Source: Methanolinea sp. (GTDB taxonomy: Archaea > Halobacteriota > Methanomicrobia > Methanomicrobiales > Methanospirillaceae). Taken from it: a DNA stretch of 64,000 nt. The translations under genes were made by a program, and so were the position numbers. Location of the stretch: positions 62,001-126,000 of the forward strand of contig JANIHI010000001.1 of the NCBI GenBank assembly GCA_024518585.1, in the 5' to 3' direction. The notes beneath the pieces were generated by a model. That model was given only the letters and a program-made list of their open reading frames with translations, did not search any database and was not told the DNA's origin. This document shows, one piece after another, positions 1 through 64,000 of the stretch; positions within the stretch are counted from its first letter, which is position 1; every line of letters begins with the position of its first letter.

Positions 1-807
1 GCTGACTGTATTCCCCTGATCGGGTTTGGCGGAACGCACTACGCAGCCCGGCAGACCCACATCGCACTCACGACACGGGGGGCGTTTGGGCACATTGCGC
101 ATTCCCGGGAGGTGCCCTCGCTCGATGCCGGGATGGTCCGGCAGATGCGGGAGAAGTCCGGGGCCATTGCAGCCTTCATCGACCGGAAATCACTCCCGTC
201 CGGTGAACTGGCAAGGCTGCTCGAGATCCTCGCCCGGGAGGACATCCCGGTCGTCCCGGAAGAACACCTCGTCCACATGGGGAGACTTTCGTGGGATTCC
301 TACCGAAAGATCCTTTTCCTTGCCGAGGGGCTTTCTCCCGGGGGACGTGTTGTTCTCTGCGGAGACTGGCCGGACGGGACCCCCCACGTCATCGACATCT
401 TCCCCGGGCTCCTCGAAGAGGCCCTGCGGTGCAACATGGCAGAGTTCCTGAAGGGAACAGACGTCGTCCCGGTTGCCCGGGTCTCTACCCCCCGAATACC
501 GGTATTGTCCCGTTTCATAACTATACGGGAACAGAGGGACGAAGTACTGCATCATTTAATAAGCTTATGTGTAAACATCTTACGTAAAGGGGAAAGTACG
601 TTCATGGAAAAGGACTGCCTGACCATCCGGAGGAGGGTTTTTGACCCGGAAAAAGCCCGGGAACTTGGTGTTCCCCGTGGACCCTGTTTCGGCCGGCTGA
701 TGAAGGGCGAAACCGTGCTCGTGGCAGGGAGGGAGATCACCCCTGAGATGGTGACAACGGTGGCAGAGAGACGCATTCACATCCCGGGACTGGAGAAGTT
801 CATATGA
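1..807 (+). CDS. dtdA: D-aminoacyl-tRNA deacylase, archaeal GEK1/DtdA type (5' truncated by window edge)
   Basis: Frame 1 is open from base 1 ([32 protein letters not shown]...) through the 112..807 ORF; GGTHYAxR motif typical of archaeal DtdA. Confidence 0.85.
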
Positions 808-1895
808 GGTCGATTGTCGAGGAGGCCCTGACCAGGGCGGACCAGAATTTGCCTGGAACAACAAAGAACAACGAGGATCTTGACCAGATTCTCAAAGAAC
901 TCAGGACCGAGATCGCCGTTATCGGGTGCGGGGGGAGCGGGTCCAATACCATTACGAGGATGAAGGAGGAGGGCATCCACGGAGCCCGGTTAATTGCCAT
1001 CAATACCGACGCACAACACCTCTCCCGCACGGTTGCCGACCAGCGAATCCTCATCGGGAGACAGAGAACACGCGGCCTCGGGGCAGGGTCAATACCCCAG
1101 ATCGGGGAAGAGGCGGCACTCGAGAACGAGGAAGAGATCAAGAAGGCCGTTGCAGGCTGCGACATGGTCTTCATCACGGTCGGCCTCGGGGGAGGCACGG
1201 GGACGGGAGCTGCCCCGATCGTCGCCAAGGCAGCGAGGGATGAGGGGGCCCTCACCATCGGGGTCGTCACCCTTCCCTTCACGGCAGAGGGTGTCATCCG
1301 GATGGAGAACGCCGAGGCAGGCCTCGAAAGGCTCCGGGACGTGGCAGACACGGTCATCGTCGTCCCGAACGACCGCCTCCTAGAAGTCGTGCCCAAGTTA
1401 CCCCTGTATGCAGCGTTCAAGGTTGCCGACGAGGTCCTGATGCGAGCCGTTAAGGGGATCACGGAGCTCATCACCCTGCCCGGTCTTGTGAACCTCGACT
1501 TTGCCGACGTCCGCACCGTCATGGAACGGGGAGGCGTCGCGATGATCGGGGTGGGCGAGAGCGAGAGCGAGGAAAAAGCAGCCGACTCGGTCAAGAAGGC
1601 GATCCGTTCCCCCCTGCTCGATGTCGATATTTCCGGGGCCCATGCTGCCCTCGTCAACGTCGTCGGTGGCCCGGACATGACGATGGAGGAGGCCGAAGGT
1701 GTCCTCCAGGAAGTCTACAACCGGATATCTCCTGATGCGCGGATCATCTGGGGAGCACAGATAGACCCCAATATGCAGAACAAGATGCGTACCATGCTCG
1801 TGGTAACCGGGGTACGGTCGCCACAAATATATGGTAGGAATGAAAAAATTACCCCCAAAGTCCAGAAGCAGTTCGAGATCGACTTTTTGAAGTGA
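804..1895 (+). CDS. ftsZ: Cell division protein FtsZ
   Basis: 363 aa; GGSGSNTI, tubulin signature [17 protein letters not shown]; overlaps the upstream stop by 4 nt. Confidence 0.97.
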
Positions 1896-1900
1896 GTACC

Positions 1901-2095
1901 ATGGAAATTGCAAAACCGGATGTGAAATTCAATATCAACGAGGAACTCTTCCGCAAGTACTGGAGAGTCATCAAGCTTGCCAGGACGCCCAAGCGGGAAG
2001 AATTCCAAAAGATTGCACTTGTGGCAGCAGCCGGTGTCCTCATCGTGGGACTGATCGGGTTTGCGATCTATGAACTGATGCTCCTCGTCATCTGA
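1901..2095 (+). CDS. secE: Protein translocase SEC61 complex gamma subunit (SecE)
   Basis: Short protein with KYWRVIKLARTPKREEF followed by one TM helix, directly upstream of Spt5 as is typical in archaea. Confidence 0.9.
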   Translation: MEIAKPDVKFNINEELFRKYWRVIKLARTPKREEFQKIALVAAAGVLIVGLIGFAIYELMLLVI

Positions 2096-2100
2096 TTGTC

Positions 2101-2574
2101 ATGGAAGAGCAGGTCAACCGTATTTTTGCCATCAAGACCACCTCGAAGCAGGAGAGGGCGGTTGCGGACAATATCAAGAAGGCAATCGAGACAGGGGCGA
2201 CCGACATCAAAATCGTTGCCATCATCGTGCCGGACGAGCTGAAAGGGTACGTGCTCGTCGAGACCCCCGAGAGCCTGCCCCGCGTCGAGCAGCTTGCAGA
2301 GAAAGTTGCCCACGCGCGCACCGTTGTGAGGGGAGAGACCACCCTTTCTGAAGTCGCCCATTTCCTCGTCCCGAAACCGGTCGTGAGCGGGATCTCCGAA
2401 GGGACCATCGTGGAACTGATAGCCGGGCCTTTCAAGGGTGAAAAAGCGGTTGTCAAGAGGATCGACACCGGGAAGGAAGAGATAACGGTCGAGCTCTACG
2501 AGAGCGTGTTACCGATCCCCATCACGGTCCGTGGGGATAATGTCAGGGTCGTGGACAGGGGAGAGGGCAGGTGA
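2101..2574 (+). CDS. spt5: Transcription elongation factor Spt5 (NusG-like)
   Basis: NGN domain (IFAIKTTSKQERAVADNI) and KOW motif (GTIVELIAGPFKGEKAVVKRID). Confidence 0.95.
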   Translation: MEEQVNRIFAIKTTSKQERAVADNIKKAIETGATDIKIVAIIVPDELKGYVLVETPESLPRVEQLAEKVAHARTVVRGETTLSEVAHFLVPKPVVSGISEGTIVELIAGPFKGEKAVVKRIDTGKEEITVELYESVLPIPITVRGDNVRVVDRGEGR

Positions 2575-2677
2575 GCGTTCCGGAGGGGCCGGGACCCCTG
2601 GTATACCTTTAAGTCTGTCAAAGTAAACCTTTTTTACCCACGCTCGGTCCCCGAGGGGACGGCATGGTGATACACAC

Positions 2678-3154
2678 ATGGCAGAAGTGGTCGAGGTATT
2701 AGTACCTGGAGGCAAGGCAACGGCAGGTCCACCCCTGGGTCCAGCCCTGGGGCCACTCGGCATTAACGTGAAGGCTGTTGTCGACCAGATCAACCAGAAG
2801 ACTGCGAGCTTTAACGGCATGCAGGTCCCGGTCAGGGTCGAGGTCGATGACAAGAAGAACTTCACGATCAGCGTGGGGGTCCCCCCCACCACCGCCCTCA
2901 TAAAAAAGGAGGTCAATGTCGAGAAGGGATCTCCGGAACCCAACGTCAAGGTCGTTGGGGACCTGCCCATCGAGGCCGCTGTCAGGATTGCCCGCATGAA
3001 GGAAGGGGACATGCTCTCCTATGACCTCAAATCCAGGGTCAAGGAAGTCATTGGAACCTGCGTGAGTATGGGCATCACCGTCGATGGAAAAAGGGCAAAA
3101 GAAGCCCAGAAGGCCGTTGACGCTGGCACCTACGACAAGCTCCTCGTAGAATAG
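2678..3154 (+). CDS. rpl11: 50S ribosomal protein L11
   Basis: [33 protein letters not shown]; conserved operon position. Confidence 0.97.
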
Positions 3155-3206
3155 ACAGGAGAAACCATAGGAGATCAGGTATGGTCGCGCACTATGGAGG
3201 AAACAG

Positions 3207-3851
3207 ATGGTTGATAGGGCAAAAATTGTAGAGGCTGTCAAGGCAGCCATGGAAAAAGCGCCTTCACGCAAGTTCTCTGAAAGCGTGGATATAACCGTCA
3301 ATCTCAAGAATATTGACATGGCGCAGCCCAAAAATCGTATTGATGAGACGATACTCCTCCCCCATGGTACGGGAAAGAAGGTAGGCATCGCTGTCCTCGG
3401 GAAGGGTGACATCACGACCCAGGCCCGGGAAGCTGGCGCAGACCTTGTCATCGGACCGGAAGAGATCGAACGTCTGGGAGGGGCACCCCGGGAGGCCCGG
3501 GCCCTCGCAAGTTCTTACCGTTTCTTCCTGGCCGAGACGAGTGTCATGCCGCAGGTAGGACGTTTTCTCGGTCCGCGTCTCGGGCCGAGGGGGCGGATGC
3601 CCACACCCGTTCCCGCCGGGACAGACATCAGGCCAATGATTGAACGTCTCCGCAATTCGGTGAAGATTCGGACGAAGGACAAGAAGACCTTCCACGTCAA
3701 GGTGGGGTCCACGGCGATGACGCCCGAGCAGATCGCAGAAAACATCGATACTGTCCTGCGTCGGGTGGAATCGGTCCTTGAACAGGGGCCGATGAACATC
3801 AGGTCAGTGTACGTCAAGACGACCATGGGCCCGCCCCAGAGGGTGGTATAG
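3207..3851 (+). CDS. rpl1: 50S ribosomal protein L1
   Basis: LGPRLGPRGRMPTPVPAG...; between L11 and L10. Confidence 0.97.
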   Translation: MVDRAKIVEAVKAAMEKAPSRKFSESVDITVNLKNIDMAQPKNRIDETILLPHGTGKKVGIAVLGKGDITTQAREAGADLVIGPEEIERLGGAPREARALASSYRFFLAETSVMPQVGRFLGPRLGPRGRMPTPVPAGTDIRPMIERLRNSVKIRTKDKKTFHVKVGSTAMTPEQIAENIDTVLRRVESVLEQGPMNIRSVYVKTTMGPPQRVV

Positions 3852-4706
3852 ATGGCACTGTACACCCATCACCTGCCCCCCTGGAAGAGGAAGGAGGTCG
3901 AGGAGATCAAGGCCGATGCAGGGAAGTACACGCTCGTCGGCCTGGTGGACATGTATGGCATTCCCGCGAGCCAGCTCCAGCAGATCCGCCGGAACCTCAA
4001 GTCCACCGCGAAGATCAAGATGACCCGCAACACCCTCATCCGTTGCGCATTCGACGAGCTGGGTGGGCAGGTCACACAATTGAAAGATCACCTCTCCGGG
4101 CATTCGGCCCTCATCTTCACGAATGAAAACCCCTTCCGGCTCTACAAGACCCTCGAGAAGACCAAGACGAAGATGGCTGCAAAACCGGGCGAAATTGCCC
4201 CGTCAGACATCGTTGTCGAGAAAGGGCCGACGAGTTTCAAGCCAGGCCCGATCGTGGGAGAGCTGCAGCAGGCCGGGATACCTGCAGCGATCGAAGCGGG
4301 AAAGGTCAAGATCCGGGAGACGAGGACTGTTGTCAGGAAAGGCGAAGTCATCAGTCCCAAGCTCGCCGATGTCCTTGCAAAACTGGACATCAAGCCCATG
4401 GACGTGGGCCTGGCACTCCAGGCCGCACTGTTCGAGGGTTCTGTCTACGAGCCGTCGGTTCTTGCCATCGATGAAGACCTGATCTATAGCCAGATCCAGC
4501 TTGCTGCCCAGCAGGCATTCAACCTCTCGGTCAATGCTGTCATCCTGACGAAGGACTCCGCGGTCCCAATCGTGGAGAAGGCAGCCCGTGAGGCCCGGTC
4601 CCTGGCGATAGAGGCCGGCATCTATTCAAAGGATGTCATTGATGCGATAATTGGTAAAGCCTACCGAGAAAGTGCTGCTCTCCGGGGCGTCATCGGGGAG
4701 CATTGA
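3852..4706 (+). CDS. rpl10: 50S ribosomal protein L10 (P0 stalk)
   Basis: [30 protein letters not shown]; operon context. Confidence 0.96.
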
Positions 4707-5053
4707 TGAAAAATTACAAAGAGGTTAGTGAGATGGAGTATATCTACGCAGCCCTTCTCCTGCACAAGGCAGGAAAGGCCATAAAGGAAGAGAGTGTGAA
4801 GGCAGTCCTGAGTGCTGCCGGTATCGCCGTTGACGAAGCCAGGGTCAAGGCCATGGTGGCCGCCCTCGAGGGGATCAACATCGAAGAGGCAATTGCAAAG
4901 GCGGCTGCCGCCCCGGTAGTCGCTGCTGCCCCGGCTCCCGCTGCAGGGACCGCTGCTCCTGCGGCCGCAGCCGAGGCTGCCGCTCCCAGCAAGGAAGAGA
5001 AGAAAGAAGAGGAAGAGAGTGGCATGGCAGGGCTGGGAGCCCTGTTCGGCTGA
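4703..5053 (+). CDS. rpl12: 50S ribosomal protein P1/L12
   Basis: [17 protein letters not shown]..., Ala/Pro hinge and acidic ...[19 protein letters not shown] tail. Start may be the internal Met at 4733. Confidence 0.95.
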
Positions 5054-5136
5054 ACTTTTTCCTCTTTTTCAAAAATTACCACGTGATTATCTCCCGGGCC
5101 TCGCGCATTCCTGGATATCCGGGACCCAATTTCGAC

Positions 5137-5200
5137 GGAACCGCCCATGACCACCGGTAGGTCGATCAGGTTAGTCGACCATCATGGAGTGATTTTCTCC
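5137..5200 (+). repeat. Interspersed hairpin repeat R2, copy 1 (divergent)
   Basis: GGAACCGCCCATGACCACCGGTAGGTCGATC...ATCATGGAGTGATTTTC resembles copies at 29251, 33195 and 40484; lies between rpl12 and an antiporter gene. Confidence 0.6.
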
Positions 5201-5332
5201 CGGAAAAACGTATCTTCCATGGGGATTCTTTCCTGCCCCGGTACCGGGCCCGGATTGCCGATTTTGCCGGGGGCACGCGTTGCGGTACATATCCCATTGC
5301 CTTATATCTGATTTCCTTCAACTATCCTTCTC

Positions 5333-6508
5333 ATGGAACCGCTGGTCTCCCTCGTCCTCCTCCTCGTGACTGCAAAACTGCTGGGAGAATTCGTCGAGCG
5401 GGCAGGCTTTTCATCACTGGTCGGTGAAATTGCTGCGGGAGGCCTCCTTGGTCCTGCCCTGCTCGGCATTGTGACGATGGACGACACGATCAGCACGTTT
5501 GCAGATATCGGCCTGATCGTGCTCCTTTTTACGAGCGGACTCCAGCTTAACATGCAGTCGTTCCGGCGGTCCGCCAGCACCGGGCTTTCCGTTGCCCTCT
5601 GGGGTGTCATTGTCCCCCTCCTTGCGGGAACTGCCACCGGTCTCCTTGCCGGGCTGGGGCATGTTGAATCCCTCGTCATCGGGATAACACTCTCGATCAC
5701 CTCGATCGGGGTCTCGTTGCGATCTCTCATCGACCTCCGCCAATTGAAATCCGATATCGGCCTTGCAATCGTCAGTGCCGCTGTCATCGATGATGTCATC
5801 GGCATCGTCCTGCTCGGGTCCCTCTCTGCCCTGGCGCTGGGAGGAGGCCAGGTCGCCGGCCTTGCAATCGCCCTGCTCCTGGCCGCCCTCTTCATCGGAC
5901 TCCTGCTCACGGTCGGCCGGAGAGCAATCGTCTGGGCATTTAACCTCTCGCGGGAGGCCCATACCCACGAGATGTCCTATTCGGTTGCCCTTGTCCTGGG
6001 ACTCCTGACTGCCGTCCTGTCAAACGTGGCAGGTCTCCACTATGCCATCGGTGCGTTCCTTGCCGGGCTTATCCTCGGGGACACCGTGCGGAGTGACCGG
6101 ACGCTCTATGACAGCCTCTTTGACCTTGCATTCGGCTTCTTTGTTACCATCTTCTTTGCATCGATCGGGCTCCTCTTCCCTTCTGACATCTCCCGTCTTT
6201 CCGTTACCCTGTTTATCGTCCTCTTTTTCCTTGCCATGATAACGAAGACAGCGGGTGGCCTGGCCGGGGCCCTTCCGGCCCTGAAAAATTATAAAAAATC
6301 CCTGCTCGTCGGGATCGGACTCTGCCCGAGGGGGGAGGTGGCCCTCGTGGTCGTGAAGGTGTCCCTGACCGCAGGGCTCCTGTCTGCCGCACTCTTTTCC
6401 ACCCTGACACTCGTGATTATCGCGACCGTCCTCGTGACACCCTTCATCCTGACGTGGGGATTCTCTGCCATGAGCCCCGGTCAGGAACCCCCTCCCCAAC
6501 CGAGGTAG
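5333..6508 (+). CDS. Cation:proton antiporter (CPA2/KefB-type Na+/H+ exchanger)
   Basis: 391 aa, about 11-12 TM segments, GEIAAGGLLGPALLG and IGAFLAGLILG motifs. Confidence 0.9.
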   Translation: MEPLVSLVLLLVTAKLLGEFVERAGFSSLVGEIAAGGLLGPALLGIVTMDDTISTFADIGLIVLLFTSGLQLNMQSFRRSASTGLSVALWGVIVPLLAGTATGLLAGLGHVESLVIGITLSITSIGVSLRSLIDLRQLKSDIGLAIVSAAVIDDVIGIVLLGSLSALALGGGQVAGLAIALLLAALFIGLLLTVGRRAIVWAFNLSREAHTHEMSYSVALVLGLLTAVLSNVAGLHYAIGAFLAGLILGDTVRSDRTLYDSLFDLAFGFFVTIFFASIGLLFPSDISRLSVTLFIVLFFLAMITKTAGGLAGALPALKNYKKSLLVGIGLCPRGEVALVVVKVSLTAGLLSAALFSTLTLVIIATVLVTPFILTWGFSAMSPGQEPPPQPR

Positions 6509-6978
6509 GAGAGGATCGAGCAGATATCCACAATACCGACCAGGACACCGTCCGGGTCCACAACGACGAGGTCGGGATGGTGGTGCTTCTCCATCATGGC
6601 CAGGGCCTCCGAGAGGGTGACGTCCTGCCGGACGGCGATATGCCCTCGCGACATGACGTCTTCGGCGCACAGGTCGTTTGGCGAGAGAAGGGTCCCGAGG
6701 TGGTGTGATCTCTTCCGGCTTTGCACCCCCATTCCCGGACCGATGTGTGTCAGGATGTCAAACGGCGTGATCACGCCGAGGTAGTGTCCGTCGCTGTCTG
6801 TCACGTAGAGGTCCCTGCACCGGTCCGAAACGATTGCTTCGATGCAGAGGGAAAGGGGCGTCCGGGGGGTAACCGTGGCTGAAGTCGGGCGTACCAGGTC
6901 GGAGAGCGGTGTTGCCGCCGGCGACTTCCCTGCAGGAAAAACCGCCTCACCCTGTGACGTGCCTTTGTGGTCCTTCAT
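6481..6978 (-). CDS. CBS-domain pair protein
   Basis: Start at Met MKDHKGTS; two CBS repeats (DLYVTDSDGHYLGVITPFDILTHI; PDLVVVDPDGVLVGIVDICSIL). Confidence 0.85.
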   Translation of the reverse strand: MKDHKGTSQGEAVFPAGKSPAATPLSDLVRPTSATVTPRTPLSLCIEAIVSDRCRDLYVTDSDGHYLGVITPFDILTHIGPGMGVQSRKRSHHLGTLLSPNDLCAEDVMSRGHIAVRQDVTLSEALAMMEKHHHPDLVVVDPDGVLVGIVDICSILSYLGWGGGS

Positions 6979-7082
6979 GGTCCTGCGCACCCCTCCAAAA
7001 AATGCTCCGTGGTACGTGAGGGGATATGTGTCTAGGGGTGAATAAAGGGTGTGGACGCCTTCTGCCCAGGACCGGTGAAATC

Positions 7083-7613
7083 TCACTCCCGGCTGCCGAT
7101 CTGTTCCCTGCACCGGGGGCAAAACCACCTCTTCTGGCGGGTGAGGTCATCGAGGGTGAGCGGGTTGTACATGATGCACGCGGGATCCCTGCAGTGCGGG
7201 AGGGAGAGGAGGTGCCCTATCTCGTGGACCGCTGTCTTGACGAGCCTGTCCAGGAGTTCATGGTCATCCGGGGGAAGACCATAGTGCTCGTTTTCGAGGC
7301 GGGTCGTCGAGACGACGGCAGTCCCCGACTGAAAACGGGCAAGGCCGAAGAGATACTCGTCCCCCTCCCGGAAGATGTCGACAGAGACCACGAGGAGGAC
7401 GGGGACCGAAAGACCTGCCCTCTTCTTGAAGAGCTCCAGGGAATCGAGGAGTGTCGACGCGTCGGTCTGGTCCCGGGAATGCCGAAACCCCGTCAGGACG
7501 AGGGGATTTTCACAGACCCTCGGTTTTGCTGGCAGGAGAGAGGCAATTTCCCTGCAAAATGAGGCCTGCATGCCAGCCGGGGCACCGGCATCCCAAAAAA
7601 TAAGGAGTTCCAT
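7083..7613 (-). CDS. amzA: Archaemetzincin (AmzA-like zinc metalloprotease)
   Basis: HEIGHLLSLPHCRDPACIMYN and C-terminal CPRCREQ give the archaemetzincin zinc motif plus Cys cluster. Confidence 0.93.
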   Translation of the reverse strand: MELLIFWDAGAPAGMQASFCREIASLLPAKPRVCENPLVLTGFRHSRDQTDASTLLDSLELFKKRAGLSVPVLLVVSVDIFREGDEYLFGLARFQSGTAVVSTTRLENEHYGLPPDDHELLDRLVKTAVHEIGHLLSLPHCRDPACIMYNPLTLDDLTRQKRWFCPRCREQIGSRE

Positions 7614-7631
7614 TGCTCATATTACCAGGAA

Positions 7632-8054
7632 ATGGAGGGGCTTAAACATATTGAAAGGCTGATTGCGTCATATATCGCCAGGAATTACCAAAACGTGGCA
7701 GAAGTGGGAGTCGGGAACAACCCTCTTGTTGCAGAAATGCTCGCGGAGAGGGGCCTTTCGGTCTTCTGCACGGATATACGGTATCCCGCCGCCGACTGCA
7801 GGGTTCGCTTCGTTATCGATGATATCTACTCGCCCTGCCACTTGCTCTACGGGGGACTGGATCTCATCTACGCAATACGGCCCACCGAGGAGATGATCGG
7901 CCCCCTCATCCGGCTGGCCCGGACTGTCAACTGCGACCTCCTCGTGTACCACCTCGGCTTTGAGGGATGTGGAATGCAGGGGGAGATCATTGACTGCGGT
8001 GTCGTGCTCCGGCTGTACAACAGGCGTCAGAACCCGTCAAAAAGGGTCTTCTGA
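7632..8054 (+). CDS. UPF0146 family protein
   Basis: EVGVGNNPLVAEMLAERGLSVFCTDIR...DLIYAIRPTEEM; small methyltransferase-like fold of archaea. Confidence 0.8.
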   Translation: MEGLKHIERLIASYIARNYQNVAEVGVGNNPLVAEMLAERGLSVFCTDIRYPAADCRVRFVIDDIYSPCHLLYGGLDLIYAIRPTEEMIGPLIRLARTVNCDLLVYHLGFEGCGMQGEIIDCGVVLRLYNRRQNPSKRVF

Positions 8055-9439
8055 TTACGAACGCCCGGCTTCTCCCCTGCGGCACCCTGCCCCTCCGAAT
8101 CCGGGAGAGCGGGTTTTTCCCCGGGGGGGGGAGATGCCACGTCCTCCTTTTCCCTCTTCCGGCGTTTGCCTTCCTGCTCCCTCCTCTCCTTCTCCCTTTT
8201 CGTCTCCTTCTCCTTCTCCTCCGCGGCAATGACCTTCATGACCGCTGCGGACTTCTCCCTGTCATGGATAGCGAAGGCCAGTTCATCGGTATCGAGGTTA
8301 AAAATCCGTGCATACGTGAGGGGATCCCGTTCCATGATCAGGGTGAGAGGTTCGAGGTACACTCCAAGGAGCGTGTGTTCCGGCATGTGCAGGCAGGAGG
8401 CAACTTTCCGCAGGAAGGAACCCCTGACTGCCTTCTGCTTCTGGTAGGAAGATATCCGTCTCCACCGGTCCGGCGGCATGATGCGGGCATGGAGACCTTT
8501 CCCGGCGGTGACCCCTGCAACACCCAGGACCATGATCGCGGTCGCATAGCGCCACAGGGTGTAGTATTGCAACCGGTACGTATCACCAATGTAGGTATCG
8601 GCCCGGGAGAGGGAGGAATAGGCGCGATCGAGATCTTCGATCTCTGCAAGGCCTGTCAGGTTTGCCTCGATCCACTGGATGATGGTGTCGGGAGATTCGT
8701 CTGCATCGTAAAATGTCCGGAGGATTGCCTCGGGTGAAGACCTCCCGTACAATGCGCCCACGACATCAAAGAGGGATGACCTCTCGTCCTTTGCAGAGGG
8801 GATGATCTCCTCGTCAAGCCGGTCCCGGCCTGCTGCAGCGGCTTCGAGCATGTGGATTGCAGAGCGAAGGTCACCGTTGGCAGATTCCGCAATTTTCCGG
8901 AGCGCATTTTCGGTGCAGGAAATCTTTTCAGCGCTGCAGATGTACCGGAGGCGGGGGATGATGGACCTTGCCTGGATCGCCCTGAACTGGAGAGCCTCGC
9001 ACCTGTTCCGGATCTCCCCGGGAATGCCATAGAGATCGTTCGCAATGAGGACGACGGGCTGGCGTGCAACCTTGAGAAGCTCGATGATTGCCCGCGCTCC
9101 CCCCCTGTCTGCCGTTCCGTGGAGGTTATCGGCCTCATCGATGATGATCAGCCTCTTTCCCCCCGAGAGGCTTGCCGTCGTGCTGCCGCTCCCCGCGACC
9201 CGCTCGATGACGGCACGGGTGCGCTGATCGCTTGCGTTCAGTTCGATGGCTTCCCAGTGCATGTCATTCGCAAGGGCATGGGCACTCGTCGTCTTCCCTG
9301 TCCCGGGCTTCCCGTAGAGGAGTAGAGGTTTTTTCTGGGGGGTCCATGTCCGTGCCCAGTCCAGCATCTGGTGGAGGACGGTCGTGTTCCCGACGACCTC
9401 GTCGAGGTGAGCAGGCCGGTATTTTTCCGCCCAGTCCAT
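8027..9439 (-). CDS. rfcL: Replication factor C large subunit
   Basis: MDWAEKYRPAHLDEVVGN, Walker A GKPGTGKTT, Walker B IIIDEADN, charged Lys/Glu tail ending in the PIP-like QKTLFDGF. Confidence 0.97.
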   Translation of the reverse strand: MDWAEKYRPAHLDEVVGNTTVLHQMLDWARTWTPQKKPLLLYGKPGTGKTTSAHALANDMHWEAIELNASDQRTRAVIERVAGSGSTTASLSGGKRLIIIDEADNLHGTADRGGARAIIELLKVARQPVVLIANDLYGIPGEIRNRCEALQFRAIQARSIIPRLRYICSAEKISCTENALRKIAESANGDLRSAIHMLEAAAAGRDRLDEEIIPSAKDERSSLFDVVGALYGRSSPEAILRTFYDADESPDTIIQWIEANLTGLAEIEDLDRAYSSLSRADTYIGDTYRLQYYTLWRYATAIMVLGVAGVTAGKGLHARIMPPDRWRRISSYQKQKAVRGSFLRKVASCLHMPEHTLLGVYLEPLTLIMERDPLTYARIFNLDTDELAFAIHDREKSAAVMKVIAAEEKEKETKREKERREQEGKRRKREKEDVASPPPGEKPALPDSEGQGAAGEKPGVRNQKTLFDGF

Positions 9440-9489
9440 GCCCAGAGGTTCGACCCGTCATCAAATAAATTATCACTGATGATGCTCCA

Positions 9490-10530
9490 ATGAGTATTTA
9501 CAACCGATTTGTTGGTTCTATGGTGTTGAACGGAGTGTCCACGGCAGAGATCGCCATTGCCGTCCAGGAATATGAAGGTGTTCGCCGGAAGCACGCTATC
9601 GGGGAGATGGTCAGGGCAGTCCGGATAGATTCTCCCGGTGTGCTTGCATCGTTTGGGGAGGATGCGGCGGTCATCGACCACGGCGACGAGGTCCTGCTCC
9701 TCGCTGCTGACGGCATATGGAGCCGCCTGATGGAGGCAGACCCCTACTGGGCCGGCTACTGTGCTGTCCTTGTCAACATTCATGACATTGCAGCGATGGG
9801 GGGACGCCCCCTGGCCATGGTAGACGTCTTTTCCATCTCGGACCCGGCCATCCAGGACAAGGTGATTGCCGGCATGCATGACGCATCGCTCCAGTTCGGG
9901 GTGCCCATCGTGGGCGGGCACCTCCATCCCGACACTCCTTACAGTGTTATCGATGTCGCGATCCTCGGCGTTGCCCGGAAAGACTCTGTCATCTACTCCC
10001 ATACTGCCCGGGAGGGTGATGCAATCGTTGTTGCTGTCGACCTCGAAGGGCGTGTCCACCCGTCCTGCAGCCTCAACTGGGACTCTGTCACGATGAAGGA
10101 TGCTGTGCACGTGAGGGCCCAGGTCAGCGTGATGCAGGGACTCGGGACAGACCGCCTCGTCTCTGCTGGAAAGGACATCAGTAACCCGGGCGTCATCGGG
10201 ACCCTTGGAATGCTCCTTGAGGTCAGCGGGAAAGGGGGGGTGGTCTCGCTTGAAAAACTACCGGTTCCCGACCTTGCAAAGCACAACATGACATTCGAAC
10301 AGTGGGTCAGGGTCTACCCTGGAATGGGTTTTGTCCTCACCGTCCCGCCCGGGAATGTCCCCGAGGTCTGCAAACGGTTCGGGGCCGTCGGGTTGACGGC
10401 ACGGCCCGTCGGAGAGGTAACAGCCGGAAATACCCTCTATCTCTCGCTCGATGAGCAGAAGACCCCCGTCTTTACCCTGGACAGGGAAGGGATCATGCGT
10501 CTCTTCTCTGGTAGCATGCCATGCCGGTGA
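9490..10530 (+). CDS. Methanogenesis marker protein 2 (AIR synthase-related)
   Basis: 346 aa AIR-synthase fold: FGEDAAVIDHGDEVLLLAADGIW, NIHDIAAMGGRPLAMVDV; adjacent to marker 4. Confidence 0.88.
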   Translation: MSIYNRFVGSMVLNGVSTAEIAIAVQEYEGVRRKHAIGEMVRAVRIDSPGVLASFGEDAAVIDHGDEVLLLAADGIWSRLMEADPYWAGYCAVLVNIHDIAAMGGRPLAMVDVFSISDPAIQDKVIAGMHDASLQFGVPIVGGHLHPDTPYSVIDVAILGVARKDSVIYSHTAREGDAIVVAVDLEGRVHPSCSLNWDSVTMKDAVHVRAQVSVMQGLGTDRLVSAGKDISNPGVIGTLGMLLEVSGKGGVVSLEKLPVPDLAKHNMTFEQWVRVYPGMGFVLTVPPGNVPEVCKRFGAVGLTARPVGEVTAGNTLYLSLDEQKTPVFTLDREGIMRLFSGSMPCR

Positions 10531-11285
10531 GATGCATCGGGATCGGGGTGTCCTCCGGGAGAGAGAAAGTCATACAAAGCGTCCTCCAGGCCGGGGTCGG
10601 GGCCGAGGTCATCGTTTACTGCGAACCGGGGGGACTGGGAGGTGCGCCGTCCATCCCCGTGCGCGAGGATCCTCGACCGGGAGAGGCCCTCGTCAAAGAC
10701 CTCTACGGGGGGTCAATCGATGCCGCCGTGCGGGGCACCCTTCCCTCCGGAACGACCCTCCGGGTACTGAAGCAGGCCGCCGGCGTTACGCACCTGGAAA
10801 GGGCGGCCCTCATCGAACTTGACACGGGAAGGAAATTCCTGCTTGCCCCCGTCGGGATAGACGAGGGGTGGACGGTGGCAGGGAAAGTGGCCATGGCGAG
10901 GAGGGCCAAAGAACTGGCCACCACTCTCGGGCTGGAAGGGGAGGTGGGTATCCTCTCGGGGGGGCGGCTGAACGATGCGGGACGGCATCCGCGCGTTGAC
11001 GAGACCCTCGCCCAGGCAGAACTCGTGGCCCGTCTGACAGGGTTCCACCACTACGAGATCCTCATCGAGGAGGCTGCGAAAGAGTGTTCGGTCATCATCG
11101 CACCGGATGGCATTTCGGGGAACCTGATATTCAGGACACTTGCCCTCCTTGGCAATGCCCGGGGACACGGCGCACCGGTCATGAACATTGACAGGGTATT
11201 CATCGATACTTCGCGCGCTTCGCCCGATTATGCAAATGCACTCCGGCTTGCTGAGATGCTTGCAGGGAAAAGGAAAAACCGATAA
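10521..11285 (+). CDS. mtxX: Methanogenesis marker protein 4 (MtxX, phosphotransacetylase-like)
   Basis: GIGVSSGREKVIQSVLQA...IAPDGISGNLIFRTLALLGNARGHGAPVMNIDRVFIDTSR. Confidence 0.87.
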   Translation: MPVRCIGIGVSSGREKVIQSVLQAGVGAEVIVYCEPGGLGGAPSIPVREDPRPGEALVKDLYGGSIDAAVRGTLPSGTTLRVLKQAAGVTHLERAALIELDTGRKFLLAPVGIDEGWTVAGKVAMARRAKELATTLGLEGEVGILSGGRLNDAGRHPRVDETLAQAELVARLTGFHHYEILIEEAAKECSVIIAPDGISGNLIFRTLALLGNARGHGAPVMNIDRVFIDTSRASPDYANALRLAEMLAGKRKNR

Positions 11286-11416
11286 TATCATTCCTTATCG
11301 GAAAATAAGCATTTTTAACAGGTAGAAGAGTTTTTTCTCGCCTCTTTTTGTCATTTTGCCTAATAATTACGCTAAGGGACCCAATAGGACAAATGGACCC
11401 AAATTACCGTGAAATC

Positions 11417-11435
11417 ACGAAACTTTTAAATATTT
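11417..11435 (+). promoter_or_regulatory. Putative archaeal BRE/TATA promoter of the histone gene
   Basis: ACGAAACTTTTAAATATTT about 35-50 nt before the histone ATG; GAAA + CTTTTAAATA resembles BRE/TATA. Confidence 0.5.
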
Positions 11436-11467
11436 CCTGGTACATTTTTTGAATTGAGGTAAAATAA

Positions 11468-11674
11468 ATGGCAGATTTACCTATTGCTGCAGTTGTGAGA
11501 ATTGCCAAGAAGAATGGTGCTGAAAGGGTAGGCAGTGATGCTGCTGCAGCCCTTGTCGCAAAGGCTGAAGAGTACATTGCGAACCTGACAAAGGAGGCAA
11601 ACCGGCTCGCCCTTCATGCCGGCAGAAAGACGATCAAGGAAGAGGACGTAGAACTTGCGGCCAAGTCCGCATAA
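11468..11674 (+). CDS. Archaeal histone
   Basis: 68 aa: LPIAAVVRIAKKNGAERVGSDAAAALVAKAEEYIANLTKEANRLALHAGRKTIKEEDVELA. Confidence 0.97.
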   Translation: MADLPIAAVVRIAKKNGAERVGSDAAAALVAKAEEYIANLTKEANRLALHAGRKTIKEEDVELAAKSA

Positions 11675-11897
11675 TTCTTTCCTTTTCCCATTCTCACGAA
11701 AAGCAGCAGCGAAAAACCAATCAAGGTGGCATCACACTTTTCTCGGAGACCCGTGCTGAACGCCAGGTTTTCCCTGCTCTCACGCGCCATTCCACTATAT
11801 AATAATATGCCTTGCATACCTGTTTGGCATACTCATTTTAGTCCTTTTTTCCACCTCTCCTATGCCCTTTTGAGGGTTGATGGGAGAGGGGTTCTTG

Positions 11898-12257
11898 ATG
11901 ATCGGGAAGCTTTCCGCGAAGGCAGAAACGACCAGGTTTGACATCATTCAATCTATCAGGGAATTACAAAAGAAAGGATCTCCAGCGGTTGATTTTCTCC
12001 AGCTGGCTCTTAACGATACGGACAAGAGAGTAAGGATTGCTGCTGCACAGGCCCTGGGTGACATTGGGGACTCCCGGTGCCTTGATGCACTCATTGCACT
12101 CCTCGCTGACCCTGACAAGGACATGCGGTTCATTTCCGCGTCAGTACTGGGAAAAATCGGTGACCCCCGGGCGAAAGAGGCGCTCATGCACGCCTGTGCC
12201 GATGAGAACTGCTTCGTCCGCCTGATGGCAAAGGAAGCCCTTTCGAGACTATTATAA
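11898..12257 (+). CDS. HEAT-repeat protein
   Basis: VRIAAAQALGDIGDSRCLDALIALLADPDKDMRFISASVLGKIGDPRAKEALMHA. Start could be 11877. Confidence 0.8.
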   Translation: MIGKLSAKAETTRFDIIQSIRELQKKGSPAVDFLQLALNDTDKRVRIAAAQALGDIGDSRCLDALIALLADPDKDMRFISASVLGKIGDPRAKEALMHACADENCFVRLMAKEALSRLL

Positions 12258-12341
12258 ACTGTTTTTTTGTCTTCCCGGGTTTCGTCCCGGGCAAAAGATT
12301 TTTATGAGCTGAGTGTATTCCTCACTCATTGGGGGACTCAC

Positions 12342-13166
12342 ATGGGTGTTTCAGGAAAGACAGGGATCGCCTTTCCCAGTGTCGTCGACCGTGCCTACCA
12401 GGAATACAAGAAGCACAGGAAAGTGGCAGACATCATGAGCACGGGGGTTGTCATAACAACGCCGCGGACTTCCATGGTGGATGCAGCACGGATCATGGGG
12501 GAGAGGCGTATCGGCAGCCTGATTGTTGTCCGGTACGGGACGCCGATTGCGATAGTCACCGAGAGGGACCTCCTCTCGAAGGTATTTGCGGCGGGTCTTG
12601 ACCCGAACGAGACCGCCGTTGAAGATGTCATGTCTTTTCCCCTGGTCCGTGTCTGTCCTGGCATCGAGATCCGCGAGGCAGCCCGCACGATGATACGAAA
12701 GAAGGGGCGGCTCACGGTCTTTGAATGTGGCCAGATCTGTGGTGTGATCACCGCATCTGACCTCATCCGGGAGATGCCGGAAGCAGCGGAAACGTCACTG
12801 CCGGTTGAGGATTACATGACACGGGACGTCATATCTGTCAGGCCCGAGGAGAAAATAACTGACGTGGTCCATCTCATGGGAACCGAACGGATAGGGAGCG
12901 TAATCGTGACAAGGGACGGCTCCCCGCAGGGAATATTCACCGAGAGGGACCTCCTGACAACGCTCCTTGCCAGGGGTGAATCACTCGATATTCCTGTCGG
13001 AGACGTCGCGCGTTTCCCGCTCATCACCGCTCCCGCGGGCATCAGCATCCACAAGGCAGCTTTCACGATGGCAAAGAACCATATCCGGCGCCTGCCCCTT
13101 GTCAGGAGAAAGAAGATCGTCGGGATCATCACGGCAAGGGACCTCGTGGAAGCCTATGCAAAGTAG
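12342..13166 (+). CDS. Protein with four CBS domains
   Basis: Repeated IGSLIVVRYGTPIAIVTERDLL / IGSVIVTRDGSPQGIFTERDLL units. Confidence 0.88.
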   Translation: MGVSGKTGIAFPSVVDRAYQEYKKHRKVADIMSTGVVITTPRTSMVDAARIMGERRIGSLIVVRYGTPIAIVTERDLLSKVFAAGLDPNETAVEDVMSFPLVRVCPGIEIREAARTMIRKKGRLTVFECGQICGVITASDLIREMPEAAETSLPVEDYMTRDVISVRPEEKITDVVHLMGTERIGSVIVTRDGSPQGIFTERDLLTTLLARGESLDIPVGDVARFPLITAPAGISIHKAAFTMAKNHIRRLPLVRRKKIVGIITARDLVEAYAK

Positions 13167-13313
13167 GGGCCCGCGCAAACCCTGACTTTCTCCTCCCTTC
13201 CCGGTGATGTCCTGCGGGACGCTATTCTCCCTTGATCATCCGGGATGAGGGGGGGTCCCTCAAGGGTTCCCCCACCCATACTTCCATAATTCGTCAGCGG
13301 GAAATTTTCTCCC

Positions 13314-13820
13314 ATGCACAAGGACAATGGCCTCGAGGAGGCCACGTTTGCAGCGGGTTGCTTCTGGGGAGTGGAGGCTGCTTTCAGGCGGGTGAAGGGT
13401 GTCGTCGGAACCGAAGTGGGGTACACCGGGGGGACCGTTGCCCACCCCACGTATGCCCAGGTCTGCTCGGGAAAGACAGGGCATGCAGAAGCAGTCAGGG
13501 TCACCTTTGACCCGCGCATCGTGACGTACGACCAGCTCCTCGATGTTTTCTGGGACATCCACGACCCAACGCAGCTCAACCGGCAGGGACCCGATACAGG
13601 GACGAATTATCGCTCGGCCATATTTTATCATACCCCCGAACAGAAGTCACGTGCCGAGGGTTCACGGGAGAGAGTATCGGGATCAGGGAGATGGGGGCAG
13701 AGGCCTGTCGTGACAGAGATTGTGCCGGCGGGGACTTTCTGGCCGGCGGAGGACTACCACCAGCAGTTCTATGAAAAGTGCGGGAGAGGATACGCGGCGA
13801 TGCCCAAGTACTGGAAATAA
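13314..13820 (+). CDS. msrA: Peptide methionine sulfoxide reductase MsrA
   Basis: [31 protein letters not shown] and [13 protein letters not shown]. Confidence 0.97.
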
Positions 13821-13838
13821 CTGCCCGTGCCGATCGGA

Positions 13839-14065
13839 TTTTTTCCTCTTCGTTATTTCAAGTGGCTACGTTGTATGAAGGTCGTGTAAGGATATTACTG
13901 TAAAAACGAAACTCCGATCCTACCCGGTCACTGCGTACAGTCACTAAAACCTTCGCCGGGGCGCACTGCCGGCGGTAGCGGAACTATCCCCATGGGTGGC
14001 GTGGGGGGGGGAGGCAGCCCCCACTTTTGGTTCCTTCCTATCCACCCATCCAAAATAGAAAAGAG
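13839..14065 (+). repeat. Interspersed repeat R1, copy A (diverged centre)
   Basis: Shares GTGG(C)TACGTTGTATGAA and GGAACTATCC...GGGGGGAGGCAGCCCCC...GGTTCC with copies at 33600 and 63668. Confidence 0.75.
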
Positions 14066-14125
14066 CCTCATAATTCAGGCCCGGGACTCCGGGCTGCCCC
14101 GGGATAACTCTCCCGGCGGCTGAGA

Positions 14126-15976
14126 TCATGTTTCTCCCCTACCGGGGAGGGGCCCGGGGTCCCTTTTCATTGGGCAGACACCGGCACCCGCAAGGTTCCC
14201 CCCTGCCCAGGAATATCTCTCCCTGATACCGGGCGGGAGGTTCTCCTCGCTGATCTCAACGAAACCGAAACGGGCATAGTAATCCGTGAGATTGAGGAGA
14301 GAGAACATGTAGAGTGGCTCGTCCCCGCAGGCCTCCACGAGGCCACGGACGGTGAGTGTTGAGTATCCCCGACCCCTGTGGCGTGCCGGGGTAAAGACGG
14401 CATCAACTTCCAGCCCGTCGGGAAACCGCCTGCAGCGTGCGAGGGAAACGATCTCTCCGGCAAGGAAGGCCGCAAAGATCCTGTCCCTCCGGGGATCTCC
14501 CTTCGTCTGGTGGTAATCAACCCAGGCCTCGTCTGCAAGGGAAAATTCTTCCGATACGAGTTCCCTAACCTCGATACCCCTTTCGGGGGGGGCACGGCAC
14601 CGGGAGGGGGGAGGGAGGGGCTCCGCATCGGGCCCCGTCCCCTCGATGCGATAGCATTCCTGCGGGATGGCCAGGACAAAGACGGCCCCCTGCCCCTCTT
14701 CCCCCTTTTCCGTGATTATGATACCCGTCACATCAAGGATCTGCCGGCAGATAAAGAGGCCAAGCCCCGCATGCCCCCCGGAATCGTACTCAAATATCGA
14801 TTGCTTTCTCTCCGGGGGAACGCCGCACCCGTTGTCCCGGACGACGAGTTCGATCCTGCTTCCTTCCTGGTGGTAGGACATGACAATCGATGTCACCCCT
14901 TTTCCATGGCGGAGGGAGTTTTCGACAAGATGCCTGACCACCTCGCGGAAGAGGGGGTCCGCATAGACAACCAGCCTCTCGACCCAGAAACGCATCGTGA
15001 CCCCCGCCGTATCCCCGGGAAACTCCCTGCAGCAGACAATGTCGCGGAGGCTGATCCAGTCGGGCGGGACCGCCCCGAGGTTCTGGTAAGCCTGGGAGAG
15101 AGTGACCTGCCGGGCAAGGTTGGCTGCCCGTTCCCGAATTTCGGCAATGAGAGAGAGGCTGCCCGGATCCCTGCACAACTGTGAGAGCCTGGTGACGACT
15201 CCCATGAGTTCTGTGACGGTCCGTTGGAGGTGGTCCGATGAGATCCGGGAAAGGAGATTTAACTTGGTGTTCGCCTTCCTGAGAGCCTCCTCTGCCGCAA
15301 CCCTCTTGGTGATATCAACGAACGAAATTACTGCCTTTCCTCCCGGAAGGGAAGCGACAGAGACAAGAATGTGGACCTGCTCCCCATCCGGACGGGTGAC
15401 CTGGACCTCATTTGCATAGATCCTCTCCCCTTTTTTTACCCGGGAAAAAATGGTATCCACAACCTCCTCGCCAAGAATTCCTGCAAGGGGCTTTCCCGCC
15501 GGGGGCGCCGTGTCCATTCCGAGGAGGTGGACGGCGTTCCAGTTCATCTCCTCGATGACGACCTGGTCCTCCCTCTCCCCGACAAGGATGATCCCGGCCT
15601 CTGAATTGTCAAATATTCCACGGTAAAGGTCCTCTTTCTCGCGGAGCCGTGCAGAGAGGAATGCGACCAGCCCCCCGACCCCGATGAGGACACAGCCCCG
15701 GATGACGGCTTCCATGAAGGCCCCGCTCCCATCCCCCCCGGTATAAAAAAAGACGAGCGAGAGGTAACATGTGGTGACGACCACGGCGAGGGAGAGGCCC
15801 TGCCGGGGGTACCGGTACGAACCAATCACGACCGGGACGTAGAGCAGGTGGGGAAACACCACCGTAACCCCCATTGCAAGACCGATGCCGTTGAGAAGGA
15901 GTGCCCCGGCACAGGAGACGAAAAACAGGACGGCCCAGGAGAGCTTTCTCTTTGAAATACCCGCGTCACCGGTCAT
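14126..15976 (-). CDS. Membrane PAS sensor histidine-kinase-like protein with C-terminal GNAT-type acetyltransferase domain
   Basis: N-terminal TM helices, PAS, HATPase (VENSLRHGK, VVRDNGCGVP, GLGLFICRQIL), then a GNAT-like segment (VDAVFTPARHRGRGYSTLTVRGLVEAC...YYARFGFVEI). Confidence 0.82.
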   Translation of the reverse strand: MTGDAGISKRKLSWAVLFFVSCAGALLLNGIGLAMGVTVVFPHLLYVPVVIGSYRYPRQGLSLAVVVTTCYLSLVFFYTGGDGSGAFMEAVIRGCVLIGVGGLVAFLSARLREKEDLYRGIFDNSEAGIILVGEREDQVVIEEMNWNAVHLLGMDTAPPAGKPLAGILGEEVVDTIFSRVKKGERIYANEVQVTRPDGEQVHILVSVASLPGGKAVISFVDITKRVAAEEALRKANTKLNLLSRISSDHLQRTVTELMGVVTRLSQLCRDPGSLSLIAEIRERAANLARQVTLSQAYQNLGAVPPDWISLRDIVCCREFPGDTAGVTMRFWVERLVVYADPLFREVVRHLVENSLRHGKGVTSIVMSYHQEGSRIELVVRDNGCGVPPERKQSIFEYDSGGHAGLGLFICRQILDVTGIIITEKGEEGQGAVFVLAIPQECYRIEGTGPDAEPLPPPSRCRAPPERGIEVRELVSEEFSLADEAWVDYHQTKGDPRRDRIFAAFLAGEIVSLARCRRFPDGLEVDAVFTPARHRGRGYSTLTVRGLVEACGDEPLYMFSLLNLTDYYARFGFVEISEENLPPGIRERYSWAGGNLAGAGVCPMKRDPGPLPGRGET

Positions 15977-16057
15977 CAGCGGCCTCCGGCTGGGAAACGA
16001 GTATCAGACACGTGAACCGGCACTATTTCCCCTCCTCCTTCAGACCAGCAAAAACTC

Positions 16058-16363
16058 CTAATCGGTGATATCAAGGGTCATGCGGATACCCCCGATCCAG
16101 CCGGCGATGACGTTGTAAAGAAAAGCGGCGACAATACCCGCGAGGAAGAAGATAGCCGCCCCCATGATGACCGTGAGGAGGAACCCTCCAATGCCAAAAC
16201 CAAGGGCACCCATCGGTCCAAAACCCATTGACCATGCACCCGTGCCCAGTCCAAGGGCAACAGCGGTTCCAGCAGATATTCCCCAGAGTGCCCCCAAAAC
16301 CGCGAAAATTTTTGCTAACGACACGACCTCAAAACGGTTCAGCCTTACCTCTTTTTCTGCCAT
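16058..16363 (-). CDS. Small membrane protein of unknown function
   Basis: MAEKEVRLNRFEVVSLAKIFAVLGALWGISAGTAVALGLG...; two hydrophobic segments. Confidence 0.65.
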   Translation of the reverse strand: MAEKEVRLNRFEVVSLAKIFAVLGALWGISAGTAVALGLGTGAWSMGFGPMGALGFGIGGFLLTVIMGAAIFFLAGIVAAFLYNVIAGWIGGIRMTLDITD

Positions 16364-16457
16364 ACCCGCATGCACTTCCCTATCTGAGGGGTAGTTTCCC
16401 CCTATTAAAACGGATCTCCCGACGTGCAGGGATGACCAGCGGTGCGGGGAGGAGAGG

Positions 16458-17165
16458 TCAGAAGTACCGGGCCGGGGGAGAAGAGATCTTTTTTTGGGGA
16501 ACGCTTGCGATCGTCTCCATTCTCGTGACTGACTCGAGGGGGAGGGAGAGGAGAAAGTCAAGGGAGACCGGGGCATACCCCGTGCACTCGCAGGAGACGT
16601 TGATTGTGCGCCGTCCTCCGTTGATGAATGGGTAGATGTCCATCGAATTATTGTGCGTGTGCCCGTGGATCACCCACCCCTCCCACGACCCGGGGACGTC
16701 TGCCGGGTCATGGGTGAGGTAAAAAGTGCGTCCCCGGTAGGAGAGGACAGAATGGTGACGCATCCCTGGGAGGTGTGAGTCATGGTTTCCCCGGATGAAT
16801 ACCTTTCTCCCGGCAAGGGACTGTATCCAGTGGCCGGGGTCGCCCCTCATGCAGAAATCTCCCAGGCAGTAGACAATGTCAAGGGGCCCGACGATTGAAT
16901 TCCAGCGCCGGACGAGGTCACGGTTCATCTCGGCGAGGGAACGGTAGGGTCGCCGGCAGTAATGGATTATCCGGGCATGGTTGAAGTGGAGATCGGCGAT
17001 GAAAAATATCCTTCCCTCCGGTCGGCGGAGGAAGGGGAGTCCTTTCAGCGCCGAGAGGACGTGGTGGACCCACCTGCCGGGCAGGGACTGGTGCCAGCCG
17101 GCGACTGTCCGGGAACCTCCCCTCCCGCCCTGGCCTGCATGCGTGTCGGTTGGGTAGGTGGCCAT
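16458..17165 (-). CDS. Metallophosphoesterase
   Basis: IFFIADLHFNHARI, YCLGDFCMRGDPG, IRGNHDSH, WVIHGHTH motifs. Start uncertain. Confidence 0.9.
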   Translation of the reverse strand: MATYPTDTHAGQGGRGGSRTVAGWHQSLPGRWVHHVLSALKGLPFLRRPEGRIFFIADLHFNHARIIHYCRRPYRSLAEMNRDLVRRWNSIVGPLDIVYCLGDFCMRGDPGHWIQSLAGRKVFIRGNHDSHLPGMRHHSVLSYRGRTFYLTHDPADVPGSWEGWVIHGHTHNNSMDIYPFINGGRRTINVSCECTGYAPVSLDFLLSLPLESVTRMETIASVPQKKISSPPARYF

Positions 17166-17356
17166 TACTTCTGCTGCTCTGATACCAGGACGCCGCCGAT
17201 GGCGATATTTTCTCTCTCCAGTTCGTGGATCAGGATGGTCACCCGCTCACGGGGAACTCCCAGGACCCGGACAATAGTCTCCGCGATCTCCTCGGTCACC
17301 TGTTTCTTCTGCTCGTAGTTCCGGCCTTTCGCCATGGTAATTGTGACAACGGGCAT
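17165..17356 (-). CDS. 4-oxalocrotonate tautomerase family protein
   Basis: Starting at MPVVTITMAKGRNYEQKKQVTEEIAETIV, Pro follows the initiator Met (catalytic Pro-1). Confidence 0.85.
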   Translation of the reverse strand: MPVVTITMAKGRNYEQKKQVTEEIAETIVRVLGVPRERVTILIHELERENIAIGGVLVSEQQK

Positions 17357-17514
17357 GTGCGGTACTGTGGGAGCATCGATCACATGAAGGCAGTGGGTCC
17401 CCTACCGGCCGGGGGTCCCGGGAAGTCACTGGCGGCAGAGGACGGACGAAAGAGACCGGTTGACCCGCAAAAGAGATTCGCGGGAGGGAATGCAGGGGGA
17501 TCGGGATTCCCCTT

Positions 17515-18729
17515 CTAGAGATCGCGGGCACAGCCTGAATCGATGGCTGCCTGCTTCACGGCCCCGGCGATTGCCCGGGTCACTTCCCTGTCGAGGACGG
17601 TCGGGAGTATGTGGTCCCTGTGGGGATTTTGCAGGTATCCCGCGATGGCATGGGCCGCAGCAAGCTTCATCTCGTCACTTATCCTGGTCGCATAGGCATC
17701 GAGTGCTCCCCGGAAGACCCCCGGGAAGGCCAGGGCATTGTTGATCTGGTTGGGGAAATCACTCCTTCCCGTCCCGACGACCGCAGCTCCCGCGTGCCGC
17801 GCCTCGTCCGGCATTATCTCAGGGACGGGGTTTGCCATGGCAAAGACAATGGGGTCATCGTTCATCCTCCGGATCATGTCCTCTGTCACGATCCCGGGAG
17901 CCGAAACCCCGATGAAGACATCTGCACCCTCCATGGCATCCGCCAGGGTCCCCGTCCTGCCCGACCGGTTGGTCTCGTCCGCGAGGATGAACTTGTACTT
18001 GTTCCTGTAGAGGCCTTTCCGGGCCCGGTGGATAATGCCCTCCCTGTCGCACACGATGATCTCCCGGACGCTCTGGCAGACGTCGGGGTTGTACCCGATG
18101 CAGCGGAGGAGCCGGGTTATTGCGTAACCAGCGGCCCCTGCCCCACAGACCACGATGTGGAGGTCCTCGAACTTTTTTCCCGTCACCTTGCAGGCGTTCA
18201 GGAGGGCAGCGAGGACGACGATGGCGGTGCCGTGCTGGTCGTCATGCATCACGGGGATGCCAATGTCCTGGAGCGCTTCCTCGACCTCGAAACATCGGGG
18301 GGCCGCGATATCCTCGAGGTTTATCCCCCCAAAGACCGGGGATATGTTCCTGACCTGGTCAACGAAATCGGTCTGGTACCTCTCAAAACAGATCGGAAAT
18401 GCATCAATACCGGCAAATTTTTTGAAGAGTATCGCTTTTCCTTCCATGACCGGGATGGCTGCATATCCTCCGATGTTTCCCAGTCCAAGGACCGCTGACC
18501 CATCGGTGACGATTGCAACAGAGTTCCCCTTGAGTGTATACGTGTAGGCGAGGTTCCTGTCTTTCTGGATAGCCCTGCACACCTCGGCTACCCCCGGTGT
18601 GTAGGCCCGGGCCAGGTCCCGACGGGTCTCAAGTGGCACCTTTGACCGTATCTCGAGTTTTCCCCTGTGCTCGGCGTGGAGTGCCAGTGCTTCCCGATAG
18701 ATATCGTCGCGGTCCGGTTCCGGTTCCAT
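17515..18729 (-). CDS. Malic enzyme (NAD(P)-dependent malate dehydrogenase, decarboxylating)
   Basis: YTPGVAEVCRAI, GLGNIGGYAAIPVMEGKAILFKKFAGIDAFPIC, HDDQHGTAIVVLAALLNA. Confidence 0.95.
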   Translation of the reverse strand: MEPEPDRDDIYREALALHAEHRGKLEIRSKVPLETRRDLARAYTPGVAEVCRAIQKDRNLAYTYTLKGNSVAIVTDGSAVLGLGNIGGYAAIPVMEGKAILFKKFAGIDAFPICFERYQTDFVDQVRNISPVFGGINLEDIAAPRCFEVEEALQDIGIPVMHDDQHGTAIVVLAALLNACKVTGKKFEDLHIVVCGAGAAGYAITRLLRCIGYNPDVCQSVREIIVCDREGIIHRARKGLYRNKYKFILADETNRSGRTGTLADAMEGADVFIGVSAPGIVTEDMIRRMNDDPIVFAMANPVPEIMPDEARHAGAAVVGTGRSDFPNQINNALAFPGVFRGALDAYATRISDEMKLAAAHAIAGYLQNPHRDHILPTVLDREVTRAIAGAVKQAAIDSGCARDL

Positions 18730-18837
18730 GATTTCTCCTGGTCGCACGGGCTCATAATACTCCTCTTCCTCCTTTGGGGCGCATGAGAACGCATCCCCGC
18801 ACAATCGTTATGTGAACACAAACCAACCGGGATCGGT

Positions 18838-19755
18838 ATGACCGGCCGGTACCTCCTCACCGCGTGCCTCCTCGCGGGTATTTTTGCATTCTCTGCCGGA
18901 TGCACGATCCCGGCCGGTGATTTTTTACCTCTCCCTTCCCCTGGCGGGCAGGAATGCGCATCCTCCACGGATGCACTCGTGACCCGCGTTGTTGACGGGG
19001 ACACGATCGTTGTCCGGTACAGTGACGGGAGGGAGGATACCGTCCGCATCCTCGGGATCGATACTCCCGAGACAGAAGATCATGGAAACAGGGGGAACGA
19101 GTTCCCCGGGGTCACCGATCCCTCCCTCCTCACGGCATGGGGAAAGAAGGCCTCGGCCTACACGCGTCACCTCCTCCTCGGAGCACGCGTGACTCTTACC
19201 GGTGACTGCCAGGCAGGGAGCCGTGACAGGTACGGAAGGCGCCTCGCCTACGTCGTTTCCGGGGGTGACGATACCGGTTCCCTCCTCCTCCGCGGAGGCT
19301 ATGCCAGGGTCTATACCGGGGAAAAATTCCAGGAGAAAACCCACTATCTCCTGCTCCAGGAGAACGCACAGAGATCGGGGGCAGGCCTGTGGGGTGCCGC
19401 CCGGGGACAGGGGGAGGTGCCCCCCCGTCCCGTCTCCATCGTGGCCGTGCAGTACGATGCACCCGGAGACGACAGGGAGAATTTGGCCGAAGAATATGTC
19501 GTGATTGCAGCAGGAGAGAGGACCGATCTTTCGGGGTGGACACTGGCCGACACCAGTGGGACCGTCTATACCTTTCCTTCCCGCGTTCTTGGACCGGGGG
19601 AGAGGCTCGTCCTCCACACCGGGCAGGGTATCGACCGGCAAAACGACCTCTACTGGAACCAGACCTTCCCTGTCCTCGGAAATACTGCTGATGCAGTCAC
19701 CCTGCGGGATCCAACCGGCAGGGTCGTTTCGACGTACAGGTGGGGAGGGGGATAG
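18838..19755 (+). CDS. Lipoprotein thermonuclease (SNase) with C-terminal lamin-tail-like domain
   Basis: Lipobox-like FAFSAGCTIP, VTRVVDGDTIVVRYSDG...VRILGIDTPE, then AEEYVVIAAGERTDLSGWTLADTSGTVYTFPS. Confidence 0.88.
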   Translation: MTGRYLLTACLLAGIFAFSAGCTIPAGDFLPLPSPGGQECASSTDALVTRVVDGDTIVVRYSDGREDTVRILGIDTPETEDHGNRGNEFPGVTDPSLLTAWGKKASAYTRHLLLGARVTLTGDCQAGSRDRYGRRLAYVVSGGDDTGSLLLRGGYARVYTGEKFQEKTHYLLLQENAQRSGAGLWGAARGQGEVPPRPVSIVAVQYDAPGDDRENLAEEYVVIAAGERTDLSGWTLADTSGTVYTFPSRVLGPGERLVLHTGQGIDRQNDLYWNQTFPVLGNTADAVTLRDPTGRVVSTYRWGGG

Positions 19756-19854
19756 GGGGAGGAGACGGGGAGGGAAAACAGCGAGGGAGAGATACCCCTG
19801 CCGTCCCCCGTGGGTGCTCCGGCGGCCTCCCCTGCTGTTTCCTCCCCTCCCGGC

Positions 19855-21846
19855 TCAGCTTTTTCCTGGTCCTTTCCTGTCCCGGACTTCCTGCTCTGCC
19901 CTTTCCACTGCAAAGATCACCTCCTCCCATGCCTTCTGGAGCAGCTTCCGGTAGTAGGCCACGTCAAACCGCGCTGCCTTCCCGTCAAGCTCCACCTCCC
20001 ATGTCCGGGCATCCGTGACCACGAACCGTACCTCCATTCCCGGTACAATCCCGATCCCCTCGCCCCTGCAGGCTTCAACGGCCGATGCCTCGGCACAGGA
20101 ATGGCGGTAGCGCACGGTGCTGATCCGCCGGCTGATTGCCATCTCACACGGACGGGCCCCGGGAAGTTCTCCTGCCACCCGCCGGTAGATTGCTGTGAGC
20201 GGGTCGCGGAGGGCCGCGACCTCGGGGATGGTCCGTGCCTCCGCCAGCACGCCGAGCATCTCTTCCTGGGCATTCCTGACGAAGTCGGGTGTATCTCCCC
20301 GGCGGGCAGCAATACCCCTGACCTTCATGCTGCCGTCCGGAAACCTCCCATAGTACCGGGTGTAGGCACCCGAGCCATCGGCCATGGGTAAAAAGACGAT
20401 CCAGTCATAGGTATCCACGACGGTATGAAGGCGGGTCTCGCGCTCGACGCGTTCCTTGAAAGGGTACACGTCCCCTCCCCTGACCCAGAGGCAGTCGACA
20501 ATCCCGTGCAGGACGGAAAAACCCATCTCCTCGGCGATGTCCCGCGTGTGGAGCAGCACGTCCCGTGCACGTGCCGTGATCGCCTCGTGTACCTCGATGC
20601 GCCCGAACTTGGCATTCCGGTAGCCCGTGTACCCAAAGCACGTAACAAGCATCCACTTGAGCAGGGAGTCGGGACCCCTGTACCGCGGGTCATGGGACTT
20701 TGCCCGCTTTGTTTCAAGGCGAAGGGCAATGAGGGGGGCGAGCACCTCCGGTAGGAACCCTTTCCTCCCGGGGGCCGAGAGGGTCTCGGGGGAGAGGTTA
20801 TCCCTGACGATGAGGGAGGGGTACAGCGAGGTGAAATCAATCTCGTGGACGCACGGGTATATCCCCGGACGGGGCTGGAACATCAATCCCCCCCTGTCTG
20901 CCGCCTTAAGGGAGGGGAGTCGGCGGACCTCTTCGGCATCCGCCTTCCGCCAGGGAACCGCGATTCCTCTCCGGAGGGCCTCGTAGACTTCGTACGAGGA
21001 GATGAGAGTTCCTGACGTGAACCGGGCCACGAGGTTGGGGGGAAGGCAGGAGAGCCGTGACCCGAGCAGGATGCCAAAAAGACCGCTCTCCCTGTAGTGG
21101 AAGCTCTGGAGGGTGTCGACCAGGAGGCGGCCGTCCGGGACCAGGGCTCCCACCCGGAACTCTGTCCTGCCGTAGCTCCAGTATGACTTCTGGGAGAGAC
21201 GGCGGAACTTTCCTGACCGCGAGAGACCCGTGTCAATCCCCAGCTCCCGTGCATGGGCGACGACCCGGGGGACCCACAGGTCAGCATGGGGAAAGAGGAT
21301 GACGTCAGGGTCCAGAGAGAGGAGCAGTCCGGAAAGGTCAGAGAGGACTGTTCTCTCTTCCCCTTCCAGCCGCACCTTCTCCCCCTCTCCCTGGAGCGTA
21401 AGGGACGCAACTGGTCCCTGCGTAAAGGGGTTGCCACCGGCCACGACCTCCATCACTGAGAGGGTGGGGGCTAGATCGACCGAGAAGCGTGACTCCTCCC
21501 CTTCCCCGCAGGGATAGAGCCCCCCCTCTGCCATGACACGCAGGTCGGGGCGGATGTCTGCGTTGTAGATCTGGGCCGTGTACCGGGTCTGGGCCTCGAC
21601 GAGGGCGGCAACGTCCTTCCCCGCCCAGACCCGGTACCCCTCCCGGACACCGGATACGGTGGTGATGGTACACTCGTCCACCCGGTAGTAACTCTCCAGG
21701 CCTTCCACGAGGTCACGGTAGAAAGAGGGGTCGGGGAGGTGCAGGAGGAAGGAGGCGGGTGCACGGACGGAGAGGTGCCCTCCCCCCCGGCCCTTCCCCC
21801 AGAACTCCACGATGTCATTGCGCGAGAGGGAGTCAAGGATCCACAT
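19855..21846 (-). CDS. B-family DNA polymerase homolog with disrupted catalytic motifs
   Basis: Start at [13 protein letters not shown]. Motif A-like [16 protein letters not shown] retained; motif [22 protein letters not shown] lacks the usual NS; motif C is HGIVDCLWV instead of YGDTDS. Confidence 0.88.
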
Positions 21847-22074
21847 GGCCCTCCCTCCCCCCTCTCCCCTTTGCCATCTCCAGGAGGACAGAGAAGACTG
21901 CGGCCTCGAGGGGATCATCAAATGCATAAAAGCACTCGCTTGCGTGTGCCCGTGCCATCCTCGCGACACGCAGGGCATGCTCCCTGTCCTGCCCCGCGAG
22001 TGTGCGTGCAGTCCTTTCCCACCTTTCCGTGAGGAGCCGGACCTCCTGCCGCACACTCGCAATGCTCCTCCCCA
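21833..22074 (-). CDS. Small conserved-looking protein between the RecA-like and polymerase genes
   Basis: MGRSIASVRQEVRLLTERWERTARTLAGQDREHALRVARMARAHASECFYAFDDPLEAAVFSVLLEMAKG; its end overlaps the polymerase start by 14 nt. Confidence 0.65.
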
Positions 22075-22076
22075 TG

Positions 22077-22604
22077 TTACACCCCTCCCAGCGTCTGCTG
22101 TCCCCGCGGGAGCCCCCCCGGGTACCGGAGCTTCCCGCGTCCCCGGGCACGCGGTGCCGGTGGCTGTGCCACTGGGCTGGCAAGGTAAAACACGCGGTCG
22201 GCGAGTCCTGCCATGGTCTCGAAACTGGGGTCAGGGAAGGCAGTATACAGGACGACGAGGGCTCCCTGGCCCAGTTGCCGGAGGTCTTCTCCCACCTGGA
22301 GGGCCACGTCGTCCACCCCCTCGTACAGGATGGGGTCATGCTCCACGAAGACGATCGTGTGGTAGGATTCCCGCAGGATCTGGAGGAGCTGGAACGCGGT
22401 GAAGGCCCGCCTCACCTCGATGCTGACCGACCTGCGATTGATCCCGGAGAGGAGCCGCGAATAGTTCCCGCTCACGAAGAGGAAGAGGAAACGCGAGAGG
22501 ACGGGGTTGTCGTTGAGGCCGGCCAGGACCACGTCCTCGGGGGCGACGACGGCAGAGAAGGTCCCGCTCCGCAGGGTTACAGAGGGGTGCAGCGCAAGCT
22601 CCAT
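22077..22604 (-). CDS. RecA/KaiC-superfamily-like protein without a recognisable Walker A
   Basis: Walker-B-like HTIVFVEHDPIL and RecA-like GQGALVVLYTAFPDPSFETMAGLADRVFYL; no GxxxxGK[ST]. Longer TTG start at 22697 is possible. Confidence 0.6.
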   Translation of the reverse strand: MELALHPSVTLRSGTFSAVVAPEDVVLAGLNDNPVLSRFLFLFVSGNYSRLLSGINRRSVSIEVRRAFTAFQLLQILRESYHTIVFVEHDPILYEGVDDVALQVGEDLRQLGQGALVVLYTAFPDPSFETMAGLADRVFYLASPVAQPPAPRARGRGKLRYPGGLPRGQQTLGGV

Positions 22605-22910
22605 GCCTGCTACACTGGCACGTTCCCCGCCATAAGGGTGGAGAGCACGCGGGGTGAAAGTGCTTCCAGTGGATTCAAATAGGGGAGAAATATCCAATAA
22701 TTAAAAGAAATTTTGTAATTGAGGTCCTATACGCTGAGAAATTGCCGTCGCCCCCCCACGGTGGCCCGCACCATAACCTCCCCTCTCCTCCTTGAATTCA
22801 GGGTGTACCTCTTCCCGGACGAGGAAGGTCAGGACAACGATTGACCACCCCGGGTAAAAGAGATCCAAAAAAAATGTGGCGGGCCGTATTCAAGAATGAT
22901 AGTGCCCTTC

Positions 22911-23717
22911 TCAGAGGACGCCCGCTGCCGCGAGCCCGAGCAGGATGTTGGCACCAGCAAGGGTGACAAGAACCCTTCCCAGCCAGATGTGGATAGTCCG
23001 GAACTTTGTCTTTTTGGCCGCTATCCGTTTCCGGGCTCCCCCTGCAACGAGAGTGCAGAGCAGGAGGATAATGACAAGGACACCAAGGGTGACGTGGACC
23101 TGCCGGAAAATGGTTCCCCCCGTCAAAAGACCATTGGCGATGACGAGCCCTATCGCGGCAGCCGTGAGGATACCCCCCACCCCGGCGAGGACGACGTGGT
23201 AGCGGAACCATCCCCTGATGCCCGTCCCATAGGTCGGAAGAAGGGCGACACCAAGGAAAAGGATGAGCCCGGCCAGGAGGAGGACCGCATGGAGGACCCA
23301 GGGGGAGACCACCCGGGAGGCAGGGGAGGGAGACTGTTGCCCGCCCCCCGGGGCCTCTGCAGAGGGCAGGGTATACTCCCGGGAAAGGGAACCCCCGATG
23401 TTGCACCGGGCTGTCACCCTGACCGTCTCCCCGGGAGAGAGGGGGAGGAGGTACTGGTACGAGAATGTATCACCGGTGGGCTGGCTAAAATACGCAGCCT
23501 TTTGAATGATCTCTCCTTTCCGTGCGACCTCGACCTCGCTGACATAGTGCACGGCCGGGTCATCGACGGCATGCGTCAGGGTGACTCTGAGAGTGCCTGA
23601 AACCGGATCAAATCCGATATCCATTCCCGACGGGGAATGCGCGGATACCTGCCCCGCAACAGCGCAGAGGAGGATCAGGAACACAAGGAGTGAAGTCTTT
23701 ATCGTGAGTCCTGACAT
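22911..23717 (-). CDS. Secreted beta-domain plus cytochrome-b561-like membrane domain
   Basis: Signal peptide, about 90-aa beta-type domain, then TM helices with His in WVLHAVLL, RYHVVLAG, RQVHVTLG and RTIHIWLGRVLVTLAGANILLGL (b561 pattern). Confidence 0.75.
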   Translation of the reverse strand: MSGLTIKTSLLVFLILLCAVAGQVSAHSPSGMDIGFDPVSGTLRVTLTHAVDDPAVHYVSEVEVARKGEIIQKAAYFSQPTGDTFSYQYLLPLSPGETVRVTARCNIGGSLSREYTLPSAEAPGGGQQSPSPASRVVSPWVLHAVLLLAGLILFLGVALLPTYGTGIRGWFRYHVVLAGVGGILTAAAIGLVIANGLLTGGTIFRQVHVTLGVLVIILLLCTLVAGGARKRIAAKKTKFRTIHIWLGRVLVTLAGANILLGLAAAGVL

Positions 23718-23787
23718 GAAATTGCATTCCTATCATACCCTCTTAAGGTTGTCCCTGATACCGGTGTCCCAATTAAGAATCTATTTA

Positions 23788-23819
23788 TACATTGATGTAT
23801 TAAAAAGTACATTGATGTA
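23788..23819. promoter_or_regulatory. Tandem operator-like sites in a divergent intergenic region
   Basis: Two identical TACATTGATGTA half-palindromes at 23788-23799 and 23808-23819 (20-bp period), beside TATTTATA. Confidence 0.5.
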
Positions 23820-24005
23820 TATGAATAGTTACATGCCTCATTTCCCGCCCGGACGCACCGGGAAAGGCCCATTTAAAAAGGGATATTTTTGGACTCATTT
23901 TTCGGTCCGGGGACCCTGGTGACCAGTTCCCCCGACCGGCCCCCTCGTGGATGCCTCGTCATCCCGGATTTTTGCACTGGCCTTTGAACACCCCTTCAAA
24001 ACACA

Positions 24006-24533
24006 ATGATGATTGGTATGAAATCAAGAGACATTGCCATTATAGGAATCCTGCTGGCCATCGGTGCAATACTGCGCTATTTCCTGGCCATGCTGCACAC
24101 GCCGCTGACACCGAACATGATCATCGCTTTCTACTGCCTTGGTATCATCCTGGTCAGGCCAAAGGTACTGGAGGCCTTTGGCATCGGTGTTGTCGCAGGG
24201 ATCCTCTCGATGCTCATCTCGAGCTCGATTTTTCCCCCGGCAAACCTTGTCAGTGAACCAATCGGTGCCCTGGTCTGTTTCGGGCTGTATGCCTTGTTAA
24301 AAAACAGGACAGGTGCCCCGGCCGCAACGACATTCGCAACGACCCTTGCAAGCGGGTTTTCCTTTGCTGCCATTGCCCTTCTTGCGGTGGCACCAAAGAT
24401 CCTGGACAAGTATGCGACATTCTTTGGGTTTGTCCTCGTCTTCGTGCCCATCGTGGTTATCACTGCCGTCTTCAATGCAGTTATCGTCCAGGTCCTCTTC
24501 TATCCGGCAGACAGGGTCCTTTCGCGGGGATAG
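24006..24533 (+). CDS. ECF transporter S-component-like membrane protein (substrate unknown)
   Basis: About 5-6 TM segments, immediately upstream of ECF A and T components. Confidence 0.75.
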   Translation: MMIGMKSRDIAIIGILLAIGAILRYFLAMLHTPLTPNMIIAFYCLGIILVRPKVLEAFGIGVVAGILSMLISSSIFPPANLVSEPIGALVCFGLYALLKNRTGAPAATTFATTLASGFSFAAIALLAVAPKILDKYATFFGFVLVFVPIVVITAVFNAVIVQVLFYPADRVLSRG

Positions 24534-24536
24534 GAA

Positions 24537-25973
24537 ATGATTGCGCTCGAGAACGTCAGTTACCGGTACCGGGGGAGCGGGAGGGAGGCAATCGCGGGTC
24601 TTTCCCTCGATGTATCACCCGGTGAGTGCATCATGGTGACGGGGCCGTCCGGGGCCGGCAAGACGACGCTGTGCATGGCCGCCTGCGGTATCCTCGAGCA
24701 TGAATACGGCGGAGAGAAGAGGGGGCGTGTCTTTATTCTCGGGAGGGACGTCAAAGATTACGCCGGGATTTCAGAGATTTCGTCCCATGTCAGCCTCGTC
24801 TTTGATGACCCCGAGGCCCAGCTGATTTTTACCACCGTCGAGGAGGAGATCCTCTCTGCCCTCGAACGGAGGGGCCTTTCATCCGCCGAGGTGGAGGCAA
24901 GGCTCTCGGCCATCCTCGAGGTGACACATCTCTCTTCCCTCAAGGACCGTCCGCCCCATGCCCTCTCCGGCGGGCAGAAACAGAGGGTTGTGCTCGCCGC
25001 CGCGCTTGCACTCGGCACAGATATCCTTGTCCTTGACGAACCGACGGCTGAACTCGATGAAGAGGGGACGCAAAGCATCGTCGCGGTCCTCAAGGCCCTC
25101 AAGGCCGGGGGAAAGACGATCCTCTTCACGGAGCACAAGTTCTCCCCTTTCAAGTCCCTCGTCGACCGCCTTGTGGTCATGGAAAGGGGGAAGTTCCTCG
25201 CAATGGGTCTTCCCGATGCCCTGCTTGCAGACAGGGCCGTAAAAGATAGTGTCATGCCCGACTTTTCCGGGATCCGGGATACCTCCCCCTCTCTCCCGTC
25301 CTCAGGCAAATCCCCTGTCATTTCTGTTCGCGAGCTGGAATTCCTGTACGGAGACGTCCCTGCCCTGGCAGGAGTATCCCTTGACATCTGCCCCGGCGAG
25401 TTCGTTGCAATCGTCGGGGAAAACGGCTCGGGAAAGACGACCCTGATCAAGCACTTCGTCGGGCTCCTCCGTCCGACCCGCGGCAGCATAGTTATTGACG
25501 GGAAAGACGGAATGACTACTCCCGTTTCGGAGCTGGCACATTCCGTGGGCCTCGTGTTCCAGAATCCTGACCACATGTTCTTTGCGGACACGGTTGCCGG
25601 GGAGGTCATGTTCGGTATCAGGAACCTTGGCATACCTGAACCTGACCGCGTCCTTTTGGATGTCCTCTCGGAATGCAGGCTTTCCGATGCAAAGGACCTG
25701 TATCCGCGGTGGTTGTCGCGGGGGGAACGCCAGAGGCTTGCCATTGCCTGCGTGCTCGCGATGCAGCCCCGGGTCATCGTCCTCGACGAACCGACAACCG
25801 GCCTCGACGGGAGGGAGGCCCGCGAGGTCATGGAGATCCTCAGGAGGCTGCAGAAGGATGGACGAACGATCGTGGTTGTCACGCATGACCTCACGATGGC
25901 GACGGAATGTGCCGACCGGGTCATCACCCTGCAAAGGGGGAGAGTCGTCTCTGATACCGGCAGGGGGGTATGA
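24537..25973 (+). CDS. ECF transporter ATPase, two fused ABC domains
   Basis: Two Walker A (TGPSGAGKTT, GENGSGKTT), two signatures (LSGGQKQRV, LSRGERQRL) and two Walker B (ILVLDEPT, VIVLDEPT). Confidence 0.96.
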   Translation: MIALENVSYRYRGSGREAIAGLSLDVSPGECIMVTGPSGAGKTTLCMAACGILEHEYGGEKRGRVFILGRDVKDYAGISEISSHVSLVFDDPEAQLIFTTVEEEILSALERRGLSSAEVEARLSAILEVTHLSSLKDRPPHALSGGQKQRVVLAAALALGTDILVLDEPTAELDEEGTQSIVAVLKALKAGGKTILFTEHKFSPFKSLVDRLVVMERGKFLAMGLPDALLADRAVKDSVMPDFSGIRDTSPSLPSSGKSPVISVRELEFLYGDVPALAGVSLDICPGEFVAIVGENGSGKTTLIKHFVGLLRPTRGSIVIDGKDGMTTPVSELAHSVGLVFQNPDHMFFADTVAGEVMFGIRNLGIPEPDRVLLDVLSECRLSDAKDLYPRWLSRGERQRLAIACVLAMQPRVIVLDEPTTGLDGREAREVMEILRRLQKDGRTIVVVTHDLTMATECADRVITLQRGRVVSDTGRGV

Positions 25974-25979
25974 CAGGTG

Positions 25980-26759
25980 ATGGCAGAGATCCTCCAGTAC
26001 GTCCACAAGGACGGCCTCTTTCACCGGATGCACCCCGGGACAAAGATAGTCTTCGTCCTCGTTTTTGGGGTCATCACCATCCTCACCCTCGATATCTCCC
26101 TCCTTTGCGCCATCCTCGGCACTCTCCTCCTGCTGGCCTTCACCGGCAGGATCCTTATGGAAGTGCTGGACCAGATGAAGCTCATCCTTGCCATGAGCAG
26201 CATCTTCATCCTCATCACCCTTGTCACGATGCCCGGGGGAGACGTCCTGGGATACCTCATTCCCGGCGGGTTTCTCCCTGTTACAGCAGGTGCCCTGACT
26301 GCGGGGATCGTCCTTACCCTCCGATTCGCCATCCTGATCGTGGCATTCCAGATCTTTGTGATCACCACCCAGCCCCGGGACCTCGTCAATACCCTGGAAC
26401 GGGCAGGGGTCCCGATCGATTACAACCTGATGTTCCTGATTGCACTGCGTTTCATACCCACCCTCCAGGGAGAGGCAAAAAAGATCCACGAGGCCCAGCT
26501 TGCAAGGGGTTACAAGACCGGCAGGGGGTTTTCCGGCAGGATCAGGAGCGTTGCCCCAGTCATGGTTCCCCTCGTATCAAATGCCCTTTCCCGTGCAAAT
26601 GTCCTTGGAATAACGATAGACATGCGGGGGTACCGGAGTCGGAAGAGGACCCCTTTCCGCGAGGAACGCATGAATTTCCTTGACATGGTCTCCATCGCCC
26701 TCCTCGGTGTCACTTTCGTCCTCTTCATTGCACGTTCTTTTTCCGGGCCCGGCGGGTGA
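25980..26759 (+). CDS. ECF transporter transmembrane component EcfT
   Basis: KTGRGFSGRIRSVAPVMVPLVSNALSRANVLGITIDMRGYRS; TM topology and operon context. Confidence 0.92.
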   Translation: MAEILQYVHKDGLFHRMHPGTKIVFVLVFGVITILTLDISLLCAILGTLLLLAFTGRILMEVLDQMKLILAMSSIFILITLVTMPGGDVLGYLIPGGFLPVTAGALTAGIVLTLRFAILIVAFQIFVITTQPRDLVNTLERAGVPIDYNLMFLIALRFIPTLQGEAKKIHEAQLARGYKTGRGFSGRIRSVAPVMVPLVSNALSRANVLGITIDMRGYRSRKRTPFREERMNFLDMVSIALLGVTFVLFIARSFSGPGG

Positions 26760-26852
26760 GGGGGGCACTTCACCTGGAGAATGCAAAGGCACGGTCCCAC
26801 CCGGGATTAGCCCGGGTTGACCTTCCCTCTTCACGGAAAGACTGGGGGGAGA

Positions 26853-27884
26853 TTACTCTCCGTGTGACCGGTAAGTATACCAGATCCTGCATGCTCCCTC
26901 GTGGCTGACCATGCAGGGTCCGACCGGTGTCCGCGGTGTACATGCACGACCAAAGAGGCGACATTCCGTGGGCTCTGCCATGCCCCGGAGGACACGGTCA
27001 CACAGGCAGGCCGTCTGCTTCGTGACATGGCGGATGGTGATGTCAAACTTCTTCTGCGCATCGTACTGCTCGAATTCTTTCCTGAGCCGTAGTCCCGAAC
27101 GGGGAATGACAGGAAAACCCCGCCACTCGGCGTCCACGGGCTCGAATACCCTGTACATGAGCTCCTGTGCCTTGACGTTTCCCTCCCGTGTCACTGCCCG
27201 GGGGTAGGCGTTCTCCACCCGGGCTTCCCCTTTCCTGACCTGTTCGACCAGCATGAGGAGCCCAAGGAGAATATCCTCCGGTTCGAACCCTGCAACGACC
27301 TGGGGGACGGGAAACTGCTCGTATTCCCAGTAGCCGGCAACCGTGCAGACGTGCCCGGGGAGGAGGAACCCCTGGAGGCGGGCCTCCCCCTGCTCAAGGA
27401 GCCACTTCATTGCGGGGGGAACCAGGCGGTGACACGAGAGGATGCTGAAGTTTTCCGGTGGCCCCGAGAGGATGGCGGCCGCAACAGTCGGGGCCGTGGT
27501 CTCGAAACCGACCGAGATAAAAACGACTTCCTTTTGTGTATTTCTCGCTATCTCGACGGCCTTGTGCACACCCTGCACGACCCTCACGTCCCCGCCCGAT
27601 GATTCAAGGGACCCAGACGTCCCGGGAACCCGGAGGAGATCGCCATAGGTCGCAACGGTACAGCCCTTTTTCACAAGGTCAAGGGCAGCATCGATCTCAC
27701 CCTGCGGCGTGATGCAGACCGGGCAGCCGGGGCCCATCACGATCTTCAGCCTCCCGGGGAGAACGCGGCGCAGTCCCGTCCGTGAGATGGCCGCTTCATG
27801 CGTGCCACAGATATGCATGAAAATAAGGTCGCGATCGACGAGTTCTCCCAACTTTAGTGCAATTTCTTTTCCAAGGGCCACCAT
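26853..27884 (-). CDS. hypD: Hydrogenase expression/formation protein HypD
   Basis: FMHICGTHEAAISRTGLRRVLP, GPGCPVCITPQGEID, FISVGFETTAPT, GFEPEDILLG. Confidence 0.97.
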   Translation of the reverse strand: MVALGKEIALKLGELVDRDLIFMHICGTHEAAISRTGLRRVLPGRLKIVMGPGCPVCITPQGEIDAALDLVKKGCTVATYGDLLRVPGTSGSLESSGGDVRVVQGVHKAVEIARNTQKEVVFISVGFETTAPTVAAAILSGPPENFSILSCHRLVPPAMKWLLEQGEARLQGFLLPGHVCTVAGYWEYEQFPVPQVVAGFEPEDILLGLLMLVEQVRKGEARVENAYPRAVTREGNVKAQELMYRVFEPVDAEWRGFPVIPRSGLRLRKEFEQYDAQKKFDITIRHVTKQTACLCDRVLRGMAEPTECRLFGRACTPRTPVGPCMVSHEGACRIWYTYRSHGE

Positions 27885-27927
27885 TTCAGATGAATTATTT
27901 TGTATCCGGACTGATAATCATACTGAT

Positions 27928-29016
27928 ATGACGGAAGAGGCGAGCATCACTTCGACCCAACCGGTCATTCCCCCCATCTTTGGACTTCACGGGAATCTCC
28001 CTGCACTCATCGTTGTCATCTGCGGTGCCCTTGTCGCCATCACCCTCTTCTTCCTGATGGGCTGGCTCCAGAAGAGAGCAGAGAAGACAGATTCAAAGAT
28101 TGACGATATCATCGTTGCAGCCCTCGGGACACCTGCTGTCATCGCAACGTTTATTATAACCCTGTTCATTGCTCTCCAGGTCGCGGATATCCCCCCCACG
28201 CTTGCCTGGATCGTGGACAGCAAGTACTTTGACGCGATATACATCATCCTCGGGGCCTGGGCACTCTCAAGCTTTGCCTACAATTTCATCAGCACGTATG
28301 GATACAAGCTCGCTGCAGCCACTGCAACTGACCTGGATGACCGCATGGTTGCCCTTGGCCTCATCGTGGCCAAGTATGTTATCTGGTTTGTCGCATTCCT
28401 GCTCATCCTCCACACGCTGGAGGTCGATATCACACCCCTGCTGGCAGGAGCCGGGATCATAACGCTCGCGCTGGCCCTGGCTGCCCAGGATATCTTCTCG
28501 AACTTCTTTGGCGGGGCCATGATTGCGATCGACAAGCCGTTCCGGATGAACGACCGCATCCAGATTGACCAGTACTTCGGTGATGTCATCGCTGTCGGGC
28601 CCCGGAGCACTCGGATCAAGACGCTGGACAACCAGATCGTGACGATACCAAATTCGAAACTCGTGAGCAACTATGTCGTGAATTATGCGATGCCAGAACC
28701 AAAGATAAAGGTCAGGCTGCCCGTCAGTGTCGCCTATGGTTCTGATGTGAAAAAGGTCAGGGAAACCCTCCTTGACCTGGCAAAAAAATGTTCAGAGAAA
28801 TATCCCTTTATTCTCACCGAGCCGGAACCTGTCGTCTATTTCCTGGAATTCGGAGCTTCAAGCCTGAACTTCCAGCTTGTCGTCTGGATCAACGATTTTT
28901 CTCTGACATACGAGACAAAAGATGCCCTGAACATGGAGATTGCAGAACGGTTCGCAGAGGAAGGGATTGAAATCCCGTTCCCGCAGATGGACGTCCACAT
29001 AAAGGACAACTCCTGA
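27928..29016 (+). CDS. MscS-family mechanosensitive ion channel
   Basis: LALAAQDIFSNFFGGAMIAIDKPFRMNDRIQID...TIPNSKLVSNYVVNYA; start at MTEEASITS. Confidence 0.94.
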   Translation: MTEEASITSTQPVIPPIFGLHGNLPALIVVICGALVAITLFFLMGWLQKRAEKTDSKIDDIIVAALGTPAVIATFIITLFIALQVADIPPTLAWIVDSKYFDAIYIILGAWALSSFAYNFISTYGYKLAAATATDLDDRMVALGLIVAKYVIWFVAFLLILHTLEVDITPLLAGAGIITLALALAAQDIFSNFFGGAMIAIDKPFRMNDRIQIDQYFGDVIAVGPRSTRIKTLDNQIVTIPNSKLVSNYVVNYAMPEPKIKVRLPVSVAYGSDVKKVRETLLDLAKKCSEKYPFILTEPEPVVYFLEFGASSLNFQLVVWINDFSLTYETKDALNMEIAERFAEEGIEIPFPQMDVHIKDNS

Positions 29017-29250
29017 CTTTTTTCCCGGTAAAAATAACAAAAAACTCTTTTCTCCTTTGGACCCGGGTCTCCTGTAATATCTGCCAGGGATGGAAACCAA
29101 TCCCGGGGGTTTCCCGGCCGGTAAGTCATCTCAGGGATTGCAAGCTGACTCCGGGGACGTCATCTTCTTTGCCATTAGGGGCATTTTCATTCCGGGGACC
29201 GGATCGCAACAACCGGGAATGTGAGCGAGACCAGGGAGACGGGGGTTTTT

Positions 29251-29320
29251 CTCCAACCGCCCGTGACCGCAGTGCGGTTGGGCATAAATAGCGAGAATGG
29301 CGAAGCCATTTTCATTGGAA
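29251..29320 (+). repeat. Interspersed hairpin repeat R2, copy 2
   Basis: CCAACCGCCCGTGACCGCAGTGCGGTTGGGCATAAATAGCGAGAATGGCGAAGCCATTTTCATTGGAA. Confidence 0.8.
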
Positions 29321-29414
29321 CCACAAGGGAGAGGGGGTGGTGGGACATGGTGCATCAGGGGCCCGGGTAGCATCTATCATAACCTATTTCATTCCCCCCG
29401 CATGACAGGAGAAT

Positions 29415-30125
29415 ATGTTTGGGATCTCCACGTTCTGCCTCCACCAGCACCCCCTCGCCCACGCCCTCGAGGTGCTCTCTTCCCACACGAACCTCGTGGA
29501 GATCATGGATGACGGCCCCCACTACCTTGCATCTGCCGAACTCCTCGGGTCATATTCACTCCGGTATGCCTTCCACGCCCCATCGCGGGGTGTCAATATC
29601 GCAAGCCTCCTCGAACCTATCCGGCGTGCGAGTGTCGAGGTCATCGAACACTGCCTTGACCTTGCCGGCGAGGTCGGGGCGCCTGTCGTGATCCACCCCG
29701 GCTACTTTGCCTGGGAGCAGGAGAGGGAGCCGGCCCTCCGGCAGATGGAGCTGTCCCTTCGCGAGCTGAAGGCGTATGCCGCTGACCATGGGGTCACGTT
29801 CTATATTGAAAACATGGGAAACTGGAACTACTTCTTCCTCCGGACTCCCCAGGAACTTGACATCATCGACGGTATCGGCCTTGCGCTCGACGTCGGCCAT
29901 GCCCACCTCAACCACTGCCTTCCCGGTTTTCTCACAACCCGCATCTCCCACGTCCACATCCACGACAATGACGGCAGGGACGACACACACCTGGCCGTCG
30001 GTAAAGGCTCAATTGATTTCGTTCCCGTGATGGATGCCATCCGGCGGGACCATGCGGTCCCGGTTATCGAGGTATCGACGTTCGAGGGGACATGCGAGAG
30101 TATCAGGGCGCTGGACCGGCTCTAG
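29415..30125 (+). CDS. Sugar phosphate isomerase/epimerase-like TIM barrel protein (AP endonuclease 2 family)
   Basis: VVIHPGYFAWEQ, FYIENMGNW, LALDVGHAHLN, ISHVHIHDNDGRDDTHLAVGKGSIDF. Confidence 0.9.
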   Translation: MFGISTFCLHQHPLAHALEVLSSHTNLVEIMDDGPHYLASAELLGSYSLRYAFHAPSRGVNIASLLEPIRRASVEVIEHCLDLAGEVGAPVVIHPGYFAWEQEREPALRQMELSLRELKAYAADHGVTFYIENMGNWNYFFLRTPQELDIIDGIGLALDVGHAHLNHCLPGFLTTRISHVHIHDNDGRDDTHLAVGKGSIDFVPVMDAIRRDHAVPVIEVSTFEGTCESIRALDRL

Positions 30126-30262
30126 ACTTGGCCTCCAAATTTAAAATGAGCTGTCTATTTCGTGATTTTCCCTCCTGCCACGACGAGAGATGTGAGACCT
30201 TCCGAACGGGAAATATCCGCAATCTTTTAAACCGTATACGTTGACTATTGTTCTCACATCGT

Positions 30263-30335
30263 GCCTTTGTGGCTCAGTCGGTAGAGCGACACCTTGGTAA
30301 GGTGTAGGTCGGGGGTTCGATTCCCCCCAAAGGCT
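30263..30335 (+). tRNA. tRNA-Thr (anticodon GGT)
   Basis: GCCTTTG...CAAAGGC acceptor stem; anticodon arm ACACC-TTGGTAA-GGTGT; T arm GGGGGTTCGATTCCCCC. Confidence 0.96.
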
Positions 30336-30605
30336 CTCATACCTTTTTTTCAATCCTTCAGTTCTGGCAATTCTAAAATAGGAAAAATCATTTTTATCTC
30401 CCATCTCACTATCCGTCAGTATTCCGCGGAACCTATATCGTAAAAAGCTGGAATTCCTCCTATAAAGCAATAAAACCCGGAGTCATCATTTTGGTGATAC
30501 GAAGACGTCGCGACACTGCTCCGTCCTGGAAGGACACTATCCCCTGTTCTCTTTCTTCTCCTCCCTGGGTTTCCGGCTCATTTACGCCAACGTAGCTCTT
30601 TTGCT

Positions 30606-30851
30606 TTACCGTTCCGGCGTCATGACAACTTTATCCTGCAGTTCCATGTGCAGCCGGGCCATCTCCCTGAGCTGTTCTGCAAGGGCAACGACGTCGTTTC
30701 CCTGGGCACTGTGAAACCGCCGGTTCAGGATATCGATTGCCTTTGTGGTAATGCGGAGAATGGCCTCCCTGTCATGGATGCTTTCCGGGTCCATACACTC
30801 CCCTGCCCCCTCAAAGGGAAAGAACTTTCTGATTACCTCACGGCAGGTCAT
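30606..30851 (-). CDS. Small hypothetical protein downstream of a pilin-like gene
   Basis: 81 aa; start overlaps the pilin-like stop (30848) by 4 nt. Confidence 0.6.
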   Translation of the reverse strand: MTCREVIRKFFPFEGAGECMDPESIHDREAILRITTKAIDILNRRFHSAQGNDVVALAEQLREMARLHMELQDKVVMTPER

Positions 30852-31387
30852 GCCGTCCTGCTGTACCGGGATATGAGGATATTTTTTGGTTTCTGGTAGA
30901 CCTCCACGGTGATGAGGTCTCCCGGGTGGAAAGTCCCATCGGTGAAGTCAAGAACAATCTTTTCGTGGATGTTCCATTTCTCCCCCTGGCAGCCAAGTCC
31001 CCCCATAGTCTGGATTCCATTGTGGTGGGTCCTGATGAATTCATAGCCGTTGAAGGTCTCGATCACGCAGGGAAGTTTCTTGCTGTTTCGATAGAACGTT
31101 GCGTAGAGGTCATTGTTGGGATAGGCCTGCGTTCCGTTGTGAAACAGGACAACCCTTGAGTCGTAATTGAGAATGCCGTTCTCACTCGTGTGAATGACAC
31201 TGCGTATCTCTATGAAGGATGGAGGGTCCGCAGTTGTGGGAAAATCAAACGAGGGGAACGCAAACATCAGTAACACGAGGAGAGCGAGGAGTATGGTGAT
31301 GGCGACCAGGAGGATTGTTGCGACCGGATGCGATACTCCGCTCTCCCGTGTTCTTGGAAACAAACTATCGGTGGTTATCCGGAACAC
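30848..31387 (-). CDS. Archaeal type IV pilin-like protein
   Basis: GVSHPVATILLVAITILLALLVLLMFAF hydrophobic N-terminus after a short leader, typical of archaeal pilin N-terminal domain. Confidence 0.8.
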   Translation of the reverse strand: MFRITTDSLFPRTRESGVSHPVATILLVAITILLALLVLLMFAFPSFDFPTTADPPSFIEIRSVIHTSENGILNYDSRVVLFHNGTQAYPNNDLYATFYRNSKKLPCVIETFNGYEFIRTHHNGIQTMGGLGCQGEKWNIHEKIVLDFTDGTFHPGDLITVEVYQKPKNILISRYSRTA

Positions 31388-31498
31388 CTTTAAAAATTGT
31401 GTTTTATTATCGCCGTGGTATCCCGGGAAAGGGAGGGGAAAATGGTGTCAATGAGAGGCAATTTATCCAAAAAAGGAGAAAAGAAAGAGGGTATTCCT

Positions 31499-31828
31499 CT
31501 ATTGTACCTCTTCTCCTGTTCGGATCCTGAATGACCTGACAACAGGGATGATGAATATCCTGCCGTCTCCCACCTTCCCCGTGCGGGCAGCTTTCATGAT
31601 TATTTCTGTTGTTTTTTCTGCCATTTCATCTGCCACCACGACATCGACCATGGTCTTAGGGATAAAATCAACGTTCATTTTCCCCCCGCGGTATGTCAGG
31701 GTGATCCCTTTCTGGTCACCCCTTCCCTGCACTTCGCGGATGGTCATCCCGTTGATACCTGCCTTTTCAAGCTCCTGCTTGACAAACTCAAGCCTCTCGG
31801 GCCGGATTATTGCCTTTATCATCATCAT
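31499..31828 (-). CDS. glnK: PII signalling protein GlnK
   Basis: MIKAIIRPERLEFVKQELEKAGINGMTIREVQGRGDQKG...VGDGRIFIIPV; next to amt. Confidence 0.96.
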   Translation of the reverse strand: MMMIKAIIRPERLEFVKQELEKAGINGMTIREVQGRGDQKGITLTYRGGKMNVDFIPKTMVDVVVADEMAEKTTEIIMKAARTGKVGDGRIFIIPVVRSFRIRTGEEVQ

Positions 31829-31850
31829 ACACGATCACACCCACCCATCT

Positions 31851-33047
31851 TCATACCCTCTCGCCATGCTGCGAAAGGTCAAGGCCGACATACTCCTCCT
31901 CCTCACTGACGCGGAGACCAAGTGTCATGTCAACGACCTTTGCAAGGATTAACGTGACAATGAACGCATAGGCGAGTGCTGCAAAGGCACCGGCTGCGTT
32001 TGCTATGAACTGCTGCACGTTACCCTCGATCAGGCCTGAATACCCGTTGACTGCTGCCGCCGCAAAGATACCTGTCGCGAGCGCACCCCACAGGCCCCCC
32101 ATCCCATGGATGGACCATGCATCGAGGCTCTCATCAAGGCCAGATTTCTGGCGCCACAGCAGGCAGGCGTAACAGATGAGACCGGCGACCGCACCGATGA
32201 TGATGGATGCAGGAATCGTGACGAATCCTGCGGCTGGTGTTATCGCAACCAGCCCGGCAATAGCACCGCTCACCATCCCCAGGGAACTGGGCTTCCCCCG
32301 TACCCAGCTTGCCAGCAGCCAGCTCAGTGCACCGGCAGCGGCAGACGTGTTCGTGACGAGGAAGGCTGTTGCAGCGATATCGTTGGCTGCGAGTGCAGAC
32401 CCCGCGTTGAACCCAAACCAGCCGAACCAGAGGAGGGCAGCCCCAAGCAGCGTCATCGGGATGTTGGAGGGTTCCATCGTGTACTGGCCAAATCCTGCTC
32501 TCTTCCCAACGACGAGGGCGACTGCGAGGGCAGCAAACCCCGAGCTGATATGGACCACCGTCCCGCCGGCAAAGTCGAGGGAACCAAAGGCCATTGCCCA
32601 GCCACCGCCCCAGGCCCAGTGAGCGAGCGGGTCGTAGACAAGGGTCGTCCAGAGGAGGGCAAAGACAATGAAAGCCGATAGGCGGACCCTTTCTGCAAAC
32701 CCGGATGTCACGATCGCCATCGTGACCGTGGCAAAGACCAGTTGGAAGGCAACAAAGAGGAGAGGCGGGTACGCAGCGTCGGGGGACGTTGTCCCGATGC
32801 CCTCGAGGCCGAGGTACTGCAGACCGCCGATGAAGCCTCCGATATCAGGCCCGAATGCAAGCGTGTATCCCCAGAGGACCCACTGGATACTCACAAGGGC
32901 AAAGACGATGAAGGATAGTGCCACCATCGAGATAATGTTCTTTTTCCTCACCAGCCCGCCGTAAAAGAACCCAACAGCCGGTGTCATCAGCATCACCAGG
33001 GCCGTCGATATCAGGAGCCAGGCAGTCGTTCCAGAATCCAGAGCCAT
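31851..33047 (-). CDS. amt: Ammonium transporter
   Basis: [52 protein letters not shown]. Confidence 0.97.
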
Positions 33048-33144
33048 TCGCTTTTCTCCCTGCTTTTTCCCTAATTTCTCGATCCAATCAAGCAGTGAAT
33101 CAGGGTTTTTCTCTTGGAGTCATCCCTTTCATCCCGTTGATTGA

Positions 33145-33160
33145 TAGAAATTATGTTCTA
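33145..33160. promoter_or_regulatory. NrpR-operator-like palindrome upstream of amt
   Basis: TAGAA-ATTATG-TTCTA, about 100 nt before the amt start and just downstream (minus strand) of an AT-rich TATA-like stretch at 33161-33175. Confidence 0.45.
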
Positions 33161-33194
33161 TATTATTTATAATTATCTAAATTTCCAGGAGAGT

Positions 33195-33272
33195 GGATTT
33201 TCTACCAACCGCCCATGACCGCCGGGCGGTCGAGCATAAAGCATGAAAATGGCGAAGCCATTTTCATTGGAA
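33195..33272 (+). repeat. Interspersed hairpin repeat R2, copy 3
   Basis: CCAACCGCCCATGACCGCCGGGCGGTCGAGCATAAAGCATGAAAATGGCGAAGCCATTTTCATTGGAA. Confidence 0.85.
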
Positions 33273-33599
33273 AAGGATACAATGCCGCTCAGCCCCAATG
33301 GAGAATGATCAAGGAGGAGGATGGCCCGGGCACAAGGAGCCTGGCCATCCCGAGAACGCAGGTGCCGATTACAAATTCGGCAAATCGGAGATCGGGAGGA
33401 CTGATATGAATGCTACATATCAGGCCTCCACGGGATACCCTGACTTTCCTTCGCGTAAAGGACGTATCCTTTTATGACCAGGTAACTGGGAAACATGGGA
33501 GCGATTTCCATGATATAAGAAGGAAGTTACTTTCATATATTATATATATTTTTTGATTAACGTGGGAGAGAGGAGACCCTCTCAAAAGGGACCAGAGAT

Positions 33600-33825
33600 T
33601 AAAAAATCCCTCTTCATCATTTTAGGTGGATACGTTGTATGAATGGGGTATAGTCTCTCGCTGGATTGAGCTGGTGAATCAAAAAAATATCGACTTGATG
33701 CAAAATGAATGGTGAAACCGCCGCCGATGGCGCCCTTTTGTGGCGGCGGAACTATCCTCGTGGGGGGCATGGGGGCGAGGCAGCCCCCCCTTATGGTTCC
33801 TAACCACCCACTCAAAAGAGCGAAG
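33600..33825 (+). repeat. Interspersed repeat R1, copy B
   Basis: TACGTTGTATGAATGGGGTATAGTCTCTCGCTGGATTGA...AAAAAATATCGACT...ACCGCCGCCG...GGGGGCGAGGCAGCCCCC closely matches copy C. Confidence 0.88.
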
Positions 33826-33835
33826 AGAAAAAAAA

Positions 33836-35164
33836 TTAATAAATTGCCAGGTAACGGTCCAGTTCCCAGGGATGGACCGCGAGCCGGAACAGGTCTGTCT
33901 CCAGTTGTGCAATGGAATTCAGGCCATCCATGATATGGGAACCCATGGCCTTGGCAATGACAGGATCTTCATTTAATGCCGTATTTGCCTCGATGAGACT
34001 GCCGGGGAGCATCTCTATCCCGCGTTTCTTCCTCTCTGCTTCCGAGAGATGGTAGATGTTGACATCCGTGCTCTCCGGGGGCATGGTCTTCTTCTTGATC
34101 CCATCAAGACCCGCGGCAAGCATCGCGGCAAAGCAGAGGTACGGGTTGCACATCGGGTCAGGACTCCTGAACTCGGCCCTTGTACTGTTCCCGCGGGCTG
34201 CCGGGACCCTGACGAGCGCCGACCTGTTCGTGGCACTCCAGGTGATATAGACCGGGGCTTCGTACCCGGGGACGAGTCGTTTGTACGAGTTGATCGTCGG
34301 GTTTGCGACCCGGGTTATCGCTTTTGCATGGGCGAGAATGCCGCCAATGTAGTACATCGCGATATCCGAGAGTCCATCCTTTGCATTGGAATCATAAAAT
34401 GCATTCTTTCCATTTTTCGCGAGGGACCCGTGGGTGTGCATTCCGCTGCCGTTAATCCCCCCAATGGGCTTGGCCATGAACGTCGCATGGAGGTTTCTTG
34501 CGAGTGCCAGGGTCTTTGTCGCGAACTTGAACGTGATGACCTTGTCTGCCGTGTCGAGGGCATCGCTGTACTTGAAGTCGATCTCGTGCTGGCTCTCTGC
34601 CACTTCATGGTGGGATGCCTCGATCTCAAATCCCATCTGGGTAAGTGCAAAAACGATATCCCGCCTGACATCTTCCGCGGCATCGGTGGGTGCAAGGTCG
34701 AAGTACCCGCCGTAGTCCTGGTAATTGGTCGAGGGCCTCCCGTCAACCATCTTGAAGAGGAAAAATTCCAGCTCAGGTCCGGTATTGAACGTAAAACCCA
34801 TTTTCTTTGCCTGTTCGAGTTGCTGCCTCAAGACGAAACGCGGGTCACCCTCAAAGGGCTTGTTCCCGTACGTGTAGACATCGCAGATGAAACGTGCCAC
34901 CCGGGCATCTGCCGGCCTCCAGGGGAGGATTGCGTACGTGGCAGGGTCGGGTTTCAGGAGCATGTCAGATTCTTCAATCCGGGCAAAGCCTTCAATGGAG
35001 GAGCCATCGAACCAGATCCCCTCCGTCAGGGCCTTTTCAGCCTGTTGAACCGGGATCGCAACATTCTTTGGCATGCCCTGGATATCGGTAAACTGGAGCC
35101 GGAGGAACCTGACTTCGTCAGATTCAATCCGTTCCAGCATCTCGGACACGGTGTCTTTCCGCAT
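33836..35164 (-). CDS. glnA: Glutamine synthetase
   Basis: WFDGSSIEGF, FMAKPIGGINGSGMHTHGSL, NRSALVRVPAARG. Confidence 0.98.
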   Translation of the reverse strand: MRKDTVSEMLERIESDEVRFLRLQFTDIQGMPKNVAIPVQQAEKALTEGIWFDGSSIEGFARIEESDMLLKPDPATYAILPWRPADARVARFICDVYTYGNKPFEGDPRFVLRQQLEQAKKMGFTFNTGPELEFFLFKMVDGRPSTNYQDYGGYFDLAPTDAAEDVRRDIVFALTQMGFEIEASHHEVAESQHEIDFKYSDALDTADKVITFKFATKTLALARNLHATFMAKPIGGINGSGMHTHGSLAKNGKNAFYDSNAKDGLSDIAMYYIGGILAHAKAITRVANPTINSYKRLVPGYEAPVYITWSATNRSALVRVPAARGNSTRAEFRSPDPMCNPYLCFAAMLAAGLDGIKKKTMPPESTDVNIYHLSEAERKKRGIEMLPGSLIEANTALNEDPVIAKAMGSHIMDGLNSIAQLETDLFRLAVHPWELDRYLAIY

Positions 35165-35166
35165 AT

Positions 35167-35180
35167 GGAAAATAACTTCT
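35167..35180. promoter_or_regulatory. NrpR-operator-like site upstream of glnA
   Basis: GGAA-AATAAC-TTCT just outside the glnA start codon; one mismatch to GGAA-N6-TTCC. Confidence 0.35.
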
Positions 35181-35277
35181 ACCTAATCAGATATATATTT
35201 AATGAAAAAGGTCTCACCTTAATCAAACGGAGGGGAGCTCCCGGGAGCCTCCCCTCCCATTCAAAATTGTGGTCAAA

Positions 35278-36330
35278 ATGTGCGGAATCATTGCTGTTAT
35301 CGACCGTTCCGGCGGAACAATGGATGGGAGCGGCATCCGCTCTGCCCTTTCCATGATGGACGAGAGGGGGAGCGGAGAAGGGGCGGGGTATGCCGTCTAC
35401 GGGGCGTTCCCTGAATTTGCCGATTACTATGCCATCCATGTCTTTTTCGATGCCATTCATGAATCAAAGGCTGCCGTTGACCAGGAGCTGGAAAAGTGGG
35501 GCACAGTGGTCCATGAAGAGGAGGTCCCGACCTACGAGAACAGGAATATCAGGAAGGTCCATACGCCCTGGCGATATTTCTTCAGGCCGGACCCCTCCCT
35601 CATGCCGCAGAGCATGACACCGGAGGATGATATCGTGATGCACCTTGTCATGAAGGTCAACACGACAATACCAGGGGCACTGGTCTTTTCATCCGGGAAA
35701 AATGTCGGCATCTTCAAGGCCTCCGGATGGCCCGAGGATGTTGCAGACTTCTACCGGATCCAGGACTACAGTGGTTACATCTGGCTGGGGCACAACCGCT
35801 ACCCTACAAATACGCCCGGCTGGTGGGGAGGCGCCCATCCCTTCAACCTCCTTGGGTGGAGTGTTGTCCATAACGGTGAGATAACATCGTACGGCACCAA
35901 CAGGAGGTACATCGAGAGCTATGGGTACCGCTGCACGATGTATACCGATACGGAAGTCGTTGCCTACCTCTTCGACCTCCTGGTCCGCAGGCACGGGCTT
36001 GATCCCGAATTGGCTGTAAAGGCCCTCGCTCCCCCTTTCTGGGAGGATATCGACTGCATGGATGAGAAGGAGCAGAGGCTTTTTAGGGCAATTCGCCTCG
36101 CGTATGGGTCTGCCATGATGAATGGCCCGTTTGCAATCGTTGTCGCGCAGCCCGACGGGATCGTCGGGTTCACCGACAGGATCAAGCTGCGGCCCCTTGT
36201 CTGTGGGACACGGGGACAACGGCTCTACATATCGAGCGAGGAAGCCGCAATCCGGATCATGGAACCGGGGATCGAGGAAGTCTTCATGCCGAGGGCCGGA
36301 GAGCCCGTCATCGGGAGGCTGGCGGGATGA
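35278..36330 (+). CDS. Glutamate synthase glutaminase-type subunit (class II amidotransferase, GlxB-like)
   Basis: MCGIIAVIDRSGG with Cys2; YIWLGHNRYPTNTPGWWGGAHPFNLLGWSVVHNGEI. Confidence 0.92.
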   Translation: MCGIIAVIDRSGGTMDGSGIRSALSMMDERGSGEGAGYAVYGAFPEFADYYAIHVFFDAIHESKAAVDQELEKWGTVVHEEEVPTYENRNIRKVHTPWRYFFRPDPSLMPQSMTPEDDIVMHLVMKVNTTIPGALVFSSGKNVGIFKASGWPEDVADFYRIQDYSGYIWLGHNRYPTNTPGWWGGAHPFNLLGWSVVHNGEITSYGTNRRYIESYGYRCTMYTDTEVVAYLFDLLVRRHGLDPELAVKALAPPFWEDIDCMDEKEQRLFRAIRLAYGSAMMNGPFAIVVAQPDGIVGFTDRIKLRPLVCGTRGQRLYISSEEAAIRIMEPGIEEVFMPRAGEPVIGRLAG

Positions 36331-37835
36331 GCATCGGGAGTGTTCCCGTCAGGTTCGGGATATCAGTTGACCATTCCCAGTGCATGCTCTGTGGCAGGTG
36401 TATTGAGAACTGCCCGTACGATGTCTTCCGGATCGAAAACGACCGCATCCATGTCAACTCCCGCAAGTGCGTCGCCTGCCACCGGTGTATCGCCATGTGT
36501 CCCCGGGATGCAATCCACATCAGGGAACGACCCGTCGACTACAGGAGCCACCCCCTCTGGACGCCGGAGGCCAGGGAGTCTATCTATAACCAGGCGCGGA
36601 CGGGAAAAATTATCCTGGCCGGGATGGGCAATGCAAAGCCCTATCCCATCATCTTTGACCAGCTCGTCCTCGACGCCTGCCAGGTGACCAACCCAAGCAT
36701 CGATCCCCTCAGGGAGCCAATGGAGTTACGGACCTACATTGGGAAAAAACCCAGGAAAGTGGAATATGTCAGGGAGGGGAGCGATGTGTCCCTTACAACA
36801 GAACTTTCCCCCAACCTCCAGATCGAGACCCCCATCATGGTTGGCCACATGAGCTACGGGGCGATCAGCCTCAATGCCCAGAAAAGCATTGCCATGGCAG
36901 TCACCGAGATGGGGACGTACATGGGGACGGGTGAAGGGGGTCTCCACCCCTCCCTCTACCCCTACCAGGACCACATGATCGTCCAGGTGGCCTCGGGACG
37001 TTTCGGTGTCGATATCAATTACCTCGAACGGGGAGCAGCCATCGAGATAAAAATCGGGCAGGGAGCCAAGCCTGGTATCGGCGGGCACCTTCCCGGTGAA
37101 AAGGTCTGCGAGGATGTCTCCTGTACCCGAATGATTCCCATCGGGAGCGACGCCATCAGCCCTGCACCCCACCACGACATCTACAGCATCGAAGACCTCA
37201 AGCAGCTTGTCCGGAGCCTGAAAGAGGCCACCGAGTGGAAAAAGCCGGTATTCGTGAAAATTGCTGCTGTCCACAACTCGGCAGCGATTGCAGCAGGGAT
37301 TGCACGGTCTGCAGCCGATGCCGTTGTCATTGATGGTTTTCGCGGCGGGACGGGGGCAGCTCCCCGCGTCTTCCGGGACCACGTCGGAATCCCCATAGAA
37401 GCCGCAGTGGCAAGCGTTGACGCGAAACTCCGGTCCCAGGGGATTCGGAACGAAGTCTCGATCATCGCGAGCGGGGGTATCAGGGAGAGTGCCGATGTCG
37501 CCAAGGTGATTGCGCTTGGGGCCGATGCTGTCTATATCGGGACGGCGGCCCTGGTTGCGATGGGGTGCCGCGTCTGCGGGACATGTTACCGGGGACTGTG
37601 TCCCTGGGGTATTGCTACGCAGCGCCCTGACCTCGTGGCCCGCCTTGACCCTGCAGTTGCTTCACGAAACGTGGCAAACCTCATTCATGCCTGGACACTG
37701 GAGCTCTCGGAACTGATGGGCGCTGCCGGGATCAACAGCATCGAAAGCCTGCGTGGCAACAGGGACCGCCTCAGGGGCTACCTCCTCGACGAAGCGACGA
37801 TGCGGGTCCTCGACGTCAAACCCGTGGGGGCATGA
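36327..37835 (+). CDS. Glutamate synthase FMN domain with N-terminal 2x[4Fe-4S] ferredoxin domain (archaeal GltB/GlxD-like)
   Basis: CMLCGRCIENCPYDVF, CVACHRCIAMCPRDAI; MSYGAISLNAQKSIAMAV, GGTGAAPRVFRDHVGIP. Confidence 0.95.
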   Translation: MSIGSVPVRFGISVDHSQCMLCGRCIENCPYDVFRIENDRIHVNSRKCVACHRCIAMCPRDAIHIRERPVDYRSHPLWTPEARESIYNQARTGKIILAGMGNAKPYPIIFDQLVLDACQVTNPSIDPLREPMELRTYIGKKPRKVEYVREGSDVSLTTELSPNLQIETPIMVGHMSYGAISLNAQKSIAMAVTEMGTYMGTGEGGLHPSLYPYQDHMIVQVASGRFGVDINYLERGAAIEIKIGQGAKPGIGGHLPGEKVCEDVSCTRMIPIGSDAISPAPHHDIYSIEDLKQLVRSLKEATEWKKPVFVKIAAVHNSAAIAAGIARSAADAVVIDGFRGGTGAAPRVFRDHVGIPIEAAVASVDAKLRSQGIRNEVSIIASGGIRESADVAKVIALGADAVYIGTAALVAMGCRVCGTCYRGLCPWGIATQRPDLVARLDPAVASRNVANLIHAWTLELSELMGAAGINSIESLRGNRDRLRGYLLDEATMRVLDVKPVGA

Positions 37836-37841
37836 TGCTGC

Positions 37842-38585
37842 ATGCATAGGGTAACGATTGATGCATCCGGCATGCACTACACGCCTCTCAACAGGAGGAT
37901 ACGGGAAGCTGTCGCTTCCGGGGCAGAGACGATAGAGATCATGAACGTGATGGGACAGCGCTTCATTGCCGATGGCGTGAGGGGCGATGTGACCATCATC
38001 ATCCACGGGGTCCCGGGCGGAGACCTGGGGATGTTCATGAGTGGACCATCCTGTATCGTGTTTGGAAACTGCGACCATGCCCCCGGCAACACCATGGACA
38101 GTGGCCGGATAATCATCCATGGAAGTGCCGGGGATGCCGTTGCACACTCCATGCGGGGAGGGCAGGTCTTTGTCAGGGACAGCATCGGGTACCGAGGCGG
38201 GATCCACATGAAACAATACCGGGACAAGTGCCCGATCCTGGTCATCGGGGGAGAGTTCCGGTCATTCCTGGGTGAATATATGGCCGGGGGGCTGATCCTT
38301 GCCCTCCGGGACAACCGCAGGTACCCCGTCAGGGAGAGGGGTATTGGGTCGGGCATCCATGGCGGGAGGATCATCATGCGGGGAGATCTTCTGAACGAAA
38401 GGTGCCTTGGAGTCGGGGCTTGCCAGAAACCACTTTCGGAGGAGGGTTACAGGATGATTGTCCCCCTCATTGAAGAGTTTTCGTCCCACTTCGATGCAGA
38501 CCCGGACACCCTCGCAACGGATCCCTACATCGAGATAACTCCAACGAGCAGCAGGCCGTTTGCCAGCAAGTACACATGGGAATGA
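37842..38585 (+). CDS. Glutamate synthase GXGXG-domain subunit (GlxC-like)
   Basis: Right-handed beta-helix type G-rich repeats (GGDLGMFMSGPSCIVFGNCDHAPGNTMDSGRIIIHGSAGDAVAHSMRGG). Confidence 0.92.
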   Translation: MHRVTIDASGMHYTPLNRRIREAVASGAETIEIMNVMGQRFIADGVRGDVTIIIHGVPGGDLGMFMSGPSCIVFGNCDHAPGNTMDSGRIIIHGSAGDAVAHSMRGGQVFVRDSIGYRGGIHMKQYRDKCPILVIGGEFRSFLGEYMAGGLILALRDNRRYPVRERGIGSGIHGGRIIMRGDLLNERCLGVGACQKPLSEEGYRMIVPLIEEFSSHFDADPDTLATDPYIEITPTSSRPFASKYTWE

Positions 38586-38591
38586 GGAGAC

Positions 38592-39614
38592 ATGACCACG
38601 AAAAGCTACAGGGATTTAAAAGAACGTGTCTGGGACAGGGGTACCTGTTCCGGGTGCGGGGCCTGTGTTGCGGTCTGCCCGGCAGATGCCATCTGTTTCG
38701 ATGAGCCCGGGGGATCTCTAAAACCAAGGAACATCGGTTACTGCAAGCGGGAGAACGATGAAGTCCCCTGCGGTGCGTGTTACGATGCGTGCCCCCGGAC
38801 GGGTGAGGCCGAGCAGGAGACACTCGGTTTCTTTGAGGATATATTCTCTGCCAGGTCAACACTCGATATCCCGCGGAAGCAGGCCGGGGGTGCAGTGACC
38901 GCGGTTCTCGTGACCGCCCTCGAGGAAGGACTTATTGACGGTATCGTCACTGTTGCGGCAGACCACATGACATTAAAACCCCGCTCGGTCGTCATCACGC
39001 GGTCAGGGGATCTCAAAAGTGTCGCCGGAAGCCGGTATAACTGGTGGGTACCCCTTGTTGCCGCATTAAAGACGGCCGTTATCGATATGAAACTCAAAAA
39101 AATTGCCGTCGTTGGAGTCCCCTGCGTGGTAAAAGCACTCCACCGGATCCGGACGAGTGACAATGACCTCGCAAAACCCTTTGCTTCCCGCATCAGTCTC
39201 GTCATCGGTCTTTTCTGCACGGAGACCTTTGACTACCGGATCCTCGTGGAGGGTATCCTCGTCGGGCGGCACACTATCGAGACATGGAACATCGATCGCC
39301 TTGACGTCAGGAAAAATCTCGAGGTCACCATGAAAGGAGGAGAAATACTCTCTCTGCCAATCAGCGAGCTGAAAGAGGCTATCCGGCCAGGCTGCCAGGC
39401 CTGCACGGATTTCACCGCCCTGTACTCTGATCTCTCCGCCGGTTCGGTCGGCAGCCCTCGCGCCTATACCACCCTCATGGTCCGCAATTCGCGCGGACAT
39501 TTCTTTGTATCAGAAGCCATCAGGAAGGGACTCCTGGAAAAGGGGGACGATATCGACATCGCAGCAATCGAGAGACTGGCAACGCTGAAAGTGCAGAGGG
39601 CAAAGGATATCTGA
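38592..39614 (+). CDS. F420 hydrogenase/dehydrogenase beta-subunit (FrhB)-like oxidoreductase
   Basis: [16 protein letters not shown] ferredoxin motif, [66 protein letters not shown]. Confidence 0.9.
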
Positions 39615-39635
39615 AGATCACCCGGAGATATTTTC

Positions 39636-40349
39636 ATGGATGATCCGGGACCATGCAGGATCATGCAAAGAAAATGTCATTCAAGAGCACTCACATTTTT
39701 CATCAGTTGCCTCTGCCTCCTCGTGATTTTCTCTCCGGTGGGGGGAGCAGAAACAGGCCCGCAACCGCTGATACCCCATTCCTTCTACGGCAGCGTGACT
39801 GCAGCCGGGTCCCCGGTCCCTGCCGGTGTGCTGGTTGAGGCCCACGGCGAGGGTGTGAAGACAGGAATTGCAGGAAATCCCGTTTACTCGCACGAGGGCT
39901 CATTCGGGTCTCCCGATCCCTTCAAGCAGCGCCTCGAGGTCCAGGGAGACATTCTCCCGGGAACCAGCATATCATTCTCTGTCGGGGGAATCCCTGCAGA
40001 ACTCCAGGTCCTGGGTCGGGAAGGGGAGTGGCTGGTCAGCTATCCCTATACCCCTGGCTCTGTCACCGAACTTGCCCTTCGTGTCGCGGTTCCTGTCACA
40101 CCTGACCCCCGCTACCACGAGACCGAGGCAGAGACCCTGCCACGCTCCCCTGTCACCAGCACACCGGGGGGCGGTATCAACCCATCGCAGGGAACTATGA
40201 TGGGACTTGTCATTGTCCTTGTCCTCCTCGGTGGACTGGCCTACGTGCTGGGGAGACGTGCAGAGAGAACGAAAAAGGGGCAGGAACAAAAAGAAGGGCC
40301 GGGAGAGTCACAAAAAGAAGAAACCGGGCCGGGCCGGGACCGGGAGTGA
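39636..40349 (+). CDS. Secreted/membrane-anchored protein of unknown function
   Basis: Signal-like N-terminus, SFYGSVTAAGSPVPAGVLVEAHGEGVKTG beta-rich domain, C-terminal TM. Confidence 0.7.
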   Translation: MDDPGPCRIMQRKCHSRALTFFISCLCLLVIFSPVGGAETGPQPLIPHSFYGSVTAAGSPVPAGVLVEAHGEGVKTGIAGNPVYSHEGSFGSPDPFKQRLEVQGDILPGTSISFSVGGIPAELQVLGREGEWLVSYPYTPGSVTELALRVAVPVTPDPRYHETEAETLPRSPVTSTPGGGINPSQGTMMGLVIVLVLLGGLAYVLGRRAERTKKGQEQKEGPGESQKEETGPGRDRE

Positions 40350-40483
40350 GCTCTCCCCATCCCATCATTATATATATCGGGAACAGGGAATGGGAGAGGG
40401 AGGAAATGCACGGTATTCTTCGTCATTTCGACCGCCGGGAAATCACCTCCCTCACCGAGAGGGTGTCCGGCCGGGATACCTGT

Positions 40484-40553
40484 TGAATGACCCATGACCG
40501 CCGTGCGGTCGGGTAAAACGTCGAAAAAAATCACGGAGTGATTTTCATTGAAA
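40484..40553 (+). repeat. Interspersed hairpin repeat R2, copy 4
   Basis: GAATGACCCATGACCGCCGTGCGGTCGGGTAAAACGTCGAAAAAAATCACGGAGTGATTTTCATTGAAA; second stem sequence altered but still pairs. Confidence 0.8.
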
Positions 40554-40573
40554 TCCAGCAGGAGTAGGAGTCC

Positions 40574-43060
40574 ATGGAAGTGAACCGGAAATATCTGCTT
40601 GTCCTGGTCTGTCTCTCTCTCATCACTTCCTGCTTCCCCGCGCAGGTGATCGCCGGCCCTGGCCTCGGGGGAGGGGACGACCCCCGTGGAATGTGGACGA
40701 ACGTGAGCGATCCTTTTCCTGGTGTCACCAACTACCACGAATGGATTCCAGTGCCGACCCTGGCGCAGGGTACCTCGGCTGATCTCAATATCTCTCAGAA
40801 GAGGACGGACGTCAAATCTCTTCTGAAAAATATGACTTTTCCTACATCTCGCATGATTGGGGGGAATAATACCTCCTTCCCTGTTTCAGAAGAGATGGAA
40901 AGGAGCATTGAGGAGGCAAGGGAGGCCATTTCACATTACAGGACAGCACCTGTCAATCCCCGTTTCAAAGAGGCCATTGCACGATTAAAGTCACTCAACG
41001 CTTCCATTCCCCACGGGGACGATAATTCCCTTGGATTGATCCCTTCCCCGATTGATGTTGTTTACCTGACGTCTCTTTCAAATGCGGATACCCTGACCGT
41101 CGAGGTCGCGTCGAATCCCGTGGCCACGTCTGCATGGAGCCCCTCCTCTTCTGCTTCCCCAACGCAGTACAGGTTCGACCTCCGGGCCGCCGGAAGGGTC
41201 ACCCCCGTGAAGGAACAGGGGCAGTGCGGGGCCTGCTGGGCATTTTCAACCTATGGATCACTCGAGTCCACGAACCTCCCCGGGAATGCGTGGGATTTTT
41301 CAGAGAATAACATGAAAAATACCCATGGTTTCGATATTTCCCCCTGCCTTGGGGGAAATTACCTGATGTCCACCGCGTACCTCGCCCGCTGGTCGGGTCC
41401 TGTCAGCGAATCGTCCGATCCCTACCAGGACTCAAGCAGCAGGTCACCCCAGAATGCCCCCATTGTTGCGCACGTGCAGGAGGTCACCTTCCTGCCACCC
41501 CGGACTGCGCCCCTCGATAATGCCCTCCTCAAGCAGGCAATCAGCGGGAATGGCGCCGTATACTCATCGATACGGTGGGAAAAGCAGTACTATTCTGCAC
41601 CCACGTATTCCTACTACTATCCCGGGTCCTCGGTCCAGAACCACGCAGTTACCATCGTCGGGTGGGATGATACCTACAGTCGCACAAATTTTGTCACCCC
41701 TCCCCCGGGCGACGGTGCCTTCATCGTGAAGAACAGCTGGGGGGACGACTGGGGAGAGGGGGGTTATTTCTATGTCTCGTACTATGATTCCCTCATCGGG
41801 AGGGAACTCATCCAGTTCTTCTCTGAACCTGCCGGCAACTACGACAGGGTCTACAGCTACGACCCCCTCGGCTGGGTGACGAGTGTGGGGTCGGGGGCAG
41901 AGACTGCGTATGCTGCAAATATCTTTTCTGCAGCCGGGACCGAGGAACTGGAAGCGGTCAGCTTCTATACCCCGGTCAGGGGTTCTTCCTACCAGGTCGA
42001 GGTCAGCAGGAACCCGGGAAATGGAGTCCGGGGGAGTTCTTCCCAGGTCGTTGCCATTGGCACGGTACCCTTTGCCGGGTACCATACCGTCACACTGGAT
42101 ACCCCTGTTTCCCTCGCGAAGGGAGAGAAATTTTCGGTTATCGTGAAGCTCACCACGCCGGGATACGGCTACCCCATTGCCGTTGAATGCCCGCTCTCTG
42201 GCTATTCATCCCGTGCAAGTGCCCGTTCGGGTGAGAGCTTTGTGAGTGGTGACGGCCAGTCCTGGACGGACATGACAAAAATTGTCCCCGGCGGCAATGC
42301 CTGCATCAAGGCATTCACACGGGCAAGGAACGAACCAACACCGAAACCTACACCAACGCCTGTCCCAACGACTCCTCTATCGCCATTCTCTTCAAAAGTG
42401 GACCGGACACCACCGGCGATTACCATCACCTCACCACGCCTGATGGCAACCTATTCACCCGGCGACACCATCCCGGTCGCATGGACGATTACGGATAGTG
42501 GTGGTGTCTCCACCATCAAGGTCGAATACTCGGCAGATAACGGGAATACCTGGTCTCTCCTTTATTCCGGCACTGCATCAACCGGTTCATGCTCGCTGAC
42601 CATTCCGGAAAATTTCAAGGGGAAGGTGGTTATCCGCATCAGTGCCACCGATAGAGCGGGCAATGCAGGGTCAGCATCACGGAGTGTCAGCGTCGCATCT
42701 CAGGCAGGGTCCTTTTCGGGAGGCGTCCCGGGGATAAAGGTGCCTGCACCAAGGACTGTCACCGAAAGGGAGGCCACCCCCTCTCCCATCGCAAGGGATA
42801 AAATTGCCCCCAGTCTGGGTCAGAACATGACATTCACCAGCTCGGTTGGGGTTACCCAACGGGGAAACGACCAGGAGTCTTTTCCGGTTGCAGTACTACA
42901 GGTGGCTCCCCCGTCCTCTTCTTTCGGAACGGCGGAGACACGCAAAAAAGGTCCCGATCGAGGAAAATTATTCCCTGACGGATGGAAACCCGGCCCCGTC
43001 CCATCCGGACTGGTCACGCCTGGCGTCACTCACCCTCCCTCATCTTTGACAGTGACCTGA
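40574..43060 (+). CDS. Secreted papain-like (C1A) cysteine protease with Pro/Thr linker and Ig-like domain
   Basis: Signal peptide; VTPVKEQGQCGACWAFSTYGSLES, QNHAVTIVGWDD, FIVKNSWGDDWGEGGYFYVSY; PTPKPTPTPVPTTPLSP linker. Confidence 0.95.
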   Translation: MEVNRKYLLVLVCLSLITSCFPAQVIAGPGLGGGDDPRGMWTNVSDPFPGVTNYHEWIPVPTLAQGTSADLNISQKRTDVKSLLKNMTFPTSRMIGGNNTSFPVSEEMERSIEEAREAISHYRTAPVNPRFKEAIARLKSLNASIPHGDDNSLGLIPSPIDVVYLTSLSNADTLTVEVASNPVATSAWSPSSSASPTQYRFDLRAAGRVTPVKEQGQCGACWAFSTYGSLESTNLPGNAWDFSENNMKNTHGFDISPCLGGNYLMSTAYLARWSGPVSESSDPYQDSSSRSPQNAPIVAHVQEVTFLPPRTAPLDNALLKQAISGNGAVYSSIRWEKQYYSAPTYSYYYPGSSVQNHAVTIVGWDDTYSRTNFVTPPPGDGAFIVKNSWGDDWGEGGYFYVSYYDSLIGRELIQFFSEPAGNYDRVYSYDPLGWVTSVGSGAETAYAANIFSAAGTEELEAVSFYTPVRGSSYQVEVSRNPGNGVRGSSSQVVAIGTVPFAGYHTVTLDTPVSLAKGEKFSVIVKLTTPGYGYPIAVECPLSGYSSRASARSGESFVSGDGQSWTDMTKIVPGGNACIKAFTRARNEPTPKPTPTPVPTTPLSPFSSKVDRTPPAITITSPRLMATYSPGDTIPVAWTITDSGGVSTIKVEYSADNGNTWSLLYSGTASTGSCSLTIPENFKGKVVIRISATDRAGNAGSASRSVSVASQAGSFSGGVPGIKVPAPRTVTEREATPSPIARDKIAPSLGQNMTFTSSVGVTQRGNDQESFPVAVLQVAPPSSSFGTAETRKKGPDRGKLFPDGWKPGPVPSGLVTPGVTHPPSSLTVT

Positions 43061-43106
43061 TCCACGAAGCCTATGAGGAACGAATGCCAAACATGGCATA
43101 GGTAAG

Positions 43107-44096
43107 ATGACTGCGCAGACCCCTGCCAAAGGATGTGTCACGTGCCACGAGGGCGCAAAGATGGTCCTCTTTATTACCGGCATCTGTCGGCGGTCGTGCT
43201 GGTACTGTCCCCTCTCCATCGGTCGAAAAGGCAGGGACACGATATTTGCAAATGAGACACCGGTCAATTCCCCAGGAGAGGCCCTCTCCATCGCACGCAT
43301 GATGGATGCCCTGGGAACAGGCGTTACGGGGGGAGAACCGTTTCTCGTGCTCGAGAGGGTCATTCTCTTTTGCAGGGAACTGAAGTCTGCATTCGGCCCG
43401 GGACACCACATTCACCTCTATACCGGGGAAGCACCGGGCAGGGATCAGCTCTCTCTCCTCACCGGCCTCGTCGACGAGATCCGCATCCATCCCCCTCCCG
43501 ATACCTGGGCTGATATCAGGGATAGTCCCTATGCAGAATCGGTTGCAATAGCCCGGGAAATGGGATTTTCCGCCGGTTTCGAGGTCCCCTCACTGCCTGG
43601 TATCGAGGCACTTGCCCCGGTCCTTCCACTTCTTGACTTCCTCAATATCAACGAGCTCGAATGGGGAGAGAGCAATGCGGACGCGATGAGAGAAAAGGGA
43701 CTGGAACTTTCCGATGGCGTCCATAATGCCGTGAAGGGGGCATGGGAGTGGGCGCGCCCCCTGATTCACCATCCAAAAGTTCACTTCTGCTCCTCGCGTT
43801 TCAAGGACTCGGTCCAGCTCAGGAAACGTCTGATCAGGATTGCCCGGAATACCGCCCGCCCCTTTGACCATGTCACGGATGACGGGACTATCGTGTACGG
43901 ACTGATACAAAACGGTGGAATTCTTCCCGCGGTCGTTCAAACCCTCGATGAAGGGTCCTACGAGGTAAGGGATGGGGCCATCGAGACGTTCTGGTGGGTT
44001 GTCAGCGAGTTTGCGGGGGAGATTGCCGGCGAAAAAAGCATCATCGAGAGGTATCCCAACAGGGGGATCATCGTGGAGGTGACACCTGTCCCATGA
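43107..44096 (+). CDS. Radical SAM protein, function unknown
   Basis: FITGICRRSCWYCPLS (CX3CX2C) and TGVTGGEPFLVLER. Confidence 0.9.
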   Translation: MTAQTPAKGCVTCHEGAKMVLFITGICRRSCWYCPLSIGRKGRDTIFANETPVNSPGEALSIARMMDALGTGVTGGEPFLVLERVILFCRELKSAFGPGHHIHLYTGEAPGRDQLSLLTGLVDEIRIHPPPDTWADIRDSPYAESVAIAREMGFSAGFEVPSLPGIEALAPVLPLLDFLNINELEWGESNADAMREKGLELSDGVHNAVKGAWEWARPLIHHPKVHFCSSRFKDSVQLRKRLIRIARNTARPFDHVTDDGTIVYGLIQNGGILPAVVQTLDEGSYEVRDGAIETFWWVVSEFAGEIAGEKSIIERYPNRGIIVEVTPVP

Positions 44097-44869
44097 TCAG
44101 GGGCCTTCTCTTCTCACTCTACGAGAAGATTGTCCGGATGCAATGCCGGCACATTCCCTCCCACATCGCCATCATCCAGGACGGGAACAGGAGGTTTGCA
44201 CGGGCCGAGAACCTGCCCCGGTCCCTTGGGCACAGGGCGGGCGCAGACCGGACTGAGGAGATGCTTGACTGGGCAAGGGAACTTGGGATCAGGCACATCA
44301 CCCTCTACTCCTTTTCAACCGAGAACTTCCAGAGAGATTCCGAGGAGGTGAAGGATCTCTTTGCACTTTTCAAGGAGAAGTTCCTTGCAGTCCCCCGGGA
44401 TCCCCGTGTCCACCGGGAGGGGATTCGCCTGCAAGTCGTCGGTGACAGGTCACTCCTCCCGGAAGACCTGCGCAACGTCATAGAAATGGCGGAGGGGTCA
44501 ACGCGGGAGTATACAGGATATTTCCTCAACGTGGCCCTCGCGTACGGGGGCAGGAACGAGATCGTCCAGGCTGCCCGGCGCATCCTGGAGGGTGTTACCC
44601 GGGGTGACTACGACATCTCGGACATTACCCCAAAACTTGTGGAAATACACCTCCACGAGGGGCATACCATCCCCCCTGTTGACCTCATCATCCGGACAGG
44701 AAACGAGTACCGGACATCCAATTTTCTCCCCTGGCTTGCAAACGGGCACGAGAGTGCGGTCTATTTCTGCGCACCCTACTGGCCCCGGTTCCGGAAGCTC
44801 GACCTCCTCCGGGCTATCAGGACGTATTCGCAGAGGGTGGAAGCGTCCCTTTCCCTTCATCTCCCCTAA
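44093..44869 (+). CDS. uppS: Polyprenyl diphosphate synthase (cis-prenyltransferase, UppS family)
   Basis: HIAIIQDGNRRFARAENLPRSLGHRAGADR, LYSFSTENFQR, DLIIRTGNEYRTSNFLPW; start overlaps upstream stop by 4 nt. Confidence 0.95.
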   Translation: MIRGLLFSLYEKIVRMQCRHIPSHIAIIQDGNRRFARAENLPRSLGHRAGADRTEEMLDWARELGIRHITLYSFSTENFQRDSEEVKDLFALFKEKFLAVPRDPRVHREGIRLQVVGDRSLLPEDLRNVIEMAEGSTREYTGYFLNVALAYGGRNEIVQAARRILEGVTRGDYDISDITPKLVEIHLHEGHTIPPVDLIIRTGNEYRTSNFLPWLANGHESAVYFCAPYWPRFRKLDLLRAIRTYSQRVEASLSLHLP

Positions 44870-44905
44870 ATCAGGGCGGGCTTTTTTATCGGGGAAAGAG
44901 TGCAC

Positions 44906-45550
44906 TCACCGGCCGAAGCGGCGCACCCGGGACTGGTAGTCGCGAAGTGCACGGAGAAAATCTGTTTTTCTGAAAAAAATCCAGTTAACGTCAGAAAAGA
45001 ACAATTCCGAGTAGACCGACTGCCAGATGAGAAAATCTGTCAGGTGACTGCCGCCCGTCTTGATGACAAGGTCAGGGGTGTAGCGGAAGGTAAGGTGTTC
45101 CTCGATGGTCTTTTCCGTGACCTGTGAGGGGGGTATCCCTTCGGCAGCAATGCGGCGGATGCACTCGGCAATCTCTTCCCTCCCGCTCTTTCCCACCGCG
45201 ATGGAGACCGGCATCCCGGTACCAGATGCCCGTGTCTCATCGTTCCAGTGCAGGACAAGGAGAGCAAATCGTGAAATTTCTTCAAAGACGGTGAATAAAG
45301 GAAGAATTTCACGGGGGTCAGGCGTGCTGATGTGGAATGTGACGCCCTCGATCTGCGTCCCCCCGTGGGGCCGGCCGGCCCTCCGTGCTGCCTCCTGAAC
45401 GGTCAAGGACACGTCGGCGCACCAGCGGGTGACCTCGACGATTTTGTGGGGGGCATCCTTTGCCTCCTGCCCGGTTATCATGAAACACACGTGGGAAGGC
45501 AGGGTCTCGATGCGGGAGAGGAGGTGCCTCTCGTAGAGCCACCGGATCAC
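44906..45550 (-). CDS. Divergent cis-prenyltransferase paralog lacking the catalytic DGN motif
   Basis: GTG start overlapping the PolX stop; HVCFMITGQEAKDAP in place of HIAxxxDGNRR; C-terminus DLVIKTGGSHLTDFLIWQSVYSELFFSDVNWIFFRKTDFLRALRDYQSR matches UppS. Confidence 0.82.
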   Translation of the reverse strand: MIRWLYERHLLSRIETLPSHVCFMITGQEAKDAPHKIVEVTRWCADVSLTVQEAARRAGRPHGGTQIEGVTFHISTPDPREILPLFTVFEEISRFALLVLHWNDETRASGTGMPVSIAVGKSGREEIAECIRRIAAEGIPPSQVTEKTIEEHLTFRYTPDLVIKTGGSHLTDFLIWQSVYSELFFSDVNWIFFRKTDFLRALRDYQSRVRRFGR

Positions 45551-47229
45551 GATGCCCACTCCAGGAGTTCCTTTTGCCCCATGCAGTTGAGGAGAACTTC
45601 GGGTGTCGCCCATCCCCTCCGGCAGAGACCGACACCATACCGGATCCAGGCGAGTTCGGACGCCTCATGGGCATCGGTGCCAAGGGAAACCTTCACGCCA
45701 CGGTCAACAGCCTCCCTGATGGAGGTGTCATCGATGTCCATCCGATAGGGAGATGCATTGCATTCAAGGGCCTTCCCATGCGTGGCGGCCGCTTCGATGA
45801 CCCTGTGCATATCGATGGCAAAAGGCTCCCGTTCCCCGATCAGCCGACCGGTCGGGTGGCCGAGGATGTCGACGTGTTCGTTCTCAAGCGCGGTGATGAC
45901 CCGCCGGGTCATGACATCCTGGTCCTTCGAGAATGCCGAATGGACCGATCCCACGACGATGTCAAGGTCGGCAAGGACGCGGGACGGCAGTCCGGGGGTA
46001 CCGTCGGCAAGGATATCGACTTCTATCCCGTGCAGGACCTGGCAGGAGGAGGATCGGTTGACAAGCTCGATCTCGTGGGCCTGCTTCCGAATTGCCTCCT
46101 CGTCGAGGCCGTGGGCGATCCCGAGGCTCGCGGAATGGTCGGTGCAGAGGATGTAGGCATACCCACGCCCCTCGCCGGCCCTGGCCAGTCCCGCAATATC
46201 CATGTGCCCGTCGCTCCACGCGCTGTGGACGTGGAGGTCTCCCCTGATCTCGTTCTCCTCGACGAGCCGGGGGAGGGTGTGTGAGAATGCCGCCTGGATC
46301 TCTCCCCAGTCCTCGCGCAGTTCGGGAACGATGTAGTCCATACCAAGGAAAGAAAAGATCTCTTCTTCCCTGGCAAAGGAATGGACCTTTCCCCTGGCAG
46401 GGTCCTCGATCCCGTACTCGTTGAGCTTCTGGCCCTTCGCGAGCGCGATCTCACGGAGGCGGATGTTGAATGCCTTTGACCCCGTGAGGTAGAGGAGCAT
46501 TGCCCCGCACTTGTTGCGTTCGACGAAACGCACGTCGATCCGTGTATTCCTGAACCGGAACGACGTCTTCTTGTCCCCCTCGTCGAGGACTTCCTCAGCA
46601 ATCTTCCGGATGCGGGAGTTGACGGACGGGGGAGAGTCCACGGTGACGATGTCGATGTCACCGATTGTACTCTTCTTCCGGCGGTAGCTCCCTGCAACCG
46701 CGAAAGTGCCCTCTGCAAACACGCCCCTGACCCCCTCGATAACCTGGTCGGCAAAAAGCCGCGTCATCCGGCCGCGGGGCTGGCGGAAGGCTGCAATTGC
46801 CGCAAGGAAGGCCTCCTCCTTCCGGGGGCCAAACCCCTTGACTGCCCGTATCCTGTGGCCCCGTGCAGCACGCTCGAGGTCGTCGATGCTCTGGATATTG
46901 AGCTTCTTCCAGAGGGTCTTGATCGTCTTTGGCCCGACGCCGTCAAGGGCAAGCATCCCGATGAGAGAGGGGGGAACCTTTGATCGGGCCTCCTCGAGCT
47001 CGTGGAATGTCCCGGTCGCGATGATCTCCCTGACCTTTTTTGCAATAGCCGTCCCGACCCCGGGTACTGCCTCGAGCTCCCCGGGCGAGAGGGTCCCGAC
47101 CGGGACACCGAGCCTCTCGATGCTCTCGGCCGCCCGGCGGTATGCCCGGACCTTGAAGGGGTTCTCGTCGAGAATCTCGAGGATCTCACCCATGAGGCTG
47201 AGCTTTTCTGCGACCTCCCGGTTTGACAT
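45547..47229 (-). CDS. polX: PolX-type DNA polymerase with C-terminal PHP domain
   Basis: HhH (LDGVGPKTIKTLWKKL), GSYRRKKSTIGDIDIV polymerase X motif, PHP (GDLHVHSAWSDG, ILCTDHS, HPTGRLIGER). Confidence 0.95.
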   Translation of the reverse strand: MSNREVAEKLSLMGEILEILDENPFKVRAYRRAAESIERLGVPVGTLSPGELEAVPGVGTAIAKKVREIIATGTFHELEEARSKVPPSLIGMLALDGVGPKTIKTLWKKLNIQSIDDLERAARGHRIRAVKGFGPRKEEAFLAAIAAFRQPRGRMTRLFADQVIEGVRGVFAEGTFAVAGSYRRKKSTIGDIDIVTVDSPPSVNSRIRKIAEEVLDEGDKKTSFRFRNTRIDVRFVERNKCGAMLLYLTGSKAFNIRLREIALAKGQKLNEYGIEDPARGKVHSFAREEEIFSFLGMDYIVPELREDWGEIQAAFSHTLPRLVEENEIRGDLHVHSAWSDGHMDIAGLARAGEGRGYAYILCTDHSASLGIAHGLDEEAIRKQAHEIELVNRSSSCQVLHGIEVDILADGTPGLPSRVLADLDIVVGSVHSAFSKDQDVMTRRVITALENEHVDILGHPTGRLIGEREPFAIDMHRVIEAAATHGKALECNASPYRMDIDDTSIREAVDRGVKVSLGTDAHEASELAWIRYGVGLCRRGWATPEVLLNCMGQKELLEWAS

Positions 47230-47366
47230 CTCCGGATTCAGGCAGGCACCCCCTCCCGTTCACCAGATCATCATCTCCCCAAATCTACATAGTCATTCGC
47301 TTTTGAGGGGAGGAAAAACCGAAGAGTACTTTTCGGAAATAGGGGAGGGAAAAAAAGAAGGTGATG

Positions 47367-47921
47367 TCAGATGTGCTGGTCTATATCCTTGAGGAGCTGC
47401 TTGATGTCGATCCAGATGATCAGCTCGTTGACCTCTTTCTCTTTCTCCTTGGCCTTCTTCTTGATGATACCGAGTATCCAGTTGTCCTCGCCGACTTCCG
47501 CCGCAGACTTCGTGTCCACGTCCTTTATATCAAAGGTCGAGACCGAGAGGACGTCGTCGACCATGATGCCAATCTTTGACTTCGTGTTCTTCTCGTCGAG
47601 GACGATGATCCGGCAGCTCTCTTCCGGCTGGGTGGATGCCTCGGCGATGTTCATCCTCTCCTTGAGGTCTATGATGGTCGTTATCTCGCCGCGAAGGTCA
47701 ATGATTCCCTTGATGAAGGAGGGCGTATTCGGAAGCTTCGTGATCGTCGTGTACTCCACGACCTCCTTGACGTCAAAGAGATCGATGGCAAAATGCTCCC
47801 GCCCGAGGAGAAATTCAACGACCTGGAGGGTGTTTCCACTCCCCCCGGCACCGGCTCCTGCCCGCCTCTCCTGTCCCCCGGCCGTCTTTTCCATAGTTTC
47901 CCCGCTTTCTTTCTGCGTCAT
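47367..47921 (-). CDS. cheW: Chemotaxis coupling protein CheW
   Basis: VVEFLLGREHFAIDLFDVKEVVEYTTITKLPNTPSFIKGIIDLRGEITTIIDLKERM. Confidence 0.95.
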   Translation of the reverse strand: MTQKESGETMEKTAGGQERRAGAGAGGSGNTLQVVEFLLGREHFAIDLFDVKEVVEYTTITKLPNTPSFIKGIIDLRGEITTIIDLKERMNIAEASTQPEESCRIIVLDEKNTKSKIGIMVDDVLSVSTFDIKDVDTKSAAEVGEDNWILGIIKKKAKEKEKEVNELIIWIDIKQLLKDIDQHI

Positions 47922-47938
47922 GGTCCTGGCCCCGCAGG

Positions 47939-50590
47939 TCAGATCTTGAACTTGGAGACTTCTGTCGAGACCCTGACCACGATGTTGTTGACATTGGCAA
48001 TGACCTTTGTGATCTGGTCAATTGCTGCCGCTGACTCCTCGCTGACTGCAGCGGCATCGGTGGCCTCCTTGGCCGCGTTCCGGACGAGGCTGTTGACCTC
48101 GTTGATACTCGCTGTGACTTCCTCGACCGACGCTGCCTGCTCCTCTGATGCCGTCGCGACTTCGGTCACGTTCCGGCTGATCTGGTCGATCGACTCGACG
48201 ATCCTGTTGAAGTTCTCGAGGGTCTCCTTGAGGGCGATGCTGCCTTCCTTGACCTCGGTATTGGATACGGCAACCGTCTCTGCAGCCGTCTGGGTCTGTT
48301 TCTGGAGGTTGCCGATCATCTCGGCGATCTTCTCTGCCGAGACCCGGGACTCCTCGGCGAGGGACTTGACCTCGGTCGCGACAACCGCGAATCCCCGACC
48401 GGCATCCCCGGCCCGGGCAGCCTCGATAGCGGCATTGAGGGCCAGCAGGTTCGTCTGGTTGGCAAGGTCGGTGATCAGGTTGACGATCTCGCCGATCTTG
48501 TCCATCTGGGACTTGATCTCGAGGATGATCTCGTTGACTTCGTTCGACGACCTCGTGATGCCGTTCATCCCGGCCTCGGTCTTCTTTGCAAGCTCAATAC
48601 CCTTCCGCGAGTAGTCGTTCGTCTCCTGGACGAGCGTTGAGACGGATTCTGCCTTTGCCGCGACCTGCTGGATGGTCTTGGAGAGGTCTTCCATTGCCTT
48701 GAGGACCTCGTTGATGCCCTGGCTGCTCTGCTCGGCGTTGGAACTGACTGCCGCGGCGTTCTTTGCCACATGGGCTGACCCTGCCGAGACCTCTTCGATG
48801 CTCGCGTTTGCCTCCTCGGCACTCGCCCCGAGTTCCGTCAGCTGCTGGTTGACGAGCGAGAGGGCCTTTGAGACCTGGACGCCAATATTGTCGAGGGCTT
48901 CCCGGAACTTCTGGAACTCTCCCATGGTCGTCAGTTTTGAATTCCACCGTGCTGTGAAATCCCCGGCAGCATACCTGTCGCAAACCCGCATAGCTTCGTT
49001 GAGAGGGGCAACCACAGTATCAAGGGTCTTGTTAATCCCCTCCACAATGGTCCGGTATTCACCCTGGTGCCTGCTTGCGTCCGCGCGTGTATTCAGTTGT
49101 CCCTCGGCAGCAGCCTTGACCAGCATACCCGTATCTTTGATCAGAAGGTCAACGGTTTCAAAACAATTGATTATCGCAGGCAGCAGGTGGTCTTCTTCAC
49201 TCCGCTTCCCAACTCTCTTCAATTCCGCGAGGTCACTGGTGTCTCCAACCGCAATCTCATTAATCTGCCTTGTTACTGCAAGCAGGCGTTCTCTCACCAG
49301 GTTGGTCGATTCTGCCATGGTGGCAAAGATGCCCTGGTACTTCCCTTCCACCTTCCTTGTGTTGTCGTTTACCGCCATGCGGTGCAGCACCTGGTCACAT
49401 TCCACAAGCCCCTGGAGGCCGTCAATGCAGTTGTTGATACTGGATTTCAGGGTATTGAAATCACCGCGATAAGACTCGGTGATCTTCTGGGGGATGTTAC
49501 CCTTGCCGATCTCTTCAACATATTTTGCAGCGACATTGAGGGGACCTATAACGGCATCGAGAGTCTCGTTGACACCCTCCACGATCTTCCGGTAATCGCC
49601 CTGGTGCCTGGTCGCATCCGCCCGGGTACTCAGCTTGCCTTCAACTGCCGCCTTCGCAAGCATGTCTGCATCGGCAACGAGGGCTTTGATTGCATCCCTC
49701 ATCTGGATGAGTGCCGGCACGATCTCGTCCTGGCTGTCCTTCGCCTGGATGTTTGCCGTCAGGTCACCGGCCGCAATCTTCTTCATGGCACCGACGACAA
49801 TGACCTGGAGATCCTCAGAGAACTGGTCCATAGCCGCCGCCATGATGCCGATCTCATCCTTCCGGTTCAACTTCAGCCGGTTACCGAGGTGGCCCTTGCC
49901 CATCTCCTGTATATTCTTTACAGCCTGATCGAGTGGCCTGGTAATGCTCCTGGAGAGGTAAAGTGCAAGGACAACTGCGAGGATGACGCCGACGACGGTT
50001 GCGATGATCATCATCATTGCGCTGCTGTTGTAGAGAGCTGTATTGGCAACAGATAATTTCTCTGCTTCTTTCTCGTTGATTTCCAGCATTTTGTGGATCG
50101 CATTGACTGCCCCTTCTCTTGCGGTAATTATCGGTGAACCTGCAGATAGCGCTGCGTCGACAGCTTTCATGTCGTTTTTATCAACAGCGGCCATCAAGGC
50201 ATCATAATGCGTGTTAAAGGCAGCATAATTTGAGTCAAATTCTGCAAGAGCTTTTTCCTCCTCCGGGGTCAGGTATGTGGCGCGGTACGCATCCATTTTC
50301 TCCTTGATATTTGCACGGAGTTCCGGTACCGTCGTCTTGGCAATAGTTTCCCGGCTTTCGGGGACGTATATATACCGGTACATCTCAGCCCGCATCTGCT
50401 GGAAATCACCATTCACTTGTCCAAGTTGATCAAGGGGAATAACCCGGTCTTCATACATTGCCGTATCAGCGGCATCAAGGGCACCCATGTTGATGTAGCC
50501 GATTGCTGCAACGACAACAAGAATAATGATCACTACCAGGTACCCCAGGATCATTTTTTTCCCGATTTTCATGTCATCAATGAAACTCAT
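47939..50590 (-). CDS. Transmembrane methyl-accepting chemotaxis protein
   Basis: 883 aa; N-terminal TM + extracellular region, HAMP-like repeats, hairpin tip [41 protein letters not shown]. Confidence 0.96.
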
Positions 50591-51081
50591 AAGTCACCCA
50601 ATCATCATTCCTCACCACCCTGGAAGAGCACCTTGTCCAAGAGAGCCCTTGCCAGGCAACATTGTTCAAATACTTGTACATAATGCATTAACCCAAGCTT
50701 AAAGAGAGTCAGCTCACTGGCATGTTCTCCTGAAGAACGGCACATATCAGGGTTACAATAGTGCCAGGCATTCAGGTTTCCATCCGGGAGAATGCGGAAA
50801 TTTTTTTCCATGCAGTGTAAACGTCCCCTCTTTCGTACCATCTTTCGTACCAGGCATTTGTGCACATCACTCAAAGGCAATCGATCAATGCGTACGTGCT
50901 GTAATATCGCGTGCCCATACCATGGAGCGATAGCCAGAGTGAGTAAAAGGGAAGTGGATTTTATGTCTTATAAATATTTCGCCCTATCATCATCAAAACC
51001 AATAATTAATGTAGATGTATGATAATGATGGTAATTGCTGGTGTGTATTAAAGCTGGATAATTTCATGCAACGGTGTCCGG

Positions 51082-52320
51082 ATGGTGGATAAGGGGGATA
51101 TCGAGAGGATAAGGGAATTACTGGGACAGCACAAGCAGGGCCTGACCATCGATGAGGTCGCTCGCTACCTCGGGATTAACCGGAGCACGGCGTCCAAGTA
51201 CCTGAATTCCCTCGTATTTTCAGGGGCCGCAACAATCAGGAGGCTTGGGCCGGCAAAGCTCTTCTACCTGCGTGAGGTCGTCCCCCTTGACCAGCTCCTT
51301 GACCACGCGTCTGATGGCTTTATCGTGATCGACTCCGCGTATGTAGTTCACTACCTGAACAGGACTGTCTGCCACGTCTTTGGTTGCCAGCCGGACGATG
51401 TCATCGGCCTGCACGTGCACGATACACCACTCTACCCCCTCTTTTCACCCGAGACGTTCCATGCTATAGAGAACGTGGCCGATGGCGACAGGACGCAGAT
51501 TAGCGAATCCCAACGCATCGGGGGCGTGGAGTGGACGGTCGAAAAATGGATATTCCCTCTCCATTTCAAATCGGGACTCATGGGGATCGGGATTGTCTGC
51601 CGCTTCGCAAGCCCTGCCGGCGGGCCAGGGGCCGGCGAGGGAGATCGGGAAGAGACGGTCCCCCCCCTCACCCTGAAATCATACCTCCAGCAGACCCAGT
51701 TGAATACGCTCCTCCGGCGGTACGCAAAGAACCAGGTCAGCCTTGCCCTCGATATCGCCAGGAAAATGAAGCTAACCCGGGTAAACGGGATAGTATCTGA
51801 CCTTGCCCGGGAGCAGGAAGAGACCCTCCAGTCGCTTTTCCTCAACATCCGGTCATTTGACGATTTCCTTGGTGATGAACCATTGAAGCCCGGCTGGTAC
51901 TCCCTCGATGAGACCGTTCGTGATGCCCTCTCATCCGTAAAACTCGCGGGTATCCATTTTTTTTCCGACGGCACAGGGTATTTGGTCTGTTCAACCCAGG
52001 GCTTCCCGCTCGTACTCCGGGCTTTACTTGAAAACTCGGTTGTCCACGGTGGAAAGGTCACATCCATCCGCTTCACTGCCCGCGAGATGGGCGGGGGGCT
52101 CGTCATCACCTATGAGGATGACGGGGCTGGTATCCCCGAGGCTGAAAAAACGCAGATATTCGAGTGGGGCAGGGGACCGCACCGGGCCCATTCCCTTTTC
52201 CTTGCACGTCAGGTACTCTCAGTGACCGGCATATCGATAAAAGAGACAGGGAGGCCCGGGAGGGGGGCACGGTTCGAGATCCTCGTCCCTCCTGGCAGGT
52301 TCCGGCCGGCATCTGAATGA
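51082..52320 (+). CDS. HTH-PAS-HATPase protein (putative kinase/regulator)
   Basis: N-terminal winged HTH (TIDEVARYLGINRSTASKYLNSLV), PAS-like domain, HATPase (LLENSVVHGGK, YEDDGAGIP, HSLFLARQVLSVTGISI). Confidence 0.82.
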   Translation: MVDKGDIERIRELLGQHKQGLTIDEVARYLGINRSTASKYLNSLVFSGAATIRRLGPAKLFYLREVVPLDQLLDHASDGFIVIDSAYVVHYLNRTVCHVFGCQPDDVIGLHVHDTPLYPLFSPETFHAIENVADGDRTQISESQRIGGVEWTVEKWIFPLHFKSGLMGIGIVCRFASPAGGPGAGEGDREETVPPLTLKSYLQQTQLNTLLRRYAKNQVSLALDIARKMKLTRVNGIVSDLAREQEETLQSLFLNIRSFDDFLGDEPLKPGWYSLDETVRDALSSVKLAGIHFFSDGTGYLVCSTQGFPLVLRALLENSVVHGGKVTSIRFTAREMGGGLVITYEDDGAGIPEAEKTQIFEWGRGPHRAHSLFLARQVLSVTGISIKETGRPGRGARFEILVPPGRFRPASE

Positions 52321-52330
52321 GGGGCCCGTA

Positions 52331-53131
52331 TCAGGCCGTGTCCTTCCGCACAAAGATCTTCTGGAGTGGCTTGAAGGGTGCAAAGAGGTGTTCCACTTCC
52401 CGCCCAAGGAACTCACTCATTCCCATGACGTAGTAGCCACCGGGGCGCAGCCCCTGGTGAAACATCCGGACAAGGTCGTTCTTCTGGGAATCAGTAAAGT
52501 ATATCGTCACATTCCGGCAGGATATGAGGTCAAGGTCTCGCGAAACGGGGATTCCTGACATCAGGTCATGGTGCTGGAACCGGACTTTCTCCCTGATGTG
52601 GGGCTTTATCTCGAATTTTCCGTCGCTGTTTGCGGTGAAATGGCGGTGGAGCTGCCGTTCATTGACGTATTCAAGTGCAGGTTTTTCGTAGATACCTTCC
52701 CTGGCCTTTTTCAGGATTGTCTCGTCGATGTCCGTGGCAATGACCATCCAGTCAACGTCCTTTCGAAGGAGGGTCAGGTCGTAGAGCATGATGGCAAATG
52801 AATAGGGTTCTTCTCCCGATGAGCAGCCTGCACTCCATATCCGTATCCTGCCCTTCTGCCGGAGGAGGGCAGGAATAATCTCGGTCCTGATGCAGTCAAA
52901 GACGGGGGGGTCGCGGAAGAACTTGGTGACGTTGATGGTGAGGGCATTCTTGAGGGCTTCATGCTCCTCGGGGTTCTTAACGAGGAAGTCCTGGTATTCC
53001 CTGTAACTGGAGATCTTCCTGACGTTCATCCGGGACGCGAGTCGGCGCCTGATATAGTCCTCCTTGTACTGGGTGCACTGGATATGGAAGAGGCGCTCTA
53101 TCGTCTTGAGGAGGCTTTGAAATTCGTCCAT
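52331..53131 (-). CDS. cheR: CheR MCP methyltransferase
   Basis: RIWSAGCSSGEEPYSFAIMLYD, VIATDIDETILKKAREGIY, DLISCRNVTIYF; start at MDEFQSLL. Confidence 0.96.
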   Translation of the reverse strand: MDEFQSLLKTIERLFHIQCTQYKEDYIRRRLASRMNVRKISSYREYQDFLVKNPEEHEALKNALTINVTKFFRDPPVFDCIRTEIIPALLRQKGRIRIWSAGCSSGEEPYSFAIMLYDLTLLRKDVDWMVIATDIDETILKKAREGIYEKPALEYVNERQLHRHFTANSDGKFEIKPHIREKVRFQHHDLMSGIPVSRDLDLISCRNVTIYFTDSQKNDLVRMFHQGLRPGGYYVMGMSEFLGREVEHLFAPFKPLQKIFVRKDTA

Positions 53132-53150
53132 GGCAACCGGGCCGGCCTCT

Positions 53151-53651
53151 TCACCGCTTGGCCAGCTCAAAGATGTGGGAGAGTACTTTATCAATATCGA
53201 GATATAAAATGAGGCGATCCATGCATTCTTCGTCGCCCGGCACTGCCCGGTCACCCCGGAGGCGGATGACTCCCTTTATGAACGATTTTTTCCCTGGTGC
53301 ATCACCCGAAAATGAATAATCAACATCTGCATCAGGGACAAAGATTACAGAGTAAACATCGTCCACGATAAACCCGACCTTGTCCCCCTTTGCGACCTCT
53401 GAGACCAGGATGACGAATTTCTGGGTTGGTGAAACCGGTTGACCGGGGCCTGCACCTGCGCCCGTGCTGTCGATGATCCGGCAAAGGGATATGATTGTTG
53501 TGATCTCGCCCCTGATATTTGTCATGCCGACGATGTAGTCAGGCGCCCGTGGAATGGGCGTGACCGGCAGCGAGTTGACTATCTCCCGCGTATAACTAAT
53601 ATCGAGGGCATAGGTATTTGAGTCCAACCCGAATTCCAGGATCTCAGGCAT
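53151..53651 (-). CDS. cheW: Chemotaxis coupling protein CheW (second)
   Basis: YALDISYTREIVNSLPVTPIPRAPDYIVGMTNIRGEITTIISL. Confidence 0.94.
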   Translation of the reverse strand: MPEILEFGLDSNTYALDISYTREIVNSLPVTPIPRAPDYIVGMTNIRGEITTIISLCRIIDSTGAGAGPGQPVSPTQKFVILVSEVAKGDKVGFIVDDVYSVIFVPDADVDYSFSGDAPGKKSFIKGVIRLRGDRAVPGDEECMDRLILYLDIDKVLSHIFELAKR

Positions 53652-53668
53652 GCCCTGTTACCAACCTC

Positions 53669-55276
53669 TCAATCACTGACCCTGAATGTCCCCACGACTT
53701 TCCGACATTCCGCCATCTTCTGGCGGATCTCGCTCGTTGCACTCGCGATCTCCTCGATCGATGCGCTGCTCTCCTGCGCAAGTGCCGCCAGGTTTTCCGA
53801 ACTCCTCTCGGTGTTCAGGATGAGAGAGTGGATACGCTCGACATTGGTCATCACGTTCTCGGTTGCCACCGCCTGGTTTTCTGTTGCTTTTGAAATCTCG
53901 GCGATCCTCTCTGCAGTCGCCTTTACCCCCGATGCCATCTGGTTCAATGCATCAATGGTGATCTCAACACTCCTGATACCCGTCATGATCTCGTCGTATG
54001 CCTTCTTCATCGATGTGACGGTCTGGCCACTCGAATGCGAGATGTCCCGGATGACGTTATCGATATTCTTGGTCGCGTTCTTTGAACCCCCGGCAAGGTT
54101 CCGTACTTCCCCGGCGACAACGGCAAATCCCCTTCCATGCTCACCCGCACGTGCTGCCTCGATCGCCGCATTGAGAGCGAGCAGGTTCGTCTGGTTTGCG
54201 ATATCGGTAATAATCCTGACGATATTGCTGATCTCCTGCATCTTTGCGTTCAGGGTAACCATCTCGTCCATGACCCGGCGGGAGAGATCCTGGACAACGG
54301 TCATCTTCCCGGATGCTTCCTTGCCAAGTTTTCCGGCGTTCTCACCGGCTGAAAGCACGTTCCGGGATGTCTGCTCCATCTCCTGCGCTGTCCGGGCTAT
54401 CCTCTCGACGGCGGTATTGAGCTCCGTGATATCCCGGGTCACCTTCTCGAGCTGCTGGAGCTGGGCCCTTGTCTCCTCCGAGTTCTTCTGGGCAGTGACA
54501 GCAACGTTCTGCGATGCCCGCGCGATCTCATCCGTCCCCGCGAGAATGTCCCCCATGGAATGGTCAAGATTCTCGATCATCTCCGTGATAGTGGAAAGGA
54601 CCCCGGTCAGGCGGTCAATGCTCTCGTTGAGGTCTTTCTTGACCTTGTCGAGAGGGTCGTCATCGTACACGGGTGCCTTTGTGGTGAGATCCCCCTTCGC
54701 CAGGTTTGACAGGACTACCCCGATCTCTGCCATGCTCTTTTTAAGGCGCTCTTCGAGGGCTCGTTTCCCCGTGATATCGTTATAGATGACAAAGACTGTC
54801 TGGACCTCTCCCTTGTCATCGGAGATCGGTATCCCGTACTGCTCGAGGACCTTTCTGCCGGTCGGCATTTCAACGGTGACTTCTCCAAAGCTCCGCTTTT
54901 TTTCTGCGAACGCAACCTTCAGCCCTTCTCCTTTCTGGTCGAGAACCGAAAAGCTCTTTGCACTCATCTTTTTCAACTGGGCACGATCAATCCCGGAGAG
55001 GGTGCTGTAGGCCTGGTTTGCCGAGATGATGTTCCAGTTCCTGTCAAAGATAACAATCGGAAATGGATTTTCTGCAAACGTGATCTGGTTCCTCAGTCGC
55101 AGGTCCTCGGCTGTTTTGAGGAGGGCATTGATCGTCTCTGCGTACTGCCTGCAGGCGGGATCAATGTTTTCCGTATCCAGTGTTACCGAATAGGAAGCCC
55201 TTTTCTTAATAGCGTCTTGGATATCCGCAAGAGTGCCCTTTTTGACCATGGTATCCGTACTTGAATTGTTGCTCAA
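53669..55276 (-). CDS. Soluble PAS-containing methyl-accepting chemotaxis protein
   Basis: 535 aa, no clear TM; PAS ([25 protein letters not shown]), HAMP-like, MCP tip [40 protein letters not shown]. Confidence 0.95.
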
Positions 55277-55473
55277 GCACTATATTAAATCATTGGTTAT
55301 AATGAGCATAACTAAAAAACACGCATGTTCATTAAAAACAAAAACCGGGAAAGGACAATCCGGGATAATGACCGGGTGCACCGCATGGCTGACCATGGGG
55401 GACCGGCAGATGCAGGAGATGAGGGCAGTTTTATCCAAATTCTCAAATATTTGCCGGTACCATATTCTTACCC

Positions 55474-56103
55474 ATGAAGACCTCGTCCCGCGAGGACATC
55501 CTTGAAGCGATCTGTCTCCTCTTCAAAAAAAATAAAAAAGAGACTACCATTGGGGAGGTTACCGACCAGCTCGCGCTCAGCCGGGAGGAGGTATCTGAAA
55601 AGATTGGCCAGCTGGAACAAAACGGGGACCTGGAGGTGCACGACGGGGAGACCATCTCCCTCACTCCCCAGGGGAAGGAGGTTGGGGACCGCACGATGAA
55701 GAAGCACGAGGTACTCGAGTGCTTCCTTTCAGATGTGCTGGGAATGGATCGCCGGTCGGCGTCCAGGGAGGCCTGCATCCTTGAACATGGCATCTCGGAT
55801 GCTGCAACAGAGAGGCTCGAGGGCTTCATGTCCCGGCCCCGCAGGAGGGGGTGGAGGACCCACCGTGGCCCCCGGCATTTCTCGTCCCTGCTTGATTTCC
55901 CCGAGGGGACAAAAGTGACCATCGTGAGTGTGCGGTGTCCCCTGGGATGCGAACACCTGGCAGACCTCGGCATCTTCCCGGGCGAGGACATCAGCATAGT
56001 ACGGGTCCTGAACCACAAGGCCATCGTCGTCAGAGTCAAGGGATGTGATATTGCGTTGAGCCCTGAAATTGCATCCTGCATCCTGGCGGAGAAGAGAGGA
56101 TGA
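55474..56103 (+). CDS. feoA: HTH + FeoA-type SH3 domain protein (DtxR-like regulator/FeoA)
   Basis: N-terminal winged helix; FeoA-like C-terminus (GCEHLADLGIFPGEDISIVRV...GCDIALSPEIASCILAE); overlaps feoB by 4 nt. Confidence 0.85.
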   Translation: MKTSSREDILEAICLLFKKNKKETTIGEVTDQLALSREEVSEKIGQLEQNGDLEVHDGETISLTPQGKEVGDRTMKKHEVLECFLSDVLGMDRRSASREACILEHGISDAATERLEGFMSRPRRRGWRTHRGPRHFSSLLDFPEGTKVTIVSVRCPLGCEHLADLGIFPGEDISIVRVLNHKAIVVRVKGCDIALSPEIASCILAEKRG

Positions 56104-57950
56104 AACTTGGGCTTATCGGGAACCCCAACGTAGGCAAGTCCCTCATCTTCCACCAGCTGACGGGCCTTGGCGTCGAGGTCAGCAACTACCCGGGTACCAC
56201 CGTTGACCTCTTCTCGGGCAGGCTCTGCTACCAGAACGAAAAACTTGAGCTTGTCGACCTGCCGGGGGTCTACTCGCTGACCGGGAAGTCTCCGGAAGAA
56301 GTCATTGTCAGGAATTTCCTGCTGTGTGGTGATGTCGCGGCACTCATCATGGTGCTCGATGCCACGCACCTGGAGAGGAACCTCTACCTCCTCCTGCAGG
56401 TTGCCGAGTACGAAAAGCCCCTCATTGTTGTGCTGAACATGATGGACGAGGCCGCAAAGCAGGGGAAAGTGATCGATACCGGAAAGCTCTCCTCGATCCT
56501 TGGCGTCGAAGTAATCCCGGTAATCGCAACACAGGGGAAAAACATCGAGGCCATCATTCCCGGGGCCATCTCCCGTGCCAGGATTCCGGCACTACAGATC
56601 CCCTATGATACCCACATCGAGGCTGCCATCCGCAGCCTTTCCGCCGTCCACGGTATCAGCAGGTGGAAAGCTATCCAGGCACTCCTGGGCCTTGAAGAGG
56701 ATCCGGGCCTGAGAGAGTCCGTCACTGCCCTTGCCTGTGAGCTGGAGGAGATGCACCACATGTCCGTCCCGCAGATAATCGCCGGAAACCGCCACCATTG
56801 TGCCCGGGCCATTGCAGAGAGGGTCATCAGGGAGAGGGAACCTCCAAGGCCCGATTCCCTCGATGCCGTTCTCACGTCGCGGAAGACGGGGCCCTTCATC
56901 CTTGTCGGCGTTCTCCTGGGGATCCTGCTCTCGGTCTTCTTTATTGGTTCCTTTCTCGAGGAGATCCTCGTCGGGCTCTTTGATGCCTTTGTCATTTTGC
57001 CGTTTAACTCCCTCGACCTTGCCCCGCTCGTCCACCAGCTCGGCCTTGCATTCCTGCTCGCACTCCAGGCCGGCCTCGGCATCGCGTTCCCGTTCATTTT
57101 CACGTTTTACGTCTTTATTTCCATCCTCGAAGATACGGGGTACCTGACCCGGGCAGCGTTCCTTGCCGACCAGGCCATGCACAGGCTCGGGATGCACGGC
57201 CAGGGGATCATCCCCCTCATCCTCGGGTTCGGGTGCAATGTCCCGGCAATCATGGGCATCCGCCTCCTCCGTACCCGGAGGGAGAGGGTCATTGCCTCTT
57301 TCCTCGTGACGATGGTGCCCTGTTCAGCAAGGACCGTGATTATTGCCGGGATCGTGGCGGCCTTCATCGGGATAGGGGCTGCATTGAGTGTGTATGCCAT
57401 AACGCTCGGGTTGGTCGTCATGACCGGTCTTGTCCTCTCCCGCATCACGCCGGGCGAACGGTACGGGATGATCCTTGAACTGACCCCGCTTCGCGTACCG
57501 CAGCCGGGCAATGTCCTTGCAAAATCCTGGTACAGGATTAGGGAATTCCTCTTCATCGCGTTCCCGCTGCTCATTGCAGCAAGCCTTGTCCTGGGATTCC
57601 TCCAGTATGCAGGCTTCTTCGATCTCCTGGCAGAATCAACTGGTCCCCTCTCAGAGGCATTCCTCGGCCTCCCGGGCTATGCCACGACCGCCCTCCTCTT
57701 TGGCATCCTCCGCAAGGAGATGGCGCTGGAGACCCTCGTTATCCTGGCCGGAACCACTGACCTGCCCAGCGTCCTGACTGCAGGGCAGCTCTACATCTTT
57801 GCCATCATAAGCGTCCTTTTCATCCCCTGCATATCCACGATTGGTGTCCTTGTGAGGGTCGTGGGAGCCCGGATCACCTTCCTCGTCTCCCTCTACACGC
57901 TGATTCTCGGCGTTTGCATCGGAGCGCTTATAAACATTCTCATAAAATGA
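56100..57950 (+). CDS. feoB: Ferrous iron transport protein B
   Basis: GLIGNPNVGKSLIFHQLTG, YPGTTVDLFSG, DLPGVYSL, GCNVPAIMGIRLL, PCSARTVIIAG. Confidence 0.97.
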   Translation: MKLGLIGNPNVGKSLIFHQLTGLGVEVSNYPGTTVDLFSGRLCYQNEKLELVDLPGVYSLTGKSPEEVIVRNFLLCGDVAALIMVLDATHLERNLYLLLQVAEYEKPLIVVLNMMDEAAKQGKVIDTGKLSSILGVEVIPVIATQGKNIEAIIPGAISRARIPALQIPYDTHIEAAIRSLSAVHGISRWKAIQALLGLEEDPGLRESVTALACELEEMHHMSVPQIIAGNRHHCARAIAERVIREREPPRPDSLDAVLTSRKTGPFILVGVLLGILLSVFFIGSFLEEILVGLFDAFVILPFNSLDLAPLVHQLGLAFLLALQAGLGIAFPFIFTFYVFISILEDTGYLTRAAFLADQAMHRLGMHGQGIIPLILGFGCNVPAIMGIRLLRTRRERVIASFLVTMVPCSARTVIIAGIVAAFIGIGAALSVYAITLGLVVMTGLVLSRITPGERYGMILELTPLRVPQPGNVLAKSWYRIREFLFIAFPLLIAASLVLGFLQYAGFFDLLAESTGPLSEAFLGLPGYATTALLFGILRKEMALETLVILAGTTDLPSVLTAGQLYIFAIISVLFIPCISTIGVLVRVVGARITFLVSLYTLILGVCIGALINILIK

Positions 57951-57959
57951 TATCCAGGG

Positions 57960-58667
57960 ATGTATACCTATAAAACCGGGATCCGCCTTATCGACGAACC
58001 CAAAGGGGGGATTTCTCCGGGTTCAAATATCCTGGTCCTTGCCCCGTCCATGAGCAGCGGGGAGCGCCTCGGGTACGCGGTCGCCAGGCCAAAAACCGGG
58101 GAATATGCCATCATCCTCTCCACTATCATGCGGTCGGTGGACCTCCTTGATTTTTTCTCGTCAGCCCGCCTGGACCCCTCTCCAATTGGGATCATCGATA
58201 CGGTGAGCAAGCTCTCGACCCCCGACATCACCGATACAACGCAGGTGAAGTACGTCTCCAGTCCCAGTGACCTGACCGGGATAGGTATCAAGCTCACATC
58301 AATCGTCGAAAGTATTTTCAGTGGCGATTTTGGGTCCTCTGACCAGTCCCTCTTTCCCCCACCCATCAGGTTCTACGTGGACTCGCTCACTACCCTCCTC
58401 ATGTACCGCAGACTGGAGGTCATTTACCAGTTCCTCCACGTCATCACCTCCAAGCTGAGAAAGATGGAGGCAATAGGGATCTATTCCCTGAACAATGAAT
58501 CATTTGACGAGAGGACAATTTCATTAATCAAACAGCTGATGACTGTAGTGATCGAGGTCAAGAACGAACAACATGGAGACTTCCTCAGGGTGCGGGGAAT
58601 GCCCGGAATAACCCAGGAATGGGTTCCATTCCAGGTAAGGGAGGAGGGATTGGAGGTGATCATGTGA
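57960..58667 (+). CDS. Degenerate RecA/KaiC-superfamily protein
   Basis: KaiC-like TGIRLIDEPKGGISPGSNILVLAPSMSSGERL (Walker A lost) and RFYVDSLTTLLMYRRLEVIYQFLHVITSKLR. Confidence 0.75.
   Translation: MYTYKTGIRLIDEPKGGISPGSNILVLAPSMSSGERLGYAVARPKTGEYAIILSTIMRSVDLLDFFSSARLDPSPIGIIDTVSKLSTPDITDTTQVKYVSSPSDLTGIGIKLTSIVESIFSGDFGSSDQSLFPPPIRFYVDSLTTLLMYRRLEVIYQFLHVITSKLRKMEAIGIYSLNNESFDERTISLIKQLMTVVIEVKNEQHGDFLRVRGMPGITQEWVPFQVREEGLEVIM

Positions 58668-64000: not shown

Follow-up and report, generated by a model that had tools for sequence, protein, structure and literature searches.

The closest described relatives of the repeat studied here are ISL3-family ISs and their MITEs. An ISL3-family IS encodes a transposase with ISL3 domains, its terminal repeats are imperfect and ~24 bp long, and its 8-bp duplication is AT-rich. 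The classical duplication length of these elements is 8 bp, as in the direct repeat (DR) TTCTTTTT of CLJ-ISL3 (PMC7643977). In Methanosarcina acetivorans, a MITE with the ISL3 partner ISMac21 is 179 bp long and has 6 copies, with IR 22 and DR 7 (PMC3852290, Table 4). We saw no hairpin module that is common to other repeats in the description of that MITE (PMC3852290). Two other systems resemble a part of our repeat. REP/BIME palindromes (the GTAG and CGTC superfamilies) are short, GC-rich, intergenic, and high in copy number, and the CGTC REPs, too, have no transposase of their own (PMC3733652). In ISPpu9, structure in the 5' UTR limits translation (PMC8450116). We found no description of MITEs or palindromes from Methanoregula or Methanolinea in the literature.

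Our repeat lies in a 64,000-nucleotide stretch of a Methanolinea genome, and we refer to the whole of this stretch as the window. Like the ISL3-family ISs, it has imperfect terminal repeats and AT-rich 8-bp duplications, and its partner encodes ISL3 transposase domains; unlike them, it has no transposase and it keeps a conserved hairpin leader. Like the MITE of M. acetivorans, it comes from an archaeal methanogen, has an ISL3 partner, is comparable in size, and has inverted ends with short direct repeats, but the two are from different genera and orders, and the likeness is one of description. We conclude that the repeat is ordinary in kind (a MITE of an ISL3-type IS), and that it contains a strongly conserved two-hairpin module that reappears across this archaeal family, both in other transposons and in repeats of high copy number.

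Copies of the repeat in the window and in its genome

The window contains three copies of the repeat (A, B, and C), all in the same orientation, as the first-pass annotation had reported; the shared blocks and the GGGGGC...GCCCCC hairpin that it named are also present, and we refined the ends (Table 1). The genome that the window comes from is 1.78 Mb in 27 contigs and is 96.5% complete. With copy B as the query, blastn found 40 matches in this genome. The best non-self matches are 85% identical over the full length (E = 1e-59), so this is not chance similarity, and most of the full-length copies are ~80-86% identical to copy B. The three repeats are real members of a family with about 40 matches in the genome.

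The MITE is about 222 bp, has no transposase gene, is far shorter than the IS, and is present in multiple copies. Copy A is a mosaic: its ISL3 ends surround a middle that matches L031, another copy that carries an IS256-type end. The covariance model for the module (R1, described below) matches copy C at 63773-63833 with 27.5 bits.

Table 1. Positions of the repeat copies in the window and of the parts of copy B.
Feature	Position	Strand	Description
Copy A	13844-14067	+	224 bp; MITE with ISL3 ends and a mosaic middle that resembles an IS256-type end
Copy B	33608-33829	+	222 bp; full-length ISL3 MITE with both terminal repeats; 85% identity to other full copies
Copy C	about 63676-63867	+	MITE; right terminal repeat lost beside the 3' end of the SIMPL gene
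Left terminal inverted repeat of B	33608-33634	+	same as the 3' end of the IS, on the transposase side
Right terminal inverted repeat of B	33803-33829	-	same as the IS 5' end
Hairpin 1 core of B	33718-33749	no strand	CCGCCGCC...GGCGGCGG; covariance model R1 matches 33706-33765 with 40 bits
Hairpin 2 of B	33771-33788	no strand	GGGGGC-GAGGCA-GCCCCC; from pairing analysis
Left target flank of B	33600-33607	no strand	AT-rich TAAAAAAT; degenerate duplication
Right target flank of B	33830-33837	no strand	AAAAAATT; same as the left flank at 6/8 positions

The repeat is a MITE of an ISL3-family IS

The copies have imperfect terminal inverted repeats of ~25 bp (left, CCCTCTTCGTCATTTCARGTGGGTACG; right end reversed, GGCTCTTCGCTATTTTGAGTGGGTGGA), which the first-pass annotation missed. 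A degenerate 21-base pattern for these ends, with up to 3 mismatches allowed, occurs at 58 places in the genome, as compared to 2 places for the reversed control pattern. Among the 20 candidates in this genome that have both ends, 5 are flanked by exact 8-bp duplications (GGATTATA, TATTTTTA, AAAATAAA, GAAATTCA, and CTAAATAT), and none of these extends to 9 bp. If the flanks are re-paired at random, then 0.30 exact duplications are expected, and none of 20,000 shuffles had as many as we observed. The flanking 8-mers are 84% AT, versus 45% in the wider flanks. In a congener (G010), at least six near-identical copies have perfect 8-bp duplications (AAAAAATT at L067, TTCAATCT at L066, AAATCTTC at L068, ATCAAAGC at L070, AAAAAACT at L071, and TTTTTTTT at L065). 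The window itself is less tidy: the duplication at copy B is degenerate and copy C has lost one end.

The other half of the evidence is the partner element. In G010, the C-terminus of an ISL3 transposase at the edge of a contig (L050) is directly followed by the MITE's left end. Over 33 bp, the left terminal repeat of copy B is 85% identical to this end, and the left end of the G010 MITE is 97% identical to it. Copies that matched in the right half only are the other end of the IS, with the N-terminus of an ISL3 transposase upstream, on the opposite strand (L016 and L028 in the window's genome and L093 in G010). The transposase domains in these joined ends are Zn_ribbon_ISL3 and HTH_Tnp_ISL3, and DDE_Tnp_ISL3 in the case of L050 (PF14690, PF13542, and PF01610). 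The MITE and IS ends match species by species: the right 110 bp of the G010 MITE is 97.3% identical to the 5' end of the IS (L093), and in the window's genome, the right 113 bp of the MITE L006 is 98.2% identical to the 5' end of L028. Another genome (G219) has one IS that is decayed but whole: it is about 1.39 kb long and spans both ends (L145).

The first-pass annotation stated that no transposase is nearby. The window indeed has none, but N-terminal pieces of ISL3 transposases, joined to the same right half, are present elsewhere in its genome. A search of this genome for the ISL3 DDE domain gave no match, and we saw no intact ISL3 transposase there; one of its IS copies (L028) runs into the end of a contig.

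The site of copy B is empty in the two closest relatives. In both G003 and G010, glnA is 95% identical to the glnA of the window's genome and is followed by the same next gene (amt), with no element behind glnA. Therefore, copy B is an insertion in its own lineage or, less simply, was lost precisely from both of the others.

Together, the inverted ends, the 8-bp duplications, the ISL3 partner ends, and the empty site behind glnA bear out the MITE-like option of the first-pass annotation. It had suggested a search for target-site duplications, which would speak against its other options, and the duplications that we found point to a MITE. We are highly confident that the repeat is a non-autonomous MITE of an ISL3-family IS. 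The MITE formed by internal deletion of the IS: its left ~33 bp is the end of the IS that lies beyond the stop codon of the transposase, and its right ~110 bp is the end that lies before the start codon. Given this anatomy and what is established about MITEs, it was probably moved in trans by the ISL3 transposase, a DDE enzyme that would give the 8-bp AT-rich target duplication. Most of the copies in the window's genome are probably decaying now. A repeat that was unexplained has become a traceable element whose parent IS, deletion, and empty site can be named, and its copies should be annotated as MITEs and not as sRNAs.

A conserved two-hairpin module

The right half of the MITE contains hairpin 1 (CCGCCGCCGGGGCGCCC-NNC-GGGGGCGGCGG), then a NNNNATC linker, and then hairpin 2 (TGTGGGGGC...GCCCCCACA). 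In the parent IS, this module is between the terminal repeat and the ATG of the transposase (in L145, it ends about 25 bp before the ATG). The first-pass annotation saw a true structure, but what it saw is part of the parent IS, in its 5' leader.

No other part of the element is as well conserved as the module. Between the consensus MITEs of the window's genome and of G010, hairpin 1 is 94% identical, the linker is 93% identical, and hairpin 2 is 93% identical, as compared to 85% for the left end, 74% for the right end, and 61% for the middle. A 27-bp stretch of hairpin 1 is identical in at least five genera, in differing surroundings.

We assessed 32 diverse copies, and 92.3% of their cells pair. 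Hairpin 1 hardly varies among these copies. In hairpin 2, two compensatory pairs are well supported (G-C to A-U and C-G to U-A), and there are two-sided changes in 18 cells, versus 6.3 in shuffles (0/500 shuffles were as high). The shuffles ignore relatedness, so we consider the evidence for compensatory pairing to be good but not final. We found no support for the sRNA source that the first-pass annotation suggested: wobble-type mismatches of the two kinds are about equal (46 A-C versus 32 G-T, one-sided p = 0.07), and therefore no RNA strand is singled out. Single copies did not fold significantly more stably than shuffled sequences. Rfam had no relevant match at the gathering threshold in the window, and none at E ≤ 1 in six loci with the module.

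These results do not point to a known RNA (nothing in Rfam) and do not favor an RNA on one strand (no clear asymmetry in the wobble counts). We also rejected a coding role for the core. There are in-frame readings beside the transposase in L016 and L028, but the frame is not kept in L093, in L145, or in other contexts.

The module occurs across a family of archaea and in other transposons

We built a covariance model (R1) on the core of the module. With E ≤ 0.01, R1 matched 75 of the 108 genomes of one family, which we take to be the Methanoregulaceae. With E ≤ 1e-4, it matched 71 of the 108, versus 3 of the 124 other genomes that we searched. Of the 232 genomes of the order, 16 contain the exact core pattern, and every one of these belongs to this family; the reversed pattern had no matches.

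Besides the ISL3 elements, the core has several kinds of carriers. In G011 (L087:306-1558), a Transposase_mut (IS256-type) gene has the core 7 bp after its stop codon, and the same IS256-type end with the core is also present in G028 (L162) and in G008 (L119/L121). In G008, G005, G004, and G226, the core is in a MITE of a second family, which is roughly 300 bp long and ends in GGGTATAGTG. The module is present at least 146 times in the genome G173; the copies that we examined are inside an intergenic repeat of ~200-260 bp that has multiple hairpins and no ISL3 ends (L197-L211; for example, L203:2087-2146). G024 has many copies of the core without recognizable element ends. The module adjoins transposases from two families that are not related, and its copy number can exceed 100 in a genome with no REP transposase to account for it. 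This raises testable questions about the spread of palindromes and about the presence of insulators in archaeal ISs.

The MITEs of the second family, at about 300 bp, have GGGTATAGTGACAATC ends at L111, L117, L118, L120, and L122 from G008, L090 from G005, and L099 from G226. Separately, two loci in G024 (L125 and L126) have clusters of the core that alternate with the GC palindrome CTCCCGGGGCTTCGCCCCGCCGCTGCGGCGACCCC; these resemble BIME-type mosaic repeats.

Potential roles of the module

From the arrangement of the parent IS, our best but tentative guess is that the module could be an insulator, which would prevent transposase from being made by transcription that comes in from outside. Transcripts or polymerases that arrive from the flanking genes would meet GC-rich hairpins, and read-through would yield no transposase. 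In the MITEs, the module would be a passenger. Judging by eye, the ISL3 IS has a TATA-like stretch between hairpin 1 and the ATG. In two other ISL3 ISs of the family (L054 and L220, from G023 and G211), the stretch that separates the terminal repeat from the transposase has hairpins that are GC-rich (GGGGGACGGAGTCCCCC; AGGAGGGGGTGCAACCCCCTCCT). These hairpins are not homologous to the module but are in the same place, and those of L054 are upstream of a TATA-like box (again by eye), which supports the insulator idea. On the other hand, the leaders of two more ISL3 ISs (L048 and L218) are 54 nt and have no hairpin, and the module is also found away from any IS; both weaken the idea. To our knowledge, termination in archaea is not generally driven by hairpins, which also counts against an insulator.

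Alternatively, the module on its own could be a REP-like palindrome that is mobile in its own right and that inserted into several transposons, including the ISL3 IS. This would account for the presence of the same core in ISL3 elements, on the 3' side of an IS256-type transposase, in the GGGTATAGTG-ended MITE, and at so many places in G173, as well as for the many G024 copies that lack ISL3 ends. However, we found no target duplication and no empty site for the module itself, and we consider independent mobility to be doubtful. A REP/RAYT system is ruled out, as the REP transposase (Y1_Tnp) is almost absent: it is in only 5 of the 108 genomes in the family, while the module is in 75. The module also differs from REP/BIME palindromes in that it has neither a RAYT nor an unpaired GTAG or CGTC tag (its flanks, as read by eye, are TGAW and NNNNATC), and in that it comprises two different hairpins in a fixed order that are tied to IS ends in several genera.

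A broader idea is speculative. The module might be a palindrome that is specific to the family Methanoregulaceae and independent of any one transposase family; transposons that are not related to each other (ISL3, IS256, and the GGGTATAGTG-ended MITE) would either have acquired it as an insulator for the transposase gene or be its vehicles. If this is true, then either way, one conserved DNA structure is common to IS families and to high-copy intergenic repeats.

It seems unlikely that the module is an RNA device (a 5' leader or an sRNA) in the transposase mRNA. The precedent is ISPpu9, another IS, where a structured region ahead of the transposase gene limits its expression, and the module is indeed directly upstream of the transposase in the ISL3 ISs, with covariation in hairpin 2. 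But the action of the ISPpu9 structure was shown at the RNA level, while the module is probably upstream of the promoter: there seems (by eye) to be a TATA-like box after the module and before the ATG, and the module would then be left out of the native transcript. Also, the wobble pairs do not indicate a strand, and in the IS256 elements, the module follows the gene.

Gene context of the repeats

The codon-based gene caller that we used called 89% of the window as coding. None of 29 copies in the window's genome overlaps a called gene, and none of 64 aligned copies in G173 is within one. The first-pass annotation described each copy as immediately 3' of a minus-strand gene. The three copies in the window do fit that description, but it is not a rule across the genome: the 27 copies with called genes on both sides are in 10 convergent, 13 tandem, and 4 divergent gaps, and those in tandem gaps are split 8 versus 5 by strand. 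In G173, there were 22 copies in convergent gaps versus 12 in divergent gaps. Overall, there is a mild bias towards the 3' sides of genes, with no strand rule.

That host genes use the repeat as a structured 3'-UTR element or terminator, which the first-pass annotation had put forward, is very improbable: the position of the three window copies, the excess of convergent over divergent gaps in both genomes, and the compensatory changes in hairpin 2 would fit it, but selection against hits to promoters would give the same bias in position, there is no strand rule and no clear wobble asymmetry, single copies fold no more stably than shuffled sequence, and the repeat has the ends and target duplications of a mobile element, with a site that is empty in relatives.

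We also noted that positions 14126-15976 of the window encode a histidine kinase-like protein (HATPase_c and a weak PAS domain) that is fused to a C-terminal GNAT acetyltransferase domain.
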